DNA of 64,000 nucleotides from Halorussus halobius (GTDB lineage: Archaea; Halobacteriota; Halobacteria; Halobacteriales; Haladaptataceae), in contig NZ_ML219773.1 of assembly GCF_004765805.1 (NCBI RefSeq), forward strand, positions 868,001 to 932,000, given 5' to 3'. The position numbers and the translations under genes were made by a program. The notes under the pieces were generated by a model, which made no database searches, was not told where the DNA came from, and was given only the letters and a program-made list of their open reading frames with translations. This document shows positions 1-64,000 of this stretch, piece after piece; the first letter of the stretch is position 1, and each line of letters begins with the position of its first letter.

Positions 1-38
1 ACGAGGAGTTCTACACCTTCGCGCGCGGGATGGAGTGA
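1..38 (+). CDS. C-terminal end of a truncated gene
   Basis: Only the last eleven codons and the TGA are inside the window; the readable tail is EEFYTFARGME. The acidic/aromatic ending is compatible with a haloarchaeal protein, but no family can be assigned. The frame is chosen because it is open from the window edge and ends just before an A+T-rich stretch that looks like the promoter of the next gene. Confidence 0.5.
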   Translation, partial: EEFYTFARGME

Positions 39-92
39 GATATAAGGTCGATATTAATCATCCAAGGTTACCTAAGCTGTTTTGCGATTAGA

Positions 93-99
93 TTTATAC
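93..99 (+). promoter_or_regulatory. TATA box of the small zinc-finger gene
   Basis: TTTATAC in an A+T-rich stretch (about 39-105), 24-30 bases before the ATG at 123. This spacing predicts transcription starting at or just before the ATG, the leaderless arrangement usual in haloarchaea. Confidence 0.6.
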
Positions 100-122
100 G
101 CTTTTGCGTCCCCGGTTCGACC

Positions 123-299
123 ATGGCGGCGACGACCACCTGGAACGACCCGAACCACTGCCCGTTCTGCGAGACCGAACTCGAAACGCCCGGCGCTGGC
201 TTCGTCGACCACCTCGGCCAGAACCCCGACTGCGAGGATGGGTTCGAGGCCTGGCGGTCCAACGTCGCGGGCGACGTACCCGGCGGCTGGAGCGGATAG
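123..299 (+). CDS. Small haloarchaeal zinc-finger protein, 58 aa
   Basis: A 58-residue protein with CPFC at residues 14-17, then a His (29) and a Cys (35) placed like the second half of a C2H2/C2HC zinc finger (HLGQNPDC), and a tail rich in Trp/Gly (FEAWRSNVAGDVPGGW). Proteins of this size and layout are widespread and uncharacterised in haloarchaea; nucleic-acid or protein binding is an inference from the finger only. The ATG fits the leaderless TATA box at 93. It stands alone, convergent with the methyltransferase gene that follows. Confidence 0.72.
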   Translation: MAATTTWNDPNHCPFCETELETPGAGFVDHLGQNPDCEDGFEAWRSNVAGDVPGGWSG

Positions 300-332
300 A
301 AGGCGACTGCGGGCCGAAAGCCGGTCCCGAGG

Positions 333-1013
333 TCAGGGTGCGACGCCGACCGTCAGCAGCGTCCCGAACTCCCGGTAGCGCTCGACCATCGCCTCGCGGG
401 TCTCCCACTCGTCGGTCGGGAACTCGCTCGCGTCCGGAATCTCGGTCTCCTCGTCCGGGATGTTGTCCTGCTCGGCGACGTGCAGGCCCGCCTCGCGGAA
501 CGCCTCGCGGTACTGTGGCCCGCTCCACCGGGTCATCTCCACGTCGATGCGCTCTTGCCACCGGTGGGAGTGGACGTTCTCCTCGTAGTAGTTCACCGCG
601 CAGAAGAAGGTGCCGCCGGGTCGCAGGACGCGGGCGACCTCACGGAGGGTCTGGTGGGGGTCGCTGGCGTAGTAGAACGCCTCCATCGACCAGACGTGGT
701 CGACGCTGTCGTCGGCCAGGGGGAGCGAGTCGAAGTCGCCGTTCAGGTACTCGACGTCGGGGTCGTCCGTGTACTCCCGGGCGTTCCGTACCATCTCGGG
801 GGAGCCGTCGAGTCCGTAACACGCGCCGGCGTTTTTGGTGTCCCTGAGGGCCCGCAGCACGTATCCCGAGCCAGTCCCGAGGTCGAGGACGACGTCGCCC
901 GGTTCGACCGGCATCCGGGCCAGCGCGTACTTGGCCGTGTGCCAGTGGCGCTCGGCCATCCCCTTGTCGCGGCCGTCGGCCGCCCACTCGTCGAACTCCT
1001 CGCGTACGCTCAT
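333..1013 (-). CDS. Class I SAM-dependent methyltransferase
   Basis: 226-residue protein with the Rossmann methyltransferase fold signature. Motif I (VVLDLGTGSGY) is at residues 41-51, an acidic residue for the SAM ribose follows in CYGLDGSPEM, and the later motif LREVARVLRPGGTFF is typical of the Methyltransf_11/UbiE-like group. The start MSVREEF was preferred over upstream codons because the upstream translation is low-complexity and overlaps the promoter zone of the divergent gene at 1162. Substrate unknown. No operon partner is visible. Confidence 0.85.
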   Translation of the reverse strand: MSVREEFDEWAADGRDKGMAERHWHTAKYALARMPVEPGDVVLDLGTGSGYVLRALRDTKNAGACYGLDGSPEMVRNAREYTDDPDVEYLNGDFDSLPLADDSVDHVWSMEAFYYASDPHQTLREVARVLRPGGTFFCAVNYYEENVHSHRWQERIDVEMTRWSGPQYREAFREAGLHVAEQDNIPDEETEIPDASEFPTDEWETREAMVERYREFGTLLTVGVAP

Positions 1014-1161
1014 GTGCGGGTCGAGGCGCGCGAGGGGTAAAGTCGGTTCGGACTCACCGAGTCCGACTCGGCACTCGTCGACCCCGAGCGCGGGGCCGGC
1101 GGGCGACGCCGCGCCGTCGTCCAACGAGGCCCTTTTACCCGTCCGGTGTGTCACGTCGCGC

Positions 1162-1602
1162 ATGGTCGGCTCGAAGCGACGCTACGCACTGGCGGACACC
1201 GCCCAGCAGGTCGTGGGCGGGTTCCTGCTGGCGGGACCGTTCGTCGTCACCGAGGAGGTCTGGGGCCTCGCCAGCGACATGACCTGGGTGCAGTCGCTCT
1301 CGACCATCGCCATCGTGTTCCTCATCGGCTACGGCGCGCTCTACAAGGCCGACGACGACCGGGACCCCGACCGGGAGGCGGAGGTCGCGGGCGTCCCGAC
1401 CCGGTTCGTCTCGCTGATGGTCGTGTCGTTCGGGTCGGTGGCGATACTCGCGGTGGCGTTCGGCGCGCCCGGCACCTTCCTCGGCGACACGTTCGCCGAC
1501 GGCACGCCGTCGACGGAGACGGTCGCGATCACGCTCCGGGCTGTCAGCGTCGGCGCGGTGTTCAGCGTGGTCGGCGCGGCCACCGCCGACAGCGTGTTCT
1601 GA
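1162..1602 (+). CDS. DUF2391-like integral membrane protein
   Basis: 146 residues with four predicted membrane segments (about 13-33, 41-58, 81-101, 124-144) separated by a charged cytoplasmic loop (KADDDRDPDREAEV). The opening YALADTAQQVVGGFLLAGPF resembles the short haloarchaeal DUF2391 membrane proteins; function unknown. Divergent from the methyltransferase at 333. Family assignment is from memory of that motif and should be treated as probable. Confidence 0.7.
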   Translation: MVGSKRRYALADTAQQVVGGFLLAGPFVVTEEVWGLASDMTWVQSLSTIAIVFLIGYGALYKADDDRDPDREAEVAGVPTRFVSLMVVSFGSVAILAVAFGAPGTFLGDTFADGTPSTETVAITLRAVSVGAVFSVVGAATADSVF

Positions 1603-1668
1603 GACGGTCGGTCCCACCGCGGCGCCCGACCCGTATTCTTAAGTCTTCGCCGCGTATCACCAGTGGAT

Positions 1669-2247
1669 ATGGAATATCGACTCGCCATCGAAAACGCCCC
1701 CGAGTCGGTGCCCGGCGGGACGGGCATCCTCCTCCTGCATCCCAGCACGGGCGAGACCGACCGCATCGACACCGACTTCCTCAAGACCGACACCGACCGC
1801 TTTCTCGTCATCTCGACGCGGACCACCGCGCGCGAGGTCAAGCAGAAACTCGACCACTACGACGTCGACGAGGACCGCGCCGAGATACTCGACACCCTGA
1901 GCATCGAGCGGGGGTACTCCCGACGCAACACCGATAGCGTCCACTACGTCTCCTCGCCCGCCGACCTCGAGGGCGTCCTCGAGGTCGCCCGCGACTTCCT
2001 GGAACGCACCGAGGGCAAGCGCCGAATCAGCCTCGACTCCATCACGGAGATGGCCTACTACGCCGACGAGTCCCGCGTCCGGGACGTCGTACGCGAGTTG
2101 CTGGCGCTCCTCGACGAACACGACGCGGTGGGCCTGTTCCACCTCTCGAAGGGCGTCCACGACGAGGAGCAGGTCGAGCAGTTCCTCGGGGTCTTCGACG
2201 CCATCGTGGACCTCGACCGCGACGGGAACGTCGAGAGCGACTTCTGA
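1669..2247 (+). CDS. Uncharacterised haloarchaeal protein (RecA/KaiC-like fold possible)
   Basis: 192 residues. The N-terminus alternates hydrophobic strands and a Gly-rich turn (ESVPGGTGILLLHPS) in the style of HTR-like/RecA-superfamily proteins, but there is no complete Walker A (no GKT/GKS). The C-terminal half is helical and acidic. The ATG at 1669 is preferred over the GTG at 1663 because a TTCTTAAG box at 1637-1644 lies about 28 bases upstream, predicting a leaderless message. I recognise the family as conserved in haloarchaea but not its role. Confidence 0.7.
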   Translation: MEYRLAIENAPESVPGGTGILLLHPSTGETDRIDTDFLKTDTDRFLVISTRTTAREVKQKLDHYDVDEDRAEILDTLSIERGYSRRNTDSVHYVSSPADLEGVLEVARDFLERTEGKRRISLDSITEMAYYADESRVRDVVRELLALLDEHDAVGLFHLSKGVHDEEQVEQFLGVFDAIVDLDRDGNVESDF

Positions 2248-2264
2248 AACGGGTAATACGTCGT

Positions 2265-2741
2265 TCAGTTCAGAACGGCGAACTCGACGCGAACGACGGT
2301 CCCGTCGTACTCGACGTAGTAGCCCGATTCGTACTCGCCCGAACTGTCGTCGTCGGGGAAGTATCCCGACAACCGTTCGCGGTCCGCTTTCATCTTCCCG
2401 ACTTCGCTTTTCGGCACGGTGACGACCGCTCGTCCGGACTCGTTTACGGCTTCCCGGACGGCTTCTCGCAGGTAGCTGTTCGCCCGTACTCGGTCGTCGC
2501 CGAAATCGACGACAGTCGCGTTCGGTGGGGCGTCCGAAACCACCTCGGCGGTTATTTCACCGTCGCCGGTACTCGCGCTGGATTCGCCGCCGTCGAGCGG
2601 CGACGCAGTCGGTTGGCCCGTCAGGCATCCAGAACCGGAAACCGCGACTGCCAGAACGACGACAGCTATGGCGGACTTTTTCACGTACTCCCGAAGGGAA
2701 ATGTAGTAGAAATGTCTTGTGAGGAATCGCCTCGCGTCCAA
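2265..2741 (-). CDS. Secreted lipoprotein, unknown function
   Basis: 158 residues: a short basic lead, a hydrophobic segment (about 24-36) and a lipobox-like GSGC at 36-39, after which the chain becomes Ser/Thr/Gly/Asp-rich, as in haloarchaeal surface lipoproteins. The rest is an acidic domain with no motif I recognise. The first ATG leaves an unusually long N-region before the hydrophobic core; a later non-ATG start is possible. It is convergent with the gene at 1669, with only 17 bases between stops. Confidence 0.65.
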   Translation of the reverse strand: MDARRFLTRHFYYISLREYVKKSAIAVVVLAVAVSGSGCLTGQPTASPLDGGESSASTGDGEITAEVVSDAPPNATVVDFGDDRVRANSYLREAVREAVNESGRAVVTVPKSEVGKMKADRERLSGYFPDDDSSGEYESGYYVEYDGTVVRVEFAVLN

Positions 2742-2799
2742 GGCTCCTCTATCTCACGCCGTACTCTCACGCTCGCTGCGTCGCCCGTCCCAAAAGCGC

Positions 2800-2813
2800 G
2801 CTGGAAGGGATTT
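2800..2813 (-). repeat. 14-bp copy of the tRNA-Lys 3' region
   Basis: The 14 bases here are identical to 2874-2887, the T-arm/acceptor part of the adjacent tRNA-Lys gene. The copy lies about 74 bases beyond the 3' end of the tRNA, in the same orientation, where attachment-site remnants of tRNA-targeting elements are found. No integrase remains nearby. Confidence 0.5.
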
Positions 2814-2870
2814 TCGCCTCACGGAAACGCGAGCAGACGAACTGCTCGCAGCAGGTTCGTCGCAAAATCA

Positions 2871-2944
2871 CGGGCTGGAAGGGATTTGAACCCCTGTCCG
2901 TCTGGTTAAAAGCCAGACGCTCTGCCTAACTGAGCTACCAGCCC
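2871..2944 (-). tRNA. tRNA-Lys (anticodon TTT)
   Basis: Read on the minus strand: 7-bp acceptor stem GGGCTGG/CCAGCCC, D arm starting TAGCTCAGTTAG, anticodon stem with loop CTTTTAA, T arm GGTTCAAATCC, discriminator G at 2871. The anticodon TTT specifies lysine. No intron and no encoded CCA. Its 5' side faces the M20 peptidase gene. Confidence 0.93.
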
Positions 2945-3037
2945 TCACCCCTGATTGCGGGCGATAGGGGTTAAACGTTTTCTATCCACCGGCCCGCGTC
3001 CAGAAGCTTTACCCTCGCGTCCTCGGTGTCCACTCGC

Positions 3038-4327
3038 ATGGACGAGTTCGCCAGCGCCCGCGACGCCGACCTCCGAGCGCTCACGGAGGACCTGCTCCGA
3101 GTCGACACCACCGACGGCAACGAAGCGCCCGCCCAAGAGCGCGTTCGGGAGCAATTGAGTGACCTCGGCTTCGAGACGTACGAGTGGACCGCCGACGCCG
3201 ACGCGCTGGCCGACCACCCCTCGTTTCCCGACGACCCCGCCGAAATCGACGTGGCGGGGCGGCCGAGCGTCGCGGGCGTCCTCGAATTCGGCGACCCGGA
3301 CGCCGGGCCGACGCTGGTGCTGAACGGCCACGTCGACGTGGTGCCGGTCGCCCGCGAGTCGTGGTCGAGCGACCCCTTCGAGCCGACGTGGGGCGAGCGC
3401 GCGGACGGCACCGAGACGCTCACGGCGCGGGGCGCGGCCGACATGAAGACCCAGCTCGCGCTGCTGGTCTTCGTCGCCAAGCACCTCCACGAGTCCGCCG
3501 AGGGGGCGGCCGCCGACTCACCGTTCGACGGTCGGCTCGTGATCGAGAGCGTGGTCGGCGAGGAGTCGGGCGGAATCGGCGCGGCGGCGGCCGCGCTGTC
3601 GAACCCCTACCCCTTCGAGCGCGACGCCGCGATAATCGCCGAACCGACCGAACTCCGTCCGGTCACGGCGGCCGAGGGCTGCGTGATGAAGCGCCTGCGA
3701 ATCGAGGGGCGGTCGGCCCACGCGGCCTCGCGCTGGCGCGGCGTGGACGTCCTCCCGTACTTCGAGGAGATACGGCGGGCGTTCCGCGAACTCGAATCCG
3801 AGCGCGGCGAGTCGGTCACCCACCCGCTCTACGCCGAGTTCCCGGTGCCGTGGCCGGTCGTGTTCGGCACCGTCGCGGCCGGCGACTGGGCGTCGTCGGT
3901 CCCCGCCGACCTCGTCGCCGAGGTCCGCATCGGCGTCGCGCCGGGCGAGACGGTGGCCGAGGTCGAGTCGGCGTTCGACGAACGCCTCGCCGAGATAGTC
4001 GCAGCCGACGAGTGGCTGACCGACCATCCGCCCGAGTTCGACCGCTTTTCGGTCCAGTTCGAGCCCTCGGAAATCGACCCCGACGAGCCGGTGGTTGGCG
4101 CGGTCCAGCGAGCGATGGACCGCCACGGTCTCGGGGACGACACCGCCCCGCGCGGGGCGACCTACGGCGCGGACGCCCGGTGGTACGTCGAGGCGGGGAT
4201 TCCGGCGGTGCTGTTCGGACCGGGGTCCATCGACGAGGCGCACTTCCCCGACGAGACCATCGCGTGGCCGGAGGTGCTGACGGCCGGCGAAGTGCTGGTA
4301 GATGCCGTGCGGGAGTTCTTCGATTGA
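3038..4327 (+). CDS. M20-family metallopeptidase (ArgE/DapE-like)
   Basis: 429 residues, normal for the family of deacylases/peptidases using two zinc ions. Visible ligands and catalytic residues: His98 and Asp100 in NGHVD, bridging Asp135 in RGAADMK, the Glu pair in GEESGG (175-176), Glu202 in AEPTE, and the late His in EAHFPDE. The dimerisation insert begins near residue 215 (KRLRIEGRSAHAA). It could be acetylornithine or succinyl-diaminopimelate deacylase-like, but no arginine or lysine biosynthetic genes are adjacent, so the substrate is open. The ATG at 3038 was chosen because the motif spacing leaves the usual short N-terminal helix. Confidence 0.87.
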   Translation: MDEFASARDADLRALTEDLLRVDTTDGNEAPAQERVREQLSDLGFETYEWTADADALADHPSFPDDPAEIDVAGRPSVAGVLEFGDPDAGPTLVLNGHVDVVPVARESWSSDPFEPTWGERADGTETLTARGAADMKTQLALLVFVAKHLHESAEGAAADSPFDGRLVIESVVGEESGGIGAAAAALSNPYPFERDAAIIAEPTELRPVTAAEGCVMKRLRIEGRSAHAASRWRGVDVLPYFEEIRRAFRELESERGESVTHPLYAEFPVPWPVVFGTVAAGDWASSVPADLVAEVRIGVAPGETVAEVESAFDERLAEIVAADEWLTDHPPEFDRFSVQFEPSEIDPDEPVVGAVQRAMDRHGLGDDTAPRGATYGADARWYVEAGIPAVLFGPGSIDEAHFPDETIAWPEVLTAGEVLVDAVREFFD

Positions 4328-4343
4328 ACGATTGCGCCCCGAT

Positions 4344-5066
4344 TCACGACAGCCACTCTTCGAGCGCCTCGGCAACGACCGCCGACGGCTCCTCGCCCTC
4401 CATCGCGGCCGCGCGCCGGAGTTCCCGGTAGGTGTCGCCGGGCAGCGACAGGGTGAGTTCGCCCGGCCGGACGCCGTGGTCGGCCAGCGCCGCCGCGACC
4501 GGCGCGCCGTCGTTGACCGCGCTGGCGACCGACCGCACCTCCCGGACCGTCAAATCGCCGTCGAGGACGGCCCACGCGAGTTGGAACCGGTCCTCGCCGC
4601 TCACGCGGGCGACGTGCTTGGCCGCCGTGGGCGCGATCTGGCCCATGGCGACGTAGCGCCGGATGGACTGGGGCAAATCGTGAACGCGCGCCCACTTGCG
4701 GACGAACGCCACCGTCACGTCGCCACCCGCGCGCTCGGCCGCCGCTTTGTAAGATTTCTCCGCGCGCACGAGCGCGGCGCACGCGGCCGCACCCCGGAGC
4801 ATGAACACGTTGTCCTCGTCGCCGGCGGTGTTGTCGGCGAACCGCCGGACGGTCGCGGCCGCCTCGGCCACGCTGTCGGGGTCGTCCGGGTCGAACGCCT
4901 TCGCTCGCTCGGCGCGCTCGCCGGTGACCGCCTCGTCGCCGCGCACGACCGGCTGGCCGACCGGCGACTCGCGGTCGGTCGGCGGTCCGTCCGATTCGCG
5001 GCCGGCGGACCGCTCGCTCGATTCCCGGTCGGCCGGCGGTCCCTCGGGGCGTCCGTCTCCACTCAT
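4344..5066 (-). CDS. Haloarchaeal protein with HTH-like core and RHH-like tail
   Basis: 240 residues. The first ~65 are low-complexity and charged; the centre (about 70-180) is helical, with a stretch (VAFVRKWARVHDLPQSIRRY) reminiscent of ParB-type helix-turn-helix modules; the C-terminus (ELTLSLPGDTYRELRRAAAM) resembles a ribbon-helix-helix protein. DNA binding is inferred from these resemblances; no partition or nuclease motif is present. MSGDGRPEG is taken as start because upstream residues are Pro/Arg-rich and precede the divergent SDR promoter. Convergent with the M20 gene. Confidence 0.68.
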   Translation of the reverse strand: MSGDGRPEGPPADRESSERSAGRESDGPPTDRESPVGQPVVRGDEAVTGERAERAKAFDPDDPDSVAEAAATVRRFADNTAGDEDNVFMLRGAAACAALVRAEKSYKAAAERAGGDVTVAFVRKWARVHDLPQSIRRYVAMGQIAPTAAKHVARVSGEDRFQLAWAVLDGDLTVREVRSVASAVNDGAPVAAALADHGVRPGELTLSLPGDTYRELRRAAAMEGEEPSAVVAEALEEWLS

Positions 5067-5200
5067 CGGTCGGACGGTCGCACCGACCGGCAAAAAATCC
5101 GGGGGTCGGTTGGCCGGGCGTCGTCCGGACCGCGATGCCGCCGGGGTGTCCGGGGGCGCGAGGCCGGGGATTTTCGGTGGTTCGGGCACTACGCCGGGGT

Positions 5201-6178
5201 ATGGTTCGAACCGGAAGCGACTGGACGGCGGCCGAGATGCCCGAGATGGACGGCCAGACCGTGATCGTCACGGGCGCGAACAGCGGCCTCGGCTTCGAGG
5301 CCACCGAGGCGTTCGCCCGGAGGGGCGCGCACGTCGTGATGGCCTGCCGGAGCGAGGAGCGGGGCACCGACGCCAAGCGGGCGATTCGGGGTGGGGCGGG
5401 CGCGACGGAGAGCCACCGGGGGTCGCTCGAAGTCGCGACGCTCGACCTCGCGGACCTCGATTCGGTCCGGGCGTTCGCCGACGAGTTCCGCGAGACCCAC
5501 GACGACCTCCACGTCCTCTGCAACAACGCCGGCGTGATGGCGATTCCCCGGCGCGAGACCGAGGACGGCTTCGAGATGCAGTTCGGCGTCAACCACCTCG
5601 GCCACTTCGCGCTGACGGGACTGCTCGTCGACCGCCTGCGCGAGACGTCCGGCGAGACGCGGGTCGTCACCCAGAGCAGCGGCGTCCACGAGCGCGGCGA
5701 GGTCGACTTCGAGGACCTCCAGAGCCAGCGCTCGTACGACAGGTGGGACGCCTACGCCCAGAGCAAGCTGGCGAACGTGCTGTTCGCCTACGAACTCCAG
5801 CGTCGCCTCGACGCGGCCGACGCGACCGACGTGACCAGCGTGGCGTGTCATCCCGGCTTCGCCGCCACGAACCTCCAGCGGCGGGGCCCCGAGATGCGCG
5901 GCTCGCGACTCAGGCTGTGGCTGATGGAGGCGATGAACGCGGTCCTCGCCCAGTCGGCCGAGGCGGGCGCGCTCCCGATGCTGTACGCCGCCACCGCGTC
6001 CGACCTCTCGGGCGGCGAGTACGTCGGGCCCGGCGGGCTGTTGAACATGCGCGGACCGCCGGCGGTCCAGCGGTCGAGCGACGCCTCGTACGACCGCGAC
6101 GCGGCCGAGCGGCTCTGGTCGGTCTCCGAGGAACTGACCGGCGTGACCGTCGACCTCGAACCCCGAGTGGCTCCGTAG
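5201..6178 (+). CDS. Short-chain dehydrogenase/reductase (WWOX/retinol dehydrogenase-like)
   Basis: 325 residues. The NAD(P)-binding Rossmann motif TGANSGLG is at about 25-32 with the following Arg (MACRSEE) suggesting NADP preference; NNAG is present (CNNAGVM), and the catalytic triad appears as Ser in QSSG, Tyr in YAQSK and Lys four residues later. The layout is that of SDR proteins annotated as retinol dehydrogenase-like oxidoreductases. Substrate unknown. Starts in the short region divergent from 4344; followed by thiL 72 bases downstream, so co-transcription is possible. Confidence 0.87.
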   Translation: MVRTGSDWTAAEMPEMDGQTVIVTGANSGLGFEATEAFARRGAHVVMACRSEERGTDAKRAIRGGAGATESHRGSLEVATLDLADLDSVRAFADEFRETHDDLHVLCNNAGVMAIPRRETEDGFEMQFGVNHLGHFALTGLLVDRLRETSGETRVVTQSSGVHERGEVDFEDLQSQRSYDRWDAYAQSKLANVLFAYELQRRLDAADATDVTSVACHPGFAATNLQRRGPEMRGSRLRLWLMEAMNAVLAQSAEAGALPMLYAATASDLSGGEYVGPGGLLNMRGPPAVQRSSDASYDRDAAERLWSVSEELTGVTVDLEPRVAP

Positions 6179-6250
6179 TTCCGGCGAGTCGAGCCAGTCA
6201 CACAGTTTCGAGACCGCAGACCTTTCACCCCCGCGCGTCAACGCCCGAGC

Positions 6251-7141
6251 ATGGACGAGCGGGCCGCACTGGCGATGCTCGCCGACGAACTCCCGCACGC
6301 GGGCGACGACGCGGCGGTCGTCGACGGGCAGGTGCTGACGACGGACATGCTCCACGACACCACCGACTTCCCGGCCGGGACCACCCGGTACACGGCGGGC
6401 TGGCGGGCGGTCGGCGCGTCGCTGTCGGACGTGGCCGCGATGGGGGCCGCCGCCACGGCCGCGGTGGCGGTCTACGCCGCGCCCGGGTTCGACGCGGGCG
6501 AACTCGCGGATTTCGTCGCGGGCGCGACCGACGTCTGCGAGGCGGTCGGCGCGGAGTACGTCGGCGGCGACTTGGACGAGAGCCGGGAGTTCACGGCCGC
6601 GACCACCGCGCTCGGTCGGACCGACGACCCCGTGTTGCGCTCGGGTGCGCGTCCGGGCGAGGTGGTCTGTGTCACCGGGACGCTCGGGCGCACCGGCGCG
6701 GCTCTCCGCCTGTTCGAGGACGCGAGCGGGCGGGAGACGGTCGAGCGCGCCAACGACCTGTTCCAGTTCGAGCCCCGGGTCGCGACCGGCCGGGCGGTCG
6801 CTCCCTACGCCACCGCGATGATGGATTCGAGCGACGGGCTCGCGCGCTCGCTCCACCAGCTCGCGGCGGCCAGCGACTGCGGGTTCGCGGTCGAGTGGGG
6901 CGCGATTCCGGTGGCCGACGCGGTGGGGGAGCTCGCGGCCGACGCCGCCGACCTGCGCGAGCTCGCCGCCTTCTTCGGCGAGGACTTCGAGTTGGTCTTC
7001 ACCGTCGCGCAAGCGGACCTGCCGACGATTCGGGACGCCGCGCCGACGCCCATCACGGTCGTCGGCGAGGTCACCGAGTCGGGCGTCGAGATGGACGGCG
7101 AGCCGCTGCCCGACCGCGGGTTCACCCACGGGCAAGCGTAG
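6251..7141 (+). CDS. thiL: Thiamine-monophosphate kinase ThiL
   Basis: 296 residues, the usual length. ThiL phosphorylates thiamine phosphate to the active cofactor thiamine diphosphate. Visible features: GDDAAVV near residue 18 (Mg-ATP loop), TTDMLHDTTDF, a GD pair in YVGGDLDES, and the family hallmark MDSSDGLARS near residue 195, then GEDFELVF. The family belongs to the PurM/SelD ATP-binding fold. No THI-box riboswitch was seen upstream, and no other thiamine gene is in the window. Confidence 0.9.
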   Translation: MDERAALAMLADELPHAGDDAAVVDGQVLTTDMLHDTTDFPAGTTRYTAGWRAVGASLSDVAAMGAAATAAVAVYAAPGFDAGELADFVAGATDVCEAVGAEYVGGDLDESREFTAATTALGRTDDPVLRSGARPGEVVCVTGTLGRTGAALRLFEDASGRETVERANDLFQFEPRVATGRAVAPYATAMMDSSDGLARSLHQLAAASDCGFAVEWGAIPVADAVGELAADAADLRELAAFFGEDFELVFTVAQADLPTIRDAAPTPITVVGEVTESGVEMDGEPLPDRGFTHGQA

Positions 7142-7312
7142 CCCGGCCGCGCGGAGGTCGCCGAGTCCTCTCCCGGCCGACACCGGACTCCCCAGGGGTG
7201 CGAGCGGACGCGCGACGCCGACCTGACGCAATCGACGTACCGTCGAGAAACGTCCGAATTCCGGTTGTGTATCTTCAATATTTGCCGGTGTTTCGGAACC
7301 GAACATTATTAT

Positions 7313-7345
7313 CCTTATATACCCAAAACCATATCTATTATAATC
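7313..7345 (+). promoter_or_regulatory. A+T-rich promoter region of the ABC importer operon
   Basis: The stretch before the binding-protein gene is unusually A+T-rich for this genome and holds two TATA-like boxes (CTTATATAC near 7314 and TATTATAATC near 7336). It is followed by AGGGGTG (7353-7359) close to the ATG at 7362, a possible weak Shine-Dalgarno sequence. Which box is used cannot be decided by eye. Confidence 0.5.
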
Positions 7346-7361
7346 ATGAATAGGGGTGCGT

Positions 7362-8720
7362 ATGTCCACAAACAGGCGACGGTTCCTGAAACGGACCGGC
7401 GGGCTGGCGACCGCGACGATACTGGCCGGCTGTACCGGCGACGGCGACCAGGCGACCGAGAGCGAGCCGACGGACGGCGCGACGACCGAGGACGAGTCCG
7501 GCGAGGACGGCGGGACGACGACCACGAGCGACGGCGGCGGCGGTTCCGACGCGATATCCATCGGCGTCCCGCTGCCGTTCTCGGGCGACTACGCGTGGGT
7601 CGGCGCGAACGTGCTGCCCGTCGTGAACATGGTCGTCGAGGAGATAAACGGACAGGGCGGCATCGACGGCCGGGACGTGAACGTCGTGCAGGCCGACACC
7701 GAGGCCTCGCCGGACGCGGCGGTGTCGGCGGTCAATCGGCTCGTCAACGTCGAGAACGTCCGCGCCGTGGTCGGTCCGACCAGCATCACCATGTCGGCGG
7801 TCATCGACACGCTGATAGACAACGAGGTGCCCGTGGTCACGCCGACAGCCGGGACGACGTCGCTCGACGACCGGGGCGGCGAGTACGTCTTCCGGACGGT
7901 GTCCTCGGACTCGCTGGGCGGGCGCGCCATCGCGGTGGCCGCCGGCGACCAGGAGTTCAACGGCATCCGGAACTACGAGCGGATGGCGCTGATGGTCGGC
8001 AACGAGGAGGTGTTCCAGTCGTTCAAGGAGCCGGTCCGCTCGGCGTTCGAGGAACTCGGGGGCACCGTCACGACGGCGATGGACGTCCGGACCGGCAAGG
8101 CCTCCTACCAGTCGGAGGTCCAGCAGATGATGAACTCCGACCCCGAGATCACGGTGCTCATCGCGTCGGTCGAGGACAGCGTGAAGATAACCGAGGCGGG
8201 CTATCAGGCGGGCTACGAGGGCAACTGGTTCCTCACCCAGGACCAGACCAACCAGGACTTCCTCTCCCAGAGCGAGAGCCAGGTCACGGCCGACATGCTG
8301 GGGCTGCAGGCGGCCCCGTACGGTCCCGCCGAGGAGGGCGGGCGACTGGAGAACTTCTTCGAGCGCGTCACCGAGTACGCGGGCTGGGACGAGGGGGAAA
8401 AGCAGTTCGTCACGAACACCTACGACGCGATAAACGTCCTGGGGCTCGCGATGAAGCAGGTCGCGGCCGACGGCGACGACGTGACCGGACCCAACGTCGC
8501 CTCGGGCATCAGGACCGTCGCGACGCCGCCCGAGCAGACGGTCACGAACTACACGGACGGGGCCGAGGCCATCGACGGCGGCACCGACGTCGATTACGGC
8601 GGGCTGGTCGGGCCCATCGACTTCGACGAGAACGGGGACATCGTCGCGCCCTTCTCCATCCGGCGGGTCCAGGACGGGTCGTGGACCGAGGCGTCGTACC
8701 TGCCCCCAGAGGAACTCTGA
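7362..8720 (+). CDS. ABC transporter substrate-binding lipoprotein (Leu/Ile/Val-binding family)
   Basis: 452 residues. N-terminal twin-arginine signal (NRRRFLKR) followed by lipobox LAGC, then an acidic Thr/Glu/Gly linker anchoring the domain outside the membrane. The body starts ISIGVPLPFSGDYAWVG and contains the periplasmic type I binding fold (AVVGPTSITMSAVID, VVTPTAGTTS). First gene of a five-gene importer operon; 18 bases separate it from the first permease. The ligand may be branched-chain amino acids, amides or urea; the sequence does not decide. Confidence 0.9.
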   Translation: MSTNRRRFLKRTGGLATATILAGCTGDGDQATESEPTDGATTEDESGEDGGTTTTSDGGGGSDAISIGVPLPFSGDYAWVGANVLPVVNMVVEEINGQGGIDGRDVNVVQADTEASPDAAVSAVNRLVNVENVRAVVGPTSITMSAVIDTLIDNEVPVVTPTAGTTSLDDRGGEYVFRTVSSDSLGGRAIAVAAGDQEFNGIRNYERMALMVGNEEVFQSFKEPVRSAFEELGGTVTTAMDVRTGKASYQSEVQQMMNSDPEITVLIASVEDSVKITEAGYQAGYEGNWFLTQDQTNQDFLSQSESQVTADMLGLQAAPYGPAEEGGRLENFFERVTEYAGWDEGEKQFVTNTYDAINVLGLAMKQVAADGDDVTGPNVASGIRTVATPPEQTVTNYTDGAEAIDGGTDVDYGGLVGPIDFDENGDIVAPFSIRRVQDGSWTEASYLPPEEL

Positions 8721-8738
8721 GCCGTTCTCTCCCCCAGA

Positions 8739-9620
8739 ATGGTTCTCGACAATCTCTTGCAGACGGTCGTGTTCGGTCTCATCGAGGGAAGCGTCATCGC
8801 GGTCGGCGCGGTCGGCCTGACCCTCTCGTACGGCGTCACGCGGTTCATCAACTTCGCGTACGGGGAGTTCCTCACGTACGGCGCGTACCTGACGGTGTTC
8901 CTCGCGGCCGGCCTGTTCGGACTGTCGCTTCCCCTGCCGGTCGCGGCGGTGGTCGCCGTCCTCGTCGTCGGCGTCCTCGGCGTGGCCGTCTCGCGCGCGT
9001 TCTTCGAGCCGATATCGGACCGGGGTCCGCTCCCCCTGCTGATAACGTCCATCGGGGTGTCGTTCATCCTGCGGAACCTGCTGCAGGGCTGGGTCGGCGT
9101 CGAGCCGCGACAGCTCCCCATTCCCCTGCTGCGCCGCCAGGACTACTTCGGGCTCGTCCGGCTCACGGACCTCGAACTCGGCGTAATCGTCGTCAGCGTC
9201 CTCACCATGTTGGCCATCCACCTGCTGCTCCAGCGCACGATGCTCGGCAAGCGGATGCGCGCGACCAGCGGGAACCGGTCGCTGGCCGAGATCGCCGGCA
9301 TCGACACCACGAGCGTCGTCCGGCGGACGTGGTTCATCTCGGCGGCGGCGGGCGCGCTCGCGGGCGTCCTGTACGCCGTGCTGTTCTCGCCGTTCCGGCC
9401 GGCCGTCGGCTTCGAGTACCTCATCGTCATCTTCGCGGCCACGCTGCTGGGCGGCATCGGGCGACCGTACGGCGCGATGCTGGGCGCGCTGTTCATCGGG
9501 CTGGCGATGAACTTCGGCTCGACGTACCTCTCGGCCAACTACACCCGAGCGTACGCCTTCCTCATCCTCGTGGGCGTGTTGCTCGTCCGCCCCGAGGGCA
9601 TCAGAGGGGGTGAGTTCTGA
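8739..9620 (+). CDS. livH: Branched-chain amino acid-type ABC permease (LivH)
   Basis: 293 residues, about eight membrane helices. The opening FGLIEGSVIAVGAVGLTLSY and INFAYGEFLTYGAYL are the LivH hallmarks; MRATSGNRSLAEIAGIDTT is the cytoplasmic loop that contacts the ATPases, and ATLLGGIGRPYGAMLGALFI lies near the C-terminus. Its TGA overlaps the start of the next permease by one base (TGATG), indicating translational coupling. Confidence 0.9.
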   Translation: MVLDNLLQTVVFGLIEGSVIAVGAVGLTLSYGVTRFINFAYGEFLTYGAYLTVFLAAGLFGLSLPLPVAAVVAVLVVGVLGVAVSRAFFEPISDRGPLPLLITSIGVSFILRNLLQGWVGVEPRQLPIPLLRRQDYFGLVRLTDLELGVIVVSVLTMLAIHLLLQRTMLGKRMRATSGNRSLAEIAGIDTTSVVRRTWFISAAAGALAGVLYAVLFSPFRPAVGFEYLIVIFAATLLGGIGRPYGAMLGALFIGLAMNFGSTYLSANYTRAYAFLILVGVLLVRPEGIRGGEF

Positions 9621-10663
9621 TGGCGCTGCTGGGCGGCGGACTCTCCTTTTTCGTGACGGTGGCGACCATCGGCTGCATCTACGGCCTGCTCACGCTCGGG
9701 CTGAACGTCCACTACGGCTACACCGGGCTGTTGAACTTCGGGCACGTCGCCTTCTTCGCTGCTGGCGCGTACGCCTCGGCCATCGTGACGATGCCCCCGC
9801 CCTCGCAGGTCACGAACGCGAGCTACGAGATATGGTTCAACCTCCCCATGCCGCTGGGGTTCCCGGTGAGCCTCGCGGCCGCGACCCTCGCGGGCGGGAC
9901 ACTCGCGTTCCTCATCGGGCTGACGAGCGTCCGGCTCGGCACCCACTACCTCGCCATCGCGACGTTCGCGCTGGCGGGCGTGTTCGGCGACGTCCTCGTC
10001 AACGAGGCGTGGCTGACCAACGGGTCGTTCGGGATGAACAGCGTCCCGAAGCCGGGCCGAGCGATGCTGTCGGCCGACGCGTGGCAACTCGCCTACCTCG
10101 CGTTCGCCGCGGCCGCCCTCGCGGTCGTCTACCTGGTGCTCACCCGACTGTTGGGCGCGCCGTTCGGGCGGCTGCTGAAGGGCGTCCGCGAGAGCGAGGC
10201 CGCCGCGAAGGCGCTCGGCAAGAATACTCCCGTGGTGAAGCTGAAGTCGTTCGCCATCGGCGGCGCGATAGCCGGGCTGGCGGGCGGCATCTACGCCCAC
10301 TACCTCGGGAGCGTCGTGACCGCGCAGTTCGTGCCCCACGTCACGTTCACCGTCTGGGCCGCGATGCTGCTGGGCGGCGCGGCCTCGAACGTCGGTGCGG
10401 TAGGCGGCGCGTTCCTCGTGGTGGCGTTCGAGGAGTCGACCCGGTTCATCACCACCGCCTACGACTGGGTCCAGTCGATGCTGCCCGAGGCGCTGAGCGG
10501 GATTCTCCCCGCGCTGTTCGGCCCGCTGCCGAACACCCCGTCGTTCGTGCCGAGCATGCGGTTCGTGGTCGTTGGCGTCCTGTTCGTGCTGGTCGTCCGG
10601 TATCGTCCGGAGGGACTGTTCGGCGACCCCGCCGAGATCGAAGCGCTGGGGGAGGAGGACTGA
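9620..10663 (+). CDS. livM: Branched-chain amino acid-type ABC permease (LivM)
   Basis: 347 residues, about nine to ten membrane helices. LLTLGLNVHYGYTGLLNFGH matches the LivM N-terminus; the ATPase-coupling loop is GRLLKGVRESEAAAKALGKN. It pairs with the preceding permease to form the transmembrane channel. The ATG overlaps the upstream stop, and the next gene starts 3 bases after its TGA. Confidence 0.9.
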   Translation: MALLGGGLSFFVTVATIGCIYGLLTLGLNVHYGYTGLLNFGHVAFFAAGAYASAIVTMPPPSQVTNASYEIWFNLPMPLGFPVSLAAATLAGGTLAFLIGLTSVRLGTHYLAIATFALAGVFGDVLVNEAWLTNGSFGMNSVPKPGRAMLSADAWQLAYLAFAAAALAVVYLVLTRLLGAPFGRLLKGVRESEAAAKALGKNTPVVKLKSFAIGGAIAGLAGGIYAHYLGSVVTAQFVPHVTFTVWAAMLLGGAASNVGAVGGAFLVVAFEESTRFITTAYDWVQSMLPEALSGILPALFGPLPNTPSFVPSMRFVVVGVLFVLVVRYRPEGLFGDPAEIEALGEED

Positions 10664-10666
10664 CAG

Positions 10667-11524
10667 ATGAGTGCGAACTCACCCGTCGACGACGCGGCCG
10701 CGAACGATACCGACACCGACGGCCGCGACCAGTCCGACGCCGGCGCGAGCGCCGACGACTCGACGGACCTCCTCGAAGTCGACGGCGTCGTCAAGCAGTT
10801 CGGCGGCCTCGTGGCGGTCGACGGCGTCTCGTTCGGCGTCGAGGAGGCATCGATAACGGGCCTCATCGGCCCCAACGGCGCGGGCAAGTCGACGCTGTTC
10901 GACTGCATCACCGGCGTCTACGAGCCCGACGGCGGCGCGGTCAGGCTCGACGGCGAGCCAATCCACGGCCGGTCGCCGACCGAGATAGCCAGGCGCGGGG
11001 TCGGCCGGACGTTCCAGACCCCCAAGACGTTCCGGGGCATGACGGTCCGGGAGAACATGGCGTTCGCGGCCGAGCGACAGACCGGCGAGCGGGCGCTGGG
11101 CGCGCTGTTCCGGCCCGGAACCGTCGGCGAGGAGGAGGCCGACGTGCAGGCGCGAGTCGACGAGACGCTGGAGTTCCTCGAACTCGACCACCTCGCCGAC
11201 GACTACGCCGGCGGGCTGTCGGGCGGCCAGCGGAAGCTGCTCGAACTGGGTCGGGTCCTGATGCTCGACCCCGAGATAATCATGCTGGACGAACCGATAG
11301 CCGGCGTCAACCCGTCGCTGACCGACGAACTGCTGGCCCGGCTCCGCGAACTCAACGACCGCGGTCGAACGATACTGTTCATCGAACACGACATGGACGT
11401 CGTGATGGAGAACTGCGACAGGGTGGTCGTGATGCACAACGGACAGACGCTGGCGTCCGGGCCGCCGAGCATCGTGCGGGACGACGAGCGGGTCGTCGAA
11501 GCGTATCTCGGAGGGTACGACTGA
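10667..11524 (+). CDS. livG: ABC transporter ATP-binding protein (LivG)
   Basis: 285 residues. A roughly 35-residue acidic N-terminal extension (Asp/Ala-rich) precedes the ATPase domain, probably a salt adaptation. Walker A GPNGAGKST, family-specific GRTFQTPKTFRGMTV, signature LSGGQRKLLELGR, Walker B IIMLDEPIAGVNP and H-loop EHDMDVV are all intact. LivG type is judged from the long Q-loop region and the C-terminal VVEAYLGG ending. Overlaps the next ATPase gene by one base. Confidence 0.92.
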   Translation: MSANSPVDDAAANDTDTDGRDQSDAGASADDSTDLLEVDGVVKQFGGLVAVDGVSFGVEEASITGLIGPNGAGKSTLFDCITGVYEPDGGAVRLDGEPIHGRSPTEIARRGVGRTFQTPKTFRGMTVRENMAFAAERQTGERALGALFRPGTVGEEEADVQARVDETLEFLELDHLADDYAGGLSGGQRKLLELGRVLMLDPEIIMLDEPIAGVNPSLTDELLARLRELNDRGRTILFIEHDMDVVMENCDRVVVMHNGQTLASGPPSIVRDDERVVEAYLGGYD

Positions 11525-12258
11525 TGGCCGACATCGAGACGATTCGGCGGTACGACGACGCCCTGTTCTCGGCGCGCGACGTCGAGACCGGATACGGCGA
11601 CCTGCAAGTGCTGTACGGCGTGGACGTCGACGTGCAGGCGGACGAGGTCGTGTTGCTGTTCGGTCCGAACGGCGCGGGCAAGTCGACGCTGATGCGGGCG
11701 CTGTTCAAACAGCTCCCGCTCTGGGACGGCACCATCGAGATGGACGGCCAGGACTTCTCGGCGCTGGCCTCGAACGAGATGGTGCCCAACGGCGTGGCCT
11801 ACGTCCCACAGACCGAGAACGTGTTCCCGAACCTGACGGTCGGGGAGAATCTCGACATCGGGTCGATTCACGCCGCCGACCCCGAGAAGCGCCGCGAGAC
11901 GATGTACGACCTGTTCCCGAGGCTCGAAGAGCGTCACGGACAGGACGCCGAGACCCTCTCGGGCGGCGAGCGACAGATGCTCGCCATGGCGCGGGCGCTC
12001 ATGCCCGACCCCGACCTGCTGCTCGTCGACGAGCCCTCGGCGGGGCTCGCGCCCCAGCTCATCGAGCGGGCGTTCGAACACGTCGACCGGGTTCGGGAGG
12101 CCGGAACTGCGGTGTTGATGGTCGAACAGAACGTGAAAGCCGCGCTCGAAGTGACCGACCGCGCGTACGCCCTCGACGTGGGCGAGAACAAGTTCGAGGC
12201 CGACGCCGACACCATCCGGGACTCCGAGCGCGTCCGGGACCTCTACCTCGGCGAGTAG
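11524..12258 (+). CDS. livF: ABC transporter ATP-binding protein (LivF)
   Basis: 244 residues, last gene of the importer operon. It has ETGYGDLQVLYGV typical of LivF, Walker A GPNGAGKST, AYVPQTENVFPNLTV (Q-loop), signature LSGGERQMLAMAR, Walker B LLLVDEPSAGL and H-loop substitute EQN (VLMVEQNVKAAL), the usual Gln in this subfamily. Its ATG overlaps the TGA of livG. The operon ends here, convergent with the protease gene at 12322. Confidence 0.92.
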   Translation: MADIETIRRYDDALFSARDVETGYGDLQVLYGVDVDVQADEVVLLFGPNGAGKSTLMRALFKQLPLWDGTIEMDGQDFSALASNEMVPNGVAYVPQTENVFPNLTVGENLDIGSIHAADPEKRRETMYDLFPRLEERHGQDAETLSGGERQMLAMARALMPDPDLLLVDEPSAGLAPQLIERAFEHVDRVREAGTAVLMVEQNVKAALEVTDRAYALDVGENKFEADADTIRDSERVRDLYLGE

Positions 12259-12321
12259 CTGCCCGCCTCCCATCGGCGGAACACGCGTCCGGCCGAGTTC
12301 GGGTCCGGCTGGCCGACCCGC

Positions 12322-13446
12322 TCACGCGCCGGCCAGAATCTCGATAGGGACCGGCGTGAAACACAGGATGCCGAGGACGAACGTCAGGACGCCGAGCGCC
12401 TTCCGTTTCGGGTCCAACCCCTCCTCGGAGATGGGGTTGGCCGGGCCGACGTAGGCCACGTAGGTCGCCAGCAGGCCCCAGAACGCCCACAGAATCGAGG
12501 CGTTGGACACGTCCTCGACGTAGAAGACGTACGCCGCGAGGCCGAAGAGCGCGACCGGAACCAGCGCGGCGACCCGCTCCTGTTGCTCGCCGAGTATCGC
12601 CCGAACGATGTGGCCGCCGTCGAGCTGGCCAACCGGGATGAGGTTGAGGAACGTGACGAACATCCCGACCCAGCCGCCGATGACCACGGGGCTGACCGAC
12701 TGACCCGGCCCGTAGGTCGTCTGCTCGCCCACCGCCCACGCGATGAGTTCCAGCAACGGCGGATAGCCGAACTCCAGCTGGATGGCGTTGGGGTTGCTCG
12801 CGAGGCTGGCCGGGACCTGTTCGGGCGGCAGCGACAGCCCGATTGCGGTGACGACGACGGTCGCCACGAGGCCGGCGAGCGGTCCCGCGACCCCGATGTC
12901 GAACAGCGCCTTCCGGTCGGGCATCTGGCCTTTCATCCGGATGACCGCGCCCATCGTCCCGATGATGCTGAACGGCAGCGGGATGAAGTACGGCAGCGAG
13001 GCGTTCACGTCGTGGTACCGGGTCATCACGTAGTGGCCGAGTTCGTGGGTCAACAGGACGCCGACCACGGCGGCCATGAACGGCCACGCCTCCACGACGC
13101 CCAGCGGGTTCTCGGCGAGGTCGACGTGGTACCACGCGGCCCCGGCGTACAGCGTCGACAGTATCGTGAGCACGAACAGCGCCACGTTGGTCCACGGGAC
13201 GCCGTCGAACCCGGTGTCGGCTGGCTCGGCCACGAGGACGTACTCGCCGGTGTCGGTCGCCAGTTGGACCTCGTAGCCCTGCTCGCGGAACAGCGGCCAC
13301 GCGGTCTCCAGCAGCCGGTCGCGGGGCACCAGCGGTTCCCCGTAGTAGAGGAGTCGGTCGCCCTCGCGGTCGGCCTCGTAGACGCGGAACACGGCCGCGA
13401 GTCGCTCCAGCGGCGGGCCGTCTGCGGGCGGGTCGCTCGAACCCAT
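12322..13446 (-). CDS. Site-2-type intramembrane metalloprotease (M50)
   Basis: 374 residues. A soluble ~85-residue N-terminal domain precedes six to seven membrane helices. The zinc motif HELGH lies in VVGVLLTHELGHYVMTRY and the third ligand in NLIPVGQLDGGH, both intact, so it should be an active intramembrane protease that releases membrane-bound substrates. Haloarchaeal genomes carry several such proteases; the substrate is unknown. Monocistronic, convergent with livF; the start MGSSDPP is close to a short promoter zone at 13450-13490. Confidence 0.9.
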   Translation of the reverse strand: MGSSDPPADGPPLERLAAVFRVYEADREGDRLLYYGEPLVPRDRLLETAWPLFREQGYEVQLATDTGEYVLVAEPADTGFDGVPWTNVALFVLTILSTLYAGAAWYHVDLAENPLGVVEAWPFMAAVVGVLLTHELGHYVMTRYHDVNASLPYFIPLPFSIIGTMGAVIRMKGQMPDRKALFDIGVAGPLAGLVATVVVTAIGLSLPPEQVPASLASNPNAIQLEFGYPPLLELIAWAVGEQTTYGPGQSVSPVVIGGWVGMFVTFLNLIPVGQLDGGHIVRAILGEQQERVAALVPVALFGLAAYVFYVEDVSNASILWAFWGLLATYVAYVGPANPISEEGLDPKRKALGVLTFVLGILCFTPVPIEILAGA

Positions 13447-13696
13447 TCACCCGGGCGTACGGCGCGATAGTTGATAAACCCCCGGACGGAGCGGCCGGTC
13501 GCGTTCAGACCGACGGACCCACTGCCGGATGAGCCTGCCGTCTCACTCGACGTCCCAGCGGACCGAACGGTTCGAGGGCTTCGAAGTCACCGTCCCGATT
13601 CCGGCCGCTTGTCCGAACACTGCCACGACGCCGACGCAAAGACTGAAACCGTCCGAGACCCACCCGAGCACATATGGGAACTCGGGAGTCGACGCG

Positions 13697-14323
13697 ATGA
13701 GCACCGAGACGTGCGACCACTGCGGGGCGACGTTCGACGACGAGGAGCCGTACCTCCTCCACCTCCGGGACGAACACGCCGACGACCTCGGACCGATAGA
13801 GCAGCGACGGGTCGCTGCGATGGACGCCGACGAGGGCAGCAGCGTCGTGGCGTACGCGGCCGCGGTCGGCGCGCTCGCGCTCGCCGGCGCGCTGGCGTAC
13901 GTCCTCTTTTTCTCGGGCGGCGGCGCGACCGACGGACCGGGCGGGGCGAGCGGAGCCGAGGCGGCCATGCAACCGCACTCGGTCGGCACTGAACACTATC
14001 ACGGCACGATAGCCGTGACCGTCGGCGGGCAGGAACTGGACTTCAGCCGCTCGCAGTTCCAGTTGCAGGCCGACCCCTTCCACTTCGAGAACGGGAACGG
14101 CGAGCGGTGGCACGTCCACGCTCAGGACGTGACGCTGACGTACGCGATGGGAACGCTCGGCGTGGACGTGACCCAGAGCACCGTCTCGTACGACGGCACG
14201 ACCTACGACGCCGACGCCGGCGACACCGTGGTCGTCGAGGTGAACGGCGAGCCGGTCGACCCCTCGTCGTACGTTCTGCAGAGGGGCGACGACGTCCGCA
14301 TCGTCGCGAACGGGTCGGGATAG
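13697..14323 (+). CDS. Membrane-anchored C2H2 zinc-finger protein
   Basis: 208 residues with three parts: an N-terminal C2H2 finger (CDHCGATFDDEEPYLLHLRDEH, Cys6/Cys9/His22/His27 region), a membrane helix near 56-74 (YAAAVGALALAGALAYVLFF), then a His-containing ~130-residue domain (HYHGTIAVTVGGQELDFS) presumably outside the cell. A nucleic-acid-type finger tied to an exported domain suggests a signalling or regulatory role; that is inference. The ATG at 13697 was chosen because it places the finger at the N-terminus. Confidence 0.72.
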   Translation: MSTETCDHCGATFDDEEPYLLHLRDEHADDLGPIEQRRVAAMDADEGSSVVAYAAAVGALALAGALAYVLFFSGGGATDGPGGASGAEAAMQPHSVGTEHYHGTIAVTVGGQELDFSRSQFQLQADPFHFENGNGERWHVHAQDVTLTYAMGTLGVDVTQSTVSYDGTTYDADAGDTVVVEVNGEPVDPSSYVLQRGDDVRIVANGSG

Positions 14324-14338
14324 CTCGCTCGAAGCGAA

Positions 14339-15136
14339 TCAGTCGAGCGGCTCGGGTGAGGGCGGGGCGTGGCGCTTGTGCTCGCTCCGGTCGTACATCT
14401 CGCGGACGCGCTCGACGTCGGACTCGCTCACGCCGTCGACGGCCCGGGCGGTCGCGGCGACCGACAGCGGGCCGTCGACGTGGAGCGCGAGGACGGCGTC
14501 GAGCAGGTCGTAGCCCAGCCCCAGCTCCTCCTCGTCGGTCTGGCCCGCCCAGAGGCCGGCGGTCGGCTGCTTCTCGACCAGTTCGTCGGGGACGCCGACG
14601 TGGGCCGCGAGCTGGCGGACCTGCCGCTTGTAGAGGTTGCCGATGGGGTGGCAGTCGACCGCACCGTCGCCGTACTTGGTGAAGTAGCCGACCGCCGCCT
14701 CGCTCCGGTTGCCCGTGCCGAGGACCACCGCGCCCTCGTGGTTGGCGACGAGGTAGTTCAGGACGGCTCGGGTCCGGGCGCGAGCGTTGCCCACGGCTAT
14801 CTGGTCGCCCTCGGCCTCGGGATAGGCGTCGAGGAGTTCGTCGACGATGGGGTTGATTTCGAGGACGTCGTATTCGATGCCGAGGTCCTGGGCGACCCAC
14901 TCGGCGTCGCTCATGTTGTCGTCGCGGCTCACCTCGCCGGGCATCACCAGCCCGTGGAGGTTGTCCTCGCCGAGCGCCTCGACCGCGAGGTTGGCGGTCA
15001 GCGTGCTGTCGATGCCGCCCGAGAGCCCGAGGACGGCCTGCTCGGTGCCGGCGGCGGCCACGGTGTCGCGGATGAACTCGACGATGTGGTCCCTGCGGGC
15101 TTCGATTTCCGACTCGGAGAACGCCAGTTCTATCAT
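14339..15136 (-). CDS. nadE: NAD(+) synthase
   Basis: 265 residues, the short ammonia-dependent form without a glutaminase domain. It amidates deamido-NAD to NAD using ATP. The P-loop pyrophosphatase motif LGLSGGIDSTL spans about 36-46; GTGNRSEAAVGYFTKYGDG and HPIGNLYKRQVR, both NadE hallmarks, follow. Convergent with the gene at 13697 (15 bases between stops). The start lies 270 bases upstream of tRNA-Gly on the opposite strand. Confidence 0.94.
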   Translation of the reverse strand: MIELAFSESEIEARRDHIVEFIRDTVAAAGTEQAVLGLSGGIDSTLTANLAVEALGEDNLHGLVMPGEVSRDDNMSDAEWVAQDLGIEYDVLEINPIVDELLDAYPEAEGDQIAVGNARARTRAVLNYLVANHEGAVVLGTGNRSEAAVGYFTKYGDGAVDCHPIGNLYKRQVRQLAAHVGVPDELVEKQPTAGLWAGQTDEEELGLGYDLLDAVLALHVDGPLSVAATARAVDGVSESDVERVREMYDRSEHKRHAPPSPEPLD

Positions 15137-15281
15137 GGGTGAGGGTTGGGACGGCGGTGACTAAAAGCCGGGGGCGCGCCGATATTTCTGGACGAATGGG
15201 CAGGTCTACGCGGACAGACGGGTCGGGCTGAAGCGCTACGTTGAAGTGCGACCGGGCGGAAACGGGAGACGCAATCGAAGC

Positions 15282-15417
15282 GCGCCGGTGGTGAGCGAGT
15301 CCGTCGGATTTGCGAGCCTCGGGGCGCAAGCGAACGCAGTGCGCCGGTGTCCTGCCGAGCGAAGCGAGGCAGGGCTCGGCGCACGAGCGAACGAAGTGAG
15401 CGCAGTGCGCCGGTGGT
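15282..15417 (+). repeat. Partial copies of the tRNA-Gly 5' end
   Basis: The first 9-11 bases of the tRNA-Gly gene (GCGCCGGTG, then GT) recur at 15282-15292 and 15341-15349 ahead of the gene itself at 15407, spaced 59 and 66 bases. The intervening DNA is made of related 'GCGAACG(A)AGTG' pieces (15330-15340, 15387-15403). It looks like stepwise local duplication. No ORF is present between 15137 and 15406. Confidence 0.55.
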
Positions 15418-15477
15418 CTAGTGGTAGGACATGAGCTTCCCAAGCTCATAGCCCGGGTTCAATTCCCGGCCGGCGCA
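15407..15477 (+). tRNA. tRNA-Gly (anticodon CCC)
   Basis: Acceptor stem GCGCCGG/CCGGCGC with discriminator A at 15477; D arm TGGTCTAGTGGTAGGAC; anticodon stem ATGAGC/GCTCAT with loop TTCCCAA, anticodon CCC; T arm GGGTTCAATTCCC. Intron-free. Its 3' end is immediately followed by A+T-richer DNA and an integrase gene, so it is the likely target of an integrated element. Confidence 0.94.
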
Positions 15478-15589
15478 TCCCTCAAGCCTTCTCCCGCCAG
15501 TATTCCGGGTCCTCAGGAAAACCCATATGACCCGAATCCAAGCTTACAATCCGGGTGGCCAGTATCGACCCCCACGCCGTCCCCGAGAT

Positions 15590-15656
15590 TTAAAACGTTT
15601 CAGGCTTACTAGCACTAGAGACAGCCCGACTACGGTTTCCGTGACCCGGGAGGTGA
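15590..15656 (+). promoter_or_regulatory. Promoter and strong Shine-Dalgarno site of the integrase gene
   Basis: TATA-like TTTAAAA at 15590-15596 is followed about 55 bases later by GGAGGTGA (15649-15656), six bases before the ATG at 15663. The latter is a full match to the archaeal 16S anti-Shine-Dalgarno. A leadered message with a perfect ribosome site contrasts with the leaderless host genes and fits a foreign gene expressed after transfer. Confidence 0.72.
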
Positions 15657-15662
15657 AATTTC

Positions 15663-16787
15663 ATGGTACAGAGTCGTGACCAAATCGAAGACATCGTCGT
15701 CATCCCAGAAGCTACGGAACATTACTTAAACCAGAGACAGTTGGAGGACTACCGGGATCACCGGATTCAGCTCATCAAGTGGCTGTGCCATCTCGGCAAA
15801 GACCCGGAGAAAGCCGAGGGGTACGCCTACGATACGGCCCGGCAGCGCGCATACAAGATCGACCGGTTCCTTCGCTGGCTCTGGGACCACGAAGACGGGT
15901 ACACATTACACGCGACCACCGATCACGCGGACGCCTACACGAAGGAGTTGGTGTACGAGGAGCACTCGGAGACCTACAAAGCGGGCATTCAAAAGGCGAT
16001 CAAGACCCTGTTCAAGTTCTTGAACTTCGAGAAGGGTAGAGAGATCGACTGGGAGCCCGAGATCAAGTTCACCAACGGCGGATCACAGACCCACCAAGTC
16101 CGGGACTTCCTCACCGGGGATGAGCGCCGGAAGATCAAGCAGGCCGTCCTCGAGCACGGGTCGATTCCGCACTACAACAGCGTTGATCCGCGGGAGCGCA
16201 GTCGGTGGAAGGCATACCTCGCCCAGCGCTTCGAGAAACCGAAGGAGAAGGTAACCAAAGCAGATTGGGAACGGGCGAACGGCTGGAAGTACACCTCGAT
16301 AGTCTACGCCTCGATGGACGCCGGGTTCCGACCGAAAGAGGTGGGCCGCGCGAAGGTGAGCTGGCTCGACCTCGAGAACAACCTGTTCCGGATTCCGAAG
16401 GAGGAGTCCACGAAGAACACTGAGAACTGGCGCGTCGCGATGAGCGACCGGACTGCGAACATCCTCCGGAAGTGGCTGTCCGAACGTGAGAACTACGAGA
16501 AGTACCGTGACTCGGATGCGCTTTGGTTAACACGATATAGCAACCCCTACGGCTCGGAAGCACTCAACCGGCTTCTCCAGAAGCTTTGCGAGAAAGCAGG
16601 AATCCCGACGAAGAACAGAGATATCTCGTGGTACAGTATTCGGCATAGCGTCGGCACCCAGATGAGCCGCGACCAGGGATCTGCTGCCGTCCAGCAGCAG
16701 TTGCGCCAGCGATCCAAGGAGATGGCGCTCCGGTACGATCAGGCACCGGTCGAGGACCGGCAGGAGACCGTGAACAAGTGGGACTGA
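15663..16787 (+). CDS. Tyrosine recombinase / integrase
   Basis: 374 residues. An N-terminal SAM-like DNA-binding region (about 20-125) precedes the catalytic domain. Box I Arg223 lies in MDAGFRPKEVGRA, a candidate Lys246 in FRIPKEES, box II reads SWYSIRHSVGTQ with Arg327 and Tyr324 in place of the usual His of HxxR, and the nucleophile is probably Tyr358 in KEMALRYDQAP. This is the type of haloarchaeal integrase that sits beside the tRNA it targets. It starts after a strong Shine-Dalgarno site. The gene is uninterrupted, so excision/integration may still be possible, though no attR was found. Confidence 0.88.
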   Translation: MVQSRDQIEDIVVIPEATEHYLNQRQLEDYRDHRIQLIKWLCHLGKDPEKAEGYAYDTARQRAYKIDRFLRWLWDHEDGYTLHATTDHADAYTKELVYEEHSETYKAGIQKAIKTLFKFLNFEKGREIDWEPEIKFTNGGSQTHQVRDFLTGDERRKIKQAVLEHGSIPHYNSVDPRERSRWKAYLAQRFEKPKEKVTKADWERANGWKYTSIVYASMDAGFRPKEVGRAKVSWLDLENNLFRIPKEESTKNTENWRVAMSDRTANILRKWLSERENYEKYRDSDALWLTRYSNPYGSEALNRLLQKLCEKAGIPTKNRDISWYSIRHSVGTQMSRDQGSAAVQQQLRQRSKEMALRYDQAPVEDRQETVNKWD

Positions 16788-16902
16788 CACCCAAAGACGA
16801 AGGAATCTCCTCTCTTTCCCCCCGGTTAGTACTCAACCTTTCAAACCTATCTGTGATTGACAACGTTTAGATGGTTCGGAGGGGCTTACTGCTAAAATAG
16901 AG

Positions 16903-17250
16903 ATGGAGTTCTGTGAGGACTGTGGTTCGATGATGAAGAAGATTGACGGGAAATGGATCTGCTCCAGTTGTTCACCAACGAAGGCAGAAACCAAATCTGC
17001 TACACGGAAAGCCGTCGTGGTGACATGCCCAGTGTGCAACAAACAACAGCTCTACTGTGGCGTAGACGGTGAACTCTCCCCCATCAAGTGGAAACAAGGT
17101 GTCGACTACCATCTCGACCACCATAACCTCGAAGGCGAACTGAAGGAACGCTATCGTCAAAACGCTCTCAATGAGAAGCAAACTATGCAGGTTCCTCAAT
17201 CTCTTTGCGATGAATCTGATAACAGAGGGTGGGACAACTACGGCCTCTAA
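16903..17250 (+). CDS. Small zinc-ribbon protein of the element
   Basis: 115 residues. The N-terminus holds a zinc ribbon (CEDCG at 4-8 and CSSC at 20-23), a second CPVCNKQQLYC pair follows near 42-52, and a His cluster (DYHLDHHNLEG) near 70-80, so it may bind two zinc ions. The layout resembles TFIIS/RPB9-like ribbons at the start but the rest matches nothing I know. Lower G+C than host genes. The ATG lacks a close Shine-Dalgarno; a role in transcription or DNA binding is only suggested by the ribbon. Confidence 0.65.
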   Translation: MEFCEDCGSMMKKIDGKWICSSCSPTKAETKSATRKAVVVTCPVCNKQQLYCGVDGELSPIKWKQGVDYHLDHHNLEGELKERYRQNALNEKQTMQVPQSLCDESDNRGWDNYGL

Positions 17251-17355
17251 GTTTTTCCTCCGTTGGTAGATCTCTGAGACAAGATGAGCGACGGAAAACG
17301 GTGAGGATCTAACGCTTACAACGTTGTAGGTATACTATCGGTACAAGTGCTTTTT

Positions 17356-17454
17356 ATGGGAACAACGCAAATCAACCTCCGACTCCCCGAAAAACAGAGC
17401 CAAAATCCGTCACAGGCCGTCCCTGATGAAGTCATCGAGTTCCTTCGCGCGTAG
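17356..17454 (+). pseudogene. Short ORF with a ribbon-helix-helix-like N-terminus
   Basis: ATG opens a 32-codon frame whose first residues, MGTTQINLRLPEKQ, look like the DNA-contacting beta strand of RHH regulators; the frame then departs from the fold and stops. A TATA-like GGTATACTATC near 17328 lies 28 bases upstream. It overlaps the 3' end of the opposite-strand gene at 17410. Best read as a truncated remnant of a plasmid-type RHH gene; a genuine micro-protein is possible. Confidence 0.3.
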
Positions 17455-17826
17455 CTCCCAGTCATCGTGCTGGTCGAATCCGTCGATCAATTCCTCAACC
17501 TCAGTCTGGTACGTAAGCGCCACGTCGTCATCGCCGTATGCATCCGCAACGAGCGACACCGCCAGCAGGTACGGACCGTGCCCCGAATACCCCCATTGGT
17601 AGCTTGCCTGCGGAGCAGAGTTGCTTAGCTCCCGTCGCGGAAGCAACGGAAACTCTAGGTGAGTCCCCGGTTCAGAAACGTAGACGTCTGGCGCATACTT
17701 CTCCTGAACTTCGTCACCGCCGAAGCAGTCGACGAGCTGTCCCTCCCGTTCACCACGATATACGGTTTCGGGCGGACGCTCCAACTCCGGCAACGCAACA
17801 TCATCTCCCCACTTCATACCACGCAT
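17410..17826 (-). CDS. DUF6166-like protein
   Basis: 138 residues from the ATG chosen here. The segment LPRRELSNSAPQASYQWGYS, then GHGPYLLAVSLVADAYGD, has the arrangement of DUF6166 (Leu-Pro..Asn-Ser..Pro..WGY-x-G-x-GP..LA), a family found in bacteria, phages and mobile archaeal DNA with no known function. The N-terminal ~60 residues are acidic. Further in-frame starts exist upstream (TTG at 17853) and downstream (ATG at 17817). Lies inside the tRNA-Gly element and may be mobile cargo. Confidence 0.6.
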   Translation of the reverse strand: MRGMKWGDDVALPELERPPETVYRGEREGQLVDCFGGDEVQEKYAPDVYVSEPGTHLEFPLLPRRELSNSAPQASYQWGYSGHGPYLLAVSLVADAYGDDDVALTYQTEVEELIDGFDQHDDWELRAKELDDFIRDGL

Positions 17827-18035
17827 AATTATCGTCGAATATTCAAATACCAAACGGGGTGATACATCACCGAGAGCCCCACCTCCCCGTTCGGGTCCTG
17901 CTCGGAATCACTGTACAATGTATAGTCGGTGGTGATTCAAACCTGATTTAGCCCGTGATTGGGTACTCTGATAGGCCTGATTCTCACCCGGTTCAAACCT
18001 GTCTAACCACTGCCAGTGATGAGTCTGTGGAGTTG

Positions 18036-18278
18036 ATGCGGAAGGTGGCGTACTTTGACGCCCAGAAAACCTCTGAAGACGCAGAATACACCAAGACCGT
18101 TTCGGGAAAGACTTGTTACTACAACTCCCAACAGAAAGCAATCAGTGCAGAACCACCGGAGACATTTTTTGGCGAGCTAAAGATGAGATATAATCCTGTA
18201 GAGTTCAAGGAACAGGCACGGGAATGGCTGGACAACTCTAACGGTTTCTACACCAAGAGAGAAGGATTTGGAAACTAA
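18036..18278 (+). CDS. Hypothetical protein of the element, 80 aa
   Basis: MRKVAYFDAQKTSED... is a Lys-rich, relatively neutral protein for a halophile, with a single Cys and no recognised motif. The frame is open further upstream (to 17955), so the start is uncertain. It ends convergently with the lipoprotein gene, 13 bases apart. Coding status rests on the open frame and amino-acid composition alone. Confidence 0.4.
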   Translation: MRKVAYFDAQKTSEDAEYTKTVSGKTCYYNSQQKAISAEPPETFFGELKMRYNPVEFKEQAREWLDNSNGFYTKREGFGN

Positions 18279-18290
18279 AAAAAGAAGAAA
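18277..18290 (-). terminator. T-rich terminator after the element lipoprotein gene
   Basis: On the minus strand, immediately after the TAA at 18292-18294, the message reads TTTCTTCTTTTTTT. Oligo-T tracts of this kind terminate archaeal transcription without a hairpin. Confidence 0.6.
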
Positions 18291-18291
18291 G

Positions 18292-19650
18292 TTATGCGGT
18301 TTCTGCTTCAAGGAAGCTGTCCACACTGTCCATAGTTAAACGAGTCTCAGGATCCATACTCATGTTGTGGAGTTCTCCGTCGTTAACTGCGTACGCCGCA
18401 CCTTCAAACACTTCATCCTCCTGATTATAATCCAAGCTATCTCCGTAAACTTGGACGTGTTCACCGGTCTCTATCTGTAGTTGGCTGGCCTTCAGCATCA
18501 TATCAATGATTGGGTCGGCGGCTTCGCCTTCCGGAATATGTGTGTTGTAGATGTTCTCAAGTAGAGGGTCGGATAGTGATATGTTGTCGACGTTCATGTC
18601 TGTGTGTTGGCTTCCTCTGGTAAATCCGAGTAATGGTGCGACTGCTTTAGTTTTCTCTGTGTCGTATCTGTAGTGGTTTTCTGGGTCGCTTACCTGTTCT
18701 TCTCCGCTGTAACCTTCGATGAACGGGTTGTATCCTCCTCTGGCACCTGGACCTATTCTTATCTGGTCGTTGTTGATTGGTAGGGTCCAGTTGTCTGTTG
18801 TGTCGACGAACCACCAGTTGAACTCTCCGTGTGTTTCACCGTCGAAGTGGGTGTATTCTGTATCTGTTTTTTCTGGGTCTGCGTAGGCCATTACTGTTCC
18901 GTGGTTGCCTTCGTTGACGTATGTGGTTTCGATTATGTTTTCGTTGTCCGGGTTTTCGTCGTGGAGTTCGTTACAGATTTTTTGGAGTGTTGATGCGAAG
19001 TGGTCGTTTTCCGTACTCCAGCTTGTAAAATTGTTTTCGAGGTAGTGTACGTGGAGTGCGTTTCTTCCGAAGCTGAGTATTTCCTGTATTTTGTCGGTGT
19101 TTTGGAAGTCGTTGAGGTTCCATGTTCCATCGTCGTCTTCCTCAGCGTTAGGGTATTCAACGCTGCTTCCGTACTTGCTTCCTTTGTACTGTTCCTGTAT
19201 TTGTTGTTTGTCTCCGTCTTTGAGATCGGCAATCAAAGTTGGGTACGCCATTTCGTCGTTCCAGATCTGTCTCTGCTCTTCGATGGTGTTTCCGTTGAAT
19301 GCTTCTAGTGGTTGGTTGAATGTGTGGTCGTCTACTGGTGTTTGTGTTTGGTGGTTGCCGATGTTCTCCCCATCAGTGTTTTTGAGGTCGACACGGTACT
19401 TAGCGGGACGCTCCAGTTCCTCCGTAGTACTCTCCTCAGCGGTAGCTGTTTCCTCAGCGGCAGTAGTTCTCTGCGTGGTTGTGGTGATTCCAGTAGATCC
19501 GTCAGAACGGTCTTGTTGGTCTTGGTCAGTTCCGCTACACCCGGCGAGTCCGACCGTGGCGGCGACTGCTGTCCCGAGGAGCTGTCGTCTGGTTACACCA
19601 TCCCGACGCAAAGAATTGTCACCTTCTGATAACAATACCTGACTTTGCAT
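18292..19650 (-). CDS. TAT-exported lipoprotein of the element, unknown function
   Basis: 452 residues. The N-terminus has a twin-arginine signal (GVTRRQLLG) and lipobox LAGC near 35-38, then a Thr/Glu/Ser linker, and a ~380-residue domain rich in Asn, Asp, Thr and Tyr without any motif I recognise. A shorter GTG start just before TRRQLLG is possible. Third codon positions are far more A/T-rich than in host genes, so the gene is foreign. A surface-anchored protein on a mobile element could serve adhesion, exclusion or virion attachment; none of this can be shown here. Confidence 0.65.
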   Translation of the reverse strand: MQSQVLLSEGDNSLRRDGVTRRQLLGTAVAATVGLAGCSGTDQDQQDRSDGSTGITTTTQRTTAAEETATAEESTTEELERPAKYRVDLKNTDGENIGNHQTQTPVDDHTFNQPLEAFNGNTIEEQRQIWNDEMAYPTLIADLKDGDKQQIQEQYKGSKYGSSVEYPNAEEDDDGTWNLNDFQNTDKIQEILSFGRNALHVHYLENNFTSWSTENDHFASTLQKICNELHDENPDNENIIETTYVNEGNHGTVMAYADPEKTDTEYTHFDGETHGEFNWWFVDTTDNWTLPINNDQIRIGPGARGGYNPFIEGYSGEEQVSDPENHYRYDTEKTKAVAPLLGFTRGSQHTDMNVDNISLSDPLLENIYNTHIPEGEAADPIIDMMLKASQLQIETGEHVQVYGDSLDYNQEDEVFEGAAYAVNDGELHNMSMDPETRLTMDSVDSFLEAETA

Positions 19651-19671
19651 TTATAAAACTACCGTGTAGCC

Positions 19672-20107
19672 ATCACGTATACCCTCGATACCGCTCGAAC
19701 AGCGTCTCACGTGTATTCGCTCCGGCAGTCGGTCGGCGCGTACGTGACCGAGGAACGCGGGTTCTACAGTTCCCTCCGGAGGTCGTCCGATGCTCGCTCG
19801 TACGCGGGCGGAACCAGTCGCTTCCCGACGCTGCTCGTTCCGACAGGAACGCCCGGTAGTCCGGCAAGTCGTCTGAACTGCGGTCGGCGTTCTCGAATCC
19901 GATTGCGCGTCGACGTCGGCGGGGAGTTCGCCGGTGAGCGCGAGCAGTACGGCGACGACGTGTTTGCACGCGCCGGGACCAGCGTACGGACAACTGCACG
20001 TTGGAGCGAACGCCGACGCCGTCAAATCCGCGTGCTCGCAGACCTTCGAGGGGAATCCCGGCGAGTACGCTACCGGGCGTCCGATGGTGATGGAGGGCCA
20101 CGACCAC
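19672..20107 (-). pseudogene. Frameshifted SWIM zinc-finger gene remnant
   Basis: On the minus strand, LHHHRTPGSVLAGIPLEGLR is followed, after a frame change near 20000, by CSCPYAGPGACKHVVAVLLA, the SWIM finger (CxC...CxH), then LTGELPADVDA; a second frame change near 19905 restores the first frame with NADRSSDDLPDYRAFLSERA. The 3' part decays and stops near the edge of the integrated element. Intact haloarchaeal SWIM proteins are much longer on both sides, so this is a truncated, doubly frameshifted relic. Confidence 0.7.
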
Positions 20108-20220
20108 TAGGTCCCGTCCACGAGGCGACCGGGACAGAACACCGCTCTCAGGTCGTATGGACCGGTTCGATGACCGGAGCGCGTCGAGCGTTCGTCCTTC
20201 TCGGGGGCCGGGTATCGGTA

Positions 20221-20240
20221 GCGGATTTTATTATATCCGC
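20221..20240 (+). promoter_or_regulatory. Inverted repeat around the TATA box of the UspA gene
   Basis: GCGGAT and ATCCGC, a perfect 6-bp inverted repeat, bracket the A+T core TTTATTAT (20227-20234), which is the TATA box 24-31 bases before the ATG at 20258. A regulator bound here would compete with TATA-binding protein. Confidence 0.55.
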
Positions 20241-20257
20241 GTTCGAAACTCGGACGA

Positions 20258-20707
20258 ATGTACGACAGGATTCTGCTTTCGACGGACGGCACGGTCGCGT
20301 CCGAACGGGCTGCGTCGCACGCGCTCGACCTCGCGGTCGCCCACGACGCCGCCCTCCACGTGCTCTACGTGGTCGACGAGGACGTCGTGACGGCGTACAG
20401 CGGCGACGAGTACGTCGACGAGACCGAAGGCCCCGAACACGGGCTCGAAGAGCACGGCGAACAGACGCTTTCGGCGCTCCGTCGCCGAGCGTCGGAGGCC
20501 GGCCTCGACGTCGAGACGGCGATGCGACACGGTCGCCCTGCGGAGTCCATCGTGGCGTACGCCGACGACCACGATGCGGACCTGCTCGTGCTCGGAACCA
20601 AACGCCGGCCGGACGAATATCGCGCCCTGCTGGGGAGCGTCACCGACCGCGTCCTCCGACTGACCACCCGCCCGGCGACCGTGGTGAAAACCGAGGTCGG
20701 CGACTAG
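20258..20707 (+). CDS. Universal stress protein (UspA family)
   Basis: 149 residues, a single UspA domain of normal length. It starts YDRILLSTDGT, the usual first strand, and ends with LLVLGTKRRP...GSVTDRVLR, which keeps the final GS of the ATP-binding G-2x-G-9x-G(S/T) signature but has Arg where the second Gly is expected, so nucleotide binding is uncertain. Leaderless start from the TATA box inside an inverted repeat. Monocistronic. Confidence 0.88.
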   Translation: MYDRILLSTDGTVASERAASHALDLAVAHDAALHVLYVVDEDVVTAYSGDEYVDETEGPEHGLEEHGEQTLSALRRRASEAGLDVETAMRHGRPAESIVAYADDHDADLLVLGTKRRPDEYRALLGSVTDRVLRLTTRPATVVKTEVGD

Positions 20708-20897
20708 CGGCGACGGTGAGCGCCTCGGTCGGCGAACACCTCGGCCGGCGACCGGCGTCGGGCGCTTCGCTGGCGACGGCGCGTCTCTCGCCCCGCCGTC
20801 CGGACGCCCAGCCAGCCATCGAAATCCGAACCGAACGTCCACGGCTCCCGAATCGCGCCCTCCGGGACTGCCCCCAGTACTTGCTGGCTTCACCCGG

Positions 20898-20904
20898 TTT
20901 ATAG
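20898..20904 (+). promoter_or_regulatory. TATA box of the zinc-type dehydrogenase gene
   Basis: TTTATAG lies 24-30 bases ahead of the ATG at 20928, predicting a leaderless transcript and supporting that start over the in-frame ATG at 20955. The 190 bases before it (20708-20897) hold no recognisable gene. Confidence 0.6.
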
Positions 20905-20927
20905 CCGTCGGCGAGTGAAAATACGCC

Positions 20928-21995
20928 ATGGCCGATGCAGCGGACGGCGAGACGATGACGGCGATTGGCTTTCACGACCACGGAAACCCGCTCGACCAGC
21001 TCGACGTGCTGGACGTTCCCGAGCCCGAGGTGGGCCGCGGGGACGTGCTCGTCGACGTGAAGGCGACCGCGCTGAACCACCTCGACGTGTTCACCGTCAG
21101 GGAACTCGACCACTACGTGTCCGAGTACCCGTTCTGGACCGGCGGCGACGTCGCGGGCGTGGTCGCCGAGACCGGCGCGGGCGTCACCGACTGGGAAGTC
21201 GGCGACCGCGTCCTCGTCAATCCGGTGCTCACCTGCGGCGAGTGCGAGTACTGTCGGCAGGGCCAAGAACAGCTCTGTCCGGACCTCCGGACCATCGGGG
21301 AACACCGACGCGGCGGGCTCGCGGAGTACCTGTCGGTCCCGGGGACGAACCTCTTCTCGATTCCCGACGACGTCGACTTCACGACTGCCTCTGCCGTCCC
21401 GATTGCGGGGAGTACCGCGTGGGGAGCGCTCTCGTCGCGCGCGGAGGTTCGCCCCTACGAGGACGTGCTCATCGTGGGCGCGACCGGCGGCGTCGGCACC
21501 TACGCGGTCCAGATAGCCAAGAACGTGTTCAACGTCGACACCCTGATTGCGACGACTTCGACCGAGGAGAAGGCCGATTTCCTCCGGGACCTCGGCGTCG
21601 ACCACGTCATCGACTACACCGAGACGGAGTTCGACCGCGAGGTGTGGGAGCTCACCGACGAGCGCGGCGTCGACGTCTGTTACAACTGCGTCGGCGGCGA
21701 GACGTGGACGAAGTCCATGCGCTCGATGGCCCAGGGCGGGCGACTCGTCACGTCCGGCGCGACTGCGGGCCCGAACCCGGAGACGGAACTCCGGCTCGTG
21801 TTCATCCGGGGACTCGACGTCCTCGGGAGTTCGGTCGACCGATACCAGGGGTTCCACGAACTCCTCGAGTACGTCTGGGACGGGACCATCACGCCGGTCG
21901 TCGACGACACCTTCGACCTGCTCGACTACGAGGAGGCGTTCCGCCGGGTTCTGGACCGCGAGATGTACGGCAATGTGGTTCTCACCCAGGATTGA
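20928..21995 (+). CDS. MDR-superfamily zinc-type dehydrogenase / quinone oxidoreductase
   Basis: 355 residues. The structural zinc site is intact (Cys103, Cys106, Cys109 in CGECEYC and Cys117), and the nucleotide-binding motif is VGATGGVGTYAVQ. At the catalytic zinc site the usual GHE is GGD (TGGDVAG) and the first Cys is replaced (ALNHLD), so only the structural zinc should bind; the reaction is then more like that of quinone oxidoreductases or enoyl reductases. The substrate is unknown. The acyl-CoA ligase gene is convergent downstream. Confidence 0.87.
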   Translation: MADAADGETMTAIGFHDHGNPLDQLDVLDVPEPEVGRGDVLVDVKATALNHLDVFTVRELDHYVSEYPFWTGGDVAGVVAETGAGVTDWEVGDRVLVNPVLTCGECEYCRQGQEQLCPDLRTIGEHRRGGLAEYLSVPGTNLFSIPDDVDFTTASAVPIAGSTAWGALSSRAEVRPYEDVLIVGATGGVGTYAVQIAKNVFNVDTLIATTSTEEKADFLRDLGVDHVIDYTETEFDREVWELTDERGVDVCYNCVGGETWTKSMRSMAQGGRLVTSGATAGPNPETELRLVFIRGLDVLGSSVDRYQGFHELLEYVWDGTITPVVDDTFDLLDYEEAFRRVLDREMYGNVVLTQD

Positions 21996-22027
21996 CCGGA
22001 CTGGACCTGACCTGACGGACTCGACGA

Positions 22028-23620
22028 CTACAGCTTCCCGTCGATGGACTCCCGGGCCGTCGCCTCCAACTGCTCGCGGTCGACCTTTCCGGTGCCCGTC
22101 AGCGGCAGGTCCTCGCGGAAGAAGACGCGCCGTGGATGGGCGTACGCCGGCCCCACGTCGATGGAGAACTGCTTCAGCTCCTCGGCGGTCGCGGTCTCGC
22201 TCTCGGACTGGACCACGAACGCGACCGGAGCCTCGCCTTTGACCGCGTGGGGGGCCGCGACCACGGCGCTGTCCTCGACCGCGTCGTGGCGCTCCAGCAG
22301 CTCTTCGACCTCGCTGGGGTAGACGTTCTCGCCGCCGACGATGAGCATGTCGTCGAGGCGGCCGACGACGTAGTGATACCCCTGCTCGTCGACTCGGACC
22401 ACGTCGTCGGTGTGGAGGAACCGTCGGCCGTCCCGGTACTCGAAGTCCTCGGCCACCTTCTCCGGGCGGTCGTGATACGTGGCGACGCCGGGCGAGGACA
22501 CGAGGAGTTCGCCGGGTTCGCCCGGCGGAAGCTCCGCTCCGGTGTCGGGGTCGACGACGCGCGTCTCGACGTCGGGCAGGGCGAGCCCCGCGCTCCCGAC
22601 CTTCCGGACGCCCCACCGCGGCGACGCCGAGACGACCGGCCCGCCCTCCGTGAGGCCGTACGATTCGAGCATCGAGGCGTCGAACGCGTCGCGGAACTCC
22701 TCGTGTAATGACGCGGGCACGTTGTCGCTCCCGCACATGGCCCACTCGACCGACGAGACGTCGGTCTCCGGGAGCGAATCTGAGTCGAGCAACAGCTTGT
22801 ACATCGCCGGAACCCCAGTCAGATAGGTTACGTCGTACGCCTCGACGGCCGCGAGGACCGCCTCGGGGTCGAACCCGTTCATGACCACGACGCTGCCGCC
22901 CCCGAGCAGCAGGGGTTTCACCGCCCCCGCCATCGCGTTCTTGTGATACAGGGGAGCCGCCACCAGCCCCCGCTCGTTCTCGTCGAAGTAGTGGACCTTC
23001 CGGATGACGTTGGCGTTCCAGACCGCTCCCTCGTGGTCGACGACGACGCCCTTCGGTCGCCCCGTCGACCCGGAGGTGTACGGCTGGAACGCCGGCTCGT
23101 CGCCGTCGACGTCCCTGGGTTCGAGTTCGTCGTCGGCCGCCGCGACCGCCGCGGCGTACGACTCGGCCGGCCCCTCGTACTCGACGCCCGGTTCGGCGTC
23201 GTCTATCGCGAGGGTCACCGTTCCCGGCGTCCGCGCCGCCGCCGCTGCCGCCCGCTCCGGACAGTCGCCGCTCCCGCTCGCGACCACGGTCCCGGCGTCG
23301 CTGTCGTCGAGCACGTACGCCAGCGTTTCGGTCGGGGACTCGACGTTGAGCGGCACCGGGACAGCGCCGAGTCGGGTCGCGCCGAAGAACAGCGAGAGGT
23401 ACGCTGGTTCGTTCGGAAAGAACAGGCCGACGCGGTCGCCTCGGCCGACCCCCGACGCGGCGAGCGCGTTGCCGGCTCGGGCGACCCGCGCGTCGAACTC
23501 GGCGTACGTGATTCGCTCGCCGGTCTCGCCCACGAGTATCGCCGTTTTGTCCGGCCACAGCGTCGTCGCCTGTTCGTGTAGCCTTCCGAGAGTAGGAGAG
23601 CCCCGCGACGGTGTCGTCAT
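22028..23620 (-). CDS. AMP-forming acyl-CoA synthetase/ligase
   Basis: 530 residues of the ANL superfamily, which activates carboxylic acids as acyl-AMP and transfers them to CoA. Motifs: P-loop YTSGSTGRPKGV, LESYGLTEGGP, HTDDVVRVDEQGYHYVVGR (core hinge Asp), and C-terminal LPLTGTGKVDRE with the catalytic Lys. The chain specificity cannot be read. Start MTTPSRG was preferred to an upstream codon because it gives the usual short lead before the first conserved block. It may be a fatty- or aromatic-acid ligase. Confidence 0.9.
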   Translation of the reverse strand: MTTPSRGSPTLGRLHEQATTLWPDKTAILVGETGERITYAEFDARVARAGNALAASGVGRGDRVGLFFPNEPAYLSLFFGATRLGAVPVPLNVESPTETLAYVLDDSDAGTVVASGSGDCPERAAAAAARTPGTVTLAIDDAEPGVEYEGPAESYAAAVAAADDELEPRDVDGDEPAFQPYTSGSTGRPKGVVVDHEGAVWNANVIRKVHYFDENERGLVAAPLYHKNAMAGAVKPLLLGGGSVVVMNGFDPEAVLAAVEAYDVTYLTGVPAMYKLLLDSDSLPETDVSSVEWAMCGSDNVPASLHEEFRDAFDASMLESYGLTEGGPVVSASPRWGVRKVGSAGLALPDVETRVVDPDTGAELPPGEPGELLVSSPGVATYHDRPEKVAEDFEYRDGRRFLHTDDVVRVDEQGYHYVVGRLDDMLIVGGENVYPSEVEELLERHDAVEDSAVVAAPHAVKGEAPVAFVVQSESETATAEELKQFSIDVGPAYAHPRRVFFREDLPLTGTGKVDREQLEATARESIDGKL

Positions 23621-23815
23621 ACCCGGGATTTGTCGCCGCCACACCAATCAGTTCAGGAAGGGCGCAGTATTGCCGATACCTGTGACGGCCGATACGCGCC
23701 ACGGGTGAGAAAACGCGGCGCAGACCCGCTCTCGCCGGGTTTCGGTCGAACGGAACGACGGCAAACATCCCCCGCTACGTGTTGGTTTATCCGGATGCAC
23801 TCTCTAGAGAGGGCC

Positions 23816-25189
23816 ATGAGTTCGTCGTCGAGGACGTGGAATCCACCGAACAGTGCCCTCGGAAAACTAAAATACGTCATTCTGACGGTCGGTCCGATGG
23901 CCATCCTGATGAGCGCGTCGATGGGGCCGGGCACCATCTCCTCGCTCACCGTCGCGGGGTCGACCCTCGGATTCTCGGCGCTGTGGCTGGCGCTGCTCAG
24001 CGGGTGGCTCGGCGCGGCCGTCTACTACGTCGGGGGCAAGGTGTGTGCGATAACCGGCGAGACGCCCGTCGACCTGATAAACCGCTTCACGCACCCGGTG
24101 TTCACGTACGTCCTCATGGGCGTGTTGCTGTACGTCTGGTACTACACCATCTGGTCGCAGGGCAACATCCTGAGCACGACGACCGCGTTGCTCGTCCCGC
24201 CCCTCGCACCGTACGCCGACTGGCTGGTCACGCCGCTGTTGATACTGGTCATCGCGTTCATCTTCGTCGGCGGCTTCGACACGGTCGAGGCCGTGCTCTC
24301 GGCGTTCACCGTGTTCATGGCCGCCGTGTTCCTCGTGAACGCGCTGTACGTCGGCCTCGACCTCGGGGCGGTCGGGTCGGGGCTCGTCCCGAAACTGCTC
24401 GACGGCTCCAGCGGTGCCTCCGCGTTCGCCGGGATTCTGGGCGGGTCGGTCGGCATCGGCCCGATATGGTACGCCTACATCGCTCACGACAACGACTGGG
24501 GCCGGGACCAGCTCACGTTCATGGCCGTCGACCAGATCGTGTTCTACGGCGTCCTGTTCACGATATTCAGCGTCGGCATCTACCTCTCGGCCGCCGCCAC
24601 GCTCCAGGGGGTTACCGTCAACGGCGCGGTCGACGCCGCGACCTCGCTCGAACCCGTCGGCGGCGGGTTCGCGGCGCTCCTGTTCGGGCTCGGTCTGTGG
24701 GCGGCCGCGTTCACCACCATCGGGGGCATGTCGGCCGTCGCCGCCTATCTCGTCACGGACCTCGTCAACCACCTCCCGTTCGTCGACCGCGACTTCGAAC
24801 TCTCGATGGACAGCACCGTCTTCAAGGGCGTCATCGTGGCGGGCGTCGTCTCCTCGGCTATCGGCCCGTTCCTCAGCGACCTCCCGGCGCTCCCGCTGAT
24901 GGTGTACGCCATCTCGCTGTTCAACGTCGTCGCGCCGACGACGATTCTGATCTTCACCATCGCGGTCGTCCGGAAGCGCGACGTGGGCGAACACAGGGGA
25001 CCGTGGTATCTCGTCGTCGGCCTGCTCGCCGCCTTCGCCATCACGCTGTACTCGGTGTACGGCCTCGAAGACGACCTCTACTTCCAGGTCGCGGTCGTCC
25101 TCGTCCTCGGCATCCTGTCGTACACCGCCTACCGGGAAGTGACCGACACCCACTTGACCATTCGCGGGAGTTGGACGCGAGGCGACTGA
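23816..25189 (+). CDS. Nramp-related membrane transporter
   Basis: 457 residues with about eleven membrane helices. TM1 reads SASMGPGTISSLTVAGSTLG and the LeuT-fold pattern is that of Nramp-type metal transporters. Two canonical metal-site motifs are altered: DPGN in TM1 is MGPG-T and the TM6 Met-Pro-His is replaced by GIGPIWYAYIAHDN. The protein may therefore carry something other than Mn/Fe. The start at 23816 fits GTTTATC at 23782-23788; an alternative ATG is at 23795. It is divergent from the acyl-CoA ligase gene. Confidence 0.68.
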   Translation: MSSSSRTWNPPNSALGKLKYVILTVGPMAILMSASMGPGTISSLTVAGSTLGFSALWLALLSGWLGAAVYYVGGKVCAITGETPVDLINRFTHPVFTYVLMGVLLYVWYYTIWSQGNILSTTTALLVPPLAPYADWLVTPLLILVIAFIFVGGFDTVEAVLSAFTVFMAAVFLVNALYVGLDLGAVGSGLVPKLLDGSSGASAFAGILGGSVGIGPIWYAYIAHDNDWGRDQLTFMAVDQIVFYGVLFTIFSVGIYLSAAATLQGVTVNGAVDAATSLEPVGGGFAALLFGLGLWAAAFTTIGGMSAVAAYLVTDLVNHLPFVDRDFELSMDSTVFKGVIVAGVVSSAIGPFLSDLPALPLMVYAISLFNVVAPTTILIFTIAVVRKRDVGEHRGPWYLVVGLLAAFAITLYSVYGLEDDLYFQVAVVLVLGILSYTAYREVTDTHLTIRGSWTRGD

Positions 25190-25195
25190 CCCGAC

Positions 25196-25936
25196 TCAGA
25201 ACTCCGACAGCTGGTCGCGCCGATAGATGTCGACCTCGCTCAGCGTCGCGCCGGCTCCCACGCCGGCCGCGAGTGCGATAGTCTCCGCGACCTCTTCGGG
25301 TTCTATCGCGTCTCCCGCCTCGTAGCGCTCGGCTTGAGACTCCCCGTCGTCGAAGGCGAACGACGTGCGGACGCCGCCGGGATTGAGCAGCGAAACGCCG
25401 ACGCCGTCGTCGCCGACCTGCGCCTCGACGCTGTGTGCGAACGACCGCAGCCACGCTTTGCTCGCGCCGTACACCGGGTTCGACGGATACGGGTACTGGC
25501 CGGCGTAGCTCCCGACGAAGACGAGACTCCCCTCGCTGTCGCGCAGGTGGGGCACGAGCGCGCGGGTCGCGAAGAACGCGCCGTCGACGTTGGTCGCCGT
25601 CGTCGCCCGGAAGTCCTCGGTGTCGATGTCGGCCACGTCGGTCGCCCCGCGCCCGACGCCGGCGTTCACGACGCCGACGTCGACGCCGCCGAATCTGTCG
25701 ACGGCCCGGTCGACGAGTTCTTCCACCTCGCTCTCCTCGCGCACGTCGGTCGGGACGGCCAGCGCGTCGGCACCCTCCGCTTCGAGTTCGGCCGCGAGGT
25801 CGTCGAGCGGCCCGGGTCGTCGCGCCGCCAGAACCACGTCGGCCCCCTCGGCCGCGAGCCGCCTCGCCGTCGCTTCCCCGATGCCGGAACTCGCGCCCGT
25901 GACGACCGCGACGTCCCCGTCGAAGTCCAGTTCCAT
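25196..25936 (-). CDS. Short-chain dehydrogenase/reductase
   Basis: 246 residues, a classical SDR. TGASSGIG at about 14-21 binds the cofactor; NAG (VVNAGVG), Ser in VGSYAG, and Tyr/Lys in YGASKAW form the active site. The Arg pair after the second strand (AARRPG) points to NADP. It ends 6 bases from the Nramp-like gene on the opposite strand. Substrate unknown. Confidence 0.9.
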   Translation of the reverse strand: MELDFDGDVAVVTGASSGIGEATARRLAAEGADVVLAARRPGPLDDLAAELEAEGADALAVPTDVREESEVEELVDRAVDRFGGVDVGVVNAGVGRGATDVADIDTEDFRATTATNVDGAFFATRALVPHLRDSEGSLVFVGSYAGQYPYPSNPVYGASKAWLRSFAHSVEAQVGDDGVGVSLLNPGGVRTSFAFDDGESQAERYEAGDAIEPEEVAETIALAAGVGAGATLSEVDIYRRDQLSEF

Positions 25937-26006
25937 ACGTACTCGCGTGACCGGGTCGCCTTCACACCTTCGACAGGCCTTTGCGGGTCCCCGGCACAGT
26001 TCGGGT

Positions 26007-26858
26007 ATGCTCGGGTCCATCGACCACGTTACCGTCGCCGGGAGCGACCTCGACGACCTCAGCGCCGCGTTCGACGGCGTCGGCCTCGCCACCGACTACG
26101 GCGGCCCGCACTCGAACGGGACGACCCACATGTCGGTCGTCGGCTTCGGCGACGGGAGTTACGTCGAACTGCTCTCGACTCGGCCCGGCGTCGAGACCGC
26201 CTCGATGTGGGGCCCACACGTCCGAAACGACGCCGGCCCCTGCGCGTGGTGCGTGGCGGTCGACGACGTCGAGGCGGTCGCCGCGACCCTCCGGAGTCGC
26301 GGCGTCCCCGTCGAGGGACCCACGCGCCTCACCCGCGACCGGCCCGACGGCGTCACCGTGACGTGGGACCTGGCGTTCCTCGGTGACGGCGAGCCAGGGT
26401 CGACCCTCCCGTTCCTCATCGAGGACGTCACGCCCCGGGAGCGACGGGTGACGCCGACCGGCGACCTCGCGGCGACGCCGCTCTCGGGCGTCGAGCGGGT
26501 CGTGGTGGGCGTGCCCGACCGCGACGCCGCCGTCGAGGCGTTCCGAACCGCCTTCGAACTGCCCGCTCCCGAGCGGGGCGCGGTCGACGCCGCTCCCGTC
26601 GACTTCGCGGCGGACCTCGCGTGGTTTCCGGACGCGCCCGTCGTCCTCGCCGAACCGAGCGAGGGCTGGCTCGCCGAGCGCGTCGAGGCGTTCGGAGCCG
26701 CGCCGGCCGCGTTCGTCCTCGGGAGCGAGGACGTGGAAGCGACCGCCGAGCGCCTCGGGCTGACCGACCCGACGCCGTCGTTCGCCGGCGCGTCCGTGCG
26801 CTGGGTTCGCCCGGCCGAACTCGGCGGCGTCCGCTATCTGGGCGTCTCGCCGGTGTGA
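26007..26858 (+). CDS. VOC-superfamily glyoxalase-like protein
   Basis: 283 residues containing two vicinal-oxygen-chelate-type halves: IDHVTVAGSDLDDLSAAF at the start and GVERVVVGVPDRDAAVEAF after residue 160. The N-terminal half has the glyoxalase-like pattern (first-strand His, later VELLSTRPG), which may bind a metal. The substrate is unknown. The ATG at 26007 is 70 bases from the start of the divergent SDR gene. Confidence 0.82.
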   Translation: MLGSIDHVTVAGSDLDDLSAAFDGVGLATDYGGPHSNGTTHMSVVGFGDGSYVELLSTRPGVETASMWGPHVRNDAGPCAWCVAVDDVEAVAATLRSRGVPVEGPTRLTRDRPDGVTVTWDLAFLGDGEPGSTLPFLIEDVTPRERRVTPTGDLAATPLSGVERVVVGVPDRDAAVEAFRTAFELPAPERGAVDAAPVDFAADLAWFPDAPVVLAEPSEGWLAERVEAFGAAPAAFVLGSEDVEATAERLGLTDPTPSFAGASVRWVRPAELGGVRYLGVSPV

Positions 26859-26885
26859 GGCGCACCTCGTGGGCACTCGTGCGTC

Positions 26886-27794
26886 TCAGAGACGGCCGGC
26901 GTGTTTCAGGAACCCGCGCGTCTGGACGCGTCGCTGCATCCCGACCAGCGCGTCGTCGTAGGCGTCGAGGCCGAGGAGTTCGTCCTCGACCGCTCGCTCG
27001 GTCCGGTCGAGGTCCTCGTCGTGTTCCTCGTACAACTCGGGCACGCGAGCCTCGAACTCGTCGAGTGCGGCTTCTGCGGCGTCGAACGCGTCCTCGGGCG
27101 CTTCGGCGACGCCGAAGTGCGAGAGACAGACGCGCTCGGGGTCGAACGCCCGGAGGCGGTCGAGCGTCGCCCGGACCGCGTCGACGTCGAATCGGGGGAG
27201 GGTCGCCGGCGGGAGCCACCGGTCGGCGTTCGGCCAGTAGTTGCCGAACGTCTCGGTGGCGAACAGCGTTCCGGTCCGCTCGTCCCACGCGGCGAGCGCG
27301 TCGGGCGCGTGTCCCGGTGCCGGAACGAGTTCGAGCCGGCGGTCGTCGCCGAGTTCGAGCGTCGTCCCGTCCTCGCCGACGCTCACGAGGCGGTCCTCGG
27401 GGAGCGCGTCGGGTTCGCCCACGTCGTCGAACGCCTCGCCCATGACGTCCCTGCTCGACGCGACGAGCGACGACGGGTCGACGAGGTGTTGGGCGGTCAT
27501 CTCGTGGATGTACACGTCGAGGTCCGGCGATTCCGACGCGAGTTCGGCGGCCGCGCCGGCGTGGTCGAGGTGGACGTGCGAGCAGACCGTCGCCGCGAGG
27601 TCCGCCGGCGAGACGCCGACTTCCGACAGACCGTCCCGAAGTCGGTCGTAGCCGTTCGGATGCCCCGGCTCGACCAGGACGGGGCTACCGTCGTCCGGGG
27701 TCACGAGGAAACTCGACAGCGTCGCGTCGTCGTGCAGGTGGAGGTCGATGCCGGTGACGCCGTCGGCACCGTCAACGTCGAACGTCCTGTCCAT
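26886..27794 (-). CDS. Metallo-beta-lactamase-fold hydrolase
   Basis: 302 residues. The MBL metal motif HVHLDHAG (CSHVHLDHAGAAAEL) is intact; further ligands are probably His in PAPGHAPD and CLSHFG near residue 220. The arrangement resembles glyoxalase II-like/MBL hydrolases with a C-terminal helical extension (about 225-302). It would bind two zinc ions and hydrolyse a thioester or related bond. Convergent with the VOC gene. Confidence 0.88.
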   Translation of the reverse strand: MDRTFDVDGADGVTGIDLHLHDDATLSSFLVTPDDGSPVLVEPGHPNGYDRLRDGLSEVGVSPADLAATVCSHVHLDHAGAAAELASESPDLDVYIHEMTAQHLVDPSSLVASSRDVMGEAFDDVGEPDALPEDRLVSVGEDGTTLELGDDRRLELVPAPGHAPDALAAWDERTGTLFATETFGNYWPNADRWLPPATLPRFDVDAVRATLDRLRAFDPERVCLSHFGVAEAPEDAFDAAEAALDEFEARVPELYEEHDEDLDRTERAVEDELLGLDAYDDALVGMQRRVQTRGFLKHAGRL

Positions 27795-27927
27795 GTCGTC
27801 CGGTTCGGGGCGGGCCGCGAAAACGTTCCCGGTGGCGGTAACGCGTCGCCGAACTGTCGCGGTCGGCGGGGTCGGCCCGCGAGCGACTCGCGGCTGTCGG
27901 CGCTCTCGCGCCGGGGTCGGCCCGCGC

Positions 27928-28467
27928 TCACTCCTCGTCCCGGACGAACGTCACCGGGCAGGGCGCGTCGAGTAACACCCGCTGTGCGGTGCTCCCCGCC
28001 TTCACCTTCCCGATCGGCGTGCGCCGCCGGCCGCCGATCAGCACCTGCTTGGCGTCGATGTCCTCGGCGGCGGCGACTATCTCCTCGCTGACCGTCTCGC
28101 CGACCCGCCCCATGATAGTCATGGTCGACCCGTAGTTCCGGAGCGGCGTGTCGAGTTGCCGGGCGACCATTCGGACGGGTTTCACGTGTTCGGCCGCCGC
28201 GTCGGGGTCGGGCGTCGCGTCGGCTGGGTGGTCCAGCTGTTCGAGGACCCGCTCGAAGCGGGCCCTCGTGAAGACGTGGAGGATGCAGACCGTCGACTGC
28301 ATCAGCCCGCCGACCTCGGCCGCCGTGGACGCGAGTGCCTCGACCCGACCGACGTCGGAACGGCCGACCGGGAGGACGACGGCGTCCCGCGCGTCGTCGA
28401 CGCCGTCCGCCAGCGCCACGCCCAGGTCTCCCGGCTCCACGAGCCCGTCGGGCGAGGAGTCCGTCAT
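27928..28467 (-). CDS. Divergent universal stress protein
   Basis: 179 residues. An acidic ~30-residue lead precedes a UspA fold (DAVVLPVGRSDVGRVEALA), with GGRRRTPIGKVKAGSTAQRV near the end as the phosphate-binding region (first Gly and final G-S/T kept). The central insert (HPADATPDPDAAAEHVKPV) is longer than in simple UspA proteins. Ligand binding is plausible, role unknown. It lies upstream of the MBL gene on the same strand, 133 bases apart. Confidence 0.8.
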   Translation of the reverse strand: MTDSSPDGLVEPGDLGVALADGVDDARDAVVLPVGRSDVGRVEALASTAAEVGGLMQSTVCILHVFTRARFERVLEQLDHPADATPDPDAAAEHVKPVRMVARQLDTPLRNYGSTMTIMGRVGETVSEEIVAAAEDIDAKQVLIGGRRRTPIGKVKAGSTAQRVLLDAPCPVTFVRDEE

Positions 28468-28732
28468 TCGAACTCGACCTCCGCCCGCGGACGCCGCGGC
28501 AGTTTCGCCACGTTCCCACCTTCGGAACGGTCGTTGGCTTGCATGGCTGAGATACCCACTCGTCTGGCGTGCCGGGTGTTACGCCGCCACGTGGAAGAGA
28601 GTATTCGGAGGAGCCCAAAAAACTGCCCCCGCGACGACCGCAATAACTTCAACAAAACCACACGTTGGCCGCGATTGGGACGCCGTCGAGCCCACTGCCG
28701 GTAGTCCCGACGTGAGTCCCCGCCGGTACCGC

Positions 28733-29440
28733 TCACGCGAGCCCGTGGGACGCCAGGTCCAGCAGCTCGGCCGTCCCCTCGGCTCCGAACCGCATCGGGC
28801 GTCGCCACCACGGCCCGTTCCCCGAGTCGCTGGATAGCTCCGTCACGATTCGGTTCGCGTCGACGCCGCGCTCGGGCGAACTCAGCGGGACGGCGGTGTC
28901 GTACAGTCCGGACTCGCTGGGCTCGCCCGCGAGCAGGACCGCGGCGTCGAACGCCTCGCGCTTGACGTGGGCGTTGTTCCGGAATCGCGCGCGCTCGGCG
29001 TCCGGCAGGTCGGCGTAGGCATCGCCGGGCACGGGGTCGCGCGCGAGCCGGAACTGGCCGACGAGGTACGCGCCCCACTCGGGGGCGATCCAGTCGCGCT
29101 CGGGGTCGCCCTGCGTCGTCAGGGTCGCGTAGAACAGCGCGTAGTCGCCCGCCGTCAGGTCCAGCAGGGGTCGGGCCTTCACGCCGTGGGGGTCGCCGTA
29201 GGTGTAGCGTTCGCACTCGGGATACTCGGCGAACTCGGGGTCGAGGTGGACCGGCAGGTCGGCGGTTCCGTCGGGCAGGTCGGCGTCGAGCGCGAGGTCG
29301 GCGTACGTCGGTACCGGCTCGGCTGTCGGCGCGTCCTCGGGGATGGGAACGAACTCGAACGAGCCGTCGGGGTGAATCGGGCCTCTCACTCCCGGTGCAT
29401 TCGTGTTGGCTCCGACGTTGATGGCGACGGCGCGGGACAT
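28733..29440 (-). CDS. Nmad3-like protein (putative nucleotide-modification-associated domain)
   Basis: 235 residues. It opens with AINVGANTNAPGVRGPIHPD and continues FVPIPED, then HLDPEF...YTYGDPHGVKARPLLDL and GDYALFYATL, matching the order of blocks I remember for Nmad3: N-terminal strand, Pro-rich 'PI-PDG..PIP', HLDP, GD-LF-F. That family was named from computational analysis of modified-base systems and has no established enzyme activity. The call is from memory of motifs and is moderate. No modification or restriction gene is nearby; it is alone between the UspA and zinc-ribbon genes. Confidence 0.55.
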   Translation of the reverse strand: MSRAVAINVGANTNAPGVRGPIHPDGSFEFVPIPEDAPTAEPVPTYADLALDADLPDGTADLPVHLDPEFAEYPECERYTYGDPHGVKARPLLDLTAGDYALFYATLTTQGDPERDWIAPEWGAYLVGQFRLARDPVPGDAYADLPDAERARFRNNAHVKREAFDAAVLLAGEPSESGLYDTAVPLSSPERGVDANRIVTELSSDSGNGPWWRRPMRFGAEGTAELLDLASHGLA

Positions 29441-29491
29441 ACGCGCGTCTCGGTCCCCCGTCGGGAAAAGCGCTCGCTCGTCCGCCGGGAG

Positions 29492-29869
29492 TCACCGCAC
29501 GGCCATCGGCCCCACACAGCCCCGGCAGTAGGTGTATCCCGACTCGTTCTCCGCGCCACACTGGGGACAGACCACCGTCGACGACCCGCCGGCCGATGGG
29601 CCGTCCCGCGTCCGGTCGTCCCGTCCACGGTCGTCGCTCCCGGTGCGGTCGTCGGTCCGCCGGTGGCCGTCTATCCGCGTGCGGTCGTCGGTCCAGACCG
29701 GGTTCTCGACGCTCCGGACCTCCTCGGCTCCCGCCCGGTCGCGGGTCGTCGGCGTCGAACTGAACAGCGGCGTCTCCTCGTCGTCGTCGCTCCGGAGGTA
29801 GCGGTAGACGAGCAACTGGACGACGGCGAACGCGAGTACGTACAGCACGATCCAGCCCCACGCACCCAT
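29492..29869 (-). CDS. Membrane-anchored zinc-ribbon protein
   Basis: 125 residues: one N-terminal membrane helix (GWIVLYVLAFAVVQLLVYRY), a charged Arg/Asp-rich linker, and a C-terminal zinc ribbon CPQCGAENESGYTYCRGC. Such small ribbon proteins are common in haloarchaea and of unknown function; the ribbon would face the cytoplasm. The ATG at 29869 is the only one that includes the membrane helix without a long basic upstream stretch. Confidence 0.72.
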   Translation of the reverse strand: MGAWGWIVLYVLAFAVVQLLVYRYLRSDDDEETPLFSSTPTTRDRAGAEEVRSVENPVWTDDRTRIDGHRRTDDRTGSDDRGRDDRTRDGPSAGGSSTVVCPQCGAENESGYTYCRGCVGPMAVR

Positions 29870-29940
29870 ATCGTGGTGTATGTTATCACGGTACTTTTCT
29901 CTTCCGTCGCCACGGCCCGGGTCGGCCAGCCGACGCCCGC

Positions 29941-31095
29941 TCAGGCGGGGCGGATGCGGAGAACGCGGTCGTCCTGAGGCGCGGCCGCGTCCTCGCCGCG
30001 GCCGTCTCGATTGCTGGTCGTGACGTAGAGGTCGCCCCGTGGTCCGGTGAAGACGGTTCGGAGCCGGCCGTACCTGCCGTCGAGCAGTCGCTCCTGCCCG
30101 GCTACGCCGCCGTCGTCGTCGAAGCGGATTCGCTGGAGGTGGGTGCCGGCGAGCGCCGCGACGAACAGGTCGCCCCGCCACTCCTCGACCCGGCCGCGGT
30201 ACACCGCCGCACCTCCGAGCGCGAGCGTCGAGGGATAGGTCACGAGGGAGTCCGCGACCGACTCTCCGGTCGAGTCGGTCGCTCGGGGCCAGCCGTGGTC
30301 CTCGCCCGCCCGGACGACGATGACCTCGTCGTCGGCCGCCGGCCCCCCGTCGGCCGTGGCGTTCGACGCCGCTCCGTCGGTAGCGCTCGTCCGAATCGGG
30401 GCGTCCCCGCCGGACTCGGCGACCAGTAGCGCGCCCTCGCGCCACGCGAGTCCCTGCGGGTTCCGGTGGCCGTAGGTGAGGACGGCGTCGTCGAAGGGGT
30501 TGTCGGGATGTGGCGCTCCGTCGGGGGTGAGTCTGAGGACCTTCCCGGCCAGCGACTCGCGGTCGCGCGCGCGCTCGGGGTCGCCCGCGTCACCGGTCGC
30601 GACGTACAGCGCGCCGTCCGGTCCGAAGGCGACCCGGCCGCCGTTTCGGACCGCTCCCCCGGGGACGCCGTCGAGGACGACCGACTCGCGGGCGAACCCC
30701 TCGCTCGCACGGTTGCGCACGACCCGGTTGGTCAGTCCGGCATCGCCTCGGCTGGTCCGGAAGGTGTACGCGAGGTCGTCGTCCTCGGGGTGAAACGCCA
30801 GGCCGAGCAGGCCGGCGTCGGCCCGTCCGGCGATTCGGTCGGTGAGGTCGGCGACCGCCTCCGTGCGGTCGGCGACGACGCGCTGGACCCGTCCGGGCCG
30901 CTCGGTCAGGTAGAGCTCCTCGTCCGGTCCGAACGCCGCGCCCCACGGTACCTCCAGGTTCATCGTCACGGTCTCGACGCGGAACCGGGGCTGGTCGGTG
31001 GTCGTGGCGAGTCGGCTCCCGGCCGACCGCAGACAGCCGCCGACTCCGACCAGCCCCGCGACCGACAGCGACCGGAGGTAGGCGCGCCGCTCCAT
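29941..31095 (-). CDS. PQQ-type sugar dehydrogenase (Gdh/YliI family) lipoprotein
   Basis: 384 residues. A short signal ends in GVGGC (lipobox), placing the enzyme outside the membrane. The six-bladed propeller motifs are clear: LEVPWGAAFGPDEELYLTER, GLLGLAFHPEDDD, GPDGALYVATGD, YGHRNPQGLAW. These match soluble aldose sugar dehydrogenases that use PQQ. Substrate and cofactor are inferred from the family; no PQQ synthesis genes are in the window. It follows its promoter region at 31100-31240 and precedes the ribbon gene on the same strand. Confidence 0.87.
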   Translation of the reverse strand: MERRAYLRSLSVAGLVGVGGCLRSAGSRLATTTDQPRFRVETVTMNLEVPWGAAFGPDEELYLTERPGRVQRVVADRTEAVADLTDRIAGRADAGLLGLAFHPEDDDLAYTFRTSRGDAGLTNRVVRNRASEGFARESVVLDGVPGGAVRNGGRVAFGPDGALYVATGDAGDPERARDRESLAGKVLRLTPDGAPHPDNPFDDAVLTYGHRNPQGLAWREGALLVAESGGDAPIRTSATDGAASNATADGGPAADDEVIVVRAGEDHGWPRATDSTGESVADSLVTYPSTLALGGAAVYRGRVEEWRGDLFVAALAGTHLQRIRFDDDGGVAGQERLLDGRYGRLRTVFTGPRGDLYVTTSNRDGRGEDAAAPQDDRVLRIRPA

Positions 31096-31241
31096 GGCCG
31101 ACTCGACGACGCGACGAGAGAAAAGTAGCGGGGGTCTCGCGACAGTGCGCCGGGGCGCGTCCGGTCGGGGACCAGCACGGACACGACCGCGAACGCGACG
31201 GTTCTACGCTGGGGTGACGACGGCGGCGGGGCGGGCCGCGG

Positions 31242-31493
31242 TTACGACGGGGCGACTCGCCACGTCGTCGCGCTCGTGTACGACCACTTCTCGATCTCGA
31301 GGTCGGCGGCCGAGTCCTTGAGCTTCACCATGAGCGCGCCGATCTCCTTGGCGGACAGGTCGACCTCGTCGGCGATGAATTTGCTCTTGAAGTACATCTC
31401 GCCGTCGCTGGCCTTCCGCCGGAGGAACTGCTGGAGCCGCTGTTCCTTCGACTGCGGTTCGGGCGCGTCGGAGGGCGTCGTGGTTGCGCTCAT
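31242..31493 (-). CDS. Small haloarchaeal winged-helix-like protein, 83 aa
   Basis: 83 residues. After a polar lead, RLQQFLRRKASDGEMYFKSKFIADEVDLSAKEIGALMVKL has the look of a winged helix (helix, 'Y-FKSKFIA', helix-turn-helix 'DLSAKEIGALM'), ending WSYTSATTWRV. Conserved small proteins of this kind occur throughout haloarchaea; DNA binding is likely but unproven. The ATG at 31493 is favoured by the TATA box at 31523-31529. Confidence 0.75.
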   Translation of the reverse strand: MSATTTPSDAPEPQSKEQRLQQFLRRKASDGEMYFKSKFIADEVDLSAKEIGALMVKLKDSAADLEIEKWSYTSATTWRVAPS

Positions 31494-31522
31494 CTTCGTT
31501 TCCCCGTTGTGACCGGGGGATG

Positions 31523-31529
31523 TTATAAA
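31523..31529 (-). promoter_or_regulatory. TATA box and inverted repeat of the winged-helix gene
   Basis: On the minus strand TTTATAA lies 30-36 bases before the ATG at 31493. Between them CCCCG and CGGGG (31502-31518) form an inverted repeat with a 7-base spacer at the expected transcription start. The rest of 31530-31789 is A+T-rich and carries a tandem ACGACGTTTT/TACGACGTTTT pair near 31605-31624 but no gene. Confidence 0.5.
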
Positions 31530-31789
31530 GGGCCGACGGTTAGGTTCGTTTTCCGTATCTTTCCGTGACGAAACCACTCGACCGCGGAAAATAGAGTAAA
31601 AGACGACGTTTTACGACGTTTTCTGACGCCCCTTTACAGTTTAAAACGAATTCTAAGACTTTGTTTCGGCTGCCCCGATATGGCCGTCTCACGGCTTGCG
31701 AACGTCTGACGCGGTGGGTCTCGGAGCCCCCGCCCTCGGTCCCGATGGGCCGGGCAACGCCTCCCGCGGAACGCGCGCGCGGCGGTCGC

Positions 31790-32626
31790 TCAGGGGCGGT
31801 GGTGGACCCAGAACTGCTCGTCGGCCGTGACCTCCTTCTTGAAGATCGGCACCTCGTCCTTGAGCCGGTCGATACCGTCCTCGACCGTTCGGAACGCCTC
31901 CGAGCGGTGGCCCGCCAGCACCACCACGAACACGATGTCCTCGCCGTACTCGACGACGCCCGTCCGGTGGTGCATCGCCACCTCGTGGACCCCCTCGCGC
32001 GCTTCGAGTTCGGCGGCGAGGTCCTGCATGCGCTCGTCGGCGACGCGCTCGTACCTCTCGAATTCGAGGTACTCGGTCGGCTCGTCGTCGGGGTCCTCCT
32101 TCGCGCGGACCCGGCCGGTGAAGGTGGCGATGGCGCCCGCGTACGGGGCGTCCGCCGAGCGCTTGACCTGGGCGACCAGCGATTCGAGCGTCTCGTGGGG
32201 TTCGGTGGCGTCGAGTTCCGCGCGGACCTCGGCGGGGTCGAGCGCGTCGGCGCTGTCGACCTCGACCAGTCGCTCGCCCCGGAGGTCAGCGCCGGAGTCG
32301 CCGACGACCACCTGGGGCAGGTCGGCGTCCGGGAAGTCCGCGAGGAGCGCGTAGTCGTACTCGGGCGCGAGGTCGTCGAGCAGGGCGGACGTCGACCTGT
32401 CGCGCCCGCCGACCGTCCAGCCGTCGTCGCCGAGTTGGTACGTCGTGGTTCCGCGGTCGGCGCGCTTCCGGGGCGCGGCGTCGTCGCCCGTCTCCGAGTC
32501 CCCGCGACGTTCGGTTCCGGTCCGGCGCACCACCGCGACCCGGCCGTCCTCGCCGAGTCGGTCCGCGAGCCGGTCGGTTGCCGTCGAGACCTCCGACTCC
32601 GGCCCGACGACGCCCAGTACGTGCAT
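31790..32626 (-). CDS. moaE: Molybdopterin synthase: MobB-like domain fused to MoaE
   Basis: 278 residues. The C-terminal ~140 are MoaE, the large subunit of molybdopterin synthase: AIATFTGRVRAKE, EYLEFERYERVADERM, VAMHHRTGVVEYGEDIVFVV, and the catalytic Lys region PIFKKEV. The N-terminal ~130 resemble MobB (LGVVGPESE.. and DYALLADFPDADLPQVVVG) but the P-loop Lys/Thr of true MobB is missing. Fusions of this kind are known in haloarchaea. It belongs with the two MoeA genes at 52490 and 55095, although not adjacent. Confidence 0.85.
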   Translation of the reverse strand: MHVLGVVGPESEVSTATDRLADRLGEDGRVAVVRRTGTERRGDSETGDDAAPRKRADRGTTTYQLGDDGWTVGGRDRSTSALLDDLAPEYDYALLADFPDADLPQVVVGDSGADLRGERLVEVDSADALDPAEVRAELDATEPHETLESLVAQVKRSADAPYAGAIATFTGRVRAKEDPDDEPTEYLEFERYERVADERMQDLAAELEAREGVHEVAMHHRTGVVEYGEDIVFVVVLAGHRSEAFRTVEDGIDRLKDEVPIFKKEVTADEQFWVHHRP

Positions 32627-32839
32627 GTGGGGACGATGGACCGGCGTGCGCTTGTAGGCTTCGGTGGTCGCGTGTGCGACCGGCTCGTCGGCGCTTCGGG
32701 GCGATTCCGGTCGTCGTCCGACACTGCGAGCCGGTTGTCGCGGGGACCGTCTCCAGTCACCACCGAAAGCGAGTGTGGCGTCCCGGACGGACGCGGCCCG
32801 TCCCCGAGGAACTTACGTCTGGGCGTCGAACGTCCGGAT

Positions 32840-34177
32840 ATGGGGTGGGTACGGGAGTTCTCGTTCGACCGCGAGCGCATCGCGTGGTGGCTGGTCGCGG
32901 CGGCGCTGTTCGTCGCGGTCGGGTACGTCGTCGTCTCGTTCCTCGGAACCGTCCTGCTCGGCCTGTTCGTCTACTACGCGACCCGGCCGGTGTACCGGCG
33001 GTTGCTCGGTCGCCTCCACCAGCCGACCCTGACCGCGATCGCGGCGCTGGTCGGGCTCGCGTTCCCCGGACTGGTTCTGCTCGGGTACACCGTGGCCGTC
33101 AGCGTCCGGGAGCTGACCGAACTGGCTGGCGTCGGGCGCTCGGCGTTCGAGGGGATTTTGGGTACCGCGGTGAGCGGGTCGGGCCTGGTCGACCCCCGGC
33201 GGCTGCTCGACGCTGCCGGCGTCGACCCCCGGCAGTTCGTGGGCCAGCAGGGTACCGAGGCGCTCGGGGACGTGCTCGCGTCGGCCCTCGACGTGGCGGG
33301 CGTGCTCGCCGGGACCGCCATCGGCGTCGTGGTCGTGCTGGTCATCGCCTTCTACCTGCTTCGGGACGACCATCGGCTCGCGGCGTGGTTCAGTACCGGC
33401 GTCGCGGGCCCCGACAGTCCCACCGTGGCGTTCGCACGGGCGGTCGACCACGACCTCGAGACCGTCTACTTCGGCAACATCCTGACCGCGTTCGTCATCG
33501 CGGTCGTCTCCGCCGTGGTGTACGTCCTGCTCGACGTGGTGGCTCCGCCGGCCGTCTCGATTCCCTCGCCGACGCTGTTGGGGCTGCTGACCGGGCTCGC
33601 GAGCCTCGTCCCCGTGGTCGGCATGAAGCTGGTGTACGTCCCGCTCGGCATCGGGCTCGTGGCCGTGGCGGCGGTGACCGACCGCGGACTGCTGTGGTTC
33701 CCCGCGGCGTTCCTGTTGGTCTCGTTCGTCGTCGTCGACACGATTCCGGAGCTCGTCCTCCGGCCGTACGTCTCGGGCCGGGACCTCCACACCGGACTGG
33801 TGTTGCTGGCGTACGTCCTCGGCCCGGTGTTGTTCGGCTGGTACGGGCTCTTCCTCGGGCCGCTGTTGCTCGTGCTGGTCGTCCACTTCGTCCGGGTCGT
33901 CGTGCCGGAGCTCCTCGAACGCGACGAGTTCGCGGTCGAGACCGGTGACGACCCGACTTCGCGACCGCCTCCGGCCCGGCGGGCTCGCACGCACGTCCCC
34001 GCCCCCGTCGCGGCGCTCGCCGACCGGGCGCGAACCCCCGGCGGTGGCCCGGGACGGACTGGGGACGGCGGTCCGGAAGGAACTGCGGACGGCGAGCCTG
34101 GGCGGACTGTCGGCGACGACCCCGAGTCGCGCTCGGCCCGGATGTCCGACGGGGAGCGCGACGAGCCGGAGCGGTAG
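32840..34177 (+). CDS. AI-2E-family membrane transporter
   Basis: 445 residues. About eight membrane helices with the family's pattern: paired N-terminal helices, a ~110-residue soluble loop (ELTELAGVGRSAFEG...), then a helix with LVIAFYLLRDD, the conserved GLLTGLASLVPVVGMKLVYVP, and a last pair ending in FGWYGLFLGPLLLV. The C-terminal ~75 residues are a low-complexity Gly/Arg/Asp tail. Members export small molecules or ions; the substrate here is unknown. Divergent from the moaE fusion. Confidence 0.87.
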   Translation: MGWVREFSFDRERIAWWLVAAALFVAVGYVVVSFLGTVLLGLFVYYATRPVYRRLLGRLHQPTLTAIAALVGLAFPGLVLLGYTVAVSVRELTELAGVGRSAFEGILGTAVSGSGLVDPRRLLDAAGVDPRQFVGQQGTEALGDVLASALDVAGVLAGTAIGVVVVLVIAFYLLRDDHRLAAWFSTGVAGPDSPTVAFARAVDHDLETVYFGNILTAFVIAVVSAVVYVLLDVVAPPAVSIPSPTLLGLLTGLASLVPVVGMKLVYVPLGIGLVAVAAVTDRGLLWFPAAFLLVSFVVVDTIPELVLRPYVSGRDLHTGLVLLAYVLGPVLFGWYGLFLGPLLLVLVVHFVRVVVPELLERDEFAVETGDDPTSRPPPARRARTHVPAPVAALADRARTPGGGPGRTGDGGPEGTADGEPGRTVGDDPESRSARMSDGERDEPER

Positions 34178-34488
34178 GTCGTGGGGCCGGACTCTGCGCG
34201 CACCTCGAACACCGCCGTTCCCCGAACGTCGACGTCGGGGTCTGGAGCGCGACCACGACCGCTCCGGGCGCACGCGCCGTTCGCCATCGCGGCCGCGGCC
34301 GCTCCGACCGCCGCGTCGTTGACCGTCCATCTGTCGTGTCGTCCGACTCGTTTGCGCCGTAGAACGGGAGTCCGGGACGGCCTCACCGCTGCAGCGGTGG
34401 GTAGCCGGCGTCGACCTCGTTCCGTGAGAGCCGCGTCGCCCGCGTCGTCCCGTAATTCTTTATAGCTATCCGATACCAATCCCGGAAG
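34178..34488 (+). other. Intergenic region with a 16-bp palindrome and a TATA box
   Basis: No gene is supported. CACCGCTGCAGCGGTG (34384-34399) is a perfect palindrome. CTTTATAG (34458-34465) lies 24-31 bases before the ATG at 34489 and is the likely promoter of the following membrane protein gene. Confidence 0.5.
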
Positions 34489-35139
34489 ATGGTGTTTCGT
34501 GGCGCTGAACCGCGACCGGCCCTGGAAGCGTTGACCGGGAAGCTGTTTCTCGTCGGCGGTGGGGCGGCCATCGCCTCGGCGGTCGGCAGTTCTGTCGGGG
34601 CGTTCGCGCTCGTTCCGCTCCCGGACGCTCTGGCGGCGCTCCCGCTGCTGTGGATGGTCGAGTCCCTCCCGGTGCTCGCAAGTCTCCCGCTCGCGGTCGC
34701 AGCCGTCGTCGTGCTGTATCCCCGGCTGGTCGACCGAACCCCGGCGGTGGCCACGAGCGGTCTGCTGCTCGCGGTGGTGCCGTGGTCCCTCTTCGCCGCA
34801 GTCCTCGCGTGGGGCTCTGCGAGCGTCGTGGTCCCGGGAGTGGCGTTCTCGCCGGATGCGGTGTTGTCGGCTCGCGCCGCCGGGCTGGCGCTGTGGCTCG
34901 CGTTTTTTCTGGGCGTCGGGCTCGCCGGCGTCTCCCTCCTGCAGACCGGCCGGCACTACCTCGCTGGCGGCGGCCTTTTGGCGTTCGTGGTGGCGTGGAA
35001 CGGGCCGCTTCTGCTTGCGGAGGCGACCGGCTACCCGCCCGGTCGGGTGCTCCGGTTCTCCCCCACGGGGACAGCACTGGCGATGGTGGTGATCGGCTAC
35101 TCGCTGTCGCCCGGGCAGGACCTCTCGGATGGGGGGTAA
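34489..35139 (+). CDS. Hypothetical membrane protein, six helices
   Basis: 216 residues with about six hydrophobic segments (20-40, 44-62, 66-83, 88-110, 128-150, 157-177) and a short acidic tail (PGQDLSDGG). No motif or family is recognised. The leaderless TATA box upstream and the long open frame with normal haloarchaeal codon bias support it. The next 280 bases (35140-35421) contain nothing I can identify. Confidence 0.65.
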   Translation: MVFRGAEPRPALEALTGKLFLVGGGAAIASAVGSSVGAFALVPLPDALAALPLLWMVESLPVLASLPLAVAAVVVLYPRLVDRTPAVATSGLLLAVVPWSLFAAVLAWGSASVVVPGVAFSPDAVLSARAAGLALWLAFFLGVGLAGVSLLQTGRHYLAGGGLLAFVVAWNGPLLLAEATGYPPGRVLRFSPTGTALAMVVIGYSLSPGQDLSDGG

Positions 35140-35421
35140 CCGCAGAGCACGAAGCGGCGGGCCATTCGCGTCCGACCGGCTCGACTTCGTCCGTTGGCCT
35201 CCGAAACGCCCGCGGTCCGTATCGTCGGTCCCTGCCATGGGGCGCGTCCCGTCGATGCCCCCGTCGTAGCAGCGCGGAACGTCCCGGACGTCTCGGCCCG
35301 AGCGGAAGCAGGTACCGCCGAACCCCCGAGAAACTGCGACCGCACACGCCCGACGGACGGTCCAGCCGGACTCCGGTCCGCAACAATCCATTTACGTCGA
35401 GTCGTCGAACCCGAGTAGAAC

Positions 35422-36153
35422 ATGCGACCAGCCATCCAGCTGTTCACGCTCCGGGGCCTCGCCGAACCGCTGCCGGACCTGCTCGCGCGGGTCGGCGAGA
35501 CGGCCTTCGAGGGCGTCGAGTTCGCGGGCCTCGGCGATTTCGACGCCCGGGAGATACGAACCGCGCTCGACGACGCCGACCTCGACGCGGCCGCGGCCCA
35601 CGTCGGTATCGAGGACCTCGACTCCGACCTCGACGGCGCGGTCGAGACCTGCCGCCGGCTCGACTGCGACCGCCTCGTGGTCCCGTACCTCGACGACGCG
35701 GCGTTTGCCAGCGAGGCCGCCGTCGCCGACGCCGCCCGCCGACTGCGCGACCTCGACGACCGGCTCGCCGACCGCGGCGTCGCGTTCGGCTACCACAACC
35801 ACGACCACGAGTTCACCGACCTCGGGGGGACCACCGGCTTCGACGCGCTGGTCGCCGAGACCGGCCTCGACCTCGAACTCGACCTCGGGTGGGTCACCGC
35901 CGCCGGCCGGGACCCCGTCGACCTGCTCGGGCGGCTCAGGGGGCGCGTGCCGGTGGTCCACTGCAAGGACGTCGCGGGCGACCGGCCGGTCGAACTCGGC
36001 GACGGCGACCTCGACCTCGACGCCTGCGTCCGGGCCGCCCGCGACGCCGGCACCGAGTGGCTGGTGTACGAACACGACGAACCCGACGACCCCGAGGCCT
36101 CGCTGGCCCACGGCGCGGCGACGCTCCCGGACCTGCTCGCGTCCGGCGAATGA
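35422..36153 (+). CDS. Sugar phosphate isomerase/epimerase (xylose isomerase-like TIM barrel)
   Basis: 243 residues. The TIM-barrel pattern is visible: AIQLFTLRG at the first strand, GVEFAGLGDF, RLVVPYLDD, AFGYHNHDHEF (metal-binding region), LDLELDLGWVTAAG and VVHCKDVAG, then WLVYEHDEPDDP with a probable catalytic Glu. The YHNHDHEF motif is typical of sugar-phosphate isomerases with a metal cofactor. Substrate unknown. No sugar pathway genes adjoin. Confidence 0.88.
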   Translation: MRPAIQLFTLRGLAEPLPDLLARVGETAFEGVEFAGLGDFDAREIRTALDDADLDAAAAHVGIEDLDSDLDGAVETCRRLDCDRLVVPYLDDAAFASEAAVADAARRLRDLDDRLADRGVAFGYHNHDHEFTDLGGTTGFDALVAETGLDLELDLGWVTAAGRDPVDLLGRLRGRVPVVHCKDVAGDRPVELGDGDLDLDACVRAARDAGTEWLVYEHDEPDDPEASLAHGAATLPDLLASGE

Positions 36154-36174
36154 GGGCGCTCGCAGCGAACGCAG

Positions 36175-36702
36175 CTACTCCCCGACGGTGACGTTCCCGG
36201 TGGTCGTCTGCGCGTCGTTGACCGTCACCTCGACCGCGTATTCGCCCGGTTCGCCGGGGTTGTCGACGGCGGGATACTCCACCACGACCACGTCGCCGGC
36301 TTCGAGGGTGTAGTCGGTGTCGAGTCCCACGGTGAACGAGTAGTCGTTGTTGTTGGCACCGCTGACGTGGCTCCCGTCGAACTCCCGGTCGAGCGCTCCG
36401 TCGCCGTCGGTGTCGACGCCGAGGCGTAGGTCCCCGTGTTGGACCGAGTCGACGCTGAACCGGTCGCGGGGGTAGGTGGCGGCGACCGACTCCCACTCGG
36501 AGCCTGCGCTCTCGTTCACCGTGACGCGGAGGGTGTGGTCGACGCCGGTCGCACCCGGCGTCGCGTTCCCCGACTCGACGACCGACCCGTCGGCTCCCGC
36601 GTCGTCGGCCGTCCCGTCGCCGGCGGGTCCGCCGCCGAGCCCCGAACAGCCGGCGAGCGATACGAGCGCGACCACGGCCACGACCATCGTCGTTCGTCGC
36701 AT
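36175..36702 (-). CDS. Secreted lipoprotein with a DUF1102/pilin-like body
   Basis: 175 residues. Signal of about 19 residues ends in SLAGC; an acidic Gly/Asp/Ala linker follows. The rest is beta-rich, with VDTDGDGALDREFDGS resembling a calcium-binding loop and YAVEVTVNDAQTT at the end. It should sit on the outer face of the membrane. Function unknown. Convergent with the isomerase gene; divergent from dnaG. Confidence 0.75.
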   Translation of the reverse strand: MRRTTMVVAVVALVSLAGCSGLGGGPAGDGTADDAGADGSVVESGNATPGATGVDHTLRVTVNESAGSEWESVAATYPRDRFSVDSVQHGDLRLGVDTDGDGALDREFDGSHVSGANNNDYSFTVGLDTDYTLEAGDVVVVEYPAVDNPGEPGEYAVEVTVNDAQTTTGNVTVGE

Positions 36703-36850
36703 GCGCTCCCGTCGAGAGGGGAGCCCTGAATGCCTTCTGGCTCCCGGGCGGACCGCGTTCCGGTCTCGCGCACGGGCGCGAACGCGGACCTCGGCTCCGG
36801 CCGGCGAATCGCCGCCGGTGACGACAGGTATTTCAGTTTCGGTGTGTCAT

Positions 36851-36857
36851 TTTAAAA
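36851..36857 (+). promoter_or_regulatory. TATA box upstream of dnaG
   Basis: TTTAAAA in an A+T-rich patch, about 75 bases before the dnaG ATG at 36930, predicting a leader of around 50 bases. A second in-frame alternative start was not found. Confidence 0.45.
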
Positions 36858-36929
36858 CATCCATGGCCGCGTTCACGCACATGGACACGTCACCATCAAC
36901 CCGCCCCACAGAGGGGCAGTTCATCACTC

Positions 36930-38360
36930 ATGGACGACACAGCAAAATACGTCATTCACGCCGACATCACCGCGGACGGGGTGGTCGAGCGCAGCGACGT
37001 CGTCGGGGCGGTCTTCGGCCAGACCGAGGGCCTGCTCGGCGACGACCTCGACCTCCGTGACCTCCAGCAGTCCTCCAAACTCGGACGCATCGACGTCGAC
37101 GTCGACAGCGAGAACGGACAGTCGTTCGGCACCATCACCATCGCCTCCAGCCTCGACAAGGTCGAGACCTCCATCCTCGCGGCCTCCCTGGAGACCATCA
37201 GCAGGGTCGGCCCCTGCCGGGCCACGGTCTCGGTCGCGAGCATCGAGGACGTGCGGGCCGCCAAGCGCCGGACGGTGGTCGACCGCGCGAAGGAACTCCT
37301 CTCGGACTCGTTCGACGAGGACGTGATGACCAGCCGGGAGATTCTCGAAGAGGTCCGCCAGAGCGTCCGCGTCGAGGACATCGTCGAGTTCGAGGGCCTG
37401 CCCGCCGGCCCCCGCGTCGCCGAAAGCGACGCCGTGGTCGTGGTCGAGGGACGGGCGGACGTGCTCAACCTGCTCCAGTACGGCGTCAAGAACGCCGTCG
37501 CGGTCGAGGGCACCAACGTCCCCGACGCGGTGGCCGAACTGACCCAGGACCGGACCGTCACCGTGTTCCTCGACGACGACCGGGGCGGCGACCTCATCCG
37601 GAAGGAACTCGCGCAGGTCGCCGACGTCGACTACGTGGCGTTCGCGCCCACCGGCAAGTCGGTCGAGGACCTCTCGCGCCACGAGGTCATGTCCGCGCTC
37701 CGGAGCAAGCGGCCCTTCGAGGACGCGGTGGCCGACGACGAGGGGACCGCCGAGAGCGAGCGCGTCGAGGACGCGCCCGAGTCGCCGACCGACGGCGAAG
37801 GAGCCGCGAGCGCCGGCCCGTCGGCATCCGACGCCGGCGAGGCCGGACCGGCCGCGACCGACGGGAGCGCCCGTCCCGCGCCCGAGACCGACGCCGGAGC
37901 CGACGCCCCCGACTCGCCGGAGTCGACGGTCACTCCGAGCGCCGACGCGGAGGCCGTGGCCGCGGACGGGACGGCCGCGACCGACGAGGGCGGAGCCGAC
38001 GACCTCGAAGCGGACGCGACGACGCCCGACGAACCGAGCGCCGACTCGGGCGCACCCGCCGACTCGGAGCCCGCGACTCTGCGCGAACACGTCGAGGCCG
38101 TCCTCGACGACGCGAGCGGGACGGCGCGCCTGCTCGACGAGGCGTTCGGCGTGCTGGACGAGGTCGACGCCGAGGAGGCCTTCGACGCGGTCGAGCGCGC
38201 CGACGAGCCACCGTTCGCGGTAATCGTGGACGGCACGGCCGACCAGCGCCTGCTCGACGTGTCGGCCCAGCGGGGCGTCGGACAGGTCGTCGCCCGGGAG
38301 TCGGGCGAGTACGTCAAACAGCCCGCCGACGTGCGGATCCGGACTGCGGACCAGTTCTGA
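36930..38360 (+). CDS. dnaG: Archaeal DnaG: bacterial-type primase homologue / exosome subunit
   Basis: 476 residues. N-terminal archaeal domain (1-160; [19 protein letters not shown]), then a Toprim domain (167-245) with Glu173 in VVEGRAD and DDDRGG at 215-220, the metal-binding residues, and [17 protein letters not shown]. In archaea DnaG is chiefly a structural subunit of the RNA-degrading exosome with primase activity reported in some species. A long acidic, Ala/Asp/Pro-rich linker (about 268-395) joins a C-terminal helical domain (396-476). The linker is longer than in non-halophiles. Confidence 0.93.
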
Positions 38361-38402
38361 GTCCGCGACGATTCTCCTGCCTTCGCGTCGTCGCTCGCCG
38401 CG

Positions 38403-39275
38403 TCAGCGACGCCAGTGGTCGAGGACGCGACAGGCCGCGTCGAGTTCGACGACCAGCGACTCGTCGCCGAGGTCGACCGTGAGCCGGACCGCCGGGGCGT
38501 CGCCGTCGCAGTCGGCGACCTCGCTCACGCGCGCCAGGTCGTGCGGCCCGAGCTGTGCGTCCGCCGGCCCCAGCCCGCGCTCGTCGTACAGGCGCTCGAC
38601 CGCCGGATGGCCCAGGACGGCGTGAGCGACGGGCAGCGGATAGGACAGCCAGCAGTCCTCGCACGACGCCGTCGCGTACGCGACGTCGTCGAGGAGGTAC
38701 GAGTCCGGGACCGACTCGCGCGGAACGGAGAGGCCGGCGGTCCCCACACAGCGCGGGCAGACCCCCGAACGCAGGAGTCGGACGTCGCAGGCGTGTCTCC
38801 GGAGCGAGACGTCGATGGCCTCCGACAGCGTGCGGTCCGCGAGCGCTCGCGGCGCGAGCGGGTACGCGACCGCAGCGCCGTGGTCCGGGCACACGACGAA
38901 CAGCGAGTGGTCCCGGTAGGCGGCCACGAGCGCCTGCCCGCAGTGTGGACACTCGTAGTCGGTCCCCTGGGGGTCGACCGAGGCGGCGTCGCCGTCGTAG
39001 GTTCCGGCTCGAATCGCCGAGGCGATTTCGAGGGCCGCCACTCGCGGCCGGTATCGCCCGTCGACCTTGCGGACGAACTCGTCCTGGAGTTCGTCGAGGT
39101 GGTAGCTGAACCGGCTGGTGTCCTCGACGCCGACCTGCTCGCGCAACTCCGAGAACGTCGGCCACTCGGACGACCACGCCTCGTCGTACCGGGCCGCGAG
39201 CGCGAGCAGGATGCGAACCCGCGTCTCGTCGGTCAGGACCGCGTACGTCTCGTCGTGCGCGCCGTCGCCCGGCAT
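38403..39275 (-). CDS. ArsR-type helix-turn-helix regulator with two zinc-ribbon-like segments
   Basis: 290 residues. The N-terminal ~75 form an ArsR-type winged helix (AVLTDETRVRILLALA, FSELREQVGVEDTSRFSYHL). A central block has CPHCG (~107) and CPDHG, and a second CPRC (~172) with CEDC (~202), so two zinc ribbons are plausible. It is divergent from the small ORF and ABC-2 genes at 39387-41277 and may regulate them. MPGDGAHDETY is taken as start. Confidence 0.8.
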   Translation of the reverse strand: MPGDGAHDETYAVLTDETRVRILLALAARYDEAWSSEWPTFSELREQVGVEDTSRFSYHLDELQDEFVRKVDGRYRPRVAALEIASAIRAGTYDGDAASVDPQGTDYECPHCGQALVAAYRDHSLFVVCPDHGAAVAYPLAPRALADRTLSEAIDVSLRRHACDVRLLRSGVCPRCVGTAGLSVPRESVPDSYLLDDVAYATASCEDCWLSYPLPVAHAVLGHPAVERLYDERGLGPADAQLGPHDLARVSEVADCDGDAPAVRLTVDLGDESLVVELDAACRVLDHWRR

Positions 39276-39353
39276 ACGTCCCGGTAGCACGGCTCCCCGC
39301 CTACGTGTTCCGGTTCGAGACGTCAACGAGCCAACTTAAAGGTCGTCCAGATA

Positions 39354-39362
39354 ACATTTATT
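39354..39362 (+). promoter_or_regulatory. TATA box of the small ORF-ABC operon
   Basis: ACATTTATT, centred 29 bases before the GTG at 39387. That spacing predicts a message beginning at the GTG of the small ORF and not at the permease start at 39566. Confidence 0.55.
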
Positions 39363-39386
39363 CCCGGCCCGAGACAACCCCCGGTC

Positions 39387-39569
39387 GTGCCGGATTCAGT
39401 TTCGAGACCGACGGCAGTCGCAACCGAGTCGTTCGCCGACCGGGCCGGGGTCGGTCCCGTCGCGGCGGTCCCCGCTGACGCCATCCCGGCCGAAACGGCG
39501 ACGGACGTCGGGTCGAGACGACCGGCCCCAAGGCGCGACGGACGCCACGTCGGGGGTGACTGCGCGTGA
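39387..39569 (+). CDS. Small leaderless ORF coupled to the ABC permease
   Basis: 60 residues from GTG: an Ala/Val/Asp-rich first half (VGPVAAVPADAIPAETATDV) and a basic Arg/Gly end (RPAPRRDGRHVGGDC). The stop TGA overlaps the GTG of the permease by four bases (GTGA), so translation of the two is likely coupled. No motif or signal peptide. It could be a true micro-protein, a precursor peptide handled by the transporter, or a leader that only delivers ribosomes. Confidence 0.45.
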   Translation: MPDSVSRPTAVATESFADRAGVGPVAAVPADAIPAETATDVGSRRPAPRRDGRHVGGDCA

Positions 39570-40429
39570 GCGACGCCACCGGGGCCGTCGAGGACGTCGA
39601 AGCGTCGAGCGAGTCGCGGACGGCGACGCCGGCCGAGTCGACGCGCGGCGTCTGGGTCGAACAGGCAATGGGGTTCACCTACCGGACGCTCCGGGACGTG
39701 GCGCGGAGTTGGACCGTGCTGGGGGTCGCCGTCGGCCTGCCCCCGACGATGTACCTGCTCGTGACCGCGACCCGGGAGTTCGACCCGGCGACGAAAGGCT
39801 TGTTCGCGGTCGGCATCGCGGTGCTGGGCGCGATGATAGCGTCGCTGACCGTGTTCGGGAGCCAACTCGCCGTCGACCTGGAGTCCGACCGGTTCCTCGC
39901 GTACCGTTCGATGTCGGTGCGTCCCTCGGCCGACCTCGCGGGCCGGATGGCGGCCGGGCTGGCGGTCGCCGCGCTGGCGCTCGGGGTCGGACTCGTGGTC
40001 GGACTCCTCGACGGCGCGCCGCTCGGCGTCGGCGGCGTCGTCCCGGCGATGGTGTCTGTCGCCGCGTTCGTCGGCCTGAGCGTGGTGTTCATGGCGGCCG
40101 CGATTCCCGTCGTCGCGGCCGCGAACAACGAGCAGTACGCCCAGTTCGTGCTGTCGCTGGTCGCGGTGTTCGCGTTCATGCTCACCGGGTACAACGGCGT
40201 GATGCCCTCGATTGCGATACTCGACGAGTCGGTCGTCCAGTGGTTCCCGAACGCGCTCGCCACCCGCGCGATGGCGGTCCGCCTCGTCGCCGTCGAGGGG
40301 GCGTCGCGCGTCGGCTTCGCCGGGACGGCCAATCGGCTCGTTCCCCTCGCCGGATACGCCGTCGTCGCGGCAGTGGCCGGCGTCCTCCTCTCGCGCTGGC
40401 AGTTGTACGACGGGAGGTCCGGCCGATGA
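39566..40429 (+). CDS. ABC-2-type transporter permease
   Basis: 287 residues from GTG. A ~35-residue acidic lead precedes six hydrophobic segments; ATGR-like 'FTYRTLRDVARSWT' is followed by a membrane pair, and FAFMLTGYNGVMPSIAILDE is a reentrant-type segment seen in ABC-2 exporters. It overlaps the ATPase gene by four bases (ATGA). With the ATPase it forms an exporter of unknown substrate. A divergent HTH gene lies upstream. Confidence 0.83.
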   Translation: MSDATGAVEDVEASSESRTATPAESTRGVWVEQAMGFTYRTLRDVARSWTVLGVAVGLPPTMYLLVTATREFDPATKGLFAVGIAVLGAMIASLTVFGSQLAVDLESDRFLAYRSMSVRPSADLAGRMAAGLAVAALALGVGLVVGLLDGAPLGVGGVVPAMVSVAAFVGLSVVFMAAAIPVVAAANNEQYAQFVLSLVAVFAFMLTGYNGVMPSIAILDESVVQWFPNALATRAMAVRLVAVEGASRVGFAGTANRLVPLAGYAVVAAVAGVLLSRWQLYDGRSGR

Positions 40430-41277
40430 GCGACCCGATTCTGGTCGCCGAGAACGTCGGGAAGTCGTTCGGCGACGAGGCCGTGGTCGGGGGCATCGAC
40501 CTGACCGTCGACCCCGGCGAAGTCGTCGTCCTGATGGGACCGAACGGCACGGGCAAGTCGGTCCTCGTCTCGTGTCTCGCCGGCGGGCTGGTCCCGTCGG
40601 CGGGCCGGGTCGAGGTCGCGGGTCGGCCGCCCGCGTCGGACCCCGGCACGACGAGTTTCCTGCTTCAGGACGCGCTCTGTCTCGACAGGCTGACCGGCCG
40701 GGAGAACGTCGCGTTCTACGACCGTCTCAACCCGACGTTCACCGACGAGTGGCGCACGCTGGTCGAGACGTTCGGCATCGACGACCGGCTCGACGACCGA
40801 GTGGCCCACTACTCCGGCGGGATGCGTCGAAAGCTCGAACTCGCCATCGCGCTCAGCATCGAGGCCCCGCTGTACGTCCTCGACGAGCCGACGGCCGCCC
40901 TCGATCTGACGATGGTGAGCGAGGTCCACCACAGGCTGTCGGAGCTTCGCGACCGTGGGAAGGGGGTCCTCGTGACGACTCACCTGCCGATGGACGCCGA
41001 CGTCGCCGACCGGATCGTGTTCCTCACCGGTGACGGCGTCGTGGCGTCCGGGACGCCCGACGCGCTCCTGTCGTCGGTCCCGCCGGTCGTCGAGGCGTCG
41101 CTGGGAAGCGCCGACGCGCTCGCCGACGAGGTGATGGACGGACGCCTGTTCAGGGGCGACGGCGTCGTCCGCGGCTTCCTCGACTCGGACGCGGCGGGCG
41201 TCGACGACCTCGGGGACGCTCGCGTGACCGACCCCACGTACGCCGACCTGTTCAACTACCTCCGGTTCGCGGACTGA
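40426..41277 (+). CDS. ABC transporter ATP-binding protein
   Basis: 283 residues. Walker A is GPNGTGKSV (Val in place of the usual Thr/Ser after GKS), followed by a Q-loop LLQDALCLDRLTGRENV, signature YSGGMRRKLELAIAL, Walker B LYVLDEPTAALD and H-loop TTHLPMDA. The sequence family is the DrrA/CcmA-like exporter ATPases. The C-terminal ~75 residues are a small accessory domain ending in DPTYADLFNYLRF. The ATG overlaps the permease stop. Confidence 0.9.
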   Translation: MSDPILVAENVGKSFGDEAVVGGIDLTVDPGEVVVLMGPNGTGKSVLVSCLAGGLVPSAGRVEVAGRPPASDPGTTSFLLQDALCLDRLTGRENVAFYDRLNPTFTDEWRTLVETFGIDDRLDDRVAHYSGGMRRKLELAIALSIEAPLYVLDEPTAALDLTMVSEVHHRLSELRDRGKGVLVTTHLPMDADVADRIVFLTGDGVVASGTPDALLSSVPPVVEASLGSADALADEVMDGRLFRGDGVVRGFLDSDAAGVDDLGDARVTDPTYADLFNYLRFAD

Positions 41278-41411
41278 CCGGCTCCGGTGGTCGGACAGTT
41301 CCGTCGCCCGGCCGAGCGAGACGCCCGGCTTCGGTTCGGTCGTCCCCAGTTTCCGCACAGCACTCCGTCACCCGTCCCGCCCGTTCGTGGTACAGTATCG
41401 GAACCCAGCCC

Positions 41412-41460
41412 CGTAACGCTCCGTAACAACCTGTTACAATCTGTTTCATTTCGTAACGCT
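41412..41460 (+). promoter_or_regulatory. Palindromic operator with flanking repeats
   Basis: GTAACA-ACC-TGTTAC (41423-41437) is a perfect 6-bp inverted repeat with a 3-base spacer. CGTAACGCT occurs on both sides (41412-41420 and 41452-41460). The block ends 28 bases before the ATG at 41489 and overlaps the core promoter position. Confidence 0.6.
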
Positions 41461-41488
41461 TAACAGTCCCGCGCCGGAACGACGGGGT

Positions 41489-41824
41489 ATGTCCGAAACG
41501 GTGCGAGTCCGAGACGACGACTACGAACGGATGCAGTCCGCACAGGACGTTCTGGGGCTGCCGTTCCCGGAGGTCGTCCATCTCAGTCTGACCACGGACC
41601 TGTTGAAGGGGAGTCCGGCACAGAACGCACGTCGGGCGATGCAGTACTACTACACGTACATCCTCCGCGAGTACGACGACGTGCGCGACGTTCCCGTCGA
41701 GGAGCTGTCGTTCGACAGCGCGGACCAGGCGAAAGCCGGGCTGACCATCGGCGCGGAGAAACACGAGAACCAGCTTCAAGAACAGCGGAAAGCGCGGCGA
41801 GCCGAGTCCTCACGCCCGTCCTAA
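41489..41824 (+). CDS. Conserved haloarchaeal protein of unknown function
   Basis: 111 residues. A short N-terminal strand (TVRVRDDDYERMQSAQDVLG) and helices are compatible with a ribbon-helix-helix-like or all-alpha protein, but no family is recognised. The elaborate palindromic repeats directly upstream suggest tight, perhaps auto-, regulation. Its last 15 bases overlap the 3' end of the opposite-strand acetyltransferase gene. Confidence 0.6.
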   Translation: MSETVRVRDDDYERMQSAQDVLGLPFPEVVHLSLTTDLLKGSPAQNARRAMQYYYTYILREYDDVRDVPVEELSFDSADQAKAGLTIGAEKHENQLQEQRKARRAESSRPS

Positions 41825-42238
41825 CTCCCGACTCATCGTTATCCCCTCGCTGCCGTCCTCGTAGTAGTCCGCGACGCGACCCACTTCCGCGAAGCCCAGC
41901 GACTCGTACAGTCGTCGGGCGGCGTCGTTGTCGGGGTGGACCGTGAGCCGAATTTCGGAACACCCCGCCGCGCGAAGGCGGTCGCAGGCGGCCGCAAGCA
42001 GTCGTTTCGCTCGGCCCGCCCGACGGTGCGCCGGCTCGACGACGATCTCCGCGACGTATCCCGTTTCGTCGTCGTGGAAGGCCGCGAGGTAGCCGACCGG
42101 CGTGCCCTCCGCGGTCGAGACCAGAACGAGCGGTGGCCCGTCGACGGCGTACGCCAGCAGGGCGGGATTCGGCTCCCGGAGGTTGGTCTGGATGGCGCGC
42201 AGGCGCTCGCGGTCACCGGCCTCGGCCGCTCGAATCAC
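41810..42238 (-). CDS. GNAT-family N-acetyltransferase (RimI-like)
   Basis: 142 residues from GTG. It contains the acetyl-CoA loop VVEPAHRRAGRAKRLLAAA and the C-terminal motif HPDNDAARRLYESLGFAEVG with the conserved Tyr/Phe. Substrate unknown; RimI-like N-terminal protein acetylation is possible. Its GTG overlaps the stop of the upstream DUF92 gene by four bases, so the two are co-translated. Confidence 0.87.
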   Translation of the reverse strand: MIRAAEAGDRERLRAIQTNLREPNPALLAYAVDGPPLVLVSTAEGTPVGYLAAFHDDETGYVAEIVVEPAHRRAGRAKRLLAAACDRLRAAGCSEIRLTVHPDNDAARRLYESLGFAEVGRVADYYEDGSEGITMSRELGRA

Positions 42239-43545
42239 GGCAACGCGACCACCGCGAGGCCCGCGCCGACGAGCGCGCCCGTGAGCGTGGCGAGGAAGTT
42301 GACGCCCTGATTGCCCAGCGCGTCGCCTTCGAGGGTCGCGCCGAGCAGGCTGTCGGTCGTCATCCCGGCCACGCCCGCCGCGACGACGACCGCCGCGCCC
42401 GTCGGGTCCACGCTGTCGAACAGCGCGAACGCGATGGCCGCGACGACCGCCGCGCCCGCGAGCCCCGCGAGTTCGCCCTGCCACGTCACCGCGCCGTCGG
42501 TCCCGGGGTCGACGGGTTCGAGCGTGGTGACCAGCCGAGGGTCGTCGAACACGCCGCCGATTTCGCTGGAGAGGGTGTCGCTCATCGCGGTGGCGACCGA
42601 GCCGGTGAACGCGAACAGGAACAGCTCGCCCGGCACCGGGAGCCGGCCGCGCGCAGCGTACGCCAGCACCGCCGCCAGCGCGACCGCCGCGTTGCCGAGC
42701 ACGTTGCCGGTGCCGCGGGCACCCTCGTTGTCCTCGGCGACGCCGCGGGCCTGCTTTTGCTCGTAGCGGAACTTGGTCGAGAGGCTGCCGACGCCGAAGA
42801 AGGCGATGAGGACGGCGAACCACGCGTAGCCCCCGAGCACGATGGTCAGCACCGCCAGCAGCGCGCCGGTCATCATCCCCGGGATGGAGGCGGCGTCGAG
42901 CGCCCACGAGACGTAGCCGAACAGCGCGCTCACGACGATGGCGACCGCGACGCCCTCGACGGTCACGACCACCGTGAGGTCGGCGAACAGCCACAGCAGC
43001 AGCGCGACCGAGAGGACCACCAGCGGGTCGTCGCGGGCGAACAGCACCGACCGGAGCAGCCCCGCCAGCATCGCGCCGCTGGCCGCGAGGAAGACGAGTT
43101 CCGGCAGCGCGGGCGCGACGGCGACGCCCTCGACGGTCAGCACGGCGAGTTGCCCGGCGGTGGCCGCGGCCAGTCCGCCGGCGACGAACGCGCCCGTCCG
43201 GACGATGGCGTCGGCGTCGAACCGCGACGCGACTTGGTGGGCCAGATTGCCGTAGCCGACCACGAGGACGCTGGCGACGAAGACGTGGGTCGGCAGGCGG
43301 GCGAACAGCGCGAGGAGCGCGACGCCCGTGGCGGCGAAGCCGAAGGCCGCGAGCCCGTGGAGTCGCCCCGCCTGCCGGTCGGCGGGCCGGGCGAACAGTT
43401 CGAACGCCGGTCCGTCGGTGACCGACAGCGCGAGGACCGCTATCGCGCCGAACGCTCCGGCGGTGGCCCATCCGAACATCGGGGCGGCCAGCGACAGGGT
43501 GGCCACTGCGGCGAACGCCGCCGCGCGCCGAACTCTGGAGGTCAC
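42235..43545 (-). CDS. DUF92/VTE6-like membrane protein
   Basis: 436 residues from GTG, about 11-12 membrane helices in two parts. The C-terminal half carries the DUF92 hallmarks: FFGVGSLSTKFRYEQKQARG, GTGNVLGNAA, SVATAMSDTLSSEIGGV, GVAGMTTDSLLGATLEG. Plant VTE6 of this family is a phytyl-phosphate kinase, and the archaeal role is unknown but probably also acts on isoprenoid phosphates. Co-directional with MFS upstream and GNAT downstream; cis-prenyltransferase genes lie 4 kb away. Confidence 0.85.
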   Translation of the reverse strand: MTSRVRRAAAFAAVATLSLAAPMFGWATAGAFGAIAVLALSVTDGPAFELFARPADRQAGRLHGLAAFGFAATGVALLALFARLPTHVFVASVLVVGYGNLAHQVASRFDADAIVRTGAFVAGGLAAATAGQLAVLTVEGVAVAPALPELVFLAASGAMLAGLLRSVLFARDDPLVVLSVALLLWLFADLTVVVTVEGVAVAIVVSALFGYVSWALDAASIPGMMTGALLAVLTIVLGGYAWFAVLIAFFGVGSLSTKFRYEQKQARGVAEDNEGARGTGNVLGNAAVALAAVLAYAARGRLPVPGELFLFAFTGSVATAMSDTLSSEIGGVFDDPRLVTTLEPVDPGTDGAVTWQGELAGLAGAAVVAAIAFALFDSVDPTGAAVVVAAGVAGMTTDSLLGATLEGDALGNQGVNFLATLTGALVGAGLAVVALP

Positions 43546-43667
43546 GATGTGCGAGCGTTCCGCCGACGCCCACTTAATGCTCCCGAAGCGACCGGCACGA
43601 CGCCGGACGTGGGGCCGACGCGCGTCTGACGCCGGGCGGAGAGGCGACCGTGGGTCCGCCCGCGCGG

Positions 43668-45017
43668 TCACCGATACGCGTCGAACTCCTCGCCGAACAG
43701 CAGGAAGTAACCGGTGCCGACGACGCCGATTACCGCCGCGAGCGTGAACGCGACCTCCGGGCTGACGAAGTCCCAGAGGTAGCCTCCCAGCGCCGCGCTC
43801 GGAACGACGACCGCGTTCCGGAGCAGATAGTAGGTGCCGGTGACTCGCCCGCCGGCGTCCCGTTCGGCCGGGCCGACGATGAGCGCCTTGTGGGAGGGCA
43901 GCCCGGCGAATCGGAGGCCGGAGAACGCGAAGATCGCCACCATCGCCCACTGGAGGGAGACTGCCGGAGCGAGCACTTCGGGGCCCGCGATGAGGACGAC
44001 GGGGAACACGCCGTAGACGAGGAACCCGAGCGCGACGATAGGCTTGAGACCGACGCGCTCGGCGAGCTTGGCGGCCGGTGCCATCGTGAGCAGCGCGACC
44101 AGCATCTCCACGCCCAGCAGGTAGCCGAAGAACGCTTCCGGGGAGACGTCCACCGCGTAGGAGAACTCGCCCAGCGCCAGCGTGGCCTCGAAGCCGACCT
44201 CGTAGAACTGCGTGACCACCAGCACGAAGAACACGTACACCATCCCGTTCGCGAACCGGACCAGCGTGTCGCCCACCAGGAGCGGCCGGAGTTCGTCGGG
44301 CATCTCCCGGAGGTCGCGCCGAATCCCGTCGAGACCCTCGAAGCTGTCGCCGACGGTGTCCTCGCTGGCGTCGTAGAGGACGTGCTGGACGACCGTCCCG
44401 ATTGCTCCGAAGACGACTGCGACGGCAAGCACGTACTGGAAGCTCACCGTGAACGCGGGATGGAACCCGATCAGAACGGCCGCGAGCACGGGGCCGACGA
44501 GGAAGGCGGTCCGGCGGAACGTCTCGGTGCTGGCGAACCCGGCCGCCAGCTTCGAGGGCTCGGTCGCCTGCTTGACGACCGCGAACGTCGCGCCGAGGCC
44601 GAACGACTTCCACGCCTGAGCGAGCAGCAGACCGACGAATATCCAGACCCACGGGTCGACGGTGACCCCGCCCACCGAGAGCGCGCCGACCGCGGGCGCG
44701 ACGAGCCAGAACGCGAACCCGAGCGTCGAGAGGAGCCCGAACAGCGTCAGCGCGTATCGGGAGCCCAGCCGGTCGGAGACGGTACCGCCCGGGTAGGGAT
44801 ACACCGCGGAGATGACGTTGCCGACCGTCCCGTACAGGCCGACGACGAATCCCGAAGCGCCCAGCGCCGCCATGTACTCGGGCAGGTAGCGGCTGGTCAT
44901 CTGGAAGCCGAGGCTGAACGCGAACATCGCGGCCGAAAGGACCAGCACGTCGCGTTCGAGTGCGAAGAACTGGTGGAACGGGTCGAGTACGCTTCTGGAC
45001 TCGTCCTCGGCGACCAT
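43668..45017 (-). CDS. MFS transporter
   Basis: 449 residues, 12 membrane helices. The conserved loop between helices 2 and 3 appears as GGTVSDRLGSRYAL; the central loop (about 190-225) is acidic, with SEDTVGDSFEGLDGIRRDL. The substrate is unknown; it resembles drug or small-molecule exporters. The start MVAEDESRSV fits the beginning of helix 1. It is 122 bases upstream of the DUF92 gene and may be in one transcript with it. Confidence 0.88.
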   Translation of the reverse strand: MVAEDESRSVLDPFHQFFALERDVLVLSAAMFAFSLGFQMTSRYLPEYMAALGASGFVVGLYGTVGNVISAVYPYPGGTVSDRLGSRYALTLFGLLSTLGFAFWLVAPAVGALSVGGVTVDPWVWIFVGLLLAQAWKSFGLGATFAVVKQATEPSKLAAGFASTETFRRTAFLVGPVLAAVLIGFHPAFTVSFQYVLAVAVVFGAIGTVVQHVLYDASEDTVGDSFEGLDGIRRDLREMPDELRPLLVGDTLVRFANGMVYVFFVLVVTQFYEVGFEATLALGEFSYAVDVSPEAFFGYLLGVEMLVALLTMAPAAKLAERVGLKPIVALGFLVYGVFPVVLIAGPEVLAPAVSLQWAMVAIFAFSGLRFAGLPSHKALIVGPAERDAGGRVTGTYYLLRNAVVVPSAALGGYLWDFVSPEVAFTLAAVIGVVGTGYFLLFGEEFDAYR

Positions 45018-45090
45018 TCTCGGGTCGAGGTTCGGAGGTGAATCAATTATGCTTTGCCGTGCGGACGGTCGCGGGCGCGCCAGTGTTGGG

Positions 45091-45100
45091 AAATATATTT
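45091..45100 (+). promoter_or_regulatory. TATA box before two mini-ORFs and the arylsulfotransferase-like gene
   Basis: AAATATATTT, centred 29 bases before the ATG at 45125. It predicts transcription starting at the first mini-ORF and leaves about 125 transcribed bases before the main gene. Confidence 0.6.
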
Positions 45101-45124
45101 GCGCCTCGCCGGCGTAGCCCGGCC

Positions 45125-45187
45125 ATGCGCGCTTCTGACGGGGGGACCGACGAATCGAGCGGCCGCGAACCTCGCGGGGAACAGTGA
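45125..45187 (+). CDS. Leader mini-ORF 1, 20 aa
   Basis: Leaderless ATG by its spacing to the TATA box. The 20-residue product (starting MRASDGGTDESS) has no motif. Its TGA overlaps the ATG of the next mini-ORF (TGATG). Likely a leader that moves ribosomes to the main gene. Confidence 0.35.
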   Translation: MRASDGGTDESSGREPRGEQ

Positions 45188-45255
45188 TGGCCGTGCGAGC
45201 AGCGCCGGCATCCGAGCGACGTCGCCGACGCGACCGACTCCGACCCGACGAATGA
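45187..45255 (+). CDS. Leader mini-ORF 2, 22 aa
   Basis: Begins inside the stop of mini-ORF 1 and ends by a 4-base ATGA overlap with the start at 45252. The product is Arg-rich (MAVRAAPASERRRRRDRLRP); runs of Arg codons could slow ribosomes. No known family. Confidence 0.35.
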   Translation: MAVRAAPASERRRRRDRLRPDE

Positions 45256-46721
45256 CGGGAGACACGAAGCGACGGCTCCGAATCGCGTTCGTCGCACTGC
45301 TCGCGCTCTCGGTCGTCGGCGTCGGCTACGGCCTCGCCACCTCGTGGACCGACACGACCGTCGAGTCCCACCTCGACGGCGACGGCGTCGACCCGACCGC
45401 CGAGGTCGCGCCCGACGCCGACGGCGTCACCGTCGTCGCGACCGACTCGAACTCGTGGCGGGGCGAGGCCAGCGAGGGCCCCCGCGCCCGGGCGGAACTC
45501 GTCGGCATCAACCCGAACGGGACGGTCCGCTACTACGACGACGCCCACACGCGCTACTGGGACGTCGACCCCGTGGCCGGCACCGACGCCACCGTCGAGT
45601 ACTCGTACGCCGACCACCGCGAGGGCGAGGCCTGTCCCGACGCCGACGAGTGGGACCCCGGCGACTACGGCGTCGACGAGGTGACGTGGGACACCTACTA
45701 CGAGAGCCACGACGAGGCCGGCGCGTGTACGTACAACGGCGTCGAGCGCGCCAACCTCACGACCGGCGAGACCGAGCAGGTGTGGGGCCACCTCACGCCC
45801 GGCAAGGAGTCCTCGCGGTACCACGACGTCGACCGGGTCAACGACACCCACCTCGTGGTCGCGGACATCTACCTCGACGGCGCGTTCGGCGTCGACACCA
45901 CCGCCGACGAGGTGGCGTGGCGCTGGAACGCCTCCGACGCCTACGACACGGACGCCACGGGCGGCCCGTACCCCGAGGACTGGTCGCACATCAACGACGT
46001 CGAGTTGCTCGCCGACGGGCGCATCATGGTGAGCGCCCGGAACCACGACCGCGTCCTCTTTCTGACCGCCGAGGACCGAACCCTCGACGAGGAGTGGACG
46101 CTGGGCAGCGAGGACGAGTACGACGTCCTCTACGAGCAGCACAATCCCGACTTCGTGAACGAGTCGAACGGCGGGCCGGCCGCCGTCGTCGCCGACAGCG
46201 AGAACAACCGGGTGGTCGAGTACCGGCGCGAGGCCGACGGGACGTGGACCCAGTCGTGGCTCTGGCGCGACGCCCGGATGCAGTGGGCCCGGGACGCCGA
46301 CCGGCTTCCGAACGGCCATACGCTGATCTCGGACTCGAACGGCAACCGCGTGTTCGAGGTCGACGAGGACGGCGAGGTGGTCTGGAGCCTCAACATCGCG
46401 TTCCCCTACGAGGCCGAGCGTCTGGGGACGGGCGACGAGTCCGCCGGGGGCCCGAGCGCGCGCTCGGCCGACCTCGCCTCGCGCACCGGAACCGCAGGCG
46501 ACCGGTTCTGGATAACGGTCAAGAGCGTCGTGCCCGGCAAGTACCTCAACGGGCTGATGTACGTCACGCCGGTCTGGATGGGGTTCCCGGAGGTGGTCGC
46601 GACCGCGTTCGGCGGGCTGGTCGCGCTCGTCTGGGGCGTCCTCGAAGCGCGGTGGTATCGCGCCCGCCACCGCACGAGCCCCGCGGACGGCTCGGACGAG
46701 CGCGCGACCGACGACGACTGA
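45252..46721 (+). CDS. Arylsulfotransferase (ASST)-like membrane-anchored protein
   Basis: 489 residues. N-terminal helix (RIAFVALLALSVVGVGYGLA) and a second hydrophobic segment near the C-terminus (VVATAFGGLVALVWGVL) bracket a beta-propeller domain exposed outside the cell. Repeated Trp/His-rich blades include YHDVDRVNDTHLVVAD, DWSHINDVELLADGRIMVS and DADRLPNGHTLISDSNGNRV, as in ASST and related proteins. Whether it transfers sulfate is not shown; several propeller residues could fit other enzymes. It is preceded by two mini-ORFs. Confidence 0.75.
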   Translation: MTGDTKRRLRIAFVALLALSVVGVGYGLATSWTDTTVESHLDGDGVDPTAEVAPDADGVTVVATDSNSWRGEASEGPRARAELVGINPNGTVRYYDDAHTRYWDVDPVAGTDATVEYSYADHREGEACPDADEWDPGDYGVDEVTWDTYYESHDEAGACTYNGVERANLTTGETEQVWGHLTPGKESSRYHDVDRVNDTHLVVADIYLDGAFGVDTTADEVAWRWNASDAYDTDATGGPYPEDWSHINDVELLADGRIMVSARNHDRVLFLTAEDRTLDEEWTLGSEDEYDVLYEQHNPDFVNESNGGPAAVVADSENNRVVEYRREADGTWTQSWLWRDARMQWARDADRLPNGHTLISDSNGNRVFEVDEDGEVVWSLNIAFPYEAERLGTGDESAGGPSARSADLASRTGTAGDRFWITVKSVVPGKYLNGLMYVTPVWMGFPEVVATAFGGLVALVWGVLEARWYRARHRTSPADGSDERATDDD

Positions 46722-46772
46722 ACCCGTCCCGGTCCGTGACGTTTAGGTCGCTGGCCCGCGAAATTCCGACGC

Positions 46773-47381
46773 GTGGGACTGTACGACCGCTACCTCGCCG
46801 CCCGCCTCCGGCGGCGCGAGCCCGCGCCGCCGAGCCACGTCGCCGTCATCGTCACCGAGCGCGACCTGCTCGAACAGGGCGCATACGCCACCCTGGAGGC
46901 GTTCTTCGAGTGGGCGTTCGAGTACGGAGCCCAGCGCGTGACCGTGTACGTCAGCGTGCTCGACCCCGCGGCCGCGCCGACGCTCCGCCGGGAACTCGAA
47001 GGGGTGTCGGCCCCGCGAACGCTCGCGGTCCGGGGGCCCGAGGACACCCAGCGCGCCGACGCGCCCATCCAGGTGTCCATCGGCCTGGGCGGCAAACACG
47101 AGTTCGCGGGCGCGGTCCGGAAGATAGCCGAGGACGTGCAGGCGGGCGAGCTCGACGCCGAACAGGTCGACGAGCGCGAGGTCGAGAACTACCTCGTGTT
47201 CCCCGAGAATCCGGACCTGGTCATCAAGACCGGCGCGGAGCGGCTCTCGGACTTCATGATATGGCAGTCGGTGTACTCGGAGCTGTACTTTACCGACGTG
47301 AACTGGCGGGACTTCCGGAAGCGCGATTACCTCCGGGCGCTGCTCGACTACGAGAGCCGCCAGCGTCGGTTCGGCCAGTAG
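46773..47381 (+). CDS. cis-Prenyltransferase paralogue lacking the catalytic Asp (NgBR-like subunit)
   Basis: 202 residues from GTG. The UPP-synthase fold is recognisable (HVAVI at 22-26, NPDLVIKTGAERLSDFMIWQ, LYFTDVNWRDFRKRDYLRAL) but the catalytic DGN after HVAVI is replaced by TER, so Thr28 stands where Asp is required. It retains the C-terminal RxG (RRFGQ, 198-202) that completes the active site in dimeric cis-prenyltransferases. Together with the convergent uppS-type gene it probably forms a two-subunit enzyme. GTG at 46773 gives the normal N-terminus. Confidence 0.83.
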   Translation: MGLYDRYLAARLRRREPAPPSHVAVIVTERDLLEQGAYATLEAFFEWAFEYGAQRVTVYVSVLDPAAAPTLRRELEGVSAPRTLAVRGPEDTQRADAPIQVSIGLGGKHEFAGAVRKIAEDVQAGELDAEQVDEREVENYLVFPENPDLVIKTGAERLSDFMIWQSVYSELYFTDVNWRDFRKRDYLRALLDYESRQRRFGQ

Positions 47382-47382
47382 G

Positions 47383-48306
47383 TCACTCCACGGAGGTCCC
47401 GTCGCTCTCGACCTCCAGTTCCTCGACGCTCGGGTCCTCGGGGAGCGTGCCCCGGAACCGCTCGATGATGGCCCGAGCCTCGGCCAGCTCCGCGCCGCCG
47501 AGCGCCCTCACCAGCGCGAGCGCGCGCTCGGCCCGCGTGCGCCGCCACGACTCCTCGCGGGACTCGTAGGTCCGGACCGCCCGCAGGAAGTCGACCTTCG
47601 AGAACTCCGGCCAGTAGGGCGTACAGAAGAAGACGGCGGCCTCGTTGCCGTTGGCGTGCCACGGCAGGAAGTTCGACGTGCGCTCGTCCCCGCCGGTCCG
47701 GATGATGAGGTCGACGTCCCGGACCGGGCGGTCGTAGATGCGGTCCTCGATTTCGGCGACGTCGACGTCCTCGATGTCGAGGTCGCCGTCCTCGACCGCG
47801 CGGGCCACCTCGCGGGCCGCGCCGAGGAGTTCGTTCCGACCCCCGTACGCCAGCGCGACGTTGAGCGTGAACTCGTCGTAGTCGGCCGTCCGACGCTCGG
47901 CGTAGTCGATGGCCTCCCGGACGCGGCCGGGAAGCCGGTCGACGTCGCCGATGGCCCGAATGCACACCCCGCCGTCGTGGACGCGGTCGTCGTCGGCGAA
48001 CTCGTAGAGTTTGTCCTCCAGCAGGTCGAACAGGACCTCGCGCTGGTCTTTCGGTCGGTCGAAGTTCTCGGTCGAGAAGGCGTACAGCGTCAGCTCCTCG
48101 ACCCCCATCTCCTTGCACCAGTCGAGCACCCGCTCGGTCGTCCGCGCCCCGGCGTGATAGCCGTCGTGAGCGTCCCCGCCCCGCTGGGTGGCGTACCGTC
48201 GGTTCCCGTCCTGAATCACGGCGACGTGCGTCGGCGCGCCCGAAATCTCCCGCTCGAGGAGCCGTTCGTACGCGACCCCCGCACGCTGCCGTAGCCACTC
48301 GAACAT
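47383..48306 (-). CDS. uppS: cis-Prenyltransferase (undecaprenyl diphosphate synthase family), catalytic-type
   Basis: 307 residues. The diphosphate-binding HVAVIQDGNRRY (27-38, Asp33) is intact, as are AFSTENFDRPKDQ, ALAYGGRNEL, VDLIIRTGGDERTSNFLPW and PEFSKVDFLRAVRTYESRE. It condenses isopentenyl units to polyprenyl diphosphate, the precursor of dolichol-type glycosylation carriers. After ESRE the sequence is ESWRRTRAER, without the RxG triplet, and ends in a ~55-residue extension. It ends one base from the stop of the convergent paralogue. Confidence 0.92.
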   Translation of the reverse strand: MFEWLRQRAGVAYERLLEREISGAPTHVAVIQDGNRRYATQRGGDAHDGYHAGARTTERVLDWCKEMGVEELTLYAFSTENFDRPKDQREVLFDLLEDKLYEFADDDRVHDGGVCIRAIGDVDRLPGRVREAIDYAERRTADYDEFTLNVALAYGGRNELLGAAREVARAVEDGDLDIEDVDVAEIEDRIYDRPVRDVDLIIRTGGDERTSNFLPWHANGNEAAVFFCTPYWPEFSKVDFLRAVRTYESREESWRRTRAERALALVRALGGAELAEARAIIERFRGTLPEDPSVEELEVESDGTSVE

Positions 48307-48396
48307 CCGTTAGTGGCCCCGACGCCGTCGAGTACAATTAGCCTTTTGACCCGTCAGTCGGCCGACCCGGCGGACCAGCTTCACCTAGTTGCATAC

Positions 48397-48404
48397 CTTT
48401 TTAA
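48397..48404 (+). promoter_or_regulatory. TATA box of the cold-shock gene
   Basis: CTTTTTAA lies about 28-35 bases before the ATG at 48432, in an A+T patch, consistent with a nearly leaderless message. Confidence 0.6.
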
Positions 48405-48431
48405 CTATGGGGCGACTTGTGGCAGAACGCA

Positions 48432-48626
48432 ATGGCGAAAGGTACGGTCGATTTCTTCAACGACACTGGCGGTTACGGATTCATCGACACCGAGGACTCG
48501 GAGGAAGACGTCTTCTTCCACATGGAAGACGTCGGCGGTCCCGACCTCGAAGAGGGGCAGGAAGTCGAGTTCGACATCGAACAGGCCGACAAGGGACCGC
48601 GCGCGACGAACCTCACGCGTCTGTAG
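48432..48626 (+). CDS. cspA: Cold-shock domain protein
   Basis: 64 residues, one complete cold-shock domain. RNP1 (GGYGFIDT) and RNP2 (DVFFHM) are both present; the acidic EDSEEDVFFHMED and EEGQEVEFD regions fit halophile adaptation. Binds single-stranded RNA/DNA and acts as an RNA chaperone. Own TATA box; no operon. Followed by a T-rich stretch (GATTTTCTTGG) that may end transcription. Confidence 0.93.
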   Translation: MAKGTVDFFNDTGGYGFIDTEDSEEDVFFHMEDVGGPDLEEGQEVEFDIEQADKGPRATNLTRL

Positions 48627-48778
48627 CGGTATCCCGTCGAACAGAGTGATTTTCTTGGTGCAAGTCGGGTAGCTGCGGGTGTGCCGCGAATCGCCGTCGC
48701 TGCGACCCTCGGCACCGCACCGTGGCCACGACCCCGCGAACCGCAGGGCGTTTAACCGGCGGCTGACTTGACCCCGAC

Positions 48779-49183
48779 ATGGAAGACGTGCTCGACGAGG
48801 AGCTCTACCGCAGGACCAAGCAGTTGCTCGAACCCGGCGACGTCGAGCTGAACGGCGCGGTCGTCCACACCGACTTCGGGGGCGACGAGGACGTCGAGAT
48901 GCATCAGGCGACCGTGGACGTGGGCGAGATAATCGCCGCACACGCGGGCCACGACCCCACCGACACGTTCGTCTACTCGGGCACCGACGATTCCGAGTTC
49001 GCGTCGAACCAGCATCAGGGGCTGACGCTCGACGACGAGTCGTTCGTCTGGGAGTGCCAACAGCTCCTCCGGGAGGGCAGCTTCGACGTGGTGTTCTACT
49101 ACGAGGCAGACGCCGACCACGAGGGCATCCTCGCGGACGTCCGCGACCTGGGCTTCGAGGTGACGGGCGTCGAGGGGCCGTAG
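48779..49183 (+). CDS. DUF5778-like haloarchaeal protein
   Basis: 134 residues, acidic, starting with MEDVLDEELYRRTKQLLEPG and having HTDFGGDEDVEMHQATVDVG and ADADHEGILADVRDLGFEVTGV. It matches my memory of the DUF5778 family of short halophile proteins; function unknown. Own gene with a short promoter; 100 bases upstream of the hemA leader ORF on the same strand. Confidence 0.7.
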   Translation: MEDVLDEELYRRTKQLLEPGDVELNGAVVHTDFGGDEDVEMHQATVDVGEIIAAHAGHDPTDTFVYSGTDDSEFASNQHQGLTLDDESFVWECQQLLREGSFDVVFYYEADADHEGILADVRDLGFEVTGVEGP

Positions 49184-49256
49184 GCGATGCCCGGCGGACG
49201 CCCGGTGGTCGCCGGCCGGTCCCCCGAATACCGGAAGCGGGGGCGCGTTTGGAAGG

Positions 49257-49264
49257 CTTTACGT
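49257..49264 (+). promoter_or_regulatory. TATA box of the hemA leader ORF
   Basis: CTTTACGT, 25-32 bases before the ATG at 49289. It predicts a transcript that begins at the small leader ORF and not at the hemA start. Confidence 0.5.
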
Positions 49265-49288
49265 ACCGGCCGTCCAAAGCCGTCTACA

Positions 49289-49375
49289 ATGAGTGTGCGG
49301 TGCGTCTCGGTGGGTACGAACGGGACTCCCGGGGGCTCTCGGACCGAAGCACGGCTCGCGGGGTGGTCCCCGTGA
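49289..49375 (+). CDS. Leaderless mini-ORF overlapping the hemA start
   Basis: 28 residues (MSVRCVSVGTNGTPGGSRTE...) ending at TGA 49373-49375, which overlaps the GTG of hemA (49372-49374) by 3 bases as GTGA. Because the message probably starts at this ATG, ribosomes must translate it before reaching hemA. It could be a regulatory leader or only a coupling device; no similarity seen. Confidence 0.42.
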   Translation: MSVRCVSVGTNGTPGGSRTEARLAGWSP

Positions 49376-50742
49376 GCGGGGCGACCGGCGTGGTCTCCGG
49401 CCTCCGGGTCAGCCACGACAGCGCGAGCCTCGACGCGGTCGAAGGAGCCTGTCACGTCGACAGCGAGGCGGTTCTCGGCCGCCTGCTGGACGCGCCCGAC
49501 GTCCGCGAGGCGTTCGCGCTCCAGACGTGCAACCGGTTCGAGGCCTACGTCGTCACGGACGCGCCCGCGACCGGGCGAGCGGTCCTGTCGGAGTTCTCGC
49601 CCGACGTCGACGGTCACGCCACCGTCGAGACCGACCACGAGGAGAGCCTACGCCACCTGATGCGGGTGGCCGCCGGTCTCGAATCCATCGTGCTCGGCGA
49701 GGACCAGATACTCGGGCAGGTCCGTGACGCCTACGCGACGGCCGTCGAAGCCGGCGCGCTCGGCCCGATTCTCGACGACGCGGTCACCAAGGCCATCCAC
49801 GTCGGCGAGCGCGCCCGGACCGAGACCGCCATCAACGACGGCGCGGTGTCGGTCGGCAGCGCGGCGGTCGAACTGCTCGACGAGGAGACCGACCTCGGCT
49901 CGGCGGGGGCCGTGGTCGTCGGCGCGGGCGAGATGGGAACCATCGCGGCGCGCGCGCTGGCCGACGCCGGCGTCGAGACGCTGACGGTCGCCAACCGGAC
50001 GCCCGAGCGCGCGGCCGAACTGGCCCGCGAACTCGACCACGACGACGCCCGCGCGGTCGGCCTCGAGGACGTCGAGTCGGCGCTCGCGGCCGCCGACGTC
50101 GCGGTCACCGCCACCGGAAGCGACGGGCGCGTCCTCGGGGTCGAGGAGTTCGCGACCGCCGGCGGCACGCTCGTCGTCGACGTCGCCCAGCCTCGGGACG
50201 TCGCGCCCGCGGCCGCCGCGCTCGCGGACGTGACGGTGTACGACATGACCGCCCTGGAGACGGTGACCGACGAGACCGAGCGCAGGCGGCGGGCGGCCGC
50301 CGAGTCGGTCGAGACCATGATAGACCGGGAGTTCGACCGCCTGCTGGAGGGGTACAAGCGCAAGCGGGCCGACGAGGTGGTCTCGGCGATGTACGAGAGC
50401 GCCGAGCGCGTCAAGGAGCGCGAGCTCTCGGAGGCGCTGTCGAAGCTCGACGCGCACGGTGACCTCTCCGAGGACCAGCGCGAGGTGGTGGCGTCGATGG
50501 CCGACGCGCTGGTCTCCCAGTTGCTCGCGCCCCCGACCAAGAGCCTGCGGGACGCCGCCGCCGAAGACGACTGGACGACCATCAACACCGCGCTCCGGCT
50601 GTTCGACCCCGAGTTCGGCGACGAGGACGGGACCGAAGACCGTGAACCGCCGGCGTTCGTCCGCGAGCAGGCCGAGATACCCGACGAGGTGGCCGAGCGG
50701 ATGCCCGACGACGTCGCGGCGGGCGTCACCGACGACGACTGA
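49372..50742 (+). CDS. hemA: Glutamyl-tRNA reductase
   Basis: 456 residues from GTG. Reduces glutamyl-tRNA to glutamate-1-semialdehyde, the first step of tetrapyrrole synthesis. The catalytic Cys53 is in ALQTCNRFEAYVV; GLESIVLGEDQILGQVRDA and the NADPH motif VVGAGEMGTIAARAL follow; the C-terminal dimerisation helices run to about residue 400, with an acidic haloarchaeal tail. GTG is chosen because the upstream frame is Arg/Gly-rich. The siroheme gene that usually precedes hemA in haloarchaea is absent. Confidence 0.93.
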   Translation: MSGATGVVSGLRVSHDSASLDAVEGACHVDSEAVLGRLLDAPDVREAFALQTCNRFEAYVVTDAPATGRAVLSEFSPDVDGHATVETDHEESLRHLMRVAAGLESIVLGEDQILGQVRDAYATAVEAGALGPILDDAVTKAIHVGERARTETAINDGAVSVGSAAVELLDEETDLGSAGAVVVGAGEMGTIAARALADAGVETLTVANRTPERAAELARELDHDDARAVGLEDVESALAAADVAVTATGSDGRVLGVEEFATAGGTLVVDVAQPRDVAPAAAALADVTVYDMTALETVTDETERRRRAAAESVETMIDREFDRLLEGYKRKRADEVVSAMYESAERVKERELSEALSKLDAHGDLSEDQREVVASMADALVSQLLAPPTKSLRDAAAEDDWTTINTALRLFDPEFGDEDGTEDREPPAFVREQAEIPDEVAERMPDDVAAGVTDDD

Positions 50743-50802
50743 GGGCGCGCTCGTCGCTCCCCGGCACCTGATTTTATCTGCCGCCGCGCCCAACGACGAC
50801 GC

Positions 50803-51078
50803 ATGGCCGAGCTACTCTCGGACGACGAGATCGACCGGCGAATCCCCGACGGCTGGGAGCGCGAGGGCGACGAGATCGTGCGCGTCTACGAGTTCGACGA
50901 CTACCTGAAGGGCGTCGCGTTCGCCAGCGAGGTCGGCGAAATCGCCGAGGAGCAGTTCCACCATCCGACCATCGAGATCGGGTACGAGGCGGTCACGGTA
51001 CGGTTCACCAGCCACGAGGAGGGCGGCGTCACCGACGCCGACGTCGAGATGGCCGAGCTGACCGACGACGTTCGGTGA
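50803..51078 (+). CDS. 4a-hydroxytetrahydrobiopterin dehydratase (PCD/DCoH)
   Basis: 91 residues, the normal length for pterin-4a-carbinolamine dehydratase. The signature EEQFHHPTIEIGYEAVTVRF with the two His and downstream THD-like SHEEGGVTDADVEMA is intact. It recycles the pterin cofactor of aromatic amino-acid hydroxylases or assists in molybdopterin chemistry; none is adjacent. 16 bases separate its stop from the next start, so they may be co-transcribed. Confidence 0.9.
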   Translation: MAELLSDDEIDRRIPDGWEREGDEIVRVYEFDDYLKGVAFASEVGEIAEEQFHHPTIEIGYEAVTVRFTSHEEGGVTDADVEMAELTDDVR

Positions 51079-51093
51079 GTCGGAAGTGCGAGC

Positions 51094-51486
51094 ATGGACG
51101 CCCGCTACGTCTTCGCGGTCCGGTTCCGGCTCGACCCCGCAGTCGGCGGCGTGTCGGTCGACCCCGACGAGTTCGAGACCCGACTGGCGCGCGCGGCCGA
51201 CCCGCCCGGCGAGGCGGGGTGGCTCTTCTTCCGGGACAACCTCTGGCGCGGCGAGATAACCGACGAGGCCCACTTCCGCGAGTTGACCGAGGACGCGCTG
51301 GGCGTGACGGACGCGCGGGGCGTGACGGTGCTGTCGGTGGAGTACCGCGCGTTCGAGACCGACGAGGCGTACCTGACGGCGTTGAAAGACGAGATTCGGA
51401 GCGACCTCGCGCAGTTCAACGCCGACTCGGTCTCGGCGGTGCTGCACAAGTACCTCGGGAGTTCGCTCGAAGTCGAACGCTCGTAG
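51094..51486 (+). CDS. LWR-salt protein
   Basis: 130 residues with the motif for which the haloarchaeal family is named, LWRGEI in WLFFRDNLWRGEITDEAHF. The N-terminal strand YVFAVRFRLDPA and helical C-terminus follow the family pattern I remember; function unknown. It is downstream of the pterin dehydratase and upstream of the HAD hydrolase, with the TATA-like TTTATTTTT (51500-51508) separating the latter. Confidence 0.78.
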   Translation: MDARYVFAVRFRLDPAVGGVSVDPDEFETRLARAADPPGEAGWLFFRDNLWRGEITDEAHFRELTEDALGVTDARGVTVLSVEYRAFETDEAYLTALKDEIRSDLAQFNADSVSAVLHKYLGSSLEVERS

Positions 51487-51532
51487 TTCCGGAAAACGTT
51501 TATTTTTCCCGAGCGCCTACCCGACTGTCCCT

Positions 51533-52216
51533 ATGGTCGCCCGCGAGTACGATTACTGGCTGCTCGACCTCGACGGCACACTCGTCGACGTCGACTGGTC
51601 GTACCCCCGGTCGGTGTTCGACCGGGTCGGGACCCGGCTCGGCCGGGAGTTCACCGACCGCGAGGCCGAACTCCTCTGGCACGGCCTCGGCGGGAGTCGC
51701 AACGACCAGCTCCGGGAGTGGGGCATCGACCCCGAGAACTTCTGGCCGGTCTTCCACGAGATAGAGGACCCACAGCGCCGGGCCGAGGAGACGTTTCTCC
51801 ACGACGACGCCGCGTTCGTCGCCGACCTCGAGTGTCCGGTGGGGCTGGTCACCCACTGCCAGCCGTTCCTCGCGAACCCGGTCCTCGACGAACTCGACAT
51901 CCGCGACTGGTTCGACGCCGTGGTCTGTTGCGACGAGGAACTGGGCTGGAAGCCCGACCCCAGCCCGGTCGAACACGCCGAGACACTGCTGGGCGTCGAC
52001 CGTGAAGGCGTCCCCGCGAGCGGCGGTTCGTCGAGTCGCGGGTCCGACGGCGTGCTGGCGGGCGACGGCGCGAGCGACGTGGGCGCGGCGTGGAACGCCG
52101 GCCTCGACGCGGTCCACGTCGAGCGCCACGGCCACGCCCACCGCCAGCAGTGCGTCCTCGGCGACTATCGGGTGGAGACGTTCGAGGAACTGCCGGGACT
52201 GGCGAGTTCGGGGTAA
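51533..52216 (+). CDS. HAD-superfamily hydrolase
   Basis: 227 residues. Motif I LLDLDGTLVDV (nucleophile Asp), motif II-type Thr in GLVTHCQPF, motif III Lys in GWKPDPSP, and motif IV GDGASDVGAAW (normally GDxxxD) are present. It belongs to the phosphoglycolate phosphatase-like group with a helical cap (about 20-85). The substrate is unknown. ATG at 51533 lies 25 bases after a TATA-like TTTATTTTT. Confidence 0.87.
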   Translation: MVAREYDYWLLDLDGTLVDVDWSYPRSVFDRVGTRLGREFTDREAELLWHGLGGSRNDQLREWGIDPENFWPVFHEIEDPQRRAEETFLHDDAAFVADLECPVGLVTHCQPFLANPVLDELDIRDWFDAVVCCDEELGWKPDPSPVEHAETLLGVDREGVPASGGSSSRGSDGVLAGDGASDVGAAWNAGLDAVHVERHGHAHRQQCVLGDYRVETFEELPGLASSG

Positions 52217-52304
52217 CTCGAAACGTCGAGAGCGGATTCGATCTGACCGGGACGACGGTAGCGAGCCGATTTTTGAATGAGACATCCGTACCGAGGAACG
52301 TTTA

Positions 52305-52433
52305 GAAAGCCCCCGCCCGCTCGCGGTCGCTCTGCGGGATATCTTGCGGGCGCAAAACTGCGCCCGCAAGATAGTGGCCGCGCACAGGCGACCACGGGCC
52401 TGCGGCCCGCGAGCGGGCGGCCCCTTTCAGTCC
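52305..52433 (-). repeat. Interspersed inverted-repeat element, copy 1
   Basis: Starts GAAAGCCCCCGCCCGCTCGC and ends GCGAGCGGGCGGCCCCTTTC then AGTCC: the arms are imperfect inverted copies (about 20 bp) with GAAAG/CTTTC at the tips. A second, perfect 15-bp hairpin lies inside at 52340-52373. Read on the minus strand it runs GGACTGAAAGG...GGGCTTTC, as in the other copies. No ORF is supported. Confidence 0.75.
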
Positions 52434-52489
52434 ACCCGGACTGTCGGAGGCGTCACGGGGTGCATCCTCGTGGACGACCCCACCGCGCG

Positions 52490-54385
52490 CTACCGGTCGA
52501 ATCCCGGCAGGTCGTCGAGTATCCCGTCCAGTTCCGCGTTCAGCGCCGTCCGAAGCGCCGCGACGCCCGGCTTCTCGGCGCGGTCGGGATTCCCCAGCAC
52601 GCGGACCGTCTCGGTGCCGACCGGGACGAAGCCCAGTCCGAGCTTCTCCGCCGTCGCGCGCAAGCCGAGGCCGGCATCGGCGTCGCCCGTGGCGACCTTC
52701 CGGGCGGGGCTCTCGTGGGCTTTCGCCGCCAACTCGAAGCCGTCGATGGCGTCGGTGAGGTCCCTGCGGCTCGCGGCCCGGTCGTCGGCGAGGTCGGCGA
52801 GTGCGGCGTCGAGGGAGGTCCGCAGGCCCGAATCGCTCCCCCGGTTGACGAACCGCAAGTCGCGGTCGACGAGGTCGGCGAGGCCCGCGATTTCCTCGGG
52901 GTTGCCCGCCGGGACGACCAATCCCCACTCGCGCTCGTAGGCGGCGAGTTGCTGGGACGCGACGTCGCGGTCGTCGGGCGGGCCGGTCGTCGTGACCGCG
53001 ACGTCCGGTACGCCGTCGCGCAGGCGACGCAGCCCCTCGCGCGAGCCGACCGCGAGGTATCTGGGTCGCTCCAGGTCGTCGAGCAGGCGGGCCAGCGCGG
53101 GGTCGTCCTCGCCGACGCCCAGCACCGTGGGCGGGCGCACGTCCGGGGAGAACAACTGGACCTCGACGGACTCGCCCTCGGCGAGGTAGGCGGTGTCGGC
53201 CGGCACCTCGACCACGCCGTCGGCGGCCACGAGGCTGGTGGTCGCGCCGCTGCCTTTGTCGACGGTGTAGGCCACTACCTCTTCGCCGGTCTCGACCAGC
53301 CCGACCGGCAACATTCGGGTCCGACCCTCCGAGTACCGCTCTTCGGCGGCCAGCCGAGCCGCGACGGTCGCGGTCGCCGGCTCGGGCAGGCCGGCGGCGT
53401 CGCGGACGGCGGGCGCGACGAACGTCCGGAAGATGGTGAGCGCCGAGACCGGGTAGCCCGGCAGGCCGACGTACGCCGACCGGTCGAGTCGACCCACCAG
53501 CATCGGTTTGCCGGGCTTGACCGAGACGCCGTGGAGCAGGAGTTCGCCCCGGTCCTCGATCACCTGATATATGACGTCGACCGCGCTCGCGCTCGTCGAA
53601 CCCGAGGACAGCACGAGGTCGCACTCGTCGGCCGTCCGGCGCAGGACGGCCTCCATCTCGTCGTAGTCGTCCCCGGCGTGGGGGTAGAGTTCCGGCTCGC
53701 CGCCGGCCTCCGCCACGGCGCTCGCGACGGCGTAGCTGTTGACGTCGTATATCTGGCCCGCCCCGCTGTCGAGGTCCGCGCCGGGACGGACGAGTTCGTC
53801 GCCGGTCGAGACGATGCCGACGGTGGGTTTCGCGCGGACCGGCACCGAGTCGACCCCGAGCGCCGACAGCAGGCCGATTTCGCGTGGCGTGAGCCGCGTT
53901 CCCGGGCCGAGCGCGCGCTCGCCGGCGGCCACGTCCGCGCCCGCGAGCATCACGTGGTCGCCCGGTGCGACGGCGGTCCGGACGAGGACCGCGTCGCCGT
54001 CTTCGGACTCTTCCGTCCGCTCGACCATCACCACGGCGTCCGCGCCGGGCGGCATCACCGCGCCGGTCGAAATCTCGGCGGCTTCGCCCTCGTCGACCGC
54101 GACTGTCGGCTCCTCGCCCGCGTGGACGGTCCCCGCGAGGTCGAGGACTGCGGGGTCGGTCTCGTCCGCGCCGAACGTGTCGCGGGCGCGGACCGCGTAG
54201 CCGTCCATGCTCGCGCGGTCGAACCCCGGCACGTCGAGGCCGGCGTCGATTCGCTCGGCCAGCACCCGACCTCGGGCGTCTTCGAGCGGGACGCGCTCGG
54301 CGTCGGGCGTGAGGTCGAGGCTAGCGATTGCGTCTCTGGCGTCCTCGGGGTCGGCGAGGTCCCTGAACTCCTTGCGGTCGGTCAT
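52490..54385 (-). CDS. moeA: Molybdopterin biosynthesis MoeA with a C-terminal PBP-like domain
   Basis: 631 residues, about 200 more than a plain MoeA. Residues ~1-410 are MoeA (inserts molybdate into molybdopterin): MDGYAVRARDTFGADE, GIVSTGDELV, HGVSVKPGKPMLVG, GLPGYPVSALTIF. The substrate loop SGGVSVGD of MoeA is altered to SSGSTSASAVD. The C-terminal ~210 residues form a periplasmic-binding-like domain of the kind known in MoeA-PBP fusions, which may sense molybdate or tungstate (SREGLRRLRDG, VNRGSDSGLRTSLDA). Close to a second MoeA gene at 55095. Confidence 0.88.
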   Translation of the reverse strand: MTDRKEFRDLADPEDARDAIASLDLTPDAERVPLEDARGRVLAERIDAGLDVPGFDRASMDGYAVRARDTFGADETDPAVLDLAGTVHAGEEPTVAVDEGEAAEISTGAVMPPGADAVVMVERTEESEDGDAVLVRTAVAPGDHVMLAGADVAAGERALGPGTRLTPREIGLLSALGVDSVPVRAKPTVGIVSTGDELVRPGADLDSGAGQIYDVNSYAVASAVAEAGGEPELYPHAGDDYDEMEAVLRRTADECDLVLSSGSTSASAVDVIYQVIEDRGELLLHGVSVKPGKPMLVGRLDRSAYVGLPGYPVSALTIFRTFVAPAVRDAAGLPEPATATVAARLAAEERYSEGRTRMLPVGLVETGEEVVAYTVDKGSGATTSLVAADGVVEVPADTAYLAEGESVEVQLFSPDVRPPTVLGVGEDDPALARLLDDLERPRYLAVGSREGLRRLRDGVPDVAVTTTGPPDDRDVASQQLAAYEREWGLVVPAGNPEEIAGLADLVDRDLRFVNRGSDSGLRTSLDAALADLADDRAASRRDLTDAIDGFELAAKAHESPARKVATGDADAGLGLRATAEKLGLGFVPVGTETVRVLGNPDRAEKPGVAALRTALNAELDGILDDLPGFDR

Positions 54386-54444
54386 TGCGTATCACTTCCC
54401 GACGGGACGGTTGGAGCCGACGAGTCGGTGGTCGATTCGTCCTC

Positions 54445-54480
54445 GAAAGCCCCCGCCCGCTCGCTACGCCTCGAAGATAT
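54445..54480 (-). repeat. Partial copy of the inverted-repeat element (left tip only)
   Basis: GAAAGCCCCCGCCCGCTCGC is identical to the left tip of copies 1 and 3, but the internal part and the other arm are missing. It lies 72 bases before a full copy in the same orientation. Confidence 0.6.
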
Positions 54481-54516
54481 TGAAACACGGGAGAAGACAG
54501 CCGACAACAACACCCC

Positions 54517-54630
54517 GAAAGCCCCCGCCCGCTCGCGGTCGCTCAGCGACATATTCGGCGCAAACCGCACGCCGAATAGGGGTCGCTGAAGCGACGGAAC
54601 TGCACGCGAGCGGGCGGCCCCTTTCGGTCC
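54517..54630 (-). repeat. Interspersed inverted-repeat element, copy 2
   Basis: Full-length. The arms GAAAGCCCCCGCCCGCTCGC and GCGAGCGGGCGGCCCCTTTC bracket an internal hairpin with stem TATTCGGCG/CGCCGAATA near 54552-54578. It shares both tips with copy 1, but the inner hairpin sequence differs. Orientation as copy 1; no ORF. Confidence 0.75.
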
Positions 54631-54840
54631 GCCCGGACGGTGGAGCGTCGAATCGGGCCCAATCCGGTGGGCAGTCCCACCGGGCGTGAGCCTCACGCCG
54701 CCCCAGCCTCGGCGAGCGCCTGAACGCGCTCGCCTCCCTCGCGCAGTCGGTCGCGCCCACGAGAGGGCGCGACCGTGCGCGCCGACCGCCGGCCGACCAA
54801 CCGGCGCGTTCCGCCCGGTAGGCCATGCCCCCGCCTCGGC

Positions 54841-54960
54841 GGACTGAAAGGGCGAGCGGCGCTCGGGGAAGGCGGACGACGGAAGCACCGCAGGGAGCGA
54901 CCGCAGGGAGCGACCGAGGAGCGCAACGAGTCCCCCGACCCGAGCGCCGCGAGGGCTTTC
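54841..54960 (+). repeat. Interspersed inverted-repeat element, copy 3 (opposite orientation)
   Basis: Starts GGACTGAAAGGGCGAGCGGC, ends CGCGAGGGCTTTC. GCGGCGCTCGGG (54856-54867) and CCCGAGCGCCGC (54939-54950) form a 12-bp inverted repeat. The interior carries 'ACCGCAGGGAGCG' twice in tandem. It faces copies 1 and 2. The whole 54386-55094 interval between the two moeA genes holds only these repeats. Confidence 0.75.
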
Positions 54961-55052
54961 GGGGCGGTTGCCGCTCCAGTGGCCCTTGCGGTCCTGTATG
55001 CGAGGGCTTTCGAGGCGGTTGTCGTCCCAGTCGCTTCTACGGTGCTGTTCGC
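54951..55052 (+). repeat. Tandem 51-bp tail of the repeat element
   Basis: Two adjacent 51-base units (54951-55001 and 55002-55052), each starting GAGGGCTTTC and followed by G(G/A)GGCGGTTG, agree at about 39 of 51 positions. The same tail start, GAGGGCTTTCGAGG, is found after the element copy at 61140. The unit length is a multiple of three but no gene is supported. Confidence 0.6.
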
Positions 55053-55094
55053 GGATGCGTCCGAGGAAGTCGCTATCGCGGTCCGTCCGACCGC

Positions 55095-56348
55095 TCATGG
55101 AAGCGCCTCCCAGTCCTGCACCTCGACGGTCTCGCCCGCGGGAATGCCCTCCCGGTCCTCCGGCACGACGACCCAGCCGTCCGCGAGCGCGACGCTCGAC
55201 AGCACGCCCGACCCCGAGGCCCGCGTCGGGGTCGCGGTCGTCTCGCCCTCCGCGCTCGCGTCGACTTCCACTCGCGCGAACGTCCGGATGCCCGGCTCGC
55301 TCCGTATCTTCCGGTCGAGTCGCGCCTCGGTCGCGGGCAGGGGCCCGCACGGGAGCCCGCCGACCGCCTTCAGCGCGGGCCGGAGGAACTGGACCGCGTT
55401 GACGATGCACGCGACCGGGTAGCCCGGCAGCATCACCACCGGCGTCCCCTCGACCGCGCCGACCGCGACCGGGTGGCCGGGCTTGAGCGCGACGCCGTGG
55501 ACCAGCACCTCGCCGAGGTCGGCCACGACCTCGGGCGTCAGGTCGCGCTCGCCCACCGACGACCCGCCGATGGTGACCACCACGTCCTTCGTGAGGTCGC
55601 GCTGGACGGCGGCCCGGAGCGCGTCCGGGTCGTCGGTCACCGGGTCGCGGAGCGTCGGAACGCCGCCCCACCGCTGGGCGAACCGCGCGACCGTCAGCCC
55701 GTTGGTCTCGACGACCTCGCCGGGGTCCGGGTCGGCCGCCACCAGTTCCTCGCCGGTCGGAACCACGCCGACGGTCGGGCGCTCGCGCACCGCGACCGTC
55801 TCGACGCCGACCGAGCGCAGCAGGCCGAGGTCGGAGGGTCTCAGGCGGTGGCCCGCGTCGTACAGGCGCTGGCCCGACTCGACGTCCTCGCCGACGGGCG
55901 CGACGTTCTCGCCGGGCGCGACCGCGTCGAAAACCTCCACCTCGTCACCGAAAACGTCGGTCTGTTCTATCATCACCACCGCGTCCGCGTCCGCGGGGAG
56001 TTCGCTCCCGGTGTGGACCCGGATCGCACCGCCGGGCGCGACCGCGTCGGCTCCCGCCCGCTCGCTCGCCGCTCCGCTCGGGCGGAGCACCGCGGGCGAG
56101 CGGTCGCTCGCGCCGAAGGTGTCCTCGGCCCGCACCGCGTAGCCGTCCATCGCGGCGCGCGGGTAGTGGGGGACGTTGCGCTCGGCGACCACCGGCTCGG
56201 CGAGCGCCCGCCCGTCGGCCGCTTCGAGGGGTCGCTCCTCGACCCGCTCGTGGGGGTCGACCGCGTCGAGCAGGCGTCTGCGGGCGTCGTCGAGGCGCGT
56301 CCTGTCCTTGAACCCGGACCGCTTCCGGTCGGGCGACTCGTCGCTCAT
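55095..56348 (-). CDS. moeA: Molybdopterin molybdenumtransferase MoeA
   Basis: 417 residues, standard length. It joins molybdate to adenylated molybdopterin. Signatures: MDGYAVRAEDTFGASD, GVVPTGEELV, the intact substrate loop IGGSSVGERD, HGVALKPGHPVAVG and MLPGYPVACIV. The C-terminal domain (about 335-417) is present. With the larger MoeA-PBP protein at 52490 and MoaE at 31790 it indicates molybdenum/tungsten cofactor synthesis. Start MSDESPD fits the usual N-terminus; upstream codons lie in the promoter zone. Confidence 0.92.
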   Translation of the reverse strand: MSDESPDRKRSGFKDRTRLDDARRRLLDAVDPHERVEERPLEAADGRALAEPVVAERNVPHYPRAAMDGYAVRAEDTFGASDRSPAVLRPSGAASERAGADAVAPGGAIRVHTGSELPADADAVVMIEQTDVFGDEVEVFDAVAPGENVAPVGEDVESGQRLYDAGHRLRPSDLGLLRSVGVETVAVRERPTVGVVPTGEELVAADPDPGEVVETNGLTVARFAQRWGGVPTLRDPVTDDPDALRAAVQRDLTKDVVVTIGGSSVGERDLTPEVVADLGEVLVHGVALKPGHPVAVGAVEGTPVVMLPGYPVACIVNAVQFLRPALKAVGGLPCGPLPATEARLDRKIRSEPGIRTFARVEVDASAEGETTATPTRASGSGVLSSVALADGWVVVPEDREGIPAGETVEVQDWEALP

Positions 56349-56466
56349 GGGGTGGAATCGGCCTGCCTCGGGCAAAAGCGTGTGGGACGGAGCGACTGGA
56401 CCGCCGACGCCGGCCGGCACGGGTCGGACCACACCCTTTTTCGCCCTTCCGTCCCAAAACGGGAGT

Positions 56467-56823
56467 ATGTCAGCGCTTCGCGACGCGATGCGGGAGTTGC
56501 CCGACGCGGTGTTCGCCGACCTGTTGGAGAGCGACGACGCCTACCTGCTGGTCGTCGACCTGCCCGGCGTCGTCGACGACACGGTGGACGTCGAAGCGAC
56601 CGACGGGACGCTCGAGATCGAGGCGCGCCGCGAGAAGGACGTCCCCGTCGCGTTCTCGTACCTCCAGGAGGACAGGTCGCCGTTCCTCGACGCCGAGCTA
56701 CCGCTGCCGCCCGACGCGACCGGCGCCGGCGCGCGCGCGACCATCGACCGGGGCGTGCTGGAGTTGCGCCTGCCCAAGCGCGACGCCGCGCCCGAGCGAG
56801 AGATTCCCGTCGAGCATCGGTGA
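56467..56823 (+). CDS. Small heat-shock protein (Hsp20/alpha-crystallin)
   Basis: 118 residues. The alpha-crystallin domain covers about 20-112: DAYLLVVDLPGVVDDTVDVE, later ELPLPPDATGAGARATIDRGVLELRLPK with the conserved G-V-L strand. There is no C-terminal IxI motif, and the N-terminal arm is short, so oligomerisation may be limited. Divergent from moeA; the next gene begins 9 bases after its stop and is probably co-transcribed. Confidence 0.85.
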   Translation: MSALRDAMRELPDAVFADLLESDDAYLLVVDLPGVVDDTVDVEATDGTLEIEARREKDVPVAFSYLQEDRSPFLDAELPLPPDATGAGARATIDRGVLELRLPKRDAAPEREIPVEHR

Positions 56824-56832
56824 CCGCGCGGG

Positions 56833-58506
56833 GTGGTCACACTGGTCCAACTCCGCGCGTACCGGCGGTTCCTCGTCGTGGCGTACCACTTCCTGCCGCT
56901 GTTGGTGAGCTACGCCCGCGACCGCCGCCGGTTCGTCCTGTTCGGCCGGTCGCGGCAGGTCGACGCCCAGACCCGCGTCGAGCGGGCCGAGACCCTGCTG
57001 GAGTCGCTGCTGACGCTCGGCCCGACGTTCATCAAGTTCGGCCAGTTGCTGTCGACCCGTCCCGACGTGCTCCCGCCCGAGTACGTGGACGTGCTCTCCC
57101 GATTGCAAGACGAGGTGCCGCCCGCGCCGTGGGCCGAGGCCCGGGTCGTACTCGAAGAGGAAATCGGTCCCGTCGAGGAGCACTTCGACGACTTCGACAC
57201 CGACCCCATCTCCGGGGCGAGCCTCGGTCAGGTGTACACCGCCGAAATCGACGGCGAGGAGGTCGCGGTGAAGGTCCGCCGGCCCGGCATCGAGGCCCTC
57301 GTGGCGGCCGACCTCCAGGTCGTCCGGTGGGCGCTGCCGGTCCTGTTGTACTTCATCGACGACGCCCGGTCGTTCTCGCTGGAGACCCTCGCCGACGAGT
57401 TCGACCGCACCATCCGCGAGGAGATGGACTACGAGCGGGAGGCCGAGATGCTCGAAGAGATACGCGCGAACTTCGAGGGCGACGACGACGTGACGATTCC
57501 GGCGGTCGTCGGCTCTCACTCGGGCTCGCGCGTGTTGACGATGGAGTACGTCGAGGGGACCAAGATAAACGACGTCGAGGCGCTCGACGAGATGGGCGTC
57601 GACCGCCACGAACTCGCGGTGACTCTCCAGCGGGCGTACCTCCAGATGATGCTCGAAGACGGCGTGTTCCACGCCGACCCCCATCCGGGGAACCTGTCGG
57701 TCCGGCCCGACGGCACCATCGTCTTCTACGACTTCGGCATGTCCGGCCGGGTCGACGAGTTCGTCCAGAACAAGATAGTCGAGTTCTACGTCGCGGTGGC
57801 CAACCAGGACATCGACGGCATCCTCGACGCGCTCGTCGAGATGGGGACGCTCAGCCCGGAGGCCGACCGCGCGACGATGGGCAAGGTGATGGAACTCGCC
57901 ATCGAAGACGCTCGCGGCGAGGACATCGAGACCTACCGGGTCCAGCAGATAATCTCGCAGGTCGAGGACACCATCTACGAGTTCCCCCTGCGCTTGCCGT
58001 CGAACCTCGCGCTCGTGCTTCGGGTCGCGACGGTCGTCGAGGGGGTCTGTGTCACGCTCGCTCCCGACTTCGACTTCATCTCGACCGCCACCGACTACCT
58101 CACCGAGCAGGGGTTCCGCGAGGAGTCCATCAGGAAGTACGCCGCCCAGACGGGCGACCGGCTCCGCGAGTCGGTCGAGTCGTCGGTCCGACTCGCGCCG
58201 AAGGTCGAAGACGCTCTCGACCGCATCGACCGCGAGGACTTCCACGTCCGCGTCGACGTCGAGGACGGCGACGACGTGTTCGAACTGCTGGCCAAGCGGC
58301 TCGTCTACGGGATGTTGCTCGCCTCGGGCGCGTTCTCGACCGCGTTCCTCTACGCGACCACCGAGGTCCGGGCGGCGGCCGTCGCCGCGGCGTTCTCGGC
58401 CGGCGTCGCGGTCCTGCTCTACCGGACTTTCCGGAGTCGCGGCGGCATTCGGACGACGCCCCAGTTCACCCGTCACGAGCTACAGCGCCGGCGCGGCAGG
58501 GAGTAG
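56833..58506 (+). CDS. ABC1/UbiB (AarF) family atypical kinase
   Basis: 557 residues from GTG. The family KxGQ motif is in FIKFGQLLSTRPD (Lys68-Gln71), the A-rich loop reads ISGASLGQVYTA, and the kinase-like core has VAVKVRRPGIE, FHADPHPGNLSV and DFGMSG. C-terminal membrane helices are near 500-535. Members act in isoprenoid quinone or prenyl-lipid metabolism; the haloarchaeal target is unknown. Coupled with the Hsp20 gene upstream. Confidence 0.92.
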   Translation: MVTLVQLRAYRRFLVVAYHFLPLLVSYARDRRRFVLFGRSRQVDAQTRVERAETLLESLLTLGPTFIKFGQLLSTRPDVLPPEYVDVLSRLQDEVPPAPWAEARVVLEEEIGPVEEHFDDFDTDPISGASLGQVYTAEIDGEEVAVKVRRPGIEALVAADLQVVRWALPVLLYFIDDARSFSLETLADEFDRTIREEMDYEREAEMLEEIRANFEGDDDVTIPAVVGSHSGSRVLTMEYVEGTKINDVEALDEMGVDRHELAVTLQRAYLQMMLEDGVFHADPHPGNLSVRPDGTIVFYDFGMSGRVDEFVQNKIVEFYVAVANQDIDGILDALVEMGTLSPEADRATMGKVMELAIEDARGEDIETYRVQQIISQVEDTIYEFPLRLPSNLALVLRVATVVEGVCVTLAPDFDFISTATDYLTEQGFREESIRKYAAQTGDRLRESVESSVRLAPKVEDALDRIDREDFHVRVDVEDGDDVFELLAKRLVYGMLLASGAFSTAFLYATTEVRAAAVAAAFSAGVAVLLYRTFRSRGGIRTTPQFTRHELQRRRGRE

Positions 58507-58540
58507 CCGGTCGGCAGTGACGCCGCTCGCGCGCGCCTGG

Positions 58541-58557
58541 TTTTAGGATAGCCAAAA
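58541..58557 (+). promoter_or_regulatory. Candidate metal-dependent repressor (DtxR/MntR/SirR-type) box
   Basis: TTTTAGGATAGCCAAAA resembles the TTTAGG-n-GCC(T/A)AAA palindromes bound by archaeal DtxR-family repressors. It lies 53 bases before the ZIP transporter ATG, next to an A+T-rich promoter region (58555-58590). One arm carries mismatches. Confidence 0.45.
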
Positions 58558-58609
58558 TTATGTTCTTCATTTAGAAACTCTTTTTTGTAGTCGGTGTGTT
58601 GAAACGGAC

Positions 58610-59548
58610 ATGAGCCTCGCAGGGAACCTCGTACTCGTGTTCGTCGCGGGACTGGTGACGGCACTGGCGACGGGCCTCGGCGCGCTCCCGTTTTTCTTCG
58701 TCGACGAGTTCAGCGACCGATGGAACGTGACGCTGTGGGGACTCGCGTCGGGCATCATGGTGGCGGCGTCGCTGTTCGGCCTCGTCAACGAGGGGCTGGC
58801 CTACACGTCGGGCGGCGTCCCGACGCTGATGGTCGGCGGCCTGTTCGCTGGCGTCGCGCTGGTCGAGGCCGCCGACAGGGCGCTCGACGCGGTCGAAGTC
58901 GGCGGGGGCGGCGAACCCGGGACGGCCGAACACGGGTCCGACGACCCCGACGACGAGGCCGACGCTCACCCCGACAACGAGACCGACGCTCACCTCGCCG
59001 ACGGCGGCCACGACCACGACGACCACGCGATGGAGGCCAGAGCCTTCGCCGAGGGCGACCTCAAGACGCTCGTGCTCATCCTCGGCATCCTCACCGTCCA
59101 CAGCTTTCCGGAGGGCGTCGCGGTCGGCGTCTCGTTCGCGGAGCTCGGACTGGACGGCGGCCTCCAGCTGCTCGGCTTCTCGATTCCGCTGCTCGCGGTG
59201 TTCATGACCGTCGCCATCTCCATCCACAACGTCCCGGAGGGGACCGCCATCGCCATCCCGATGCGGGCGCTGGGGCTCTCGAATTGGCGGATGGTCGGCG
59301 CGGCGGTGTTCTCCAGTCTGCCCCAGCCCGTCGGCGCGGTCATCGCGTTCGCGTTCGTGCGCTGGGCCGAGGCGTTCCTCCCGTTCGGCTTCGGGTTCGC
59401 CGCCGGCGCGATGGTGTACCTCGTGGCCACGGAGTTCGTCCCGGAGGCGCTCGAAACCGGCGCGGACCTGCCCAACGGCGGCTACAGGGAACTCGCCGTC
59501 GGGTTCGGCCTCGGCATCGTGGCGATGGTGCCGCTGATGTACGTGTGA
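58610..59548 (+). CDS. ZIP-family metal transporter
   Basis: 312 residues, about eight membrane helices. The metal-binding motifs HSFPEG (164-169) and HNVPEG (206-211) in TM4 and TM5 are intact. An acidic, His-containing cytoplasmic loop (about 109-145; DGGHDHDDHAMEA) may sense or collect metal. Likely takes up zinc, manganese or iron. Monocistronic with a candidate metal-repressor box upstream. Confidence 0.92.
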   Translation: MSLAGNLVLVFVAGLVTALATGLGALPFFFVDEFSDRWNVTLWGLASGIMVAASLFGLVNEGLAYTSGGVPTLMVGGLFAGVALVEAADRALDAVEVGGGGEPGTAEHGSDDPDDEADAHPDNETDAHLADGGHDHDDHAMEARAFAEGDLKTLVLILGILTVHSFPEGVAVGVSFAELGLDGGLQLLGFSIPLLAVFMTVAISIHNVPEGTAIAIPMRALGLSNWRMVGAAVFSSLPQPVGAVIAFAFVRWAEAFLPFGFGFAAGAMVYLVATEFVPEALETGADLPNGGYRELAVGFGLGIVAMVPLMYV

Positions 59549-59567
59549 CGGGACCTCTCCACTCGAC

Positions 59568-60977
59568 TCACGCGTTGTACAGCGAGACCCACAGCAGCGC
59601 GCCGACGAGTACCGCCATCATCGGCCCGAGCAGTATCACGACCGCGATCACCTGACCAGTCGACACGCTGGGCGCGGCCAACATTCCTACGGGGACCGTC
59701 AGGAAGCAGCCGACCAGTCCGAGCGCGGCGACCGCGACGGTCCGGTCGGCGTCGGCCTGACTCGCGTCGAACGGCGGGAACCCGAACCGGTCGGGAAGTT
59801 CCCGAGCGTCGGCGACGGGACCGACCCGGCGGGTCGACTCGTCGGACCAGTCGGCCGCGAACGTGACCACGCTGGTCCCGAACAGCCGGCTCGTGATTCG
59901 ACGTTCGACCGACGGGTCGCGGACGGCGTCGACGTCGCAGGCCCACTGTGGCTCGTCGAGCCACGTATCGTAGCAGACGAACGCGTCGCCCCGGCGCTGG
60001 TATTCGAGCGTCCCGTACCGCAGGTAGTGTGTCAGGAGGCTCGCGCCCGCGAGGACCCCGACCACCGCGACGCCGACCAACAGCGCCTCGACGCCGACGA
60101 CCAGAACTGCCAGCGCGACCAGCAGGAGCGAGAACACGCCCAGTTGGCTCACGAACGTCAGCGCGACCGGCACCAACCCGCTGAACAGCACGGCCGCCGT
60201 GTCCGTCCCCAGTCGCTCGTCGGGGGGGTCGTCGGGCACGTCGACGGTCGGCGGTGGCTCGCCGGTCTCGACGTTGCCGAACAGTCGCTCGCCGAGACGG
60301 TGGGGCTCCCCGCCGAGGTGGTCGACCCAGAACCCGTAGCCGTCGGCGAGCGTCTTCACGACGACCACGATGAACAGCGACAGGGTACCAGCAGTCCGCG
60401 ATTCGCCGAGCGAGGCCAGCAACGGCAGCAGACAGACCACCAGCAGGAACTGTCTGACGGGCGTCGCCGCGACCGCGCGCGCCGACACGTCGGCGTACTC
60501 GCCCCGCCCGACGTACTCGGTCCGGAACTCGGCGAGTCGCGTGGCCACCAGTCCGAGTCCCGACACCAGGACCGTCAGCGACACCGCGTCGGACAGCGCG
60601 GCCAGCGCGTCGGCCAGCACGAGCGCGCCGGGGACCGCCCAGGCGAACAGAAACGTGCCGGTCATGCCGAGCGTGAACGGCAGGTTTCGCGGGTAGACCG
60701 GCGGCAACCCGTCCAGCACCGCGACGCCGCCCCGCTTCTCCCGGAGTTGCGGGAACGGGAGGTCGGTCGCGCTCATGCGGACGCTGGGTAGCCGTTCGGC
60801 GAACAGCATCTTCAGCGACGCGATGGCGGCCGTCACGACGCCCTCGATGCCGTAGAGGACTAAAAGCGCCGAGAGGTTCCACTCCCAGACCGCCACGCCG
60901 ACCAGCGGGAGGGCGTTCCCGGCGACGAGCAGTCCGGCCCGGCCGCCGTGACCGACGAGGACGTTCGCGCGACCCAT
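59568..60977 (-). CDS. Multi-pass membrane protein (DUF6498-like)
   Basis: 469 residues with about ten to twelve hydrophobic segments. The beginning (LLVAGNALPLVGVAVWEWNL) and KTLADGYGFWVDHLG resemble DUF6498 membrane proteins of unknown function. The middle, GTLEYQRRGDAFVCYDTWLD, suggests a PH-like or bacterial pleckstrin-homology element between helices. The call is moderate. Convergent with the ZIP gene; 20 bases between stops. Confidence 0.65.
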   Translation of the reverse strand: MGRANVLVGHGGRAGLLVAGNALPLVGVAVWEWNLSALLVLYGIEGVVTAAIASLKMLFAERLPSVRMSATDLPFPQLREKRGGVAVLDGLPPVYPRNLPFTLGMTGTFLFAWAVPGALVLADALAALSDAVSLTVLVSGLGLVATRLAEFRTEYVGRGEYADVSARAVAATPVRQFLLVVCLLPLLASLGESRTAGTLSLFIVVVVKTLADGYGFWVDHLGGEPHRLGERLFGNVETGEPPPTVDVPDDPPDERLGTDTAAVLFSGLVPVALTFVSQLGVFSLLLVALAVLVVGVEALLVGVAVVGVLAGASLLTHYLRYGTLEYQRRGDAFVCYDTWLDEPQWACDVDAVRDPSVERRITSRLFGTSVVTFAADWSDESTRRVGPVADARELPDRFGFPPFDASQADADRTVAVAALGLVGCFLTVPVGMLAAPSVSTGQVIAVVILLGPMMAVLVGALLWVSLYNA

Positions 60978-61139
60978 CGTCTCGGAGGTGAGAAGTGGCG
61001 GACTTAGCTGTGGCGGAGTCCCTGACGACCCTGTGACCCCGACGTGATGGCTGCGACCGTCGTTTCATCCGTCCAGTAGTGTTCAGATTAGCGCCACCGG
61101 CCACGAGTTGCGCTCGGCGAACGAATCCACGTCCTTGGT

Positions 61140-61255
61140 GGACTGAAAGGGCGAGGCGCGCTCGCGTTCGCGTGGTCGTCTCAGCGACCGCTCTCCGTCG
61201 CAACCACGTCCGTCGGAGGTGTCGCTGAGCGACCGCGAGCGCGCCGAGGGCTTTC
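61140..61255 (+). repeat. Interspersed inverted-repeat element, copy 4
   Basis: Begins GGACTGAAAGGGCGAGGCGC and ends GCGCCGAGGGCTTTC. GGCGCGCTCGCG (61155-61166) and CGCGAGCGCGCC (about 61233-61244) form a 12-bp inverted repeat, and CTCAGCGAC/GTCGCTGAG pairs lie inside. Same tips and orientation as copy 3. It is 6 kb from the moeA cluster, so the family is dispersed and not a local duplication only. Confidence 0.75.
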
Positions 61256-61329
61256 GAGGAATTGGTTGCGGTCACAGCCGCTTATTTGAACAGTCCTATC
61301 CGTCTCAGAAGAACGCTTTTGACGGTGGT

Positions 61330-61343
61330 ACGTACGTGTACGT
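61330..61343 (+). promoter_or_regulatory. Inverted repeat immediately upstream of the antitoxin ATG
   Basis: ACGTAC-GT-GTACGT: perfect 6-bp arms with a 2-base spacer, ending two bases before the ATG at 61346. RHH-type antitoxins normally repress their own promoters through such sites. Confidence 0.5.
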
Positions 61344-61345
61344 GC

Positions 61346-61570
61346 ATGGGCACGAAGACTATCTCGCTCGCCGATGACGCCTACGAGCGCCTCAAAGCCG
61401 AGAAGAAGGAGGACGAGAGCTTCAGTGACGTCGTTCGACGGATAACGGACGGTGCCGAACTCGGCGACTTCTACGGCGTCCTGAGCGAGGAGACGGCGGA
61501 GGAACTCGAAGACGCCGTCGCGGAGCGTCGGTCCGAGCGAATCGACGGCCTCGACGTCGTCTCCTATTAG
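61346..61570 (+). CDS. VapB-type antitoxin
   Basis: 74 residues. KTISLADDAYERLKAEKKED followed by ESFSDVVRRITD is the pattern of haloarchaeal VapB antitoxins (AbrB/RHH-like DNA-binding N-terminus, acidic C-terminus). The gene that should follow, a PIN-domain VapC toxin, is missing; 49 bases later an aminotransferase begins. It is thus an orphan antitoxin, possibly acting in trans on another VapC. Confidence 0.78.
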   Translation: MGTKTISLADDAYERLKAEKKEDESFSDVVRRITDGAELGDFYGVLSEETAEELEDAVAERRSERIDGLDVVSY

Positions 61571-61619
61571 CCTCTGCCCCTTCCAGTAGCTTTTCGCCCG
61601 CTCGGCTCGACGCTCCAGC

Positions 61620-62714
61620 ATGGACATCGCACCGTTCGGACTCGAACGCTGGTTCGCCGAGTACGAACACGAGGCCGACATCATGCTGGCCGAGAGCGGC
61701 ATCCGGAGCCTCGACGCCGACCGATTCGACCTCGACCCCGGCAAGTTGGGCTACGTCATCCCGACCAACGGCGACCCCGAGTTCCGCGCGGAGGTCGGCG
61801 ACCGCTACGACCGGTCGGCCGACGAGGTACTGTTCACCTGCGGGACCCAGGAGGCCAACTTCCTCGCGTTCCTCGCGTTGCTCGGCGGGAACGCGGGTCG
61901 AGACGGCGAGGGTGACCACGCGGTCGTCGTCACCCCCACGTATCAGGCGCTCCACGCGGTCCCCGAGGCCGTGGGCGACGTGACCCGGGTCGGACTCGAA
62001 CCGCCGGAGTGGGAACTCGACGTGGAAGCCGTGTCGGACGCGATTCGGCCCGAAACCAGCGTCGTCGTCCTGAACAACCCGAACAACCCCACCGGGCGCT
62101 ACCACCCCGAGGAGAAGGTGCGCGCGCTCTACGACCTCGCCGCCGACAACGACGCCTACCTGCTCTGTGACGAGGTGTACCGGCTGCTGGCCGACGAGCC
62201 GCTCGCGCCGGTCGCGAGCATGGGCGAGTACGGCGTGAGTACGACGAGCCTCACCAAGGCCTACGGCCTCGCCGGCCTGCGATTCGGCTGGCTCGCCGGC
62301 CCCGAGGCGGTGGTCGAGGCGGCGTGGCGCTGGAAGGACTACACCACCATCTCGCCGTCGCTGTTCGGCCAGCACGTCGCACGACAGGCGCTCGGCGACG
62401 CCGAAGACGGGATTCTGTCCGAGAACCGCGACCTCGCGGCGCGCAACCGCGAGCGCGTCCGGGCGTTCGTCGACGAGCGCGACCTGTCGTGGTACGACCC
62501 GGTCGGGGTCAACGGCTTCGTGTCGGTGCCCGACGGCTTCGCGGGCAGTCGGGAGTTCTGCCGGACGGTCGTCGAGGAAGAGAGCGTGGTACTCGCGCCC
62601 GGCGACCTGTTCGGCTACGACGACTACTTCCGCATCGGGTTCGGCCTGCCGACCGACGAACTGGAGGACGGGCTCGCGCGAGTCGGCGACTGCATCGAGC
62701 GCCACTCCCGGTAG
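61620..62714 (+). CDS. PLP-dependent aminotransferase, class I/II
   Basis: 364 residues. The PLP lysine is in SLTKAYGLAGLRFGW, and NNPNNPTGRY, the Asp-x-x-Tyr segment CDEVYRLL and RIGFGLP (substrate-carboxylate Arg) are present. The N-terminus (MDIAPFGLERWFAEYEHEAD) is short. It resembles capreomycidine synthase/aspartate-type aminotransferases, the substrate is not predicted. The gene has an A-poor 49-base upstream region and no clear TATA box. Confidence 0.9.
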   Translation: MDIAPFGLERWFAEYEHEADIMLAESGIRSLDADRFDLDPGKLGYVIPTNGDPEFRAEVGDRYDRSADEVLFTCGTQEANFLAFLALLGGNAGRDGEGDHAVVVTPTYQALHAVPEAVGDVTRVGLEPPEWELDVEAVSDAIRPETSVVVLNNPNNPTGRYHPEEKVRALYDLAADNDAYLLCDEVYRLLADEPLAPVASMGEYGVSTTSLTKAYGLAGLRFGWLAGPEAVVEAAWRWKDYTTISPSLFGQHVARQALGDAEDGILSENRDLAARNRERVRAFVDERDLSWYDPVGVNGFVSVPDGFAGSREFCRTVVEEESVVLAPGDLFGYDDYFRIGFGLPTDELEDGLARVGDCIERHSR

Positions 62715-62882
62715 CTGCCGACCGTCGGTCGTCCGACATCTTTCCCGAAACGAGATTAAACGGTCTTATAAAATGTCTAGGGGAATCTAAACCCGTCGTA
62801 AAAGGTGGTCGGCCGGCGATGAAACCGAGGGAAAGCCGAGCTGCCGGGGTGAAACACGCGAATTTTCGCTAACGCTCTGGCC

Positions 62883-62890
62883 CTTATATG
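62883..62890 (+). promoter_or_regulatory. TATA box of the small membrane protein gene
   Basis: CTTATATG, 32-39 bases before the ATG at 62922. The region 62715-62921 is A+T-rich with CTTATAAAAT at about 62764 but holds no gene. Confidence 0.5.
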
Positions 62891-62921
62891 GGGTCGGCGT
62901 TCGTGGGGTGGAGTAAGAACG

Positions 62922-63194
62922 ATGTCGAACGCACCCTCCACCTTCGACGCGACGCACGCGACCGGAACGGCCGACGAGTCGACGACCGCCCTCCCGAGTC
63001 TCGCACGAGCGGCGGGCGAGGCCGCCCGCGAGCGGGTCCAGTTCACCGGCTTCTGGTCGGCGGTCCTGCTCCCGCTGGTCTACGTCCCGATGCTCGTCGG
63101 GGGCGCGGCGGCCAGCCGTCCGTCGGCGGTCGTCGCCCTGCTCGGGGCCCACGCGCTCGCGCTCGTCGCTGGGCACGGCTACCACGAGGAGTGA
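62922..63194 (+). CDS. Small membrane protein, 90 aa, unknown function
   Basis: 90 residues. A polar Thr/Ala-rich lead (1-40) is followed by two hydrophobic segments ([21 protein letters not shown] and [17 protein letters not shown]) and ends GHGYHEE. No family recognised. The TATA box and ordinary codon bias support it; it ends 64 bases before the eIF5A start. Confidence 0.65.
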
Positions 63195-63228
63195 CCCGCG
63201 TCGCCGGGCGAAAATGCATTCCAAACTG

Positions 63229-63235
63229 TTTATAC
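63229..63235 (+). promoter_or_regulatory. TATA box of the eIF5A operon
   Basis: TTTATAC lies 24-30 bases before the ATG at 63259, so the message is probably leaderless. This favours MAREQKEV as start over the upstream ATG at 63214, which lies before the predicted transcription start. Confidence 0.7.
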
Positions 63236-63258
63236 TGCCCCATCCGCTATCCGGCCGT

Positions 63259-63639
63259 ATGGCAAGAGAGCAGAAGGAAGTTCGGGACCTGCAGGAAGGA
63301 AACTACGTGATGATCGACGACGCCGCGTGCGAGATCAACTCCTACAGCACGGCCAAGCCGGGCAAGCACGGCAGCGCCAAGGCCCGAATCGAGGCCGAGG
63401 GCGTCTTCGACGGCAAGAAGCGAAGCCTCTCCCAGCCGGTCGACGCCAAGATATGGGTTCCCATCATCGAGCGCAAGCAGGGACAGGTCGTCGCCGTCGA
63501 GAGCGCCGACGTGGCCCAGGTCATGGACCTCGAGACCTACGAGACCATCACCATCAAGACGCCCGAGGGCGTCGACCTCTCGCCCGACGACGAGATAGAG
63601 TACCTCGAGATGGACGAGCAGCGCAAGATTCTCGGATAG
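63259..63639 (+). CDS. eif5A: Translation initiation factor 5A
   Basis: 126 residues, normal size. It starts [20 protein letters not shown]; the modified loop is [13 protein letters not shown] with the lysine that receives the hypusine-type modification between Gly and His. The C-terminal OB-fold ([17 protein letters not shown]) is intact. It relieves ribosome stalling. The stop (TAG) is directly followed by the ATG of agmatinase, so the two form an operon, fitting agmatine-dependent modification described for haloarchaea. Confidence 0.95.
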
Positions 63640-64000
63640 ATGTTCCCCGGTGCGTCCGCCGACCGCGAGGCGGCCGACTACGTGGTCGTGGGCGCGCCCC
63701 TCGACGTCTCCACGACGTTCCAGCCGGGCGCGCGGTTCGGCCCCGACCGAATCCGGCAGTTCGCCCGGTCGTACGACGACTACGACCCGCGCGCCGACCG
63801 GCACTTCTCGGACCTCTCCGTCCACGACCACGGCGACGTCCGCGCGTGGGACGACGCCGACGAGTACCTGGAGTACCTCGACGGCGTCCTGACCGACGTG
63901 CGGTGGGACGACGCCCTCCCGCTCGTGCTGGGGGGCGAGCACACCGTCACGCTGGCGGGCGTGCGAGCGACCGACCCGGACGTCTTCGTCTGTCTCGACG
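63640..64000 (+). CDS. speB: Agmatinase (ureohydrolase), 5' part
   Basis: Continues past the window edge. The first 120 residues have the ureohydrolase pattern: VVVGAPLDVSTTFQPGARFGPDRIR, then LGGEHTVTLAGV with the metal-binding His, and VFVCLD at the edge. Agmatinase converts agmatine to putrescine and urea. Its ATG touches the stop of eif5A. Further metal ligands lie outside the window, so activity cannot be confirmed. Confidence 0.9.
   Translation, partial: MFPGASADREAADYVVVGAPLDVSTTFQPGARFGPDRIRQFARSYDDYDPRADRHFSDLSVHDHGDVRAWDDADEYLEYLDGVLTDVRWDDALPLVLGGEHTVTLAGVRATDPDVFVCLD

Follow-up and report, generated by a model that had tools for sequence, protein, structure and literature searches.

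Heteromeric cis-prenyltransferases (cPTs) are an enzyme kind that is already known, and the best-known case is the human complex of DHDDS and NgBR (NUS1). In this complex the RxG motif of NgBR extends into the active site of DHDDS, and a dependence of the activity on RxG was reported (PMC7573591). A heteromer was also described for Methanosarcina mazei, where MM_0618 and MM_1083 form C45-50 products that likely serve a glycosyl carrier (Emi et al. 2019, as cited in PMC8131916). In the homodimeric UppS of bacteria such as Escherichia coli and Bacillus subtilis both DGN and RxG are encoded in one gene. Moreover, not all cPTs strictly require RxG. The homodimeric MM_0014, which ends in TLGG and lacks RxG, is active (PMC8131916), and in yeast Nus1 the Arg of RxG is replaced by Asn (PMC7839719, PMC7573591).

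The pair described here, from the haloarchaeon Halorussus halobius, shares fold, family and motifs with bacterial UppS but divides DGN and RxG between two genes. The product of the minus-strand gene (catalytic subunit) resembles human DHDDS in the presence of DGN, the absence of RxG and a predicted helical C-terminal extension. The product of the plus-strand gene (partner) resembles NgBR since it lacks DGN and carries a C-terminal RxG. Unlike NgBR, which has an N-terminal membrane domain, the 202-aa partner is without one. M. mazei belongs to the same phylum and also has two such paralogues; its C45-50 product and biochemistry were measured, whereas the H. halobius pair is a predicted enzyme. 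Judged by clade membership, the two pairs are presumably orthologous. The MM_0014/MA1831-type enzymes stem from the same phylum and lack RxG as well, but they are homodimeric, end in TLGG, fall outside the catalytic clade and are absent from this genome.

Results

We analyzed a stretch of 64,000 nucleotides (the window), to which all positions in Table 1 refer. Both proteins are cPT homologues (PF01255). The catalytic subunit matches almost the full Pfam profile (E 5.6e-67; TIGR00055 1.4e-67) and the partner only the C-terminal half (E 3.7e-28). The initial annotation had proposed a convergent cPT pair, and the two open reading frames were found exactly as it placed them, with one base between the TAG of the partner gene (47379-47381) and the opposing stop (47383-47385). 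It had also read a DGN after HVAVI and no RxG after ESRE on the minus strand, and TER in place of DGN with an RRFG end on the plus strand. The alignment bore this out: the catalytic subunit contains HVAVIQDGNRR and later YESREESWRR with SWR in the RxG columns, and the partner contains HVAVIVTERD with TER in the DGN columns and ends in SRQRRFGQ directly before the stop. Accordingly, neither protein of the pair combines DGN and RxG within one chain as homodimeric UppS does. A PF01255 search covering the entire genome (3.93 Mb; completeness 99.99%) returned these two cPT genes only; a third, ordinary UppS was absent. The closest named relatives are Halorussus species (88% identity in the case of the partner), and orthologues of the partner in 80 haloarchaeal loci are 69-88% identical. 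Upstream of the catalytic gene lies a divergent gene for a cold-shock-domain protein (48432-48626, plus strand), which has a homologue in 21 of the 80 haloarchaeal loci.

Table 1. Features of the cPT locus of H. halobius and its neighbourhood (positions in the window)
Feature	Position	Strand	Remarks
Partner subunit gene	46773..47381	+	GTG start, 202 aa; predicted non-catalytic, NgBR/Nus1-like cPT
Catalytic subunit gene	47383..48306	-	307 aa; DHDDS-like cPT
TER at DGN position of partner, residues 28-30	46854..46862	+	Alignment columns
RxG motif (RFG), partner residues 199-201 of 202	47367..47375	+	Alignment columns
DGN catalytic triplet, residues 33-35 of catalytic subunit	48202..48210	-	Alignment columns
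SWR at RxG columns, residues 253-255 of catalytic subunit	47542..47550	-	Alignment and model; within predicted helix 237-269
C-terminal extension of catalytic subunit, residues 256-307	47386..47541	-	Predicted: long helix ends, followed by a turn, helix 274-284 and a disordered tail
DUF92 membrane protein gene (PF01940)	42235..43533	-	Putative polyprenol/isoprenoid kinase; usually stands divergently beside the partner gene
MFS gene	43668-45041		Between DUF92 and partner gene
Arylsulfotransferase-like gene	45054-46721		Between DUF92 and partner gene

The complementary motifs were investigated in an alignment of 150 catalytic and 140 partner sequences, all distinct, whose loci were collected by a Pfam search of the order and phylum and by similarity. 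The complementarity claimed in the initial annotation holds throughout. In the alignment columns DGN is found in 148/150 catalytic sequences but in 0/140 partners; the two remaining catalytic sequences lie on truncated or frameshifted contigs. Conversely, an in-register RxG occurs in 0/150 catalytic sequences and in 139/140 partners, with KFG in the last one. Since the division holds in aligned relatives, chance or misread frames can be ruled out as the source of the pattern. A DGN protein with a normal, in-register RxG, which the initial annotation had named as the counter-example to look for, was encountered neither among the 150 catalytic sequences nor among the extra paralogues. Near misses in the catalytic set are L130 with RSG one residue out of register (its sister L174 has CSG) and L120 with RRVFG, an RxxG.

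The partners lack DGN, the following Arg and the FSTEN..R segment and have kept a W-Q-S-x-Y-S-E stretch together with the C-terminal RxG; TER stands in the DGN columns of 91 of the 140. Among 79 diverse partner sequences 15 columns are invariant, including R196, R198 and G201 near the C-terminus. The KFG partner (L158:226-924, minus strand) belongs to a Methanosarcinaceae-like genome (G212) with two catalytic copies; these and the partner are members of the same clades as the H. halobius pair, and the genome also holds an MM_0014-like paralogue (L159). Five haloarchaeal genomes (G040, G065, G153, G173, G179) carry additional DGN paralogues, all without RxG. These extra copies are not located near the partner gene and would need either to share a single partner or to do without one. 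Besides, genome G003 encodes a third, very diverged haloarchaeal cPT (L198:414-1799, minus strand) with DGH for DGN and the end RRNEGR, which falls outside both clades.

Where both genes are linked they are convergent, namely in 70/70 haloarchaeal loci and in 16/16 linked pairs from eight further families. Elsewhere (Methanosarcinaceae-like f19, f21, f22, f25 and more) the two genes are separated or sit on separate contigs; the cPT genes of Methanosarcinaceae-like genomes are far apart, whereas those of H. halobius are adjacent and convergent. A link between DUF92 and uppS and a kinase role of DUF92 in isoprenoid metabolism were proposed earlier (PMC5898192). In the neighbourhoods that we inspected (L033-L112, L225-L243) DUF92 stands divergently beside the partner gene, not the catalytic gene, in 73/80 haloarchaeal loci and in families f18, f21, f23, f25, f28, f31 and f32. 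The uppS gene linked to DUF92 is thus the one predicted to encode the non-catalytic helper subunit, which is new for this neighbourhood.

At least two PF01255 matches were detected in 188/195 genomes of the order, and the other seven are incomplete assemblies except for G178. This genome (99% complete, 120 contigs) contains the partner gene (C24:42315-42977), and the catalytic gene was undetected, possibly owing to a gap between contigs. In 296 Halobacteriota genomes with a completeness of at least 85% the partner profile matched 293; three of these matches are weak (G270, G341, G305; 86-89% complete), so that a catalytic gene alone is possible there. Both subunits therefore occur in the same genomes, with few exceptions that are mostly incomplete assemblies. 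The two-part design is an old and almost universal feature of Halobacteriota and no haloarchaeal speciality.

The three genomes without a partner-profile match all belong to family f24. Searches with Pfam and both of our own profiles revealed no cPT in five f24 genomes of two genera (G201, G209, G245, G246, G247), and a detection failure was rejected on these grounds. STT3 (oligosaccharyltransferase) is missing in four of the five as well, and DUF92 is retained. The two subunits are hence absent together, and mostly along with the pathway they would serve; in draft genomes that are 75-91% complete this is supportive, not proof. These organisms may have no N-glycosylation or may use a different carrier.

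Maximum-likelihood analysis grouped all catalytic sequences in a single clade (99/94) and all partners in a second one (100/100). Therefore, the split most likely predates the diversification of Halobacteriota. The MM_0014-like paralogue with its TLGG end falls outside the catalytic clade; L159 matches MM_0014 at 5e-80.

Single-chain models of both subunits were calculated with AlphaFold2. The partner model (pLDDT 87.8) shows the cPT fold. In the model of the catalytic subunit (pLDDT 87.9) a continuous helix, residues 237-269, runs through the RxG position; the second helix, 274-284, is less confident, and confidence drops below 70 after about residue 270. The predicted C-terminal extension resembles the helix-turn-helix of DHDDS in position (PMC7573591). 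A comparison with DHDDS/NgBR and E. coli UppS, also proposed in the initial annotation, placed the catalytic subunit slightly closer to the human protein: the profile of the catalytic alignment matches human DHDDS best (1.4e-73, N-terminal helix included) and E. coli UppS at 8.8e-71, and the six best PDB fold matches of the model in Foldseek are human DHDDS chains.

Similarities to the eukaryotic enzyme extend to the partner: the alignment of NUS1 with the partner profile spans the full length, with VITE over VITE at the DGN position. In trees without Asgard or TACK sequences DHDDS groups with the archaeal catalytic clade at 92/85, and at 90/43 once NUS1 is added. NUS1 has diverged much further (branch length about 4), and tree tests rejected neither a grouping of NUS1 with the partners (p 0.36) nor one of DHDDS with bacteria (p 0.41).

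Discussion

The products of the two genes very probably assemble into a single heteromeric cis-polyprenyl diphosphate synthase. Of the proposal in the initial annotation, a haloarchaeal heteromer, the heteromer is much the best reading in view of the motif division, the pairing and the DHDDS-like fold; "haloarchaeal" understated the range of the pair, which extends across Halobacteriota. As would be expected for such an enzyme, the catalytic subunit possesses DGN and the substrate-binding Arg/Ser without RxG, and the partner possesses RxG without DGN. From this we infer complex formation, activity, trans-complementation, the product and its use. The minus-strand subunit would bind the allylic diphosphate, Mg2+ and isopentenyl diphosphate via DGN and the conserved Arg/Ser. 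The plus-strand subunit would have lost its own active site, and its C-terminal RRFGQ may cross the dimer interface and complete the active site of the catalytic subunit, as NgBR does for DHDDS. The predicted product is a long polyprenyl diphosphate of about C45-60, which would be turned into the sugar-carrier lipid for N-glycosylation.

Several observations count against the heteromer. The activity of MM_0014 with its TLGG end and the Asn of yeast Nus1 show that RxG is not indispensable in all cPTs (PMC8131916, PMC7839719, PMC7573591), and to these are added G178, with a partner gene and no catalytic gene detected, and the weak partner matches in G270, G341 and G305. The DGN protein could be a lone homodimer with an unusual C-terminus, comparable to MM_0014, and the partner a regulator or membrane anchor outside the active site. 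Active homodimeric cPTs lacking RxG do exist (PMC8131916), and the model gives the catalytic protein itself a long helical tail. Nevertheless, we consider this arrangement improbable. Of the 140 partner sequences 139 have kept R and G, although DGN is lost in every one, and such strict conservation of RxG in a dead enzyme is best explained by its use in trans. Moreover, the presumably orthologous M. mazei pair was reported to be heteromeric (PMC8131916), and family f24 is without both subunits together.

It is less probable still, to the point of being very unlikely, that the partner is an enzyme of some other, unrelated function and that the pairing is genomic only. The partner gene is linked to DUF92 as regularly as to the catalytic gene, but a role in the same pathway was predicted for DUF92 as well (PMC5898192). 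Prenyl transfer by the partner on its own is unlikely because the D of DGN, the following R and the FSTEN..R region are lost. The same loss of catalytic residues might suggest a decaying paralogue, a pseudogene whose pattern reflects drift. This explanation is hardly credible given the 15 invariant columns in 79 sequences and the presence of the partner in nearly every genome.

The archaeal and eukaryotic divisions could go back to one ancient event; the dolichol synthase of eukaryotes would then be a heteromer inherited from archaea. We put this forward tentatively, as a possibility that we lean somewhat against.

The known heteromers of human and M. mazei are here extended by a split that is most likely ancient and is nearly universal in Halobacteriota. 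Two genes that automatic annotation would both call undecaprenyl diphosphate synthases become one predicted two-part enzyme throughout the phylum, and the catalytic and the helper gene are now assigned by prediction. The pair may offer a simple and apparently soluble system to study the mechanism of DHDDS/NgBR.
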